In this document: positions 1 through 64,000 of the stretch, in pieces
Position numbering within the stretch: the first letter of the stretch is position 1
Layout of the letters: every line of letters starts with the position of its first letter
Assembly (NCBI RefSeq): GCF_964204645.1
Contig: NC_134031.1
Coordinates: forward strand, 7,175,001-7,239,000
Reading direction: 5' to 3'
DNA: 64,000 nt
Source: Tubulanus polymorphus
Taxonomy: Eukaryota > Nemertea > Palaeonemertea > Tubulaniformes > Tubulanidae
The notes under the pieces: generated by a model
The model's database searches: none
Seen by the model: the letters and a program-made list of their open reading frames with translations, nothing else
What the model was told of the DNA's origin: nothing
Translations under genes and position numbers: made by a program

Positions 1-1415
1 ATCAAATGAAATGATGGTAATAGAATACATACGATTTGTTAAACAAATCCTTCGAGTTATTTTCGAAACGAAACGAATCTATATTTCATTTAGTTATCGT
101 GGGTTTTGTACATGTTTTGATTAAACGATTGTTTCTGAATGTAATTTTCTAGTTTGTGCAATACATCATAATCATCTTCATTGAACTGAGTATGACACTT
201 TGTAATCGTGATATTACAGCGATTGAGTATTTTCTTCGTTTGGCGTCAATCATATCCATTTCAACTTGAATCATTTATCTATTCATCTCAGACCATGGCG
301 GTCGGTATAATTGATTATACAAACAAAATGAATTTTGTATGAATTATCGAATATTTTACAAAAATAGAAAGTCAGTAGTATTATACAACATCAGTAAAAA
401 CTGCATCGAATTCAAAGTACTATGGACAGCAATGTAACTATATAGCGGAGAGTCAAATGACTTTAAGGAATTGAGGCGTCCGTTGCAGCTTAATACAGAC
501 AACCTCGCGCCATAAGAGAATATTATTCTGAATTTAGAATCCGATTTAATCCATTTCAATAATAATATATACAAAATCACAAATCACAGGTCAGTTGGAA
601 TAATCAAGTTATACCGATCACCCCGATAATCGTGCAGCTTAAATCGGAACCGAAACAATAATTACGAAATCTAGAAAATAAGCGGGACAAGTACTGAACT
701 ATAATTAGTAGACTAACTTATCGAAGAAACGTCGGATGAGATAAGGAGAATTAGTAATTATACATTCAGTATTGTCAACAATATGTATACATACGATTTT
801 CAAAAAGAAAACTATGAAAGGACATACTCAAGAAATAAAACACAGAAAAATGTCTTATCGTTAACATTGATTGTTTTGTTGTATGAATATAAATCTGAAT
901 AATAATGAATATAAGTAATTTTGTTTCAGTAATCAGAAAGATGCTTCAGCACAAGGTAGCGTGCGGTCTATTATTAGGCGTCGCGGACTCAATGGCCTAA
1001 AAATTGGCTACGATCGCTTTAACACGAATAAAAAACGCGTCGGGAATAATTCGTTCTAATAAATCCCTGGCCATTTCTACCGAAGAAATGATGATCAAAT
1101 TTCATGCGTTCATAATCGAGTCAATGCGGCCTCTGGTCAAATTATGATGAGGTTTTTACTGATATAACCGCAGTCAGTGTGTTTGCGATAGTAATTAATT
1201 GAATACGGCAGCGGATAATGATTAGTATGTGTGTGCATTCATTCTAATATCCATCATCAGCGATCTGTTGATGATGATAATTTGTTTTTTACTCATCGAT
1301 TTTCACCCAACGCACGGATAAGATAAGTTCGACGCGCGCATGATATTAAATTAACACCGATTTATCTATAACTGATGATAAGCGAGCGAGAGAGAGAGAG
1401 AAAGCTGTATCTTAC
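1..1415. other. Probable intron, nothing coding seen
   Basis: Downstream of the candidate first exon; AT-rich, no repeat or exon that I can support. A short GA-rich stretch lies at about 1385-1402. Confidence 0.4.
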
Positions 1416-1536
1416 CTTCTAAGATTTTATTCCTAGATATCATTTCGCTGAGCACGGCGGAATTCGGCCCGCCCGGAAAACTCTGGCCAAACGAGACACC
1501 GTGCAGTTCGAGTCCCGACATTGTCCTGTGATGCAT
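1416..1536 (-). CDS. Candidate first coding exon of a gene leaving the window
   Basis: On the minus strand an in-frame TAG is followed at once by ATG (1536-1534), a second ATG at 1521-1519, 40 codons and a GAAG-GTAAGA donor. The second start gives MSGLELHGVSFGQSFPGG, then a stretch ending SEMISRNKILE. I do not recognise the family. The composition (Gly/Ser, polar) and the large gene-free region upstream would suit a developmental regulator, but that is a guess. The remaining exons would lie left of base 1. Bases 1-1415 would be intron and show no exon I can support. Confidence 0.45.
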
Positions 1537-2896
1537 CTAAATAAACCTTATTTCACTGATTTCAGTCACTCGTATTTAGTAAAAGTTTGACTGTGATCGG
1601 GAATATTGTGAAAGCGGTGATTCCTCATTCCAAGAGCATATACCAAGCCGCATTTCACGTTTTACTGGTCGTTTGCATGGGCGACGTCAATCAATAACCA
1701 CGTGATTGATTATGAAGCCTTAACCACGCCTATTGCAGCATCCAGTACTGGTGACACTTCAAGTGATACGGATGGGGAGTTGACTTGGCAATGTAACCTC
1801 TTGTGTGCGGTTTATACTGTCGCTACTCGGTAACTGAATCTGGCTAGCTCTCCAATGCAGTCGCCGACCGACTCAAACTGGCCATAGGGGAGTTTCAACC
1901 TCTTGCGGCTTGATTACGGTCGTTCCCTTGCAGGCGCCTTCGTTCACATAGAAAATTACGATATTCAGTAATGATAGAAATGATACGAGTAACGTTAACT
2001 TGAGCCACAAGCTGAAGAAAATTCACTGTAAAGGTCTTGTGTCCGATGTACTCATTTCGTCGTATTTTGTAGCAATTATAATAAGCAATTATAATTTCTT
2101 AGTCTACATTCGTAGATATGTTTATGTAATTTGGCTCCCGGAAGGCGAGGACCCTAACTAGTAAAATTGACACTGGAACTCGCCGATAATCAGAAGCCAG
2201 CTGCGGAAGGCGAGGTTGATACTCCCTATTATTTCTAATATTTACTCTGAGTAAACAGTTTCACGCATCGAATAATCTGACTGATCCGTTCGGTAAATAG
2301 TTTTACCGGGGTATTTCATTGTCTGTCTGCCCGCGTCTAACAACTGCCGGATAATTTACACCGAAATTTCTCTTCCGCTGAAAACTGACGACCGAACCCG
2401 CGGGAATTGTCCGATATTTACCGGATCGATCAGAATTTATTGGGTTTCTTTCTCGGCGATAATTTCAAAACACGCTTGATTTGCTTCCTGATCCGGGTAT
2501 ATTTTCGATGACCCGGCTGTCGACGAGTGGCGGTCGCCCGACGACGCGAGAAACAATTCGATCGACAGAACCTCTTGAAATTCGCGAACTACAAGTTAAG
2601 AAAAGGAGCCCTTCAGGAATAAGTCATCCATTTTTTTCATGCAAATATAACTGATTTATTCATATAAGACACTAGCCGATACACATGTAATCTATCTATC
2701 TTGAAAAGGTATACTTTTATCTCTTAAATAAAGGATACCCTACAGAAATGTCTGAAGCTGCATTTCTTAAGCTTATCTGCATCTTCGACTAATATGATAT
2801 TATGTTTGTCTCCGGAATAACGTAAATATGACGTAAACCGTAATAGGCCTCGATTTGACCAGTCACCCCGAGAGCAGACGAGAACGGGGCGATATA

Positions 2897-2908
2897 TATC
2901 ACGTGATA
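2897..2908. promoter_or_regulatory. TATCACGTGATA palindrome
   Basis: A perfect 12-bp palindrome around TCACGTGA, the core bound by USF/MITF-type bHLH-ZIP factors. Function not shown. Confidence 0.3.
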
Positions 2909-5900
2909 CCTAATCCATCATCATTCGCTTCAGACTCATCAACAACACGAACGACTATCAATATAATCTGGCGGTCTCTGACGACTCATCAAACCGTAAA
3001 ATAATGTAATAATCCAAGATCCACGCATTCTTTCAGACAAATTTAATTTAGCGTCGACCATCGCGCTGTGTACAGAAATAAACCGACTCTAATCAAACTT
3101 ATTTATGATTAATTAGAGAGAGTATAGCCACGGGACTCATGTAGGACTCAGCGCCCCGGTCCTGTGTATTTGTATAAACGAATTTGCTACGTTATGAGGG
3201 TAAACGATGGTGAAAGTCGGGGTTTAGATTCGTTTTCAGTTGATGACGTTTCGTTGGTCGGAGCGTGCGACAATGTTCGTCTTCTTTTACTAGATATTAA
3301 GGTAAGGATTAGGAAAGAAAGTAATTACTTAGGATTTCGCCCTGAAAGCCGATTGCTATATCTATTGAGTTAATTTGCGACTGGCAGTATACACGGCGGG
3401 TATGTTAATGAATTTGCGGGTACAAATAGTGAGGGATTATTTTGTCAGGATTCGCAGACTGCCATCTCGGGAGCCGGGAAAGAGAGCCGGGCGAAGAAGG
3501 TTCGGGTCCAAGCGGTCACGAAACAAATTACGGAATATGGAATTAGGAATTATCCGTTTTCAAAGGTTGCCAATGAAAATAGACGTGAAACGAAGACATT
3601 TGGAATTAGCCCGCGTTGTTCGCGCGAAGACCACGAGAAAAGAAGAAATCAATTTGGATTTTTGTAAACTTTATTTCATGTATCGTCACGGCGATATTGT
3701 TTTATTCATATAGTTATCTATGTCAGCAATACGGCACTGGACGGATGGAGATACGAAAATTCGAAATATGTTTGATAGGAAACATCACGACCGATGGTTG
3801 AATATATTTCCGTCGAAACAGCAAAATAAGTAACCATTTTAGTCTAAATGGACTCGAGAATGTGTTTATGTTGGCGAGGATGTTTTGATAATACCGGGAG
3901 TTAAAATCTGTTAGTAGCGGTAAGGGTATCGCCATGATTAATTCCTATTTATTCATTTGTATTTAGAAAAATTATATTGCAGATATTCTATTCATGAATT
4001 CGATCTAGACGAATGTCTTCATATATAGAAAAATTTCTCATCTCTAAAATTTACGAGGAAAGAATTGAAAGAATGATCATCGACGTTGCCAGAACCCCCA
4101 GGTTTTGTGAGATATAGAAATGAATTCAAATTGCCAAAAAAATAGCTTATCGTGTAATCGATTTAAATTGACCGATTGGCATGCTATTCATCGGCCTATA
4201 AACCTACGGAAATTTGAGTAGTAATGTCGCTATACGCCACCAAACTTTGGTGGTTGATTTGATCTTATAAGAAGAAAAAAGAATGGATATCAATTAATTT
4301 AGTAAAATTCGAATTAGAAATAGAATGGAAACGTTTTTTAACGTCGAAAAAGGTTCGCTCTAGAAACGGAGCAATTCGGTTTAGACATTCCGTTCTGATG
4401 ATGAATGTTTTTATATCGCGTTTCTCCTTTTTTTTATTGTCGAACAATAATAATTTTGAATACATTTCTCAGTTTCAATTGGCGAACATTGTTGAACGGG
4501 GGAGATTTCCCGGTCGGCTATTGTAGAACAGCTCTCCCCTGGCGACGTGGCTAAGTTAAACCATCGTTCTCAGTGGTAGCTTGATTAATCCGGAGTACAC
4601 TCGACTAAATTGATTATGATGATTTGTGTTTTAGTCCTGGCTGACACAGGAGTACGCTTGAACACTTACAGTTGATTTCCCCTGGCGACGATACATATTT
4701 GATTAAAGTGGTTCACGGCAAAGAAAAAGCTCGGGCCTGGTGGCTAGGTAAAATCTCCCCGAAGACTGCGTCAGCCACGCAACGCGCTCTCCACGTCACA
4801 ATCGAATATTCTCTCGCAGTTGAATCGGACCTTTCAAAAAATGAAAAAACGCCCGGACGAAAAACCGTATACGCCACGTTCGGCAACGAAATCTACTCAG
4901 TGAAATTGAAAATTTGTTTTTGAAATGAAAGTTTCCGTGAATTCCAATTCCGTAATGGCAGTAGTGATGCTGGCGAACGCGCGCGATCTATGTTTGAAGG
5001 TTTGATGAAATCTTCCTGCTATTCGGCGCTCAGAGATTTCCAATTTTCCATTTATAAGTCCTCCGAATGTTTCATCCATCTAATTGGCCGTTCATTTTAA
5101 AACAGTTTATTCCTATCGGAGAACTACATATCGTGCCGTATCTTACTCAAATTACCCCCGCGTGTTTGGTCATTTTTGCGAATCTTTATATGCAGAGCCC
5201 GTCGGGCTGTATGTTTATAACGCCTTTTTAGAGCGTTCATTATTGACAGGTGGTACTCAAGCAGAAAGTCAAAAATATTCAACAATAAACCTATTTCGAC
5301 GACCATTATTTTTTTCAAAGCATCAACTTGTGTCATTCTATTCACGATTCTGTTCGCTATTTCATAGAACGGTCGTGAGTCGCGCGCAGCCGATTGTTAT
5401 TCGGTATATTCTATCGTTTTTCTAGAAAAGATATTTTCACGACTCATCGGTTCAGTTAGGTCTTTCAGCAACGACGGAATATTTTTTCGCGGAGATCATG
5501 AAATTGTCACCAGATTCCTCGAAACCAACTAATACCAAAATTTCTAAATGCAATTTATACATCGGAACGAATTGCTTTAGGGTCAGCTGTGATGATTAAT
5601 ACGTTCTTTTTGAATACGAACTGTTCAAACCCGCAGTTATCTGAACTGCACGCCACTTCGGTTAGACGGTGGCTATAGATACCACGCACGCGCAGGGTCC
5701 CGTTTCAGGCCTGATTAAGAAACCACGCGCACCTGAGAACCGGCTATTATATTCTAGCGCATTTCACAGTCTCTCCAAGCAACAACATTCCCGCGATCAA
5801 TTTATGAAATTAGATTTCCCTTTCAGTCGTTTGGCCACGCCCGACAGGGATCTGTCCCAAACACCACACGACTAAACAGATTGAAATTTGAGAATAGAAC

Positions 5901-6996
5901 CATTAGCGTCGCGTATACCTATGGCTCGGTCGTGCTTTTTTTCGTTTCGTTAATAATTCATCATTAATGTACATGCGTGTAAACCATATTACTGAAATAT
6001 CGTAACGGAAAAATGATGCATATAGGTTTCGGAAATAGAGCATTATAAGCGTATCTTATTTCAGTCATCGTATTTTATAGAAAGCAAGCGAGTGCTAATC
6101 AGTATACCAATAGAACAAGTCCACTTGACCAGTGGTCATACAACTTGTCCTAAAATGCGTACACTACTATCAAGTTAAAAAAAAATGAAAAAGTGTTTAA
6201 TGCGAATTAAATTGAAAATACCAAATTACCATGTTCAAGTTCAAGTTTATCATAGGATCCATGGAATTTAGGCTGCACACCCAAAAGTCCCATGCACCCT
6301 GACATCAAGATGAGATATTCCCTTATGATGTCTGCATCTAAATATCTTGGTCTGTCTACGTTATATTTCCCTTAAACACTTCTGAATTGTTTTTTCTCGG
6401 TTAAGATCTCGCAATCAGCAGGTATTCGAAATTGATATAATCGGTAATTAGGTAAAAGTTCACCGGGATAGCTGACATCTTTTTGAGGAACATTTAACCG
6501 AACCAGATGGGGTACGGATTGTTCTCAATTCTCTCAGGTTAGCTCCGAATTCAACCCGGTTCGAGTTGAATAAACACATATAAAACGGTTCTGAATGAAA
6601 CCAGTGATTAGCCACGTCCCCTCGGGGTGAACTACCATCACCAGGGGTTTCTCTGGTGTCTGCTATTAGTCGCCGAATTGTCGCTAACTTCTTGCCCGTT
6701 TCCCGTTGGTTGTGGGTTCCACTATTCGCCGTAATTGCAAGTTAGGCAGGTCGGGTAGTTATTATCCACGAGATACGCCAGGAAGTAAAAGGGGAAATAA
6801 AAATCGGTATGCAGATTAAAAGTAAACAAAGATTTCGCTTCCTCCAGGCATTATCCCTCTGCATCGCTTGAAAACGTGCAATCACTTTTGAAAATCTCAA
6901 AACTGAAGAAAAAAACAGGAAGAAAAGATGTCCCTACTTGATCGAAACCGGAAGTAAACAAATGTCAGCCTACTTCCTTGGGAATGCGGGGTGACA

Positions 6997-7036
6997 CACG
7001 TGGACACGTGAACGAACAAGTCGGAACACGTGTCCA
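6997..7036. promoter_or_regulatory. Three CACGTG E-boxes within 36 bp
   Basis: CACGTG at 6997, 7005 and 7027. The last two sit in a 10-bp inverted repeat, TGGACACGTG and CACGTGTCCA, 16 bp apart. Confidence 0.35.
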
Positions 7037-10000
7037 AAACATTTCACTTTCAATATCCCATTTAGAGATCGCAAAGTAAGAGTAGATCGCGAGGTCTTGA
7101 ACTTGATTCAAATAGAAAATACGGATTTACATACCTACTTGATTAAATGAATATCGATAGCATTATAACGGCCAATAATGTCACATGTCGGATATTTGTC
7201 AATATTTCTGCGGTGCTACGCGATGACCTTAAACGACCTGAGAAATTTGGACGCATCTGGCAATGTCTTATCTAGTTTGTCAACATTTTTCTTTTCAATT
7301 TCCACGTTACAGCTACGAAATGTTCCTTGCAGTGTCGGTCTATTTCATAGATAAAACGCACGAACCTGTCAATTTTCTGTGTCGTACTGGGAAGATTATC
7401 GTGCAACCATATTTCGTACATCTAATACTTCTTCTGGGATTTCTTTATTTACGGATGAATTTGTCATAATAACTCGTCAAACGAAACAAGTTTTCTCCGC
7501 ATATTTTGAATTGGTTTGTTTTCCTCTTCAATGATTCCAATATTGTTTGTTCGGTGTCGCTGGGATTCGGGGGCGAATTATGTGCGTGAGTGTGGTGTTT
7601 CGGGAGCTGGGTAGGTGAAATTGTTTCACCGAATTCGGATTTGTTTCGGTCGTCGGCGCGCTTTGATGTGATCTGATGTCGTAGTTGATAGATAGGTTGA
7701 CCCGGATACAAATGTAAGAAGGGCGTGGAGTTGCCTAATAACCCATAAACCAAACACACGTCGGGTGATAGATGGGTACAAAGCTATATCGTTGAATAAG
7801 ACCCCCGCATCTTCGAATCTGTTTTCCTGTTTCATAAAATAGAAACGATTCACGACGAAAAGGTCGCAGATGGGTTAACTCCCAATCGACAAATCGACGA
7901 CTATTGTTCGATTTAACTTTGAACTCGGTGAATTTGATTTGATGGATTTTTGGAATTGAAAAAAAACATCGAATTTTTGTTCTGTATATTTTGACGGATC
8001 CAGGTCGTGAACCGGTCTTTACTTTTGTAACAATAAGCTTTTTGAATTCGCTTGGCGATAGATGAGAGAGAATGCATTGTGAAAATGTAACATTTTACAT
8101 TGAAATGATATCAATTATCTAAACTGCTCGCGCTCTTCCTTTCACTCCGCACGCACACTCGCCGCCTCCTCCACTATCGTATTTCTTTGCCCTCATGTTA
8201 TTTCCAGTTTTCTCTCTCCCTGCCATTCCTACTACCTTGCCGATCCAGAGGCAAATTGTGAAAGACTTCAAATAAAAGCAATATTATGTGTACTTCGTAC
8301 TGTTATGAAGAACTTGTCACATCTCAAAAGGGCACTTTGATGTCCATAAAGGCAATATTATAGGGGCACTACCGCTATGAAATGCAACTACAAATCTGTG
8401 TTGACAAAATAGAAAAGGGCACTAAAAAATTTGATGATCTAGTGGAAGTCTCACAAAGGAACCGGCCGTGTTTTGCTCCAATTTTGTTTCAAATCAGGGA
8501 TATTATTCAACACAATATCAACATCAACAGATGCGGTGTCAGTGTCCATTCGATGATTATCTTTTACAGCATCATCATCATTTCATCCCGTGAGGACGCG
8601 CCGACTAACAGATGACACAGAGGCTGCCGAGGTGACTGGTACCATTAACGCGACAGTTATCAGCTATGATTCTCATCTATGATGATGTCTTTCATTCTGC
8701 AGGCGTTAGATTTGAGAAAATAGATTAAAGGAGACGTGCTTTACGTGTCTTAAAAAGTATCTTCCAGAAGGCCGGCCGTGAACACTTGAATTTCCATATA
8801 TATTTAGCCTATACATGAAATTTAATCATCCGACAAAGTGGATTGAATACTTCTGACGTTGCCTTTCACTGCGCATTGCCATGGGTTGGCTGAAAACAGC
8901 TCATTTTACAAGTGCTATGAATTTAAATAGCGCCTTTCACTTTGGTCTGTTCCCGCAGTTTCCGAACACAGTTGGTCCTTCTCATAAACATCGGCTTAAA
9001 ATCGCCGCCTCGTCTCGGAAAAAAATCAATTAATTTAAAATTCAAAACGTCCATCAAACAACAATAAACCGTGCCGCGTGGATCCCTGAACAGTTGGCAC
9101 GGTTCTAAACGTCTCTATGAAACTGGAAAATCGCGCTTTGACTTTAAAAACAAAATGGACATTTAATCCTCAGTTCCGCCTACTTTCACTGAATTCATTC
9201 GACATGTTTCATTGACTTCTATTCAATGTTAACTTGTTCTCGTTTTCAGGGTTTATTTGACCTGGTCGTTTCGGACAAAGGATTGTTATTTTAGATTAAC
9301 ATTTTTGATTTTGAGAATCTGTTATTTTGGACGGGTCAGGCCCAGCTTTTGACAACAGAATTTATGGATCTTCGTTCAAAGAAACATTTTTTTCTTTTTA
9401 AATTCATTTTCCACAGTTCGTTAGTTAACTAAAAAGTAAAATGTAATGGGTACCGCTATCCAAATATTTGATATCATTTTATATTGTTCTAAGGTGCTCG
9501 TCTGATGATATCGAATGAGTCAAAATTTAACTCTTGTTGAATTCCTTAACTCAGAATTAAGCTTGAACATTTGTTAGATTTAACTCTCAGCTAGCAAACT
9601 CATGAGTTGAAATTTTTCTCTAATAGGGTCAAAAGCTAACTTTAACTAAACTAAAAGTAAAATCGAAACGCGAACATCCAGAACTACCGAACAAAATCAA
9701 TCGAGGCTGATGGTCGCATTCTATGAAATGCGTATAAAAATCCTACAGTACAATGATTCACTAACTAAAATCTGTTATCCAGACTGAAATTTCTTTTAAT
9801 GTTGACAATTTTCTCAACTCAAACAACTCTCTCATGCCCGTTCATTTTCATTTCAGTGGGAAACTAATGGAAAAAGCCAGACGCTATTCAGACGCTATGA
9901 TAGATCATAATCAGTCTCATTTAAAGTCTTCCGTATTCGTGAAACCTAAAAATTCAGAAAGTTGTCCATTTACATTTCTTTTTATTTTCTGATATCGTAA

Positions 10001-11036
10001 TTGAAACAGGCATAGCAAGTAATTCATTTCTGAGAGAGCGAATCGAATTTGTGACACTAAGTTTCTGTACCAATAAATTGATCGCATCACTCATTATCTA
10101 AGCTTGCTAAGCCTTAACGTCTCATTGTTTTAGCTCACAAAAAGGGTAGACGTAAATTTTTTCTCAATTTTTCAAGTGAAAAATCAAATCATAAAAACTG
10201 TATCGTTGTTCTGTATACCAACCTATAAAGATTTTTTTTAAATAGTCGAATTTTCAGGATAACAGATTTTAGTTGTTGAATCATTATATATATTGTTGGA
10301 CTTTTACGGACACTTCATAGACCACGACTATAATCTCAATTGATTTCGGTCGTCCAAAATTTTTTAAATCCCCTAATTATTTTTTCAAAATGATGTACCA
10401 GCAAATCTCTACTACTGGTTGGTAAACAAACTATATGACGTCATGTGCAAAACCTCTATACCGCGGGTGTATTGATACAGTTATTCGTGGTTCCAACATA
10501 AACATATTACGTCACAGTCCCGTTCCTTCGCTTATCATCTCCGTGGGTTTTTTTTTATGTAACGACGCTGTAGGAAATAACAATTTTTGAAAACAAACAT
10601 GTATACGTATGTATGGGACTCGACGTCGTTTCCATAGAAACAACGTCAACGCATAGAGCTATCGCGAACGTTTCTATATCCTTCGTATAATGAAATGTGC
10701 CATGTTTTGCATATGATTTAGAACAGCCTGCGATACCGAATGATAACTAATTAGCATTATTACAGTTGTTAAGAATTCTCGAAATAAATTACCCGACAAA
10801 AATCAGTATCGAATATTCGAAAATGCTCTTTTCATCAACGATACTTGGCGAGAGTAGAACAGTAGATTTTTAATTTCACGCATGTTGAAGTGTTTAATAA
10901 GGATTTATGATCTGAAATATTCAAAGATTAGTCTAATTGATTATTAAGGCAGGTCGACGTGACTGAATTCAATACAGACAACTAAACTGCTGCGGTTTTT
11001 TTTAAGGAAAATGGTCAATTAATCCTTTTTTGACAC

Positions 11037-11160
11037 TGGACCTAGGATACATTTCACAAAAAGGATTAACTCTAAAATCGATTTATCATGAATTGAATTG
11101 ATTAAGAAATTAAATCGAATTGATTGAGAGTTAATCCTTTCTTGTGAAACTGGACCCAAG
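11037..11160. mobile_element. Foldback element, GGTCCAGTTTCACAA type
   Basis: Arms of about 45 bp facing inward: GGACCTAGGATACATTTCAC at left and the reverse complement of AGTTAATCCTTTCTTGTGAA at right. Related ends recur at 20950, 46591 and 57930. Confidence 0.65.
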
Positions 11161-20949
<9,789 letters not shown>

Positions 20950-21083
20950 GAAGCTGGCCGATGGTCCATTTTCACAAAAAAGGTTAACTAAGAATTGTGG
21001 TTACTTCTCGCGTTGTCAACGAGGACAACAATTCAAACTTAATCGATTAATGCTTAAATTTTTTTCATGAAAATGGACACTGG
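20950..21083. mobile_element. Foldback element, GTCCATTTTCA type
   Basis: Ends GGTCCATTTTCACAAAAAAG and, inverted, TTTTTTTCATGAAAATGGAC. Followed at 21083 by a fragment of the GCCAGTCGCTCAAAAG family also at 46591. Confidence 0.6.
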
Positions 21084-21563
21084 AGCCAGTCGCTCAAAAG
21101 ATTGATGGTGATCAATGCACGGATACCATTGCAACCATGAATTTTTTCTCTAATCGTCACTATGCCGTTCATCCGTATTCAACTACTGCAACCGATGGCC
21201 CCCGTGATTGAAAACTTTAAATCCACTCTTAAAAATGCCGATGCAAAAAAAACGGTACCCCCGAAAGCGCGAAAATTCACCTTTTTCACACACGACTATT
21301 TACAAGAGTTCGAACTTGTTTAGATTACCGGAACAGTGAAAACGTTACATAACACCAAATGACACCTGATTATCGAGTTGTATCTTCCGAATATGACACG
21401 ATAAAAACATCCTTTATATCTATCAACATTATCGCACATTATAATAATTACCATGATAATTATCATAGTTATCATGATAATATCTTTAATCTGTAGCAGA
21501 AGAGGAGACAACGAATAATTTTTGTGCTCACAGAAGAATAAATTCATACAAATGCAAGTGAGT

Positions 21564-21569
21564 TTTATT
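21564..21569 (-). promoter_or_regulatory. Candidate poly(A) signal of PLEKHM2
   Basis: AATAAA on the minus strand, about 225 nt past the PLEKHM2 stop; the first such hexamer after the stop. It would give a short 3' UTR. Confidence 0.5.
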
Positions 21570-21793
21570 TTTTTGTTGTTGTTGATTTAGATTCAGTCCG
21601 CTGAATGCAAAAATTTTGTAGTGTATATCACAGAAGATTATTTAACACCGACAATATAGATACACTGTTTCTATGACGATGATGTTTTACGCTGTAAAAA
21701 CACGTATCCATGACAACAACAGCCTTCCACAGCGTAATCGTTTCTATAGCGACTTGTTTCATCTCTGAGACATGGGTACCGGGTACCTTTCAC

Positions 21794-21919
21794 TCATTTC
21801 GTAATGGCGCGGCGTTTCGGCATGTGACTAGCGAATTGAGGGCGTTTCAATATTGCGATGTTTTCCCGGCATTTCCGTTGCAAGCATACGTCGTCTAGAA
21901 GCTGTACTGGTATTGCCAC
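21794..21919 (-). CDS. PLEKHM2: PLEKHM2 exon 18 (stop exon)
   Basis: Encodes the last 41 residues, VAIPVQLLDDVCLQRKCREN and on to a TGA at 21796-21794. It aligns with human VDLPHTAIQEASNKKKFEDA and ends in a basic tail MPKRRAITK. Confidence 0.88.
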   Translation of the reverse strand: MAIPVQLLDDVCLQRKCRENIAILKRPQFASHMPKRRAITK

Positions 21920-24900
21920 CTGGTGAAATAAATCAAGGAAAATGATCAGCGACGAACGCACGCAGCCTGAACCCACCCCCTCAGACATTCAGTCACCGTT
22001 CTTGCAATATTCCTACATTCTAATGCCTATTTCATCTGTGCTTGAGAGGACGCCAGGCGGCTTGGCTCAGTCAGTTATAGATCTCAATAGGACTAGAACA
22101 GATGAGCAGTTGAACTGAAACATTGATTTTAATCCATTTTACGCTGTACGCTTCAATACAGCACAAATGGATAACAAATCAATGTTTTAGTTCAGCTGCC
22201 CATTTGTGTGGGTCCTTTATTAGATACGTTTGTACTACAAAACATTGACTGAGCTGACCACCTCTCAAGAGAAGTTGAAATAGATACCGCATTGGCATCT
22301 AGACTTCACACATGTTCTGGATTTCACCTCAAATATTTTTGATTGAAATTCAACTTACACCCAAGCAACGAACACCTGGCATTTTATCAACAGAAAGAGA
22401 TCTTCAAGATTTTAAGCTCAATAAATTCAAAATATCCACAGAAGAATAGTGACTTTTCGGCTTAATCCAATGAGCTATTATCAAAACTGATTATTATGGA
22501 TACCAGCATTAGTTTATTTCTGAAGGAGCTGTACAATTGATACTTGCATCGGCTGAAGGTAATTTTGGTTGTGGGAGATTGAGAGCTTTCGCCATTTCTA
22601 CTAGAAATGTCCATTTTACCTAGACTAGGTAAAATGGACAATGATAACCATAGTATCGCCATCTATACAGTGAATTTCAATGAAACGATATTTTCAGACC
22701 GTGGAAATTTTGTGGTCTTTAGAGATATCCGAAATTCGATGGTGTATAATTCATATACCGGTACTAATGATCAGAGAATTATTTCAACAATAAACACCCA
22801 AGTTAAACTATTATCTCCCAGTTTATCAGATCCGACTTGGGTGGAGTCTACTGTATCACACATACAATACAATATACATAAGGCAGTGGCTGCCATTAAT
22901 GATACTGATGATGATGTGAAAATAATCCGTAAGAACAAAATGAGTCCGAAATGTTTCCTTGAGCTAGTATTCATTTAACATTGCGACTACATATATCCTA
23001 ATAGTCATGTTCAGGGATTGAATTAGTGAATAAGTGGATTTCTGTACAGTCATTCTGAAGATGACCAACGAAATATAGGCCTACCTATGGTCGAATAGAA
23101 TGTTAAGCTAATATCTATCATAGTAGCTCACAGAAACATTGCAGACTCTCTCATTCTTAGTGTGAATATCATATTATCTTAACACCAATAAATATAAGCA
23201 GCGATCACACGCAGACGATTTGGCGCGGGCTAAATTGCAACGGATCATGCTCGCGCCAAATTTGACCTGTGCCTAATTAGAGAGCGCGCTCAACCATAAA
23301 CCACTCACTCGATACTAAACAATGCTCAAACAAAGTGAAGTGGGTCATTTCCGGAACCAGTTGCAGTTCAAACTCGATCATTTTTCCCATGCTAAACCAG
23401 GCTTGGGCCCATTTGGCACGCGTGCGAACAGTTGTTCTGGACCAAACTTAGCCCGGGCCAGAAACGCTTGTGTGATGGCGGCTATAGTGAATGCTGTTGT
23501 GGTCAGTCAGTAGTGACTGGTAGGTAGACTGATCTCAGTCCTTCAGAGTTAATGAGCAAAGCCCGCAGTTGATGATATAACAGTTTATTCTGAGTTTGAC
23601 TAAACTTCCATCAAAAGAGAAATGAAAATTTTCATTTTCGTGTCTCTAATGAAGTTTAGTCAAAACTTCAAAACTGTCAGAATAAACCGTTATATCGACA
23701 GCGGGTTTTGTTCGGTAGTTTATAGTTTCTAGGTGCACCTCTCTCGTAGTGCTACTCCATAAGTTCATGCAATTTTAATAGCCCGACTAACCTGAAAATA
23801 CGATTCCCAAGCCGAGGACAATGATTGTATATATTTCTCCCTCTCGAGCTCACTATTGAAGTATAGCACCCATTTAGCCGATGACACAGTGTTTTCTTGC
23901 GATTCAAATTCCTAGAGTTACGTAAATGATCAAAATTCAAAAAGGTATACAAGAAACAGAAATCAACGAAAAGACACTCGAGCAAAGGATCATCGATGGT
24001 AAAACTGACCAGTATACAATACGATTTAGCACCATTATCCACATAGACCGACGTTATATCGGTAATATTAGCACTTCCTAACGTCCGGAAGAAATTCGTC
24101 TGGACGTCCTCTTGACACATGATTAGTTTCGCGTTGGTTAGAACACCACAGCACGGTAAACACGCTTGGCAGTTTTGCTGGGAACCCTGCAAAGTGGGAA
24201 ACAACAATTGAAATACAGTATACCTGCTACTCCGCTGCCTTAATTAGGGCCCAGTTCCACAGTTGCCGGTAAAATTTGACCCTTAAGCCCAAGATGCAGG
24301 GAAACACGACAAACGGGAGTGTTTTCCTGCGTCGTGTGCGTTTATGAGAAAGAAGGTTCCGGGAAACCCTCTGTGATGTGTAGCCAGTCAACAATGACCG
24401 AACAATCAGATGACTATATGACATGGCGCATACCACGGAAGAAACGTGATATCAGAAAGCCGGTTGTAATCAAATGATCAATGGACCAATGCCTTTTTAT
24501 GATGGAATGTAAAGAATAATGCGGTTGAAGCGCAAAAGGCATATTTGATAGAGGACCAATATAATAAAATATAAATATAATAACAAATGACAAATATAAT
24601 ATAGAAATAATAAATTATTTCATTGTTCAACGCCCCCTGGTGGCCATATGCAAAAACCAATGACCTTGAAACTCACCACGATCATAGATCATGTCATGAG
24701 GTACAACTTTCCAATTGATTGTGGTTACAAAATTTGCTTAAGTATCAATATAATGAGAAAAAACTTTTTTCCACCTACGAATGAGTACTGATGACACCAA
24801 GATGGCCACCAATTGCGTCATTATTGCCTGATCAAATATACCTGTCTCGTGTATAAGAGATCCCTTTCCAAAGAATACCCATCACAAATTGCAATGAAAA

Positions 24901-27900
24901 ATGGCAATCTATTAGGAAGCTACAGGACTCAGAATTCAGGCCAAAATTGACATTTTTGGGCACAAAAAAGGTCACAGGACAGCCATCTTTAGTCCAATCG
25001 ACCCAATTTTTCTCATGCTGATGGGCCCTTGGGGGATACAAATATATACGCACGATAAAGGTAGTTGATAAAAGCGTCTTCAAAATTTCCCTCGAAAACT
25101 TCAAAAATGTGTCAAAAGTGCTGATTTTGGCGAACAACAATGGCTGCCAGTCGGCCATCTTGAATCTGAGAGGGCCAATTTTTGGGCTGAAGATGTGTCT
25201 AGGGTAGATACATGTGTAACCCAAATATCAAGACATTACATTGAAGCTTCTTCAAAACTTCCCAAAATAACTGGATTCCATCTATGGATGGACGTACTGA
25301 CACACGACGGACAAAAAGTGAACGCAATAGCCCGCTGGGACTAAAGTCCCAAGTGGGCTAATGAAGTCTTGAGTATAGTAGTGAGTTGATTTGATTAATA
25401 CTTGTATCTGGAGTTTTGAGTGCATTTATAATTAAAGGTGGCTGAGGTTAGATAAGTTAATTTCCGATGTTTTAACTTTTTGAGTCAAATCTTCACCGAG
25501 AACTGAGAAACTGGATCTGTTGTTTTGGGACCAAAAATACTTCAATAATTAGGAAAATTGAAAGATCCACGTATCATCATACATTTATTCCGTCCGCTAC
25601 CGCTTGGCACAGCGCCATCAACCAGCTCTGCAATTCGCCATCGTTCGGCGCAGATAATTGTAATGTCGCCGTACCATTGGTTAATATCACATCGAAACAA
25701 TACTGACGATCATTGTTCGGGTTTCTTCGGCAACCGCTACATTCTTCGCTACTGTAAAATATACGATAAATCGAAATCAAATTTTTCGTGAATTTTCGCA
25801 AAAAATTCTACGATTACTTTTTATGAACATGAAAACAGGTATCGCTTAGGTGAACTTGATTTTACTAGAAATACCATCCTCCCCAGCAGGGATTCGAACT
25901 TGATGGCATCAAGACTTGCCACGGTACTAAACACAAAACCCTGCCATACTAGCCCAAGTAAGCGGCTACAATATGAGCAGCAGCTTAGCTGTCATTAGCA
26001 GATATCCCATTTTATTTCAGCCGGGTATTTATTCATTCATAATCTATCTGTGAAATTTACCTCAGCGACTTTACAACAAGCAATCTGATTCATGCTGCAA
26101 CTTTCGTGCGGCAAACCTGCGCATGCACTCATATTTCTAACAAAATCAAGTTAACCTACAAGTACTACCTTCACGTTTTACTGATTTGACACCAAGTTAA
26201 CACACCTCCTCCACAACTCAATATTATCTATGCATTCAACCGTAATGAAATTTCTCTATTTCGGTTATGAATTTCATTATAAATCATAGATCATAGATCG
26301 TTACCTCAATGGAAGACATAATTTCGGCACCGACAATCGACTATCCTGTTGATCGTCGTATTGATAGAGAACTCCGTCCCTGAAATCACGAAACACAACG
26401 AAATATCAATAAGATTTTGATGTAAATTAATTCACAACAAACAACAGGGAAAGGGACGAGATGCTGTGAAAATTAACTTAAGCGCTTAAGTGTTTCATCG
26501 TTAATGTATATAAACAATTTAATTCATTCATCCTAAATGTACTTGAATAATTAGCTTTTTATAAAAAGCTTGTAAGTAATTAGCTTTGAATTCACTTAAA
26601 ATTTAATAACCCTTAATGTGTTTACTAAATCTGTATATTATTCATTTGATTCACACGTGTTTCACCTGATGAGGTATATAATCTCGAAAAATAGTCGTGT
26701 CAATAAATTGCGTTCAAACTCGTAGGAAAATTAGATTCATATTGTCATCGATTTAATGGATTTTCGATCAACGAAATTGCATTAGGCTAATATTAGTTGA
26801 TATAAAAGTTAAATCCACTGTCACAAAAACAAATTTTTTTCTTTTTCCCTACATTTGGGACAGATTAATCATTCCCATCTTGAAGGAATCTATTTGTTTG
26901 AAATGCAGTCAAACCCGTTATTTCAGATGAGTTTATTCTAGAAATTTAAGGAAATTTATTTACGGTACAGCTTCCTATTGAAACGCATCGCACCCGTGAA
27001 TGAATACCGATGCAAAAATGTACAGTTCGCATTTTAATCGCGTTTAATTTCTTTCCAAAATGCCATTCAATTTTCAGTTTAAATGCAGACGCAACGGAAA
27101 ATAAATATTAGTTATTTCTAAGCTGTACCGTAATTCCAATGTTATGTACACTATGACTGTGATGTTGGAAACCATGCACTCATTGACTGACGAATCGGAT
27201 TCCAAGTTTGAACACTTTTCCTCAATTTTATTAATTTACACCACACTTAAACACTGAAACTAAACAATAGCAAATATCTTACACTTATATCTTGATTTTC
27301 TCATTTCCATTTAATAGCAAAAATGTACATTACTTACGGCTCACAAGCCTTTTTCCTAACCAGTTTGACAAACAGGGACACCATGCTCACTTGGGAAGTG
27401 TTTTTAAATGCACAACAATCTAACAATTTCAATATTCAACGCCCCCTGGTAACCATATACAAAAACCAATGACCTTGAAACTCATCACAATCATAGAACA
27501 TGTTATAAGCTACAACTTTCTAATTCATTGTGGTATCAAAATATGCTTAGGTATCAATATAATGTCGAAAAACTTTTTCCCACCTATGAATGAGTACTGA
27601 TAACACCAAGATGGCTGCAAATTGCGTCATAATTGGCTGATAAAAAATACCTGTCTCAGGTATAAAACATCCCTTTCCAAAGAATACCCATCAGCAATTG
27701 CAATGAGAAATGGCAAACCAGTAGGAAGCTACAGGACTCAGAATTCAGGCCAAAATTGACATTTTTGGGCACTAAAAAGGTCATAGGACGGCCATCTCGA
27801 GTCCCATCGACCCAAATTTTGTTATACTTATGGGTCCTAGGGGGATTCAAATATATACGAAAGATCAAGGTAATTGATCAAAGCGTCTTCAAAATTTCCC

Positions 27901-30900
27901 TCAAAAACGTGTAAAAAGTGCTTATATTGGCAAACAACAATGGCTGCCAGTCGGCCATCTTGATCCTGACAGGGCCAGTTTTTGGGCTGAAGATGTGTCT
28001 AGGGTAGTTACATGTGTAACCCAAATATCAGGACATTACATTGAAGCGTCATCAAAACTTCCCAAAATAACTGGATTCCGTCTACGGACGGACGAAAAGT
28101 GAACGCAAAACCATGACCACGTCACAATGACGCTTAATCTGGATTTCCTCTGAACTGGATCAATTTAGGCAGTCCCAAATGATCCAAATTAAGCTGGCTC
28201 TATCATAAATAATGCCAAAAATACATAAAGAGGACAATTTTTGATAATTTTTGCCCATTACGTTAGAAACGAGTGTATTTGTCTCGCGTTCGAGGGATTT
28301 ACTTCAACACGAATTGAACCTACTTCAAAACGAAATAAGCAGCTTTCCAGATGGATCCGAGCAGGAATGAACTGTGATCTTTATAAAGTAGGATACCCTC
28401 TTTGCTCGTGTGATTATGCATGCATGTTTGCGACGACGAACCGGGGTCTTCCCAATGCACGAGGGTATACCGCAGAACCTCGACGTCATTCACCTGAATA
28501 TAGAACTAGAGTTTTCACAAAACTGATACATACAAACATAACGGGGCTCAAAAATAAATCGAAGTTTTAAACCATGTGAACTTGCATGATTGTGATATTT
28601 TTCAAGGCTTGGTTTTTGACAATGAATAAAAGGTAGGATAATTCTCAGGGCTAACTAATCTCTTTTTGAAACTTCCAGTCGACTTGTATCAGGCATAAAA
28701 CCGGGTCCTGATTACTATATTTACGTATACAAAGTTTTCTTTCTGTACCGAATACAGGGCTGCCAAACTCTGAAAAGTGCTATCAGTAATAAATTGAAAT
28801 TTCTTTCAGTAAAATTTCATTGAAATATGAAAGAAATATAAATAATATAAATATATTAATATAAATTAATCAGATTAATCAACAGTTAGATCCTCAGTAA
28901 CACATTTCATATTTCTGTATGCATCAAACAAATCAAATCAGACTTATTTTCACTGGATAATATAGCTTAACTTACAGCAGCTTTCATCGAGTTCTCTAGA
29001 TTTGTTCTGGGACTTCCTATGATGACATCATTCGGGATTCAGATAGGGTGAATCTGTTGGTGCCTCCCCCTTATTTCGGTTAAACAGGTCATTCCACACA
29101 TTCGAAAGACGACATTCGAAAGATGTCATCAGAGCAAACCCCAGGTGGTGAACAAATCTAGAGAACTAGATGAGAGCTCCAGTCAGTTAAGCTATATTAT
29201 TCAGTGAACATAAGTCTAAATTGTTCAACTATATGAAGAAACCTGGATAGAATGAATCAACACAACTCAAATCAAATCAGTATTTCTGGTTATAAGATAA
29301 ATAACGAGACGAGTAGTGCTTTATAGGTTAGCTATTTATTTGACGCACAAGCTTTCGCTACTAATGTATAGAATCTTCATCATTCACCAGATGAAGCTTC
29401 TATACATTAGTAGCGAAAGCTTGTGCATCAAATAACTAGTTAACCTATATAGTACTACTCAGTCTCGTTATTTATTCTTAACCCGGTTAACACGGCTACT
29501 CAACGAATCTACTCGTTATAAAATAGTAACAAATACTGAAAATCAGGAACAGCCCTGAGAATAATAGTGATTCTCAAGTTGACAGTTGAATTCAAATATC
29601 AATGTAAGCAACACCGAGCCCAACTGGTATTCTAAGTTATGGAAGACCACAGCCTCAGTTGTAACTACTCACCTGGCATCTACATTCCGATGCCAACCAT
29701 TTACGTAGCGTAATCTTTTGAGTCGTCGCGTCAGTCAAAACGCTCAATCGAGGTAAATTTAGATCTTCTTGACGTAGAATCTGATCCAATGTCGACAGAA
29801 AACTCCTACAAAATCGAAGTAACAAGTTACAGAGTTGATGCGTATCGATCTCGATCAACTTAGTTAGGTTTTACTCATAACTCGGGAATTCAGTATCAAA
29901 ACTCGGGTTCAAGTCGCCTGGTTAACTTATCGGATAAAATACAGTTGCACCGCTTAATCCAGATTTCGCACTATTTCGGATATCATTTTTAAGTTTCACC
30001 TAAAATCTACGTCCAGTGGACTATGCCTATAATGATAGTGTCAGGACCGGCAAAACATTACCGGTATAGATTTTCGAATCTTTTTTTTTTCACAATGAAA
30101 AATAGTAGGGATAGAAAATCTTTTCATTATTCTACCGGTTTGAACACATCATCAAACAGACCGGTGCAGCTAAACGCGGAGTTTACTGTAAAATATGATC
30201 ATTCATCCAGATGTTTCAAAGATTAATTTCATCAATCCCATATGGATCCAGATGAAGTCGGATTTACTGTATTCGTTGATGTAAACAGGTAAGCTCTTAT
30301 TTTTGACATTTCACATACTTGGTTAGTTGTTCGTCTCCGGTCGTGATCCAGAATTGTTTTCGTCGATTTGTGCACACAATGTTTATCATCTGATAGTTCA
30401 AACTCAACTACAAAATAGAAAGACCAAATTCATTCACCAGGTTGAGAAAAAATCTGGAAATGGTTGAAGAGAGGTACATTTTCTGTAAAGCCATATTGTA
30501 TAGCAACTGGCAATGTGTAGTAAAGCGGTAGCCTGCTGCATAAACTATCAATGAACCTTTCCGAGTACCGATATTTGGAATCCAACCATGACCTCTTAGC
30601 CGTGTCTACAAACCTACAAATCTTAGCTCTGGCTTCTTTGAACTAGGGACACAAGTCTAACAGTCCCAAACTTTTTTGCGTGATTACTAAACTTACTGAA
30701 ATAAAATCTAATTCCCTGTATTTGATGACAGCTTCGCGGTGGTATCTAATATCGGTTAATCCTTGTACGAGTAGATATAAAGACTGATCAGTGAGTAATA
30801 GGAAAACGGTTTGACATTCACTCTCAGTGTGTCCAACCGACGTACGGTACATCTACAAATAATAGAAAATTCCTAAATACCAGTAAATCAGGATTAGATT

Positions 30901-33900
30901 TGGGGTCAACAGGTCACAATTTTGGTGGCCCACCTCATCAAATCTAAATCATATGAAAGCCTTGGCTATCTACTACAAAATCACATGAACTTGCCATACA
31001 ACTGGGAATCAACTGAAATGAGCTATTTTGTAAACACGCCATTGTGCCAAATCTAATTCAAATTCAACTAAAGAACAATTGTTTACGATTCCAAATTCGT
31101 TAAACGCCATATTTTCTTATTCCAATGGCAGCGTTATCTCAGACTGTGACTGAAATTCTCAAGTCGACATACGCCATACGTAAGGTCACCCGAAGTCTCA
31201 CGGATTTTAATGCACTATGAAATGTCAGCGACTGGGCGAGTGCTTCAAACAAACGAACGAACAAACGAACGAACCTTATGAAACTGTTCATCTTGTTCTT
31301 GAAAAACGTCCAACATCAGGTATAACATCGTATTATTATCAACCCTGAAATAAACGGCTTAAGATTTACACAAACACGCGACATGAAACGCATCATATAC
31401 CGGATAACGTAATTTTGACTCTTCCAGCTTTCAGCTCATACGAGCATCAACCATTTTTGGTACACAATGTACATGAAAGACTATCTTCATGCCAGCGCAC
31501 CTAGTGAGTCCTCCATCGCCACAGTAGCCTGCATTAGAATAAGAGAACTGTGAACAGAATTTATCGACCTACATACTTGATGTCCCATTCCTGAGATGAA
31601 GTTGAATCGGGGGAGCTCGTTTCGCTGGAGCCGATCACTTGTCGTCCGTCGCCGGTCAGCAGATTGCGATCGTCTAGAGAACCCTGACTGGCTCCGTCCC
31701 CTTCGCCTCGTAACAACGGCATCAATAATCCATTCTGTATCGCGACTAGACTATCGTCTATTTCATCGGCACCGGCGTCCACGGTTAGATCATCCTCGGG
31801 AGCATCTGACCAGAAAAAGAAAAGGACATGAATTCTCAAAATACGTGATCATATTTTGTAATTTAACGTGTGGGGTCACTTGCTTAAGTTTAAAAGACCT
31901 ATGTAAACTAAGTGAAAACCAAGTCCAAGATTCTAAAACATTTTTAACTCGAGCCACAGAAGTGCAATTTGCACCTGGGCTTGATCGTAACAAATACTGT
32001 TAGCTATCAGTATGACAAGGAGCCTATCAGCTTATATAGCTCCGCTGTGTGATTTGAAGAAATAGAAGCTGCATACCTAGGGGTGCCCCTTTTGGCCAAA
32101 TCCAAAAAGGGCTCTGTACTGTAGGTATTGGTCCATAGAACATTCATACCAAATTTGGACTTGATCTGATTAAAACTGTAGGACTAATAGCAATTTGAAG
32201 AAATAGAAATTCTGCCCCAAAGGGCGCCCCCTGGTGAACGAATCCAGAAAATGGCTCTGTAACTTCATAGGACGTGGTCCATAGAACATCCATACCAAAT
32301 TTGGAATTGATCTGATTAAAACTGTAGGACTAGTAGCGATTTGAAGAAATAGAAACTTATATAATCCTTATCATTTTAACAAATTGCATCATTCATCTCA
32401 GTGATAAGCAAAAGTACTTCGAACCATCCTCCCCTCTGACAGGGATTCGAACCTGATGGCATTGAGACTCGCCACGGTGTGAAACCCTGCCAGACCAGCC
32501 TCAATGCGAAGCTTAGATGACATCATTATAAGCCAATCAGAAATCTTGTTATATTACCACCTTGGCTTTTCCAATTATAGTGTTCCCTTGGAATTTGCCT
32601 CAGCGATTTTACAGCAGGCAATCTGATACAAGCCATGTACCTGTGCACACAGTCTAGTGTGGCAGGGTTGGTTTCATGCTGTGGCAGAGTCTAGCGATGC
32701 CATCAGGTTTGAATCCCTGCTGATGAAGGATGCACCTGAACAGGAATACATACGTACGGCATGTAAAAAATACGACTTACTTATAACGATCGAACCGTCA
32801 ATATCATCTCTGTTACCACCGACACTGCGGTCGTCGTAGTAACTCCTACGATCAACCATCAAATCGTCGAAATCGTTGTTGATCTCATTTCTCTGATAAC
32901 TAGCGGAATAGATATCATTCCAGCTCGAGTCGACGCCGCCGCTCCTCTGCGCCGCTGAGGCGTTGACAGCCACGACCGGCAGCGTCGTACGATTCCCGCC
33001 GCAGACGGCGCTAGCCGTATCCAGATCATTGTCTACAGAGCCTCTAGTTTCGGGCCGGGCCATCGACGAACTCAGAACCACCGAGTTGCTCGGTGATAAT
33101 GTCGAGATGAAGTCTGCGTCGTAGCCGCCGACAGACGGACTAGCGTGAACCGGTGGAGAATTCGCCTGAAACGTTCCGTTACCAACTGGAGGACTAGCCG
33201 GAACCGGTCCATTAGGAACAGGAGCGCCAGCCGAGACCAGTCCGTTAGCTACTCGAGGACTCGCTTGAACCGTTCCCATAGATACAGACGGACTTCCGTG
33301 ATGACTAGAGTACGAACTATCGGCGCTCGGTTCTCCGGCGGCTACGACAACCGAGCCGCTCGTACGCGGCGACTCCGACAACGATCTAACTATATCGCTC
33401 ACGTCCACGCGTCGTCGTCCGCCTGTTGCCGAACGACGATTGTTATCGTCGAGTTGATTATCGCCGTCCGCCTCGCTGCGTTCCTCGCCGTCCGGACAGA
33501 AATTCACGTCGATGATTCGCGATAGTTCCTCCTTGTGAACGGTTACGACGTTCGTGTCGTCGCCCGCCGTCGTCGTAGGCGAATTGCCGCGGACTATCTG
33601 ACGTTTTTGGAACACGGCGCGCACGTGTTTCGCGAGCGGGTCGACATAAAGCGGCTCTTCTCCGCCCATTCCGCTATCCTGACTGTCTGACGTCGTCGGC
33701 ACCTCTCCAACGCCGCTATCCTGACTATCCGAAGCTAGGATATTTTGCTTCGATTTCGGCGACTTCGGTTCGCACGGATTTTCTTCCTTGATACTGAACT
33801 CGTTTAAACTCGTCAGCAACGGCGAATCCGATGCAGTTGACGGCGTAGTCGGCGTCGGCGGGTCGGAACCTTTACGCTTTTTCTTCTTACGTTTAACGCG

Positions 33901-36900
33901 GATCACTTCCAGAGCGTCACCGATCGCCGTCGAATCCACGTTGTTGTTGTCTTTCAGTAAACTGTCGATCGAGCTCGTACGTGAATGCGCTGTGAAGTCG
34001 GACGCACTCGCCAGGCGAGAATTCTCGGAACTAGCGCTGTACGCGTACGGTCGCGACGAACTCTCCGAGCTGCTGGCGACGCTGTGAGTGTCGTTTTCGA
34101 ATACGCTACGCGATGACAGAGAATCGCTCATCATACTCGACGTCTGAAACGAAAATTGAATGATTAACGATTATTCCGCGAAAATAAACCACTATTCAAA
34201 CCTGTTTAATCTGGATCAGTTTTATTTTTCTATTCTAAACCGGAACGTATGGTCCATCAAGACTTTAATGTATGTTGAATTATTCGCATTCTCATAAAAC
34301 CTAATGATCAAGATTAAGTGCGGTTTACGTCGACAAAATCCCAAAATTAAGACAGAAGTTTTAAGACAGAATAAACAGATTATTTTTCAAATTCTGTTCG
34401 TGTGATTTCATTATTTCATGCCCGTAATTAATTGATATTATTAAGAGAACCAATTATGGTTTTCTCGAGTTTGGTTTTCCCTACAATCGGTTGTTCAATT
34501 TTTTTCAAATAAGCACACAAAACGCACAGTATTAAGTATAAAAACTTTTTAAGCGTTAACATTTTCTAAGCAAAGCCGAATTCCGAGTTGAGAGCTGCGT
34601 TACACAATCCAGCAACTAGTTCCACAGTTTTCAATTGAAGTTTCAACACCAGGGTTTATTGGAGACGAACTTAAGACTAAAAACTTAAGTAACCACCCAA
34701 TACTACCGAATTTGTTGTTTCAAATAAGTTAAGCAATCGGGATGTGGTAATTCCTGTTTCGATAAGCATGTTTTTTTTTAACACGGGTATTTCTGAATTG
34801 TTGCTCAGATGGGCTTAAACTGAATATTATCTACCGGTATATGTTACGCCAATGGATATCTTAAATACCAGTACATGTACACCGGTGAAGCTAACTTTTA
34901 TGCTCAAAAATCCGATACAAAGATAAGATTGAATAAAACAATCATAATCTATCTTATCATAGACATAAAATTGCCTTAAACGTTTTACGCGTACACGAAA
35001 ATAGTTCTTTCGATCGATCAGTTGTATCTTATCTTATCGTTTTACATTGTGATTGTTTCTAAGTCAGCTATGCAATAGCTAACAATGGCTGATGTTATGA
35101 AGTGCTATTTCGAGAGATTTTATTAAGACTCGTGATTTCACTTGACTCGACTAAGTAAGCGGTGAAATAGTTTGCCGATTGTTCACGACACACTGTCTAT
35201 ATACCGGTAGGGGCTATTCATAAGGCGTGTAAATATCCGCAGATGGGTGTAGTAAAATCTCGGCAATTTGTACCAATGTACAAAGTACTTGAATTTGCGT
35301 ATATGGGGAGGAGGATATGAAGACAAAACCATACATATAAATGTACAAGAGAATTTTTTATGGCGACACCCTGATAAAGAACGATTGAAGAGCAAAGGAC
35401 ATCAACCTCTTCGATAACATTCGTGACGGATTTTTCCGTCGCAAAGAATGTAATATTTTCTCACCATGCATAACGGATTTTACATCGCAAATATATGCGT
35501 TTACTACAATCGCTGGTGTGGCCAATCACTACGCCACTGGTGTGTAGCCATACTAAATAACTGTCCGCTTCAATTGAGTTTCAATTTTCACTCATAGATG
35601 GCAGTTCAGTACCTCATACACTGAATTGATTAGAATTGAATGATGCCATCGGGTTCGAATCTCTGTGAGGGCGTCACATTATCCGTGGTAGTGGAGAGGC
35701 TAAATATCTGGAGGCTGTATTTATATAGGCCTAAGGCCTTCTGTGGTGGTAATTAATGATCGGAAACAATTTCACACACGCACTTTATGAATGGCCCTTT
35801 ACCGATATTTTTGTCACAAGGGAAAGATAATGAACCAGCTCGGAGTTAGGGATACATTATGAAATCGGCTCGAAAATAGCGAATTTATGGGATGAAAATA
35901 TTACCAGAGAAGCCTCCGAACTCATGCTGCTTAAAGAAAGGCGTTCATCGTCATATTCATCGACGCTACGTCTCGCGTTCGGCATATAACTGGATAGATC
36001 TAAATATGGCATATCCTGTAAAACATATAGAAATCATCACCATATCTATTCACTCGGATTAGTTGGTTGAATAGGGAACTACTGCTTTGAAAATTGTGGA
36101 TTCATTTAACTTCCTTCATACATTTTATGTAGGCTATAATCTAAATAACTTATTTTTAATTGCAAATCTAACATGAAATTGTAATTTTCGAGGTTATCGA
36201 AAAAGATAAGCTGTTATAGGCAAATATTCAGGGATTCTATGCGCAAACGTCTCTTCCTTTAAAGATGATCGAGTTGTCTGAAGTTTTAACTCTGAGGATT
36301 GTGGATATAGAGTTAAATGAGTAGTCTAGTATACCCAGGTCCCTACAGAACAGTCATTCCTGGTTATAAGGAGTTTAAAAGCAGAAACTTTCAAGATTCT
36401 GAGGAAGCGTCCGCATCACTTTCATACCCCAATTACAGTACGCTCCTCAATCAGCATTTCTTACCTCCGTAAACCATTAATTTGGTGGTTTTGTAACAAA
36501 TTCTTATCCATAACACTATCCTAAACATAGTTTCTAATTTGGTATTAAAAAAAATCCTGGTCCCAACTTAGGCATGTAGAGAAAATCCCACAATTATAAT
36601 GAAAAAGTCCGAAAATGTAACTTCGAGATAGTAGTTTATTTCAACGTTTCAACTAAATCCTAATAGTCATCTTCAGGAATAAATTAACGTTGAAATAAAC
36701 TACTATCTCGAAGTTACATTTTCAGACCTTTTCGTTATAATTGTGGGATTCTCTCTACATCGCGTCAACACCGATGTAGTGTTTAGGCATATAGTCCACT
36801 GTAAATTTCTAATTGCCTCAATTATTTCTCAAAATTGAAGGAGTTTTGGACATTTGGCTCAAATTAAAGGAACACCTTTAAAAGCATTCTAAGATTTTAA

Positions 36901-39900
36901 GGAATCAATGAGTCATAGGGACCCTGTATACAGATAAAGTGTTGATATCATACTCACATATTCCAGTTCAAATCGTACAAATTCCAGTCCCGAAGTCATT
37001 GTCATTAATATCTGTAACCGCTGCAAAGTAGAAATAAAATCTTCTTTCAGTAAACATACGAAATCGTGGCAAATCCAGAGTATACAGGATCATGATTTAA
37101 TCCCAATGATTTTATGAATCATCGAGTAAGACGCAAATCGAACTTCATACAAACCTGATCGTCCAATAACAACGATTCCTTCACGTAATATTTGCGAACG
37201 ACTTTCGAATTCTCCGTAATGCATTTCATGTAGCATTCGAGTAAATTTTCATTCAATGCCATGTACAGCCAAGCCCGACCTGGAAATATTCATCGATTTA
37301 CCAAAAGCTGCCCCAAAGTATGTCGACTCAAAACTACTGAACGAAACGGTGTAAGCAACAAGATAAGACCTTTCAACGATCTTGGAGTAACTATTTGACT
37401 ATTCCAAGCGATGATTTACATACAAAAGTTGTACTTAAATTTTGACTTTGTAATTATCTAATTCCCGAATCATACACTCAGTAAACCAACATTGAAAGCG
37501 TCAATCATTATACAAGGATATTGGAGTTGGTCATTGATACTGGGTTTATCCATTCACTATCAAATGCGAAAAGCCACTGTGCCAACACTAGGTGAAACTA
37601 GCCTCTGCTAGAATGTTCTACTTTTAAATCTTCAGTAAAACCCGCTTAATTCGGATTGGTTTAACCCAGATATTGATCAAATCTGAATATCATTTCTATC
37701 TATCTATACATAAACATATAAACATCATGTAATCCAATTTCTCATAATTCAGATGGATTTCATCTAAGCAACTGATCCAAATTACTGACATGCAAGGTCT
37801 ACTCTATAGATAGGCCTCACAGATGAATTCTCAATACAAGAATCAAGCCCATGTTCTGAAAACATACGTGACCGGACCCTAGACAACAAAATTAGCGAGC
37901 TACGCAACCAGAGCAGTACCAGCAATCAGTACGAACCTTTCCCAAGATCGGTTGTCACTTTAGTCAAGCGATCGATTTCTTTTACGGCTTCTTTTCGCGT
38001 GAAATATTTCGCCAATTGCCAGTATCCATTGGTGATGTGTCGTAATCTGTGAATACCGAGTGAAACATATTTGAGGATAATACCGGTATTTCATATCAAA
38101 TAAATGAATCTACATCATTGACCCCTTCAGTGCGTAAATTGGTGATGGACTTTTACTAGTACACGGCATCGCGGTGTATTGATGTTGAATTAGTAATTAG
38201 TTTTTATCTCTATCGAAAGATGGTAGCACCTGCCAAACATAGTGAAATATTAGCAAATAATCATACACCGCGCCATGGTGTAGACACAAACACATTGGGG
38301 TGGAATTTTTTTAGATTTTCAAATTATCTCCAGCCCTTTCGGGTATTAATTGGTCGGCACTACAATCGGTTAGGCCAAACTCAAACGGTTTACTGTAGGC
38401 CTATGTATTTTTGTGATTTTTGGCATGTTGACAGAAATCTATGCATGAACTGGTACAACAGATAGATTTCGTTTGTTCAAACAATTATGTGGCCCCAATA
38501 AACCCCGAAAATAGATTTCAGGCATCTACAGCAATAGGTACTTTAAACATCACAGCAAATGAATGTGTACCGTCACAGTGGCTCAGTTGGTACAGCACGT
38601 GAATAACACACGTAGTAGCTGCGCAGACTTGTTGGGAATATATTTTTCTCATTTGTCTAGATATTAGTAGCTTCCTATAGTTCAGCTATCTGTGGTCTCC
38701 GCGCACACACAGGAGCATCTTGAACAGGGGACACAAAAACACATAGCCTAATATAATTGCCCCTACTAAACTGACAGGCATCAAAATTGATAAGTTTGAA
38801 GTAATAGGTTAAAAATCACCCATATGAACATGATCGTTCATTTGTCACTGTCACATAAAAGTTTAAGATATTTTTAGGCCTATATAGGGGTCTTTGATGT
38901 ATTTATACAATTACAAGCAATCCTACATCTAACCCAGCTTCGTTTGGACAGTTGCAACAGGGTAAACAAGATAATATAACTAGAGTACGGCGCTGTTTGA
39001 TATCAGGATATCAAAGCAACCCCTTGAGGTAAATCTTCAATCTGGGTGACAAGGAAAACCATGGTAATAAGTGACAAGTTTCAAAATGTTCCTAATGATA
39101 ATTTGAAGTGTGAATAATTCATAATTTTTCACTTAATACAGAGAAGTGACTTCCACTTACCCGTGTAACAACGCATGGTCAAGATGTTCGCAGAGTTTCT
39201 TTAAAAGTCGATCTTCGTTGTGAAGCGTTACGGTGTCGAATCCATTACAGAACTGGTATTCTTGTAACTAAAAAATAGTAATCACACAAATATTATACCG
39301 TTTGTACATTCTAGATTTTTGCTCTTACATTTCTGTAGGCCTAAGGTAAAGCTGTGCGGCTACAGGCCCTTAGCCTATGCACACAGGCAAGGGTTCTCAC
39401 TATGGCCAGTCTCGATGCCAGCGGGTTCTATTCCTTGCCTCATAAGGAAAATAAATGGATGACTACAGCCGCGATCACACAAGCGTTTTTGATCCGGAGC
39501 AACTGTTCACACAGGTGTCAAATTTGGCCTGTGTCAGTTTGGCCCGACCAAACATGATGGACCAGGCCCGACCCAAATTTCAGCACAGGCCAAATTATTG
39601 TGTGCGAATTGCAACTAGTTCCAGTGAGTCAATTCACTTAGTTAAAGCATTGTTTAGTATCAAGTGACTGTTTAGCGCGTGAATGTGCCTCCCCAATTAG
39701 GCACAGGCAGAATTCGACTCGAGCATAATACGGACCAAATCGTCTCCAGATCACGGCTTAGGAGTCAAATTGCCATTGATAAGTGGTTAAGTACAGAAGC
39801 CCCTTGGTGACATACGAGCTAGCTTTTTCACAATTTCGATTTAACATCGAAATTGGACATAATAACTTAAAATTTGACATAAGTCGAAATTTGGATATAA

Positions 39901-40471
39901 TAAGTGTATTTTATAAGTGTAAGTGAAAAAAATTATGTCGTATGTCACCTAGGGGCTTCCATTGTTAAGCCTATGTGATCAAAGCACAAATAGTGTAATC
40001 TTGATGAAACAGTCTATCCATGTTGAAACAATATACCCTAAAAATCCACAATACAAGAAAAATGATTCTGTAAGGTCTTCCTCCTCTTCTTCCATTTGAT
40101 TTCGACGTTTTGAAAATACGAAATACTCATGGAAACTTTTTCGGACTCTTTTTCTACGAGTAGTACGGCTACGTGATTAATGTAGGCCTATCCTTTGCCG
40201 GAGACAAAATTGTGCTATCATCATAGGCCTATGCCACTTTGTCAGTCAACAGTAACCACAAACAATAAGAGCCGGGTAAATTTTAAACATAATTTACATA
40301 ATTTGATGATTAAGCAATGTGCATTCTTCGATTGTACATAATCATTATATAATGAAATCATGTGATTTTCAATGCATTTTCCCCCACCTGTTTAATAGCG
40401 CGACCGACGCTCTCCAATATCCTATCTTTGAGGCGTAATCGTTCTTTAACGATAGAATTTCGTCTTTCCAT
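21794..40471 (-). CDS. PLEKHM2: PLEKHM2 (SKIP) orthologue, complete gene, 18 coding exons
   Basis: The family is an Arl8 effector on lysosomes that recruits kinesin-1 and drives lysosomes to the cell periphery. I joined 18 coding exons by hand; all have AG acceptors and GT donors, phases agree at every junction, and the total is 3,459 nt (1,152 aa; human about 1,019). Order: RUN domain (about residues 10-163; motifs CEHLDHALLHG, RAWLYMALNEN, SGLEFVRFELEY), the PYLDLSSYMP block, a long Ser/Asp-rich linker with LEVIRVKRKKKKRK (about 200-731), then a PH-like array (about 755-1111). Identity rests on strong remembered similarity to human SKIP along the whole length, for example LVHWEDP, CTNRRKQF, SVLTDAT and CCGVLTN. 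The ATG at 40471 lies in a frame open upstream to an acceptor-like AG at 40511-40512, so about 13 or more extra N-terminal residues are possible. Sure of identity; the exact start is less sure. Confidence 0.95.
22041..22269. mobile_element. Foldback element in last PLEKHM2 intron
   Basis: Ends CTTGAGAGG and CCTCTCAAG, with a second inner pair around GAACTGAAACATTGATTT. Noncoding. Confidence 0.65.
22607..22978 (+). other. Open frame of unknown status in PLEKHM2 intron
   Basis: Up to 123 codons on the strand opposite PLEKHM2, of even composition and starting inside a 31-33-bp palindrome. I recognise no domain. The frame upstream is interrupted by a stop, and no promoter or splice signal is clear. 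It could be a degenerate transposon or retro-gene piece, or chance. Confidence 0.25.
22608..22640. repeat. Near-perfect palindrome
   Basis: GTCCATTTTACCTAG then A then its exact reverse complement; 15-16-bp arms around one base. Confidence 0.9.
23197..23483 (+). mobile_element. MITE, AGC-GCGATCACAC family, copy 1
   Basis: 287 bp with terminal inverted repeats AGCAGCGATCACACGCAGAC and (inverted) AGCCGCCATCACACAAGCGT. Has inner GGCGCGGGC and GCACAGG-type palindromes, no coding. A second copy in the other orientation lies at 39467-39758. Confidence 0.75.
23555..23712. mobile_element. Foldback, next to PLEKHM2 exon 17
   Basis: Arms share GCCCGCAGTTGATGATATAA / TTATATCGACAGCGGG plus AGTTTATTCTGA and TGACTAAACTTC. 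Ends 80 bp from exon 17. Confidence 0.7.
23792..23911 (-). CDS. PLEKHM2: PLEKHM2 exon 17 (third PH-like unit end)
   Basis: A 120-nt exon encoding WVLYFNSELEREKYIQSLSS and AWESYFQ, matching human WVIYLSCTSELDRLLSALNS. Donor GTTAGT, phase 0. Confidence 0.94.
24010..24186 (-). CDS. PLEKHM2: PLEKHM2 exon 16 (third PH-like unit)
   Basis: Encodes residues 1013-1071, CLPCCGVLTNAKLIMCQED and TNFFRTLGSANITDITSVY, against human CIPCCLVLTDDRLFTCHED and TSFFRSLGTAKLGDISAV. Donor GTCAGT. Confidence 0.95.
24600..25360 (+). mobile_element. Dispersed 0.75-kb element, copy A
   Basis: Contains TTCAACGCCCCCTGGTGGCC and ends GGGACTAAAGTCCCAAGTGG plus GCTA. Left terminus missing. About 80 percent like copies at 27372 and 51745 by eye. 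The open frame it carries is not conserved enough to be a gene. Confidence 0.75.
25583..25751 (-). CDS. PLEKHM2: PLEKHM2 exon 15 (central PH domain end)
   Basis: Encodes residues 956-1012: SGCRRNPNNDRQYCFDVIL, then ELQSWLMALCQAVADG, the classical Trp-bearing C-terminal PH helix. Donor GTATGA. Confidence 0.95.
25862..26115 (-). mobile_element. tRNA-headed SINE-like element, copy 1
   Basis: Reading leftward it shows a B-box-like GTTCGAATCCC after a GTGGCAAGTCTTGATGCCA stretch. The body shares TTACCTCAGCGACTTTACA and CAATCTGAT with the 32.4-kb copy. Confidence 0.6.
26305..26379 (-). CDS. PLEKHM2: PLEKHM2 exon 14 (central PH domain)
   Basis: A 75-nt exon encoding DGVLYQYDDQQDSRLSVPKL, continuing the PH fold (human NGILYQYPDRTD). 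Donor GTAACG, phase 2. Confidence 0.92.
27372..28108 (+). mobile_element. Dispersed 0.75-kb element, copy B
   Basis: Starts GGGACACCATGCTCACTTGG; right terminus lost after GAAAAGTGAACGCAA. In the intron between PLEKHM2 exons 13 and 14. Confidence 0.75.
28324..28493 (-). CDS. PLEKHM2: PLEKHM2 exon 13 (central PH domain start)
   Basis: Encodes residues 875-931: LVHWEDP, then SKEGILLYKDHSSFLLGS and WKAAYFVLK, the first strands of the PH domain annotated in human SKIP. Donor GTAGGT, phase 2. Confidence 0.93.
28941..29216. mobile_element. Foldback with 65-bp arms, PLEKHM2 intron
   Basis: GACTTATTTTCACTGGATAA at left against TTATTCAGTGAACATAAGTC at right; the arms also share TATAGCTTAACT and TCTCTAGATTTGTTC. 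Confidence 0.85.
29293..29480. mobile_element. Foldback with about 85-bp arms
   Basis: Near-perfect hairpin: AAATAACGAGACGAGTAGTG to ACTACTCAGTCTCGTTATTT, including GCTTTCGCTACTAATGTATAG. Loop about CATTCACC. It lies 77 bp from the preceding foldback. Confidence 0.9.
29673..29805 (-). CDS. PLEKHM2: PLEKHM2 exon 12
   Basis: Encodes residues 830-874, with RLSVLTDATTQKITLRKWL matching human PSILTDATMEKLALAKFV. It closes the first PH-like unit with a C-terminal helix. Donor GTGAGT. Confidence 0.94.
30319..30389 (-). CDS. PLEKHM2: PLEKHM2 exon 11 (first PH-like unit)
   Basis: A 71-nt exon encoding INIVCTNRRKQFWITTGDEQ; the CTNRRKQF core is identical to human. Donor GTATGT, phase 2. Confidence 0.94.
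30697..30852 (-). CDS. PLEKHM2: PLEKHM2 exon 10 (first PH-like unit)
   Basis: Encodes residues 755-806, ECQTVFLLLTDQSLYLL then YRELDFIS, matching human LLYVLLTDCYVYLL and YNELDYVS. Strand pattern is that of a PH-like fold. Donor GTAAGT. Confidence 0.94.
31040..31140 (+). repeat. Dispersed repeat, second copy at 13700
   Basis: Same motif order as 13700-13790; lies in the intron between PLEKHM2 exons 9 and 10. Confidence 0.5.
31247..31275. repeat. AAAC/GAAC tetranucleotide microsatellite at a splice donor
   Basis: AAACAAACGAACGAACAAAC and on. On the minus strand it begins at the GT of PLEKHM2 exon 9. Confidence 0.9.
31275..31344 (-). CDS. PLEKHM2: PLEKHM2 exon 9
   Basis: A 70-nt exon encoding VDNNTMLYLMLDVFQEQDEQ, aligning with human VDNNHLLLLMIHVFRENEEQ. 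The donor GTTCGT is the start of a tetranucleotide microsatellite. Confidence 0.94.
31577..31805 (-). CDS. PLEKHM2: PLEKHM2 exon 8 (acidic linker)
   Basis: Encodes residues 655-731, acidic, ending SSQEWDIK with an EWD motif at 727-729 that resembles a kinesin-light-chain W-acidic motif. Donor GTATGT, phase 2. Confidence 0.92.
32051..32350 (+). repeat. Tandem repeat, 141-146 bp, 2.1 units
   Basis: Units begin ATTTGAAGAAATAGAA at 32052, 32193 and 32339 and share GGTCCATAGAACAT and TTGATCTGATTAAAACTGTA. Confidence 0.85.
32424..32736. mobile_element. tRNA-headed foldback SINE, copy 2
   Basis: Two tRNA-like heads face each other: GGTTCGAATCCCTG (inverted at left) and GGTTTGAATCCCTG at right, each next to TGATGGCAT or ATGCCATCA. 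The body has GCCTCAGCGATTTTACAGCA. Its edge is about 45 bp from the donor of PLEKHM2 exon 7. Confidence 0.65.
32781..34143 (-). CDS. PLEKHM2: PLEKHM2 exon 7 (long disordered linker)
   Basis: A 1,363-nt exon encoding residues 201-654. It is rich in Ser, Asp, Gly and Pro and probably disordered. It carries LEVIRVKRKKKKRKG, the counterpart of human LEVIRVTKKKKIGKKKK, two copies of SDSQDSG[VM]G, and a stretch of loosely repeated ASP-V-NG-V motifs near the middle. The only Trp is in SSWNDI at residue 608. GC content is clearly higher than in the flanking introns. Donor GTAAGT, phase 1. Confidence 0.95.
35905..36015 (-). CDS. PLEKHM2: PLEKHM2 exon 6 (PYLDL block)
   Basis: Encodes residues 164-200, MPYLDLSSYMP then a Ser-rich LSLSSMSSEASL, matching human APYLDLAPYMPD and SLSLNSFNS. 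Donor GTAATA is weak; a small exon variant is possible. Confidence 0.92.
36335..36960 (+). repeat. Dispersed repeat split by a foldback
   Basis: Shares TGGTGGTTTTGTAACAAATT-like, ATCCTGGTCCCAACT and TAAGGAATCAATGAGTCATA-like pieces in order with 59190-59650; interrupted by 36574-36760. Confidence 0.55.
36574..36760. mobile_element. Foldback with about 73-bp arms
   Basis: ATGTAGAGAAAATCCCACAA at left, TTGTGGGATTCTCTCTACAT at right; long shared AACTTCGAGATAGTAGTTTA. The loop has a GTCATCTTCAGG motif. Confidence 0.9.
36958..37020 (-). CDS. PLEKHM2: PLEKHM2 exon 5 (RUN domain end)
   Basis: A 63-nt exon encoding residues 143-163, MTSGLEFVRFELEY, against human LVSGLEFIRFELDL. Donor GTGAGT, phase 0 on both sides. 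Confidence 0.95.
37155..37279 (-). CDS. PLEKHM2: PLEKHM2 exon 4 (RUN domain)
   Basis: Encodes residues 101-142, with RAWLYMALNENLLECYMK and KYYVKESLLL, the best conserved helix of the RUN fold in this family. Donor GTTTGT, phase 0. Confidence 0.95.
37937..38046 (-). CDS. PLEKHM2: PLEKHM2 exon 3 (RUN domain)
   Basis: Encodes residues 64-101, with NGYWQLAKYFTRKEAVKEID matching human SSGYWVLVVHFTRREAIKQIE. Donor GTTCGT is non-canonical after position +2. Confidence 0.95.
39161..39267 (-). CDS. PLEKHM2: PLEKHM2 exon 2 (RUN domain start)
   Basis: Encodes RUN residues 29-64, including DRLLKKLCEHLDHALLHG, nearly the human KVLQRLCEHLDHALLYG. Acceptor TTTTTTAG, donor GTAAGT, 107 nt. Confidence 0.95.
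39361..39440 (+). mobile_element. tRNA-headed SINE fragment
   Basis: Has GGCCAGTCTCGATGCCAGCG and GGTTCTATTCC, the head of the 32.4-kb family. It lies 26 bp left of MITE copy 2. Confidence 0.45.
39467..39758 (-). mobile_element. MITE, AGC-GCGATCACAC family, copy 2
   Basis: 292 bp; its left end matches the right end of copy 1, and its right half carries ACGATTTGG, GCCTAATT and TTGTTTAGTATCAAGTGA seen inverted in copy 1. Sits in PLEKHM2 intron 1. Confidence 0.75.
39784..39970. mobile_element. Foldback next to MITE copy 2
   Basis: AGAAGCCCCTTGGTGACATA at left, TATGTCACCTAGGGGCTTCC at right; AT-rich middle. Confidence 0.75.
40388..40471 (-). CDS. PLEKHM2: PLEKHM2 exon 1 (start, residues 1-28)
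   Basis: Encodes the N-terminus, with LRLKDRILESVGRAIKQ aligning to human VKDRILENISLSVKK. Donor GTGGGG, phase 0. The frame stays open to an AG at 40511-40512, so this may instead be an internal exon 40388-40510 with the true start further upstream. Confidence 0.85.
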
Positions 40472-41819
40472 CGTTGCTAGTATCACGTTGTTCTCGTCAT
40501 TGTCTTCTTCCTGAGGAGATTTCATTACACATTTTTGACAGTTTTTCTCTCAGACAGCGAAACAAGCGACTTCCACCATTTTGACGTTGACGTCTGCAAA
40601 GTGGCGCCGCGTCTATGAACGCGTGTGTGAGCGGAACTAATATGCAGCCGTGGTTTCGAATCCTGTATGATTCAAAAATATTCTTTAGATGCCATATCAT
40701 TCCTTTGGGCGACGAAAATCGAAATTTAACGAGTTTAATGCATCCGAGATACAACAAAAATCCCTAACGTTATCGTTTATATGATACGTTAGTTCATTTG
40801 TTGCCAATCATTTTTAGGGTAACCTTGATTTATGATATTATCACCATGGAAACTGCATTTTGCGCTTTTTCATCGACACGCCAAAAAAGTTGATTTTGGT
40901 CTCCCAAAAGTAGAAATCGAATCTTGGCAAAGAAAACATTCCTTATAAATAACCTTAAACATGTGAGATCAGTGTATCCGATAGAAGGATGAAAAAATAC
41001 GATTTCAGTAAATGCATTTAATGTGTATTGTTTTCTATCATTGCACCGCACAAATTTTTATGTCCCAGGTAAGACTTGATTGAATACGGTACTCTACAAT
41101 CAGAATCCAATTTTCAAAATACAGTACTACAATTTTGAGTGGGTTATGAAATGATTTAAGCCATATTATACATGATTTGTCGTTTTTCGTGATTATTTTA
41201 CCATATAATTTATGGTAAAAGTTCAGATTCATTGATGCCCGAACGTTGAACTGTTGTTGATTTTACCTCTTTCGCGCCACTCGTCAAAAATATACTTATG
41301 GATCCATTAGGCACCAGACATCACCTTGAAAAGGCTAAATTGAAAAAAAATGTACCGGTGAACCAAAAGTTTTGAATTCTCGCGCGAGAAAACAAAACTT
41401 TTTCAATTCTCGCGCGAGAAAATCAAAAGTTTTGAATTCTCGCGCGAAAAAACCAAACTTTTTGAATTCTCGCGCGAGAAAACCAAAAAACGGGCCAATG
41501 TGAAAAATTTGTTATCGTTGCTTTAGCCGTACAGAAAATTTTTTAGCATGGCCCGAATCAGCCACCATACAAAATTGCCTTTTTGCAACCCAAAATAAGT
41601 CGTCCCAATCGATCCCAAAAGCAGAAAAGGGCACGTATTTTTTAAGATGAGGCCAGATAAAAAAGACACATTCAGTGCATGGTATACATGCACGAATGGA
41701 TTTTCGAAGGCTACGTCCCTGAGCAATCTGGGTTGACGTCGCATTCTATTTTCCAATTAACTTTCACAATTGATAAAATATCTTGGCCTGCGCAGTCATA
41801 TGACAAAAACGATTTCCCC
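40472..41819. promoter_or_regulatory. Divergent intergenic interval
   Basis: Separates PLEKHM2 (leftward) from the repeat-protein gene (rightward). Apart from the 30-bp array I see no gene. It probably holds both promoters, by position only. Confidence 0.4.
41361..41480 (+). repeat. 30-bp x 4 array with CTCGCGCGAG palindromes
   Basis: Four exact-period units, each with TTTTGAATTCTCGCGCGAG (one is TCTCGCGCGAAA). It lies between the divergent starts of PLEKHM2 and the repeat-protein gene. The core resembles CGCG-type promoter motifs (TCTCGCGAGA, bound by BANP in vertebrates; E2F TTTCGCGC), but with an extra CG. Confidence 0.85.
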
Positions 41820-42105
41820 TGAAATTTCCGGGAAACTTGGTTCGGACACTCGCTGTCTCGTCACAGTGCGTTAGGACTTCTCTTAATAAAGGGCTGGTCT
41901 TGGCGTGCCCTTTCTATCAACTTATGACCGGTACTTTAAGCGGTCATTTTTTCATTTTCTTTGCTTCGTATCTGTTGCGTCTCGTGAAAACAATTTTCAG
42001 TCCAGTGGAATCGCAGTGTGGAAAGTTGACAGGAAGGGTAGCCTATTTAATCGAAAAGTAATAAACAACCAACATTCATTTTGTCATCGGTACCGTGAAG
42101 TCTAG
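41820..42105 (+). other. Candidate 5' UTR exon of the repeat-protein gene
   Basis: A GTGAGT donor at 42106 pairs with the TTCTAG acceptor at 42255 to give a 150-bp intron just before the ATG. The left edge is not defined; I see no clear TATA box. Confidence 0.4.
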
Positions 42106-42260
42106 GTGAGTGGCAATTTTTTATCTATCTAATTGAAAACTCGATTTTTTCTTTATGAAGTCTGTATACGTATATACATGAAAAATGTAGCAATCCATTG
42201 GCTATGCAAATTGTTGCAAAATATTTTCTTTTCTTTTTTGGCGATGTGATTCTAGGGAAA

Positions 42261-42300
42261 ATGTCTTCTTTTCATCACCAGTCCTCTTCTTCCCACAGCT
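42261..42300 (+). CDS. Repeat-protein gene, coding exon 1
   Basis: Start codon and MSSFHHQSSSSHS, ending one base into a codon at a GTAAGT donor. Preceded by an AG acceptor at 42254-42255. Confidence 0.68.
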
Positions 42301-44914
42301 GTAAGTAAAAACTGTTTTTAATCAAGATTTCTAAAACGCCATTAAGGATCTCATGATTGCAAAGATAACAGCGGAATCATCAGTTATTCATAAAACTAAC
42401 ATGATCGATGGTTTTAAAGATAAACTATAGCCACTTATTCAAAAAAAGCCTAACCATAGGCATTAGGCTTATAACAAGTAAAAACATTCTACGATATTTC
42501 GCGAGCACCGATACAAAATTGGTGTCGATCTAGAACTTAATTCTTAGTGATAAATGTAATATATAGATTTGTATAATTCATTACAGCATGCAGTTCGTTC
42601 TCCTCGAGTGGTGGCACAGGCGAAATTAAGGCAAGTTTTTTTTCACTATGGATGATAGTCGGTTTTTATAGCCTGATAGTTTCGAAAATGCCTTTTAAAA
42701 GCTAGGGGTCGGGGTAGTTATTTTGATGGATCCGCGTGTGACTAGATATTTTCGTTTGAACGCTGCTTTTAGAACTGGGACCGCCCCGTGTCGAAAAATT
42801 CGGGGCAAGATTTTTCGGAATCTGGATACAATTTTCAGGGGTTTTTTTTAAATGAAAAGTAATCCATTCTCCAATGATTTATTGAGGTACTCAAATTCTT
42901 TTTTTTGGGGGGGGGGGCATTGATTTTCAATATGAAAGCTATACCCCTTTTCGCGGTGAAAAAGTGCCCTTTTTCTTGAAATAAAACGGGCCCTATGGGA
43001 TTTGTCTCAGACTGTCATGTTAGTCCATGGACGACTCTAAAATGATATAATTCATTTTTTAGAGTCCATATTTAGCACATGTATATAAACTTTTATTTCC
43101 GGAACAGGCTTGTTTGTCTGGTATTCGGACTTCAAACCATCGACTGTCTTGGGTGCGTGCCTGGCGAGTGCACTCGGGCCCGATTAGAATGGATTTGCGG
43201 TTCTGTGAGGTTCACTGATTCCTGTGAACTCTGCGGAATTATTCTGGAGAGGTCTTTGACCGGCGAAAGACTAGAACTCAGCGTCATTATGGTGGCTGAT
43301 CGGGCCACAACTCAAATTAATTTCAAAAACTTGTTTTTAGCACGTATGTTGATCTGAATTTAAATTCATTTCCGTGAGTTTGAAAACGAGGGATTTTTAA
43401 ACTACTTTAAATCAATTTGAGACTCCGGGAATTCAGCAGCCACCCATGATTTAGATTATTGTATCTGAACCTATGATGGTCCGACTAAAGAATGATTCGA
43501 AAAGGTGTTATTTTCCAGCATCCGCTGAAAACGACTTGTTTTGATAACAGTTATATACTAAAATCAACTATGGGTACTTTTGTTAGGTCCTGAAAACATT
43601 TTGATTGTTTTCAGCAGGTGCTTTTTCGAAACCTTTGACCTGAGTTAAATATTCGTGTCTTAAAATAATTAGCTGCGGTTTCTGTTATATAAAGACACGA
43701 GGACCGCAAAGCGGGGGTGGGGGCATTAGGGGCTTATAATTCTTCGCTGCTTTAAAAATTCAAATAAAGTCCTTCTCCGGCCGCACACAAAATTTAAATT
43801 CGATGTGCGGACTCCTTATCACCAGAAAAAAACTGCACTTTCAGCGCTCGTGACTTTTAGAGCCCCCAAGTATATAGGCTTTGGGATCGGTAGTTAGCGC
43901 CCAACCCCGCCCCATCTTGAGGCCGTTTCGCAGCCCCTTGAGAAAAGCAGGCGCAGTAAATCCCTATCAAACTAACTATATATAGCTATATATACTTTTT
44001 TTCTGTTGCAGTTTGGTCAAAGTATCTCGGGGACTGGTCCAGCACTTTATAGGACCGCTGACGGTGTGGAGCACCAAGAAGGCGGGGCTAGGGTGACCAG
44101 TTTTTCCGCTACGGGACCGGCACTTTATAGGACCGCTGACGGTGTGGAGCACCAAGAAGGCGGGGCTAGGGTGACCAGTTATTCCGCTACAGGACCGGCA
44201 CTCTATAGGACCGCTGGCGGAGCGAAACACCAAGAAGGCGGGGCTAGGGTGACCAGTTATTCCGCTACAGGACCGGCACTCTATAGGACCGCTGACGGAG
44301 TGGAACACCAAGAAGGCGGGGCTAGGGTGACCAGTTTTTCCGCTACTGGACCAACACTTTATAGGACCGCTGACGGTGTGGAGCACCAAGAAGGCGGGGC
44401 TAGGGTGACCAGTTTTTCCGCTACGGGACCGGCACTTTATAGGACCGCTGACGGTATGGAGCACCAAGAAGGCGGGGCTAGGGTGACCAGTTTTTCCGCT
44501 ACAGGACCGGCACTCTATAGGACCGCTGACGGAGTGGAACACCAAGAAGGCGGGGCTAGGGTGACCAGTTTTTCCGCTACTGGACCAACACTTTATAGGA
44601 CCGCTGACGGTGTGGAGCACCAAGAAGGCGGGGCTAGGGTGACCAGTTTTTCCGCTACGGGACCGGCACTTTATAGGACCGCTGACGGTATGGAGCACCA
44701 AGAAGGCGGGGCTAGGGTGACCAGTTTTTCCGCTACGGGACCAGCACTTTATAGGACAGCTGACGGTGTGGAGCACCAAGAAGGCGGGGCTAGGATGACC
44801 AGTTATTCGGCTACGGGACCAGCACTTTATAGGACAGCTGACGGAGTGGAGCACCAAGAAGGCGGGTCGAGAATAACTGGTTTTTCTGGTACAGGACCCG
44901 GACTCAGGAACTAG
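42261..44914 (+). CDS. Unrecognised gene for an 11 x 26-residue repeat protein
   Basis: I do not recognise this protein. Three coding exons (42261-42300, 42587-42630, 44012-44914) join in phase to 987 nt, 328 aa. The ATG follows an in-frame TAG two codons upstream. The N-terminus (1-28) is Ser/Gly-rich without a signal peptide. Residues about 35-320 are eleven units of 26 residues, ATGPALYRTADGVEHQEGG plus ARVTSFS, ending in GTGPGLRN. No Cys in the repeats, no membrane segment; likely soluble or fibrous. Units differ mainly at third codon positions, which argues for coding. It faces away from PLEKHM2 and towards BTBD8. A noncoding minisatellite is the alternative; a Ser-rich lead and clean splice signals make a gene more likely. 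Confidence 0.7.
42587..42630 (+). CDS. Repeat-protein gene, coding exon 2 with GC donor
   Basis: A 44-nt exon, SCSSFSSSGGTGEIK, after acceptor ATTACAG. The donor reads AAG-GCAAGT, the classic consensus of a GC-AG intron. Confidence 0.62.
42631..44011 (+). other. Intron 2 of the repeat-protein gene
   Basis: 1,381 bp starting GC and ending AG. Contains a run of 12 G at about 42907-42918 and nothing coding that I can support. Confidence 0.5.
44012..44914 (+). CDS. Repeat-protein gene, exon 3 (repeat array)
   Basis: Follows a strong acceptor (polypyrimidine then TTGCAG). FGQSIS leads into eleven units with no indels; TAG stop at 44912-44914. The opposite strand is also open, but that is a by-product of a 78-bp period. 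Confidence 0.75.
   Translation, partial: FGQSISGTGPALYRTADGVEHQEGGARVTSFSATGPALYRTADGVEHQEGGARVTSYSATGPALYRTAGGAKHQEGGARVTSYSATGPALYRTADGVEHQEGGARVTSFSATGPTLYRTADGVEHQEGGARVTSFSATGPALYRTADGMEHQEGGARVTSFSATGPALYRTADGVEHQEGGARVTSFSATGPTLYRTADGVEHQEGGARVTSFSATGPALYRTADGMEHQEGGARVTSFSATGPALYRTADGVEHQEGGARMTSYSATGPALYRTADGVEHQEGGSRITGFSGTGPGLRN
44030..44890 (+). repeat. 78-bp tandem array, 11 units
   Basis: Units of 78 bp without indels. Units 4-6 and 7-9 share the same order of variants (V, T, M types), showing a three-unit block duplication. Known to be inside the open frame of the repeat-protein gene. Confidence 0.92.
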
Positions 44915-45249
44915 TGACCATTTTCAGCGAATGAAACGTACAAGACCTGCTACATGCTACTAGACCCAAATTAGAAATTCTAATCTATATATAGCTTTTC
45001 AATGATTGAAATTTTGTGGTGGTATTAGTCTGTAGATACATATAAACTACATATGTGTACACACATATGTGTCATGTGAACCAGCAATCATGATTTTCTT
45101 GCTTATGATATGGTCAAGCCCTGACGAGCATCCCCATCGTAACTCAGATTGACTGAGCCCGCCAGACTCGGTCGATCAGCCGTGAACTAAGTCCTCTTAA
45201 AAGTAGTCTTTAAGTTGTTAGATCGGCTTCAGTATCTAAATAGCTCGGA

Positions 45250-45401
45250 CAGTGGCGGATCCAGGGGGGTTCCAAGGGTTCTGCAATACCGTGCCCCTTG
45301 GAGTTGCCCCTAAATCCATGGATTAGTAGTGGAATAATAGTGGAATAATAGTGAGTGCCCTTGGAACCCCCTCCTGATAGGGCCCTGGATCCGCCCCTGC
45401 T
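45250..45401. mobile_element. Foldback, GGCGGATCCAGG type
   Basis: CAGTGGCGGATCCAGG and, inverted, CCTGGATCCGCCCCTG, followed inward by GGGGTTCCAAGGG pairs. Confidence 0.75.
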
Positions 45402-46590
45402 GGAAACCGGTCTTAAATCTAAGCCATGACCCCAGAGGTTCCAAAAATCAGAATCATCTCAGCTTATTACAAACTCAATCACAAAATCGTATTCAGTCAT
45501 TCATTCCAAATAATTTTATTGATACATAAACGATAGAGTGGACTTTGATTTTATATCTTCCAAATCGATAATATAACAATCGAAATTGAACAACATATTT
45601 CTTCAATACAAGCGAATACATTTTTGTAAGTGTAAATTCATCAGAAAAAGTGGAGAGCAAACTTGATAATATACAAAAATTATAAATAACCATCCAACAC
45701 ATGATAAATTCAAATATCAAAGGACAAGGTCGATTAGCAGTTGATCAGCACATAATTGAACAGTAGAACAATAGAAACGATACAATTGTAGAATTCGTAA
45801 TATTTAACTTATTCCTGTATGAACTATTCATCTAATCATTTAGAAAAATTTATGAAATTCAACAGCGAATAAATATTTTTTCAAATAATGCATTTTTACA
45901 TATCACTCATTGGGTTACGAGTATATGAGAATTGAGCCGTTTCGACAACGATTCGAGTAACTTCAGCAGATATCCCACAAAAATCAACGTACAGTAGACT
46001 CAGTCTATGGGGGTACCGGCCGCTACGGTAATCCGCTCAAATCAGCGGGTTTCTATCCCTACCGTGTCAATGTGAAATAATCTGAAAATCTATACCGGTA
46101 TTTGTCTATACGGGTAACATTTAACGCTACTGATATAGCGGTGGCGTTGGAACTGTAGCGACTTTTACTGAATAACGTTTTTTTTTTCATTGAATATCAC
46201 GTTTTTTACGAAATTGAAGTAAATTCGCTGCAGCAACATCAGAACCTTTCAAAAATCGGCAATTGGCCACGGCAATCAAAAATTGCTTCCAATGCGCCTA
46301 TATAGGCGGAGTCTACTGTATATCATTATGGTGCAGGTATCAATCCATGGGTCACACACCCTTGGACATCGATCATATGCTAAGTCAGGATGCGACTGCT
46401 TTTTGTGATAAACAGTGTTCTTGTTTTTCTATAGTCTATGGAGATGGAGTGCACCGGTAATGAATTTCAAACTGAATACGTCGGAGGGCAGGAACTGAAT
46501 ATAGGAAATACCTGGGTCAATCGTTAAAGGGCAGTTTTAAGTTAACAAGTCGATAACTGGCTTAGTGCATTGTAACTATGGTATTCATCT

Positions 46591-46703
46591 GGGGCCAGTT
46601 GCTCAAAAGTTGGTAAATGATAACCGACGGATAAATACCGTATAGTAACAATGAACTTTTAATTGTCACTACATCAACTAAATCAAACTTTTGAGCCACA
46701 GGG
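46591..46703. mobile_element. Foldback, GCCAGTTGCTCAAAAGTT type
   Basis: Left GGCCAGTTGCTCAAAAGTT against right AACTTTTGAGCCACAGG. Confidence 0.6.
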
Positions 46704-46994
46704 AAAATTAACTATCGAATGTCCAATTGGGTGGACCAAGGCCGCAGTTCGGAAGCTGCATGAATTTGTTCGTAGCTCTTACATCATTTCGAGTATATCA
46801 TTACTATCACATTTTCCATAAAACTTTTTCAGCAATGCCATCCGAGTGCACTGATGTTTCGTTTTTCGAATTTACTAGCGAATAATCTCCATAATATACA
46901 AAATACTGTTAGCGCGGTGTTACTGTAAGATTATACCCGTTTCGGCAGTTTCGAGATTTAACTCTTTCAAAGTCAAAGTTTGTTGATTTGAATT

Positions 46995-47105
46995 AAGGGA
47001 TCATTCACTTATTACGTACGCATTAGGGTACGGGGAGGGGTAAGTGCAATTGCGTACTGTTGAAAAAGTCAAATCTTATGCGTACGTAATTAATGAATGA
47101 TCCCC
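46995..47105. mobile_element. Foldback, GGGATCATTCA type
   Basis: GGGATCATTCACTTATTACG and inverted CGTAATTAATGAATGATCCC, about 30-bp arms. Confidence 0.8.
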
Positions 47106-47557
47106 GATATTTCTCTGTAGAGTCAAATTTCAAAATCGCAAATAAGAAATTGTTAAAATATTTTACGCATAGACTAGTATAGAATAGAGAGGCATTTTAA
47201 AGTTCGGTAAAAAAAGCTGCCAGGGTAGGTTCAGAGGACAAACCTTCATAGATTAGAATAGAAAACGGTTACCTTTAGTAAATATTGATTACCAGAACAT
47301 TTTAATCAAGTCATATTACTAACTAGCCACGCTAGTTATGTCATCATACATGAATCTTTTCAGATATATCTTTTCGGATATCATCCTCATTGAATTACTG
47401 AAACCTCTTCGAACTTTCGCACGATTCAGCACCTGAAAATGCTTTCACGCGTCAAAGAGAAGTCCGTATCAAAGTAAAAGACAGTTTTTCATTAAAGTAT
47501 CGTAGAAATATTCGGAAAATATTTCATCCAGCTTTAGCAACATTCTGGGATGAACAT

Positions 47558-47978
47558 TATAAAAACCCACTATTTACAGATTAAAAGTATCAGAAACCGA
47601 GAATTTATTGAATCAAAAATATATTTAAAAGCCACAACGTTTCGATCTCATCTAAGAGACCATTGTCACGTCGTTTCTTTTAAACCTTTCACCGCCGCTA
47701 TTTTTTAAGTCATTTTTTTAGTGTAACTTGTAAAATTTGTCCATTAAAATCACTTGAAGTTACTTTTGTGTTTTTACTACAGATAAAATTCTATCAATAT
47801 CCGCCAAGTAGAGATACTTCCTAGTGAGTTTTATTCAGCTCCCGAACTATTTCCGTAGCGGCAGTTCGAGGTCAAATTATACTCCCGAATATCTTGGGAA
47901 CGGCAGGCATAGGGTCAATAAATTTTTGATTCAATGAATTCTTTAATACTTTTAATCCGTAAATTGTGGGTTTTTATT
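47558..47978. mobile_element. Foldback with 60-bp ends at BTBD8 3' end
   Basis: Left AAAAACCCACTATTTACAGA and right, inverted, AAAAACCCACAATTTACGGA; also ATTGAATCAAAAAT in both arms. Confidence 0.8.
47973..47978 (-). promoter_or_regulatory. Candidate poly(A) signal of BTBD8 inside a foldback end
   Basis: AATAAA on the minus strand 119 nt past the BTBD8 stop; the first one after it. It lies at the terminus of the 47558-47978 foldback element. Confidence 0.45.
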
Positions 47979-48096
47979 ATATCGTTCTCTCTCCAGGTTT
48001 AATTGTGGCTATTCTACCATTCCGAGATGAAATTACACATTTTACGCAATCCGCGTCAAAGAATTCGAGAACAAAATCGAGTACAGATGACCATAT

Positions 48097-49035
48097 TTAG
48101 AAAGGCTGCGAGAAAACTATTTGCATCGGTTTGCTCGTATCCAACGAGACTTGGTGAGTTGGACCAGACGGCAATAAGAACGAGTGCACACTGGTCGATC
48201 GTACTAATTTATGGCAGATTGAACACTGGTCGTCGTCCGTTTGTTTACGCAACGCCGTCAACGTCGCGACGCTGCCTGATCGCTGAATCGGTTTACGAGG
48301 CGAGGACGTCGCCGTCGGTGTCGTGGCCAACCCGGTTGATAACGATCGACGTCGTCGCGGCGACGGCGAACTCAACCGACTAAACACGTTCTCTTTATCG
48401 TTGCTCGCGTTTTGCGACGAACTTTGCGCGTTTTCCAATTTATCGCGGTCCTCCGCGCCACGTTTCGCTTTCGTTTGTGGTTGAGGCAGTCTCGACGGTT
48501 TTGTAGCGGCTAAATGTGGAGTAGAAGATGTCAGACGTTGCGACGATTTCAGGCCCTGATACTGAGCAAGTTTGCTCTTCAATTTCGGTTTCGAAGACGA
48601 CGACGCCGCGGCTGACGACACGTCTTCCGTAGATTTACTAGTTGTCGCGTCGGGCATTTTCCGCTGAGGAGTTTTCGTCACTAGACTCACCGGAGTTTTA
48701 GCTTTCAACGGCATCCGAGGTCGCGGACTACCGGTTACGACTACCGGCTTCACTCCTAGTTTACGCAACAATTCATCGGGTTTATCTTTTTTAAACGTGC
48801 CACGTCTTTCGCTCGACCGATTCGCATTCGAGCTTGCTGCGCTCGAGTTTTCGCTTGCCACTGCCGCAGCTGCTGGGGCCAACCGTGGTTGACGTGACAA
48901 CATGTATCGCGGTGTAGCCGGTGCGCTGTACGTTTGATTCAAAGATCGTCTTTTACTGCTCGTAGCAGTAGTAGTAGGCACAGCTGTAGAACTACTCAAT
49001 GACAATCGAGAAGGTTTCGCCGGACGCACGTTACC
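48097..49035 (-). CDS. BTBD8: BTBD8 exon 13 (basic disordered tail, stop)
   Basis: Encodes the last 312 residues, rich in Ser, Lys, Arg, Pro and Thr. Visible motifs are PDELLRKLGVKPVVVTGSPR, TKPSRLPQPQTKAK (an SxLP motif in a basic setting) and SPSPRRRRSLS. A CSICHK near the end has only one CxxC, so no zinc finger. The stop is TAA at 48099-48097; I found no donor that would force a further exon. Confidence 0.88.
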   Translation of the reverse strand, partial: GNVRPAKPSRLSLSSSTAVPTTTATSSKRRSLNQTYSAPATPRYMLSRQPRLAPAAAAVASENSSAASSNANRSSERRGTFKKDKPDELLRKLGVKPVVVTGSPRPRMPLKAKTPVSLVTKTPQRKMPDATTSKSTEDVSSAAASSSSKPKLKSKLAQYQGLKSSQRLTSSTPHLAATKPSRLPQPQTKAKRGAEDRDKLENAQSSSQNASNDKENVFSRLSSPSPRRRRSLSTGLATTPTATSSPRKPIQRSGSVATLTALRKQTDDDQCSICHKLVRSTSVHSFLLPSGPTHQVSLDTSKPMQIVFSQPF

Positions 49036-52000
49036 CTACAAAATACCAGCAAAAGCAATTTCAATTGTGTAGGCCACATGAACATTCTAATCGGAATACA
49101 AGCCATAGGCCCTACTGGGATGACATAATTAAGATGGTACCACAATCTTAGTTAGTAGCATAGGGGAGATTCCCGAAGGCCTTCATTTTAGGATAATGAG
49201 CCTCACTAATTCAGGTCGCAAAAACTTCTATGTTCTGTTAAGTTTGTCGCCCATATGCAGTTTTCTCTACCCGAGATGGTAGACAGACTTCCGAGCACCC
49301 CGGATGAAGATGGTTTGCGCATATCCCAGCATGCCTCAGATTTGGTGGGAATGAAATGTATTTTCTTCTAGGCACAGTCAAAGCAACAATGGGTCATCAC
49401 ATGGATTAGGAAAATTTCAAGCATTTTGTCCAAGGCAGAGATTAATCTGAGGCAATTGGCTCCATGCTGAGCCTAATGTAATTCACTTTACAGTGGAAGC
49501 ACATTATAACTAATTGGGACGGACTTATTCTATTGGGTTGGAAGCAATTTTTGATTGCTGCGGCCAAATGCCGATTTTGGACAGGTTCTAAATATTGCTG
49601 CGGTTAATTTACTTAATTTCTTCAAAAACGTGGTATAGAAAGACAAAAAAAAAACGTCATTCAGTAAATTATTGCCGCGGCTTACGCAGCTGCAGTCGCT
49701 GCACTTCCAACGCCACTGGACAGAGCAAATCAAAGATTTCATTTCACAGAAATCGATATTGAAATACAATTTTAGATCTTAAAATAAAACCCGGAAGTAA
49801 AACGGTAGACGATACCGCGGGTTCACACGTGAACACCTGCTGATATCTGCGGCTAAGCCAATCACAGAGGAGTCTTTGCTTTCTGATTGGCTTTTTAAAA
49901 CAGATATTTTTGCGTTCAGATTTTTGCAAAAAAGCTCGTATAAATTTTAACAAGGCCCTTTTTCAAAATTCAGCTTCATAGGGGTTGGAGAATGGATAAT
50001 GCTCTAATGAATGATTTGTATGAATATATGCTCAGTTGCACAGTCAAAGAGCCTTAGCTCTGGGAACCATGTCATTGCACAACTCTCAACATATGACACC
50101 ATGAAATATCGATAACTTACCGATGAGTTCAAATTCAAACTTTTTTGCGTCGAAAGTTTAGGTTTCACAGACATCCTTTTTTCAATTGTGCTGACAGCTC
50201 TCTTCAACGGAGCACTCTGAAATACCGAACATCATTCATATTGATGAACTAATGGACCACACGGCTGCATAGGTTAGATTTATCAGAAATCGTAGCTCAT
50301 TTAAAATACACTAATAAAAGTAATATAAATTTCTAAACTTTTACTGAATTTACCCGGTTCTGACTTGATAATTTTGGTGCTGGTCTTAACTGTTTATTCT
50401 CCTCAATCTGGACGAAGGATGCCTCTATAAAATTTGAAAAAAAAAAATTTTCCATAATATCTCTTGTACAGCAGTAATCTCATATTGTAATGTGAATTTT
50501 TTTCAGAAAGAAACAAAGACTGAAATAATCAATTTTTACAGGTACTCGTGGATTTACACAGTGGACCCTCATTAGAGTGAAATTCCCGGGACCAGGAAAT
50601 ATGTTCGTTATAACCGATAGTTTGTTATATCCAGTATGAAATTAATCAAATTGTCTTACTCCGGACAAAATTCGAAACTTTTTATATCTGATGAATCGTT
50701 GTATCCGAGTTCGTTGTAACGAGGTTCCTATTTGGTTTCTATTTAGCCTCATACAACACTACTAGTACTTACCATCTTTGATTTTATCTTGCAACTTTTT
50801 AGGAATCTGGTCCCACTCCGGTAACAGCAGTAACTGCGATAAATTGTGGGTGATGAACAATTGACAAAGTTCTTCGATGCGTTTCGTTAGTTTTCTCGAG
50901 TCCTGAAATACAACACAAAGTGAATGACCGATTCAATTCAATTACTTAGGAAAATATGGTGACAACGGTTCTCGGGCTGAGGCTCAAACGCGAACTCCGA
51001 AATCATCATGCGTTAGTTCCCATTGCATTATGGATATGTTGTATCTAGGGTCAATAGCTAAATATTTTCAAGACAAATTTTTGAATTTCAACCCGGTTCC
51101 TCAGTTATGAGGTCATCTTCAAGGTCATGTCGGTTAGTTTTTAGTGCCTAGTTCTGCTGCTAGGTGGCGCACTTGGTCCACTCTTTGCACTGCATCACTA
51201 GACCTCCTTATTAACATAACACCCAAGTTTCATCAACCGACTCCTAATGAAGCTAAGTATAGCTGAAAGACAGCCACACATATAGGCAAACAGTACAAGA
51301 ATAAGGGTTTCACGGAAGCCCGAGAAACAATATCATTCCCTGGTCTTACGTCAATGGTTAGGTTTACGATCATTCCGATGGGTTTGGGATTATTGGTGAT
51401 ACATCAAAAACAGAAAATAATTACTACAACATCACAAGAAAAGTAGTCCAAAGACTTGACAGTTTAGCCATAGAACACTTTTCAATCCCTCATACTTACC
51501 AAGCTCCAATCACAGATTCCACTATGAGCAAACGATTTCAACTTTCGCGCCGACATGTAAGACTGACAAGCCACTGATACCGGCTGCGAATGAATCACTT
51601 TGTTCATCCAAAATTCCAATAAATCCAAATTCTCCGAAGCTTCCTGCAAATCAAGATGACGATGAAAGAAACTTCAAGGAAATACGAGATATGCTTTTTT
51701 ACAGTGGATATTACGTCGGATAAAAAACTGAATAAACTAGGAGTCCAGGGACACCATGCCCACTTGGGAAGTGGTTTCAAATGCTCAACAATCTAACAAT
51801 TTCAATATTCAACGCCCTCTGGTGACCATATACAAAAACCAATGACCTTGAAACTCAATACAATCATAAAACATGTCAGCAGCTACGATTTTGTAATTGA
51901 TTGTGATAACAAAAAATGCCTCGTTACTAATTTAATATGGAAATACTAAGTTAATCTACTATTCAACGCCCCCTGGTGACCATATTAAAACCCCCAATAA

Positions 52001-55000
52001 CCTTGTAACTCACCATATTCATAGAACATGTCATGAACTACAACTTTGCAATTGATCATGGTAACAAAATATGCCTAGGTACCAATATAATAAGGAAATA
52101 CCAGGTTATTCTACTATTCAACGCCCCCTGGTGACCATACAGAATAACTAATTTCCTTAAAACTCACCACAATCATAGATGATGTCATGAGCTACAACTT
52201 TGCAATTGATTGTGGTAACAAAATATGTATTGGTACAAATATAATATAGAAATACTAAGATATTGTATTATTCAACGCCCCCTGGTGGCCATATACAAAA
52301 AACAATGAACTTGAAACTCACCCCAATCATAGAACACGTTATACGCTACAACTTTCTAATTCATTGTTGTAACAAAATATGCTTAACAATATAATGTCGA
52401 AAAACTTTTTCCCACCTACGAATGAGAACTAATGACACCAAGATGGCCGCCAATTGCGTCATAATTGGCGGATCAAAAATACCTATCTCAGGTATAAAAC
52501 ATCCCTTTACAAAGAATACCCATCACAAATTGCAATGAGAAATGGCAAACCAGTAGGAAGCTACAGGACCTAGAATTCTGGCCAAAATTGACATTTTTGG
52601 GCACTAAAAAGGTCATAGGACGGCCATCTTGAGTCAGATGGACCCAATTTTTCTTATGCTGATGGGCCCTTGGTAGATTCAAATATATTCGAAAGATCAA
52701 GGTAATTGATCATATCGCATTCAAAATTTCCCTCGTAAACTTAAAAAATGTGTAAAAAGTGCTGATTTTGGCGAACAACAATGGCTGCCAGTCGGCCATC
52801 TTGATTCTGATAGGGCCAGTTTTTGGGCTGAAGATGTGTCTAGGGTAGATACATGTATAAACCAAATATCAAGACATTACCTTGAAGCGTCTTCAAAACC
52901 TCCCAAAATAACTGGATTCTGTCTACGGACGGACGACGGACGAAAAGTGAACGCAATAGCCCGCTGGGACTAAAGTCCCAAGTGGGCTAAAAATGTACTG
53001 ATTTCATTTAAAGATTTCCCGAACATGCATTTCGGTACAGTCTTTTGGAAAACAACAACAAGATATCTCAAACATTTCGAACAGTTTTTTTTAAATGTGT
53101 TCCACAGTTCATGTCTGATTTTTTACTCCCGAGTTCTAACATTGGAATAAGAGTCGAACTTAACCAAGAACTGTTAAACTGGGTCATGCGGAATCTCGAT
53201 TTCAATCTATCCTGGTAAATCAAACAAAAATATTATCAACAGTTAGCTCTTTACATTAACGATCTTAAATCCAGATTGCTCAATAAAAAACATATATCTC
53301 AGATCTAGGAAATTTTTTTTTGTACCAGGTAGAGTAAACCTTGCCTAACTCTGACAGACTGGGACTGATTAAGTCAGAAAGAAATTAATATTTTTCCAAG
53401 TTACTGGTAGTCACAAGTCCCAAGTTGGCCGTGTCCTCTGTATTAGGTGACGTTTTTCTGAAGTAAAAGCAGTGACCAACATACTAAATATTCTTTTAGA
53501 AACGTCTGCGACTGGAGAACGGCGGAGAAATTCTGCTGTATGAAGGCGATACATTTTGTAGTGATGACAGTCAATAGATCAACTACAGTATCGGCCCATT
53601 TAACTAACGGTAGAATCGATTTCACTCTGTCACAACCGCAAAGTACGGATAACACCGTATCAACAGTCTGAAATATTAATAACATCAAATTGTCAATTTC
53701 AAAACATTTCTATCGAGGCCGTTTTTTGAGTACGCATGTGCCATCCGGGAATCTGCCAAAAAAATCATACGGAAAACGTTACTCTGTCTGTCCAGTTTTT
53801 ATCATGAATATTCAACAAAATTTTTCTTCATATTTCCGTCTTAATTTTCAATTTCTAATGATTTGAAAAAAGTAAGTTTTCTTTGTCTTTCCCATCATTT
53901 CAATTCAATTCAACATGAATTTCACTTGTTATTTATTTTTTGGCACAGGCCTTCTCAAGATTTTATGTGGCAAATACTGGAATAATAAAAAAAAGAAGTT
54001 TTTTCATTTGATGGATAAAAAGCAAAAAATCCTTCAAGAGCATTGTCCGTTTAGAAGGGGTTTCTAAGGAATGAAGGAGTTGTAGGGACCATGCTAATGG
54101 TTTATTCGTGTCTTCGTGATACTCACCAGATCTTCGACGAGTTTCTGACAGCAGCTCTTCAGTAAATCGGGAGGCATCGCGGCGAATTGTTTCGTCGGCC
54201 AAACCTTCGTGAAATGTTTCGTAACCCAAACTAAAGCTCGATCCAACACGTCGGTTAAACTGTAAAACGACGCCAGACTCATAGCTTCGATTACTCCGGC
54301 TATACACTCGTTACAAGGCTGCAAAACAATGAAGAAATCCACATCAAACACGGCGTAAATAACGGGACCACAAAAATCTCGATCATCATGACAGTATGGG
54401 GTACCAGCACTCAATAGATGGCGCTGGGGGATTCATAGTGAAAATCAGTTCATTTTCAATGAAATTTGAACTGGATATTTAGGGCCAAAAATTATCAAAC
54501 AAGTCAATGAATAGATATAAGATTCACTTTGTCAAGGAAATTGAAGCGTGAAAAGCGCCACTAGTGAACCTGGCAGAATCCTCGCTTGCCACAGTAGCAT
54601 TGCCAATACCCCATTTATGATGATAATATTTGAATTTTCAATGATGTGGATTATGGGAACTGGATTCATGTACAGCAGACCCCACTTGTCACGGAGGCAA
54701 ATGCATTGGAATATAACAAGCCCTTTTCAAAATCTTTCTACTGAAAATCCACGCAATATGAACAAGAGCAATTTGCACGTCAAACACTATCTAAAATGTT
54801 GATTCAAGGGCGACAATTGAGAAACCAGAATCATGGCATCCAGTAAAATTACAATCCTTCTCCGATTATTATTCTATAACAATTAGCTCTGGACAACTAC
54901 GAACCTTATGAAAGAAATGGCATTTTTTCTTGAGTAATATATATCCGGCTAAATCTTTAAGCCCTTCTATTCCGTACATGTCGGCAACTTGTATAATTTC

Positions 55001-58000
55001 AGGCAGACTGCATGACCCTTCGGTGTCAATAATAGCGCCGTACAGAAACTCCAGCGCAAGATAGGCACCGGCCTGACTAACTCTGTAAAAAGATAACAAG
55101 ACTAACTTGACCTCTTCACTACCACAGATAATGTAATGCCCTCGAGAAGATTAGTACCCAATGGCATCATTCTATTCAAATTAATTCAGCCCGACATTCA
55201 AATCTCGCTTGGCCATGTTTTGGTGGGAAGTATATTAATATATTGACAATCGTGGATGAATGGCCTTCTTAATTACCATTAGAATTCATGATTAAAATAC
55301 ATGAAAACTCATTAGATATAAAATAAATGTCAAAATTGACAACTATAATTGAAACGCCCGAATATTCATGAACTATTTTTGTAATTGCTTTTCAGCATCG
55401 AAAAATTTATGCTGTAAGAATTTTTCCATTCAAGTGAAAATCATAGCTGAAGGTTTTAATGTTGGAACTTATGGAAGTTGCTCACCCTTCTAAGGAGATC
55501 TCTTTCTGTATGCTTTCCTTCCATGTTCCGCTGAGCATTGCCTCAAAAAAACTACATCTAGCTGACAAAATAAATCTAAAAAATATATGTGAAAATACAG
55601 TAAAACCTATTTTAGTGAAAGGGTCTATATACATAAACACGTTTTTTCTCCCTAGGAACCAAAAGTTTCTAGTTCACTTCCAATTGAGTGAACCCTCTCT
55701 ACGGTGAGTAGTGAATGTTTGTTCAGGTTCCAAATAAGACATTTTACCTCTCTATAATGAAGATTGCTTACGTACGTATGTCCGGACAGTCAAAAAATTA
55801 TTAATCGATTGAGTTCAATATGAACCAGTTCATAATTACTAATCGCCCAACAACTAATTAATTTAATAGAGGTTTACATTACATAGATTAGTCGAGAGTT
55901 GTGTCGCATCTTGAATATACTGGTAACTTTATTGGATAGAATAAAGTTTTGACAATACAGTGGAACCGTATTTTAACGAGCTTAGATACACAATTTATCG
56001 GATATAACAAATATAGATTTTCGTCCTGAATAAGAAATTCTAATCAATTTCATACTGGATAAAATATATTTTCTGGTTCCGTGAAGTTCGCTGTAACGAG
56101 CTTCCACTGTAATGGGAAAATGTATCTGGTATTGTTGGTAATAAATTGTTGGTACTAATACTAACAGGTTACACCAATATCAGGGGTGAAAATGGTGGTC
56201 TTCAAATTTTCAAAGTCAGATATTTTGGAAAGGGGTCAAAAGCGTGCAGCCAGAATTCCCTATCAATATGCCAATATCAATATGGGTATGTGACTAACTA
56301 GAACCTCATATCTTGACCCTGGATATTGTTTGTTCGGTATACTTGTATTTCTAGCCGATTTCTAACTCACCGATGGGCTTTGTAAACTTGTTCGCCGATG
56401 CGAACGTCGATATCTGCGTTCGATTTATGAAGAAACATCTGCAACAGATCAGCACCGAGTTTCGACGCCGGCTGTCCATGGTCGGGACTACGCGGTGAGC
56501 TGTCCGTTCGGTCGTCGTTTTCCCCGGTAGCGTCGTCGATTTGGTTTATACAGACATTTGTACCGTCGTCGATCGAGTTATCCGAAAATATATCGGAATC
56601 ATTTCGTAATGTCAAATCGATCACTTTAACGTCATTCGAATTATCGCTATCGTCCAGCGCGAGAGGTAGTTTCGATTCGAGCTGTTTTATGCTTTGTGTG
56701 TCGACAATAACCGATGGTCGCGGAGTGCGAAGCAGTAGTTCTTTGGTTTCAGGCGGAATGACTTCGATGTTGTTGAGGTATGGGTCTAACAACTCGCGTG
56801 CAAGGCTTACGTCATCGCATGTGTAAATTTGTCTGAAATGCAATTTTGGCAATAATACTGATGAGGCTTATAAAGTGCAAAATTCAATAGGACTGCTCAG
56901 ATTGCCTTACATATATGCTTCCTTTCGATGGTATCACTACCCCTAGCCTATATCCCTAATAACTCAAATTCTGTAAATTCGACCGCTGATCATACAACTA
57001 TATCTGTACTTCGATCACTGATTTCAGGATCAAATCCTCTGGTTTCGCTCCCGGCAGGTGCGGTAGGTTTATAAGGGGCACCAAATCAATCAATCAAATA
57101 ATTAGTAAGGTCAATCCCTATATGGAGAAATATCATCCATGCAACTTAACTACTCAGTGCTCATGAGTAATTCATGAGATCAAATTCCCATTTGCTACTG
57201 GGTGGAAAGAGGCTTTCTGAGGATAAGTAGCATGTCCCAGGGGACTACAGTAATGCGCAGTTTGACGCTACAACCTTCCTTTACTTGGAGTCAAATGCCC
57301 TAACCACTACCATCCATTGGTCCTGACTGAATCAAATTAAAGAATCTCAGATGTCAAATGCCTGTCAAATGACTTTTTACCACATTTCGACACGCTTGGT
57401 TGTCAATACAATAGACCAAACAGTATTTAGCAGGGGAGCAACGTGGGGCATTTGCTCCCCCAGAAATTTTGGAAAAGTGCCCTTTTAGCGAATATTATTG
57501 TTATTTCCTTGCCCCCCCCTAAAATTCAAATGCTAGGTACGGCCCTGATTATATTAATAAACCAACCTCAAAATTTCTCTGGCTTCAGAGACTTTGGTTT
57601 CTTCAAGTTTTATGGTATCATCCTCATTCAATAGCGCCAACTCGGGCAATCTAGAATTGAAATAACACATTAAGATTAAGAAGGACTGAGACAAACTACG
57701 CACAAATAAACTGCGTAAACTCAATACTGAACATGGATTATTTACCTCACTTGTAAGATTTGCTGGTGTGCTTTGATCTCGCCATCTTCACATAAGATAG
57801 TCAAATCGGAAAATAAACTCTCGTCCAACAACCTATCAACATAAATTAAGCTTCATTTTCACAATACTGTAGCTTTTCACAATACTATACCTGTAGACTA
57901 TGATAACCTTATGCCTTGGTCAGCTCAGGGCCCAGTTTCACAAGAAGGATTTTATAAACGCTGAAATCGATTTACGATAAATTGAATTACAGGTGAAGTT

Positions 58001-58836
58001 CAAGCCTTTTAATGGCAGATTTCTTTTAGGGATATCAATAGTTTCGGTGTGGACACTCGGTAGAGAAAAATATCTCAAGTCAGGCCTAGTGCCTCGTCTC
58101 TCCGATATTGGCAAATGTTAGCTATGCATCTAGGGTGGAGTCCTACCGAGTGTCAAAGTCGGCAATCTCTCGAGTTGTTGCACTGCATAAAACACTATCG
58201 AATGGTTCAATGTTTATTAAGTAAACCTTTGAGTGAAACTAAGCGCTCTAACTGCTATAATACAGAGGCATGAAGGATTATAACCTGGAACAATCTCAGG
58301 GTTGTCTCGTGCTGTCCATGTCACCAATCTCATTTCATGACTTTCAAGGTTGACTTTTTTGACTCCATGACTTATAATCGTCATGCTTAAGCCAGGAATC
58401 CTCAAATCTACATTTTCCAGGCAATTAGTTGATTTTTAGAGCTGTGATAGTGAACTTTGATTTGCAGATGATAACTAATGACTGATGCCATTTAAGGACT
58501 ATGACAATGATTAAAGGATTTTACAGCCCATTCCATGAAACTTACGGCCTTGAATTGACTCATTCCCATTTCTAAACTTTCAAGGACTGCTATGATTGAA
58601 CCTTGCAATCCAAAAGCGGCTCTCAGCAACTCAGAAGCATCCTATTTCCAATCTCGTATGGCAGCCATCCGTGCTTGGTGCAATGGTCTACCCGGTCATG
58701 GGAAGAAGAATAAGACATACCTTTTCAAATCATTTCTCAAACCATTCGCGAGTTTGTGACAAAGTTTCTCTCTTTCTTTCGCACACTTCTCCGTTAAAGT
58801 TAACCCTCCAGGTTTCTTGCCCTCTGGATTCTCCAT
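48097..58836 (-). CDS. BTBD8: BTBD8 orthologue, complete gene, 13 coding exons
   Basis: In vertebrates BTBD8 (its long form includes APache/KIAA1107) is tied to AP-complex and clathrin-dependent traffic. Thirteen exons, all GT-AG with matching phases, sum to 2,772 nt (923 aa). A TGA lies two codons upstream of the ATG, fixing the start. Order: first BTB (about 40-105; FSDLTILCEDGEIKAHQQIL), acidic linker with VIDLT (166-170), second BTB (about 235-340; DIDVRIGEQVYKAHR, ADMYGIEGLKDLAGYIL), BACK-like helices (340-512), then a Ser/Lys/Pro-rich tail (580-923). Human BTBD8 shows the same two-BTB plan and the same motifs, for example ADMYGLEGLKEVAIYIL and [20 protein letters not shown]. The tail corresponds in position to the KIAA1107 part but is much shorter and I see no residue-level match there. 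Confidence 0.94.
50121..50216 (-). CDS. BTBD8: BTBD8 exon 12
   Basis: Thirty-two codons, LKRAVSTIEKRMSVKPKLST; basic and Ser-rich, start of the disordered tail. Donor GTAAGT, phase 0. Confidence 0.86.
50354..50424 (-). CDS. BTBD8: BTBD8 exon 11 (small linker exon)
   Basis: A 71-nt exon, FVQIEENKQLRPAPKLSSQN. I infer it because exons 10 and 12 have incompatible phases without it; it joins both exactly. Donor GTAAAT. Confidence 0.78.
50773..50902 (-). CDS. BTBD8: BTBD8 exon 10
   Basis: Encodes RIEELCQLFITHNLSQLLLL and PEWDQIPKKLQDKIKD, similar in shape to the human LWIFLVQSFYAVRHTESW stretch. Donor GTAAGT, phase 1. Confidence 0.9.
51500..51643 (-). CDS. BTBD8: BTBD8 exon 9
   Basis: Forty-eight codons, EASENLDLLEFWMNKVIHSQ then SARKLKSFAHSGICDWSL; helical and, by position, part of the post-BACK helical region. 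Donor GTAAGT. Confidence 0.9.
51745..52989 (+). mobile_element. Dispersed element, copy C with expanded unit
   Basis: The full-length copy: starts with GCCCACTTGGGAAGTG and ends in inverted CCCAAGTGGGCTA. The unit beginning ATTCAACGCC occurs at 51807, 51961, 52116 and 52270 (period 154-155), once in the other copies. Lies in the intron between BTBD8 exons 8 and 9. Confidence 0.8.
53485..53667 (-). CDS. BTBD8: BTBD8 exon 8 (BACK-like helices)
   Basis: Encodes 61 codons, SILPLVKWADTVVDLLTVIT and KCIAFIQQNFSAVLQSQTF, against human [20 protein letters not shown] and KCIAFIVDNFSKIIQSENF. Donor GTATGT. Confidence 0.94.
54127..54318 (-). CDS. BTBD8: BTBD8 exon 7 (BACK domain)
   Basis: Encodes exactly 64 codons, ALVWVTKHFTKVWPTKQFAA and MPPDLLKSCCQKLVEDL, matching human [20 protein letters not shown] and IPPEIQKSCLNMLIQSL. 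Donor GTGAGT. Confidence 0.95.
54905..55082 (-). CDS. BTBD8: BTBD8 exon 6 (second BTB end)
   Basis: Encodes residues 280-339, ALEFLYGAIIDTEG and VADMYGIEGLKDLAGYILL, the human HFIYGGTLDFP and MADMYGLEGLKEVAIYIL. Donor GTTCGT. Confidence 0.95.
55486..55575 (-). CDS. BTBD8: BTBD8 exon 5 (second BTB)
   Basis: A 90-nt exon encoding FILSARCSFFEAMLSGTWKE, the human [20 protein letters not shown]. Too short to show as a long open frame. Phases fit exactly on both sides; donor GTGAGC. Confidence 0.93.
56371..56832 (-). CDS. BTBD8: BTBD8 exon 4 (acidic linker, second BTB start)
   Basis: Encodes residues 96-250. It closes the first BTB (QIYTCDDVSLARELL, human QIIYSSNRNIK), runs through a Ser/Asp linker with SVIVDT and VKVIDLTL, and ends in DIDVRIGEQVYKAHR, the second BTB. 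Donor GTGAGT. Confidence 0.94.
56960..57125 (+). repeat. Dispersed repeat shared with 19470-19655
   Basis: Second copy in the intron between BTBD8 exons 3 and 4. Confidence 0.7.
57567..57650 (-). CDS. BTBD8: BTBD8 exon 3 (first BTB)
   Basis: An 84-nt exon encoding residues 68-96, LPELALLNEDDTIKLEETKV, aligning with the human stretch around EPIAVENVEALEFRTFLQ. Donor GTTGGT, phase 2. Confidence 0.9.
57746..57832 (-). CDS. BTBD8: BTBD8 exon 2 (first BTB)
   Basis: An 87-nt exon encoding LLDESLFSDLTILCEDGEIK and AHQQIL, the opening strands and KAH motif of the first BTB fold. Donor GTAAAT. Confidence 0.92.
57841..58720 (-). other. BTBD8 intron 1
   Basis: No further exon seen. A CCCAGTTTCACAAGAAGGAT end at about 57930 belongs to the same family as 11037-11160. 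Confidence 0.5.
58721..58836 (-). CDS. BTBD8: BTBD8 exon 1 (start)
   Basis: Encodes residues 1-38, a charged helix KCAKEREKLCHKLANGLRND resembling the human N-terminal RRLKATVSEQLSQDLLRLL. TGA-GAG-ATG context marks the start. Donor GTATGT, phase 2. Confidence 0.88.
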
Positions 58837-60332
58837 CTCTCACCGACCAGTACCCTCCAACTGCCTGTCCTCCTGCTGTCTGTCCTCCTACAGTCTGGAT
58901 CGTTTTTGTTAAGTTACATCTGAAATGACATCCATAAATTGAGAACTACCGATAAGTTGCATATGCCGTTTATACGAGGTTTAATTCAGAATAAAAAACC
59001 CAGTTATGAAGAGAAACAAAGAGAGCATTTGTAATGACCGTATGACTGAATTCTTTGAGCCATTTTCGGACTGTTTTCAAATGACCCATAGAAAATCTCG
59101 CTATTATCTTAGTTTTTCTTCATAATTATTTATTGAATCGTAGACAGTCACTTTTCTTTGGACACCAATTTTATGTTCGGTCTCAGTCTGATGTACAGGA
59201 TTCCCTACAACGACCACTTGATATAAGATGACAGACCAGTCATTCCTATATAAGTATTAGTTATTGTAAGTTATATATTCCTATATAAGATATAAGTTTT
59301 CGAGGAGAAAATTTCAAATTTCGAGGAAACATCTACACCACTTTCATATTCTTATTACTGTTGACCCTTCCTAAATCGACGAAGCATATCTCGATACAAA
59401 CCTTTAATTGAGTGGTTTCATAAGCAAATTTTTATCCTTGACACTACACTCTACTGCTCGGTTTCTAATTCAGAAGCTGCCGATTAGGGTAACAATAAGA
59501 TCCTGGTTCCAACTGTACTGGTTTAGTCGTAATGTGCAACTTTTAAAGTATCTGATTGTCTAAAGTACCTGATTTCGAGCTCCTTCAAGCACCTTCGGTT
59601 TCCATTTAGTTTTTAATGAATCAAGTAGTCGTAGGGACCCCTTAAGTACTTACTCACTACAAGCGTTTAGACTACAGTACAACTACATGTATTTGAAAGT
59701 TTTTTCTTCATGAGGCCTAGGACTATATCGTTTTACCCTCAATAAAAAAGTAAACACTGAAATTATTGTAGCAGTTAATTTCAGGTTAAGATTGGATTAA
59801 TTGCCATGATAGAAATTAACTGTTACTGTCAGTAATCAGGCTTTTTTTGTAGAACACTATTTGGAGCATTGCCAATAGATACCCCATTACGAGCAGGCCT
59901 GGATAATGATCCACAACACAAAGACGGCTTGTTGATCGACTATATGAAAATAATGTACAAGAAAAAACAGCATGATTCAGCATGAAAAATCAAGCTGCAC
60001 AGCATAATGTTCAATCTCACCAGATAAATGTATAAACACTATGAGTCAGGAAAACAAACTAAACAACCGTATAGCAAAATTAGAAAGTGCAGAACAGCCA
60101 ATATAGAATAAAACTGGATATGTTTTTTGAGGCAATGTACCTACACCAGACTTGCATATCGACGATCAGATTGGCCGAATATTTTTGTGCATCGGTCTTA
60201 ACTAAAAACATAGGCCTATAGAGATAATACTGATGGGAGCAATTCAAAATTTCAAAAAAGATTAGGCTAAAATAAAATGATACCGGTTCCTTAGTTCTCC
60301 CATGAGGCGGGTCACTATTGTGAACTGCAATA
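58837..60332. other. Upstream flank of BTBD8
   Basis: Should hold the BTBD8 promoter and 5' UTR. A tandem CTGTCCTCCT lies at 58865-58890. From 59190 to 59650 it has the repeat shared with 36335. No gene seen. Confidence 0.45.
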
Positions 60333-60395
60333 CAATTTGTAAGCAGTTCATTTCTATAGCTGCCGGATATGTTATGGTTAGTTAGTTACCCAATT
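60333..60395 (+). repeat. Left 63-bp direct repeat
   Basis: CAATTTGTAAGCAGTTCATT through GTTACCCAATT; identical to 62595-62657. Confidence 0.95.
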
Positions 60396-60615
60396 CTCCA
60401 GCATTACGTCATAATGCTCGGGATTCCATGAGAAGAGATCACTTCCGGAGTCACTGAGGTCCAACTTCCTTGTGGGTGACGGACGTATTTTGAGAGTGCT
60501 CTCATCAAAATTTTTTTTTTTCGTTCGTTATCGGTGGTCATCTACTGTTGTAAGGTGAAACATTTTATATGTTTATATTTATTTACTTTTTCTTTACCTA
60601 CTGTTGTAAGGTATT

Positions 60616-61224
60616 TTGAATTTGAATGTTTATGCCATGGCGGCTTATAATAAATTAGATTTACTGGACATTGGGTCTGAAATTACGGTCGCCAATGAGG
60701 ATGAGTCAGTTTGTTCGGCTGGTCTTGTGGCTGACGAAATGTCAGTTCAACAGGCTATTGATGAAGGACGGAGTCAGTCTTTTCTCCTTCTGTCCGATTG
60801 TTATGGGTCTTCGATTAAGAAGAACTCTCAGTCTGTAGCCGTAGGCCATAGTGTTGATAAAAAAGATAAGGACAAAGCCGTTAGACCGAAAGCAATTCCA
60901 AAAATTTCTCGTCGAATTGTTAGGTCAAAGAGCTCAGGTTCAGCTCAACCAGAGACTTTATCTGAAAGTCATGTCGATCCTGTCATGACAGAGTTTTTAG
61001 AGATGAAGAAAAGACTTGAGGCTTTAGAGTCTCAATATTTGCAAAGTGATAATGATCGGTTCGATCTTGGTCAGCAGGATCAATGTGATTTTGGTGATGA
61101 GCTTAATGCGTCTGACCAATTTGCGGCTATTTTTAACCAGGGTTTAGACCGTAATAATAATAACGTCCAGTTACATGAGGACAATGATTTTATGACCTGT
61201 ATTAGGTCAGAGATGGGGGTCTAA
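60616..61224 (+). pseudogene. DIRS gag, N-terminal part
   Basis: About 200 codons, acidic, with an EFLEMKKRLEALESQYLQ coiled-coil stretch. It breaks at a GGGGG run near 61213; the frame continues in another phase. Confidence 0.65.
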
Positions 61225-61225
61225 A

Positions 61226-61895
61226 AAATGTCAGACCCCCAATTAAAAATCAACAGTTAGCGCAAGCTGTTGATAAACTGATGACGGGGTTTAGTGGTGA
61301 AAATTCAGATATTAAAAAGGATTTATTTGAAAAATTAGAGAAATCCGTTAGGCAGTATGCTTGTCCTGAGAATATTCCTAGTTTGGCCGTAACTAAAGTG
61401 AATCAGCCAATTTGGTCGAAGTTAAATAAAGATTCGGCTGCTTTTGATTTAAAATGTCAAAAAATTCAGAATTATAACCTTAGAGGTATAACTGCAGTCA
61501 CACAAGCTATGGATCTTTTATCGGGTCCGGACCCTTTGGACAAAAAGACGTTAGGTATGACGTTGTATCACTCTTTGAGTCTTTTTGCGCAAAGCAATTA
61601 TGAGATGAATTTGAGACGTCGGGAACTATTGAAGCGTGGGTTCAACGACGTTTATAAGCCAATCTGGCTCCCCTCAAATCCGATTGGGAAAGAACTTTTC
61701 GGGGATCAACTTGATGACAAGTTACGAGACATAGAAAGGTCAAGTCGTATGGTTACGAAGATGGTAGATCGAGGTCGTGGGAACTATCGATCTAGAGGTT
61801 ATGGGAACAGGAGATTCCAGCCATATAGAAGGCCTGCTTGTTCTAATTTCCCAAAACAGGATTTTTGGAAAAGAGGTCAACATCAGAGGAAATAG
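61226..61895 (+). pseudogene. DIRS gag, C-terminal part
   Basis: Has LAQAVDKLMTGFSGEN and VNQPIWSKLNKDSAAFDLK, the typical DIRS gag core, and an RG-rich basic tail RGRGNYRSRGYGNRRFQPYR. Separated from the first part by one frameshift. Confidence 0.7.
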
Positions 61896-62621
61896 TAAGT
61901 TCCCAATTATCTTCTGTTGCTGGCCGAATTAAACATTTTTTCTCTTTCTGGGAGACTTTAACTTCTGACAAATCAATTTTGAATTTGGTTTTGGGTTATA
62001 ACATTGAATGGAATTCGGTGCCTCCTGATCAAATTTTTCCACCGCGTTCTATTAGATTTAATGAAGTTGAAACTTCTGCTATTGACTCACTATTATCAGA
62101 TTTTTTGAGTCGTGGAATTATTGAACTGGCTTTTCGTCGTTCCGAAAAAAGATGGATCATTCAGACTTATTTTGAATTTGACTTGTTTAAACAAGCATGT
62201 CAAGTATTATCATTTTAAAATGAACTCTTTGAAATCAGTTCTTAGTCTTATGACTCCTGGTTGTTTCATGGCCTCTCTAGATTTGAAAGATGCCTATTAT
62301 TCTGCTTGTAGTGATCGGAAATATCTTCGATTTATTTGGAAGGGTCAACTTTTTCAGTATACCTGTCTTCCGAATGGAATTTCATCGGCTCCAAGAATTT
62401 TCACCAAGCTTCTGAAACCTGTTTTTACTCCTCTCCGAGAATTGGGGTATATTTCTGTAGATTATATTGATGATATTTATCTGCAAGGAGATGACGAGCC
62501 TTGTTGCGATGATAATGTAGGCCTTACAGAAAAACAATTGGTTAATTGTGGTTATGTTATACATTCGGTTAAATCGGAAAAGAAACCTAGTACTCAATTT
62601 GTAAGCAGTTCATTTCTATAG
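61865..62621 (+). pseudogene. DIRS reverse transcriptase, frameshifted and truncated
   Basis: AGRIKHFFSFWETLTSD, then a frameshift near 62130 in a T run, then FVVPKKDGSFRLILNL, MASLDLKDAYYS, YTCLPNGISSAPRIFTKLL and the catalytic YIDD. Overlaps gag by 31 nt. The open frame ends inside the right 63-bp repeat, before the usual FLGF motif. Confidence 0.8.
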
Positions 62622-62657
62622 CTGCCGGATATGTTATGGTTAGTTAGTTACCCAATT
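62595..62657 (+). repeat. Right 63-bp direct repeat
   Basis: Identical to 60333-60395; begins at the point where the reverse transcriptase is cut off. Confidence 0.95.
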
Positions 62658-63925
62658 ATTGGTGGTAAGCTTTTATAATCGCATGGATTTATTCTGGCAA
62701 CTATACAAACTGTGGGTTTGTGAAAATATGCGATTGTGAAACTAAACCACAGACAGGTTACTACTGACTGTGGTTAGCTATGACTATGGACAGGTTACTG
62801 GTTATGGTTAGCGTGATGATTTTCTAAACAATATTGTAAAGTGTAGATACGCAGGTGACCGGCCTTGTCAACTTTTAAGCACAACAGAAATGAGAAACTG
62901 GGTACCAGGTATCATTTTTAGCACTTAGAGCTATATAATGTGGACATGTGAATAGTGCCCATGTTAGCAAGAAGAATAAAAAGAATTGCCAGTGGGCAGT
63001 CAGCTAGTCATAGGTCAACTTAATTTTCAACAGTTGTATATGAATAGTCAATTCATGCTGTCCTGGGAACGCCTGTCAAAAACTTGATTTTGACTAACAA
63101 GTGGTTGCAGATAAGTAAATATCTTTGCTAGCAAACACCCTAGCCCAAATATTATGCCTGCCCCTCAGAAATTAACCAAGCCAATGATTAACTTATTACA
63201 TTATACATCGGACTCGACAGTCTTTTTAATAGGACAGCCTATCTATCTTAATAAATTGAATATTAACACAGGGGTCAGATGCAAAACGTTTTTTTACCCC
63301 AGAGTATCCTAGGTACTAAATAAAAAATTGGTTTTTCAATTTTTTTCACTTCTTAGAATACTGGGGTAAAAACTTTTTGCGTCAGGCCCCGTGGTGTATA
63401 TTGGAAAATTGGATTGAAATATGAAAGCCAGAAGATTAAAAACAACGAATTCCAACAAAAAATATGACAACCCCATATAACCTATTGTCTCCCTTTCTTT
63501 GGGTAAGGGAGCATCACAAAATTTCTATAGTTCCGTCAATTAGAATAACTGTCTAATTGGTTTTAACCCCACACCCCCCTTTGATTAGACATGTGCCGAA
63601 GTTGGAACTATTGATTTTCTAATGATATACCACAGACAAAGAAAAGACATCTCACGAATATATTTCGATCACAACTTTTAATCGTAAAAATTAAATTGCA
63701 AAATTACAAGTGGAAAACCTATCAAACTCTAATAGATTTTATAACCAAAGTCAAATATATCTAAAATACCAATAGCATCTAAAAGAGAGATGGTTAAATC
63801 AACTGCGTGTAATATATTTGAAACTGCAAATCAATTCAAAGTTATCTTGCACCATAATAAATCCATAGTTTGGCAGTCATGATGAACCCGCAGGAGGCCT
63901 TAAACCCCCCCACCCCCTTCCGCGA
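62658..63925. other. Intergenic, no gene seen
   Basis: AT-rich. Contains two loosely repeated ACAGGTTACT..TGTGGTTAG stretches near 62750-62830 and a TACCCCAG...CTGGGGTAAA inverted pair at about 63295-63370. Confidence 0.45.
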
Positions 63926-64000
63926 AGGTCCGCAACGGTCATAATGGACCGTGAGGACTATATCCTCGAGGCCCGAACCCAGCTCAATAACCCGACTTAC
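63926..64000 (+). pseudogene. Penelope-like element reverse transcriptase fragment (partial)
   Basis: Twenty-five codons to the window edge: SATVIMDREDYILEARTQLN. This is the well-known Penelope-type stretch that follows PADKG. The PADKG part is not intact upstream (RRSATV instead), so the copy is degenerate or truncated; more may lie right of base 64000. Confidence 0.6.

Follow-up and report, generated by a model that had tools for sequence, protein, structure and literature searches.

Orphan repeat proteins are common, and the difficulty that near-perfect repeats pose for structure prediction has been documented elsewhere. Human mucin 22, for example, likewise combines near-identical units with a confident but questionable AlphaFold2 beta-solenoid, and in the same report 32 of the 78 models made for random perfect repeats came out as beta-solenoids (PMC11795689, section 3.2.1). 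The locus that we describe here lies in a 64,000-nucleotide stretch of the genome of the nemertean Tubulanus polymorphus (the window; NC_134031.1, positions 7,175,001 to 7,239,000), and it very probably holds a real orphan repeat-protein gene, perhaps for an intracellular product, evolving in concert. No sequence kinship to mucin 22 was seen: the unit here, 26 residues long, has a charged residue or His at six positions, in a repeat protein lacking a hydrophobic signal or membrane segment.

Two further likenesses concern short motifs. The units of Tau comprise 31-32 residues, and KHQPGGGRL of the Tau/MAP microtubule-binding repeat may be compared with EHQEGGARV of the present unit; this was the first of three lines in a profile search of PDB sequences, and it stands at chance level, the whole-sequence E being 1.4 and the i-Evalue of every stretch at least 340, so that membership of the Tau/MAP repeats was rejected. 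The SHIPPO or sperm-tail PG-rich repeats (PF07004) presumably share GP-x-x-Y followed, after a Ser some 17 residues on, by an aromatic residue. The PF07004 model was absent from the matches listed at E <=10 for the array, for the head plus two units and for a single unit, in searches where the HMMER filters drop most matches above E ~0.1 even with listing to E 10.

Organisation of the predicted repeat gene

The first-pass annotation had proposed three exons joining in phase with a clean stop, an in-frame stop ahead of the ATG and a 150-bp candidate intron in the 5' UTR. Rebuilding the exon model by script, after a reading of 41001-46500, reproduced the coordinates, the phases and the terminal TAG, giving 328 residues with no frame break, placed the leader intron (Table 1), and found an in-frame TGA 15 nt upstream of the ATG once that intron is removed. 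In the frame of the third coding exon the first in-frame Met occurs at 44456, inside unit 6, so that this exon must be spliced on if the whole array codes; its G+C content is 58%, against 39% in the window.

Splice sites were ranked over 4000 positions (41500-45499) on an approximate, generic metazoan position matrix, and on that matrix the best donor and the best acceptor of the surrounding 4 kb are both used by the model, whose lowest-ranked site is the acceptor of the leader intron. The second CDS intron begins with a GC donor (AAG/gcaagt, 5.9 bits), so the model requires a GC-AG intron here; just two phase-compatible GT donors precede the next in-frame stop, scoring 0.5 and -4.7 bits. Transcription may start near 42078, as judged from the TATA-like and Inr-like motifs upstream of the leader exon, which are assigned by likeness to generic consensus forms. 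On the plus strand AATAAA is absent from 44915-45500, where the only variants found among those sought are AATGAA (44930) and TATAAA (45041).

Table 1. Features of the predicted repeat gene (window coordinates)
Feature	Position	Strand	Basis or remark
Candidate core promoter: TATA-like TATTTAATC (42044-42052), Inr-like TCATTTT (42076-42082)	42044-42082	+	read from sequence
Putative non-coding exon 1 (5' UTR), 5' end guessed	42078-42105	+	donor TAG/gtgagt at 42105, rank 1/4000
Candidate 150-bp 5' UTR intron, gtgagt...ttctag	42106-42255	+	acceptor ending with 42255 (scored at 42256), rank 21/4000
Coding exon, MSSFHHQSSSSHS, ATG with A at -3	42261-42300	+	script-rebuilt model; donor (42300) rank 5/4000
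Coding exon, remainder of Ser-rich head (..SCSSFSSSGGTGEIK)	42587-42630	+	acceptor (42587) rank 7/4000, GC donor (42630) rank 6/4000
Coding exon: N cap, eleven 26-residue units, C cap, TAG	44012-44914	+	acceptor (44012) rank 1/4000
Eleven units, consensus TGPALYRTADGVEHQEGGARVTSFSA, 78 nt each	44033-44890	+	script; units 4-6 = units 7-9 in DNA
C cap TGPGLRN + stop, partial twelfth unit	44891-44914	+	script

The predicted product (33.6 kDa, pI 6.05, 12.5% Ala, no Trp) consists, in order, of a Ser-rich head of 28 residues, a short N cap, the eleven units and the C cap. Six codons, of both the TCN and the AGY type, encode the 13 Ser residues of the head, whose Ser richness is thus not that of a simple repeat in the DNA. 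The unit count behind this head was recovered as the first reading had it, with a constant 78-nt step and every unit exactly 26 aa long; the GTGP-type caps claimed for both ends were likewise found, with SISGTGP preceding unit 1 and FSGTGPGL succeeding unit 11. TRF describes the array as 10.6 copies with 94% matches and 0% indels, and the base-for-base identity of units 4, 5 and 6 to units 7, 8 and 9 reads as a recent duplication.

Searches for copies and relatives

Within the organism's own genome (267.8 Mb, 77 contigs) a protein search at E <=0.001 gave 6 matches, another form of protein search at E <=10 gave 7, and 10 came from a DNA search at E <=1; all of these matches lie inside the array. 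A dispersed satellite or a transposon-derived array would have further genomic copies; among the candidates scored, by DNA as well as protein, only the array locus appeared, the search scoring its best candidates and skipping very common words. The sole match of the head was the head itself (E 0.11).

The earlier statement that the unit belongs to no known family agrees with the wider searches: nothing exceeded the thresholds in Pfam-A, NCBIfam, PDB sequences, prokaryote and viral contigs or phages, and plasmids gave three weak lines. As predicted from its sequence, the product would be an orphan in the sense of having no relative in these collections. In Pfam neither a single unit nor the head plus two units had a match. 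For the array itself Pfam gave lines below the cut-off (Alg14, 22.3 bits against a cut-off of 27; Bclt, 19.8/25; DUF7586, 18.1/27; SNN_cytoplasm, 7.2/25). These were set aside as repeat-summed noise, since five lines of this kind were obtained with the antisense frame as well (best zf-H2C2_2, 26.9/40 bits), and four sub-cutoff NCBIfam lines (best PssD, 33.3/110 bits) were dismissed as noise of the same origin. A single-sequence search of PDB sequences gave no match, and all three lines of the profile search were at chance level. The plasmid lines (tblastn, 3 of 72,556 records, 24.6-31.5% identity, E 2e-3 to 0.3) fall in two Azospirillum records annotated 'calcium-binding protein' and one Eleftheria hypothetical protein, and were rejected as compositional matches of repeat to repeat. 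Pattern searches gave 91 hits in prokaryote contigs and 4 in viral contigs, of which none was confirmed; a DNA search of phages yielded no relative, and Rfam, run over the whole window at gathering thresholds, no match. In the open-licence literature neither one 12-residue and six shorter peptides of the unit nor a report of a 26-residue lophotrochozoan tandem repeat was found, and the titles and abstract openings returned by broader queries held nothing on the unit.

Predicted fold and physical character

AlphaFold2 renders the sense product as a confident beta-solenoid, the best model having a mean pLDDT of 88.2 with 143 residues at 90 or above. The open antisense frame, used as a decoy, is also modelled as solenoid-like, with less confidence (mean pLDDT 71.4, 0 residues at 90 or above). 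Among the five models of the sense product, two score 68.3 and 67.5, no better than those of the decoy, and the fold matches for the decoy model are as good as those for the sense model; a kinship to parallel beta-helix proteins, such as the EtpA secretion domain (8cpk) and an Antarctic bacterial antifreeze beta-helix (3p4g), was dropped after this control. Given the solenoid-like antisense model and the published bias of AlphaFold2 (PMC11795689), the fold prediction is non-discriminating and the beta-solenoid is unproven; on the models, a true beta-solenoid fold seems to us a possibility with the balance somewhat against it.

The strongest competitor is a coding gene whose repeats, instead of folding into a solenoid, are intrinsically disordered and act as a multivalent binding tail or as a linker of low complexity, and we give it a little less than an even chance. 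Besides the decoy, the two weaker sense models and the solenoids predicted for random perfect repeats, it is favoured by low hydropathy (GRAVY -0.57) and by a composition that includes 16% Gly and 11% each of Ser and Thr; moreover, the spacing of V21 and F24 suggests that they would lie on opposite faces of the predicted strand. Against disorder, the best sense model is clearly above the decoy in both pLDDT measures, the charge-hydropathy value exceeds the boundary narrowly, in the direction of folding (0.437 vs 0.421), and the hydrophobic positions of the unit vary conservatively, with V, M or I at 21 and F or Y at 24.

Whichever state the tail adopts, no hydrophobic signal or membrane stretch was detected, the highest 19-residue Kyte-Doolittle mean being 0.08. 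A secreted repeat protein of the shell matrix, byssus or silk-like type would carry an N-terminal signal, and none was found in residues 1-40 (maximum 10-residue Kyte-Doolittle mean 0.13). Since the protein has no hydrophobic segment, we infer an intracellular place for it.

Evidence for coding

An open frame across the array is by itself weak evidence of coding, because any one frame of a 26-codon unit with such a composition has a probability of ~0.34 of being open and because an antisense frame sharing the codon boundaries of the sense frame is open as well, over 315 residues. Both facts suit a non-coding 78-bp intergenic minisatellite, open by chance in one sense and one antisense frame, as does the presence of an exact three-unit duplication in a tandem array. 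What separates this reading from a coding one is the distribution of substitutions. Relative to a consensus built from units 1-10, 24 distinct single-base variants occur among the eleven units, and, with p-values serving as guides because the variants are few and share their history through homogenisation, 14 are synonymous in the sense frame (6.9 expected, p ~0.0025) as against 5 in the open antisense frame (7.2 expected, p 0.90). The sense-frame excess is seen both in units 1-10 alone (9 of 16, 4.7 expected, p 0.017) and in unit 11 alone (8 of 12, 3.3 expected, p 0.004). All four remaining reading registers have stops in the array; one of them, on the minus strand, is also rich in synonymous variants (14/24, p 0.009) and is interrupted by 14 stops. 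Third codon positions account for 12 of the 22 variable columns (binomial p 0.033), or 8 of 15 when unit 11 is left aside (p 0.088).

The caps are, as we read the sequence, the most telling coding feature, with protein motifs retained while third positions drift. Over the 21 nt that span the start of unit 1, S-I-S-G-T-G-P stands in place of the consensus S-F-S-A-T-G-P, with 4 synonymous and 2 non-synonymous codon changes, and third positions hold 6 of the 8 N-cap differences (binomial p 0.020). At the 3' end of the array EGGSRITGFSGTGPGLR stands against EGGARVTSFSATGPALY, with 6 synonymous and 6 non-synonymous codon changes, and in this C-cap stretch, which overlaps unit 11, 9 of 16 differences are at third positions. 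Both caps keep S-x-S-G-T-G-P across their synonymous changes.

A synonymous excess confined, between the two open frames, to the sense one, a divergence lying mostly at third positions in both caps, and the fall of the top donor and top acceptor of 4 kb exactly where the gene model needs them make the minisatellite improbable. The first-pass claim of a real spliced protein-coding gene is borne out to the extent of a prediction from sequence, strengthened by the synonymous excess, the divergence of the caps, the splice-site ranks and the single locus, and we consider a real coding gene very likely.

Genomic neighbourhood

Both flanking genes appear to lie on the minus strand. A RUN-domain match, among the 10 listed for the genome, occurs at 37155-37283 (E 4.3e-9). 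The window has 34 long ORFs, and a Pfam scan covering ten of them gave two matches, a BACK domain at 54097-54432 (21.7 bits, cut-off 20.9) and a reverse transcriptase. RUN and BACK fit, at domain level, the PLEKHM2 and BTBD8 previously named as neighbours, the gene names themselves being provisional. The PLEKHM2-like gene presumably starts near 40.4-40.5 kb, as placed by eye from a presumed N terminus. The repeat gene would be head-to-head with the PLEKHM2-like gene and tail-to-tail with the BTBD8-like gene. That the array is an exon of either neighbour, or an antisense product, is very improbable, since the open antisense frame and the minus-strand domain matches that might suggest it are met by the antisense synonymous count, below expectation, and by the position of the repeat gene, apparently outside both neighbour spans.

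Several other elements were observed in the window. A minus-strand AATAAA (45515-45520; TTTATT at 45515) may terminate the BTBD8-like transcript, in which case the BTBD8-like and repeat genes would converge within ~600 bp. Upstream of the repeat gene, 41361-41488 comprises about four 30-bp units with the palindrome TTCTCGCGCGAGAA, which, apart from one additional CG, we take to resemble the TCTCGCGAGA element that occurs in bidirectional promoters. Overlapping open frames at 60610-62621 (plus strand), one with RVT_1 (E 5.4e-11), probably represent a retroelement; a 154-bp unit repeated 3.7 times at 51806-52382, by eye like translations at about 24600-24791 and 27424-27600, is probably a dispersed repeat; and 16645-16768 is a perfect run of 62 TA dinucleotides.

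Evolution of the array and possible role

The reading that we prefer, and hold to be moderately probable, is that a real gene, spliced and present in a single copy, encodes a multivalent repeat protein that has 328 residues and resides inside the cell. Concerted evolution of its array is the part of which we are most confident. Unequal exchange or slippage would expand, contract and homogenise the array by whole units of 78 nt, which would preserve the frame and leave divergence mainly in the last unit and the caps. In the product the Ser/His-rich head may serve as a flexible tether, and the near-neutral tail, free of a hydrophobic signal or membrane segment, could form a rod or a multivalent scaffold presenting one surface about eleven times, so that length or avidity would be set by copy number. 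An intracellular structural or scaffold role stands, on present indications, at about even chances. A bolder proposal, that this is a lineage-restricted gene for a novel rod inside the cell, a beta-solenoid with coils of 26 residues and a sequence family of its own, its length changing by in-frame gain and loss of whole units under concerted evolution, and hence an undescribed natural molecular ruler or scaffold, appears unlikely.

An array with a built-in antisense decoy offers a clean test of how far AlphaFold2 beta-solenoids can be believed for near-perfect repeats. If transcribed, the locus would represent a compact orphan repeat gene, in which the array grows by whole codons while the caps are held under constraint at the level of the protein.
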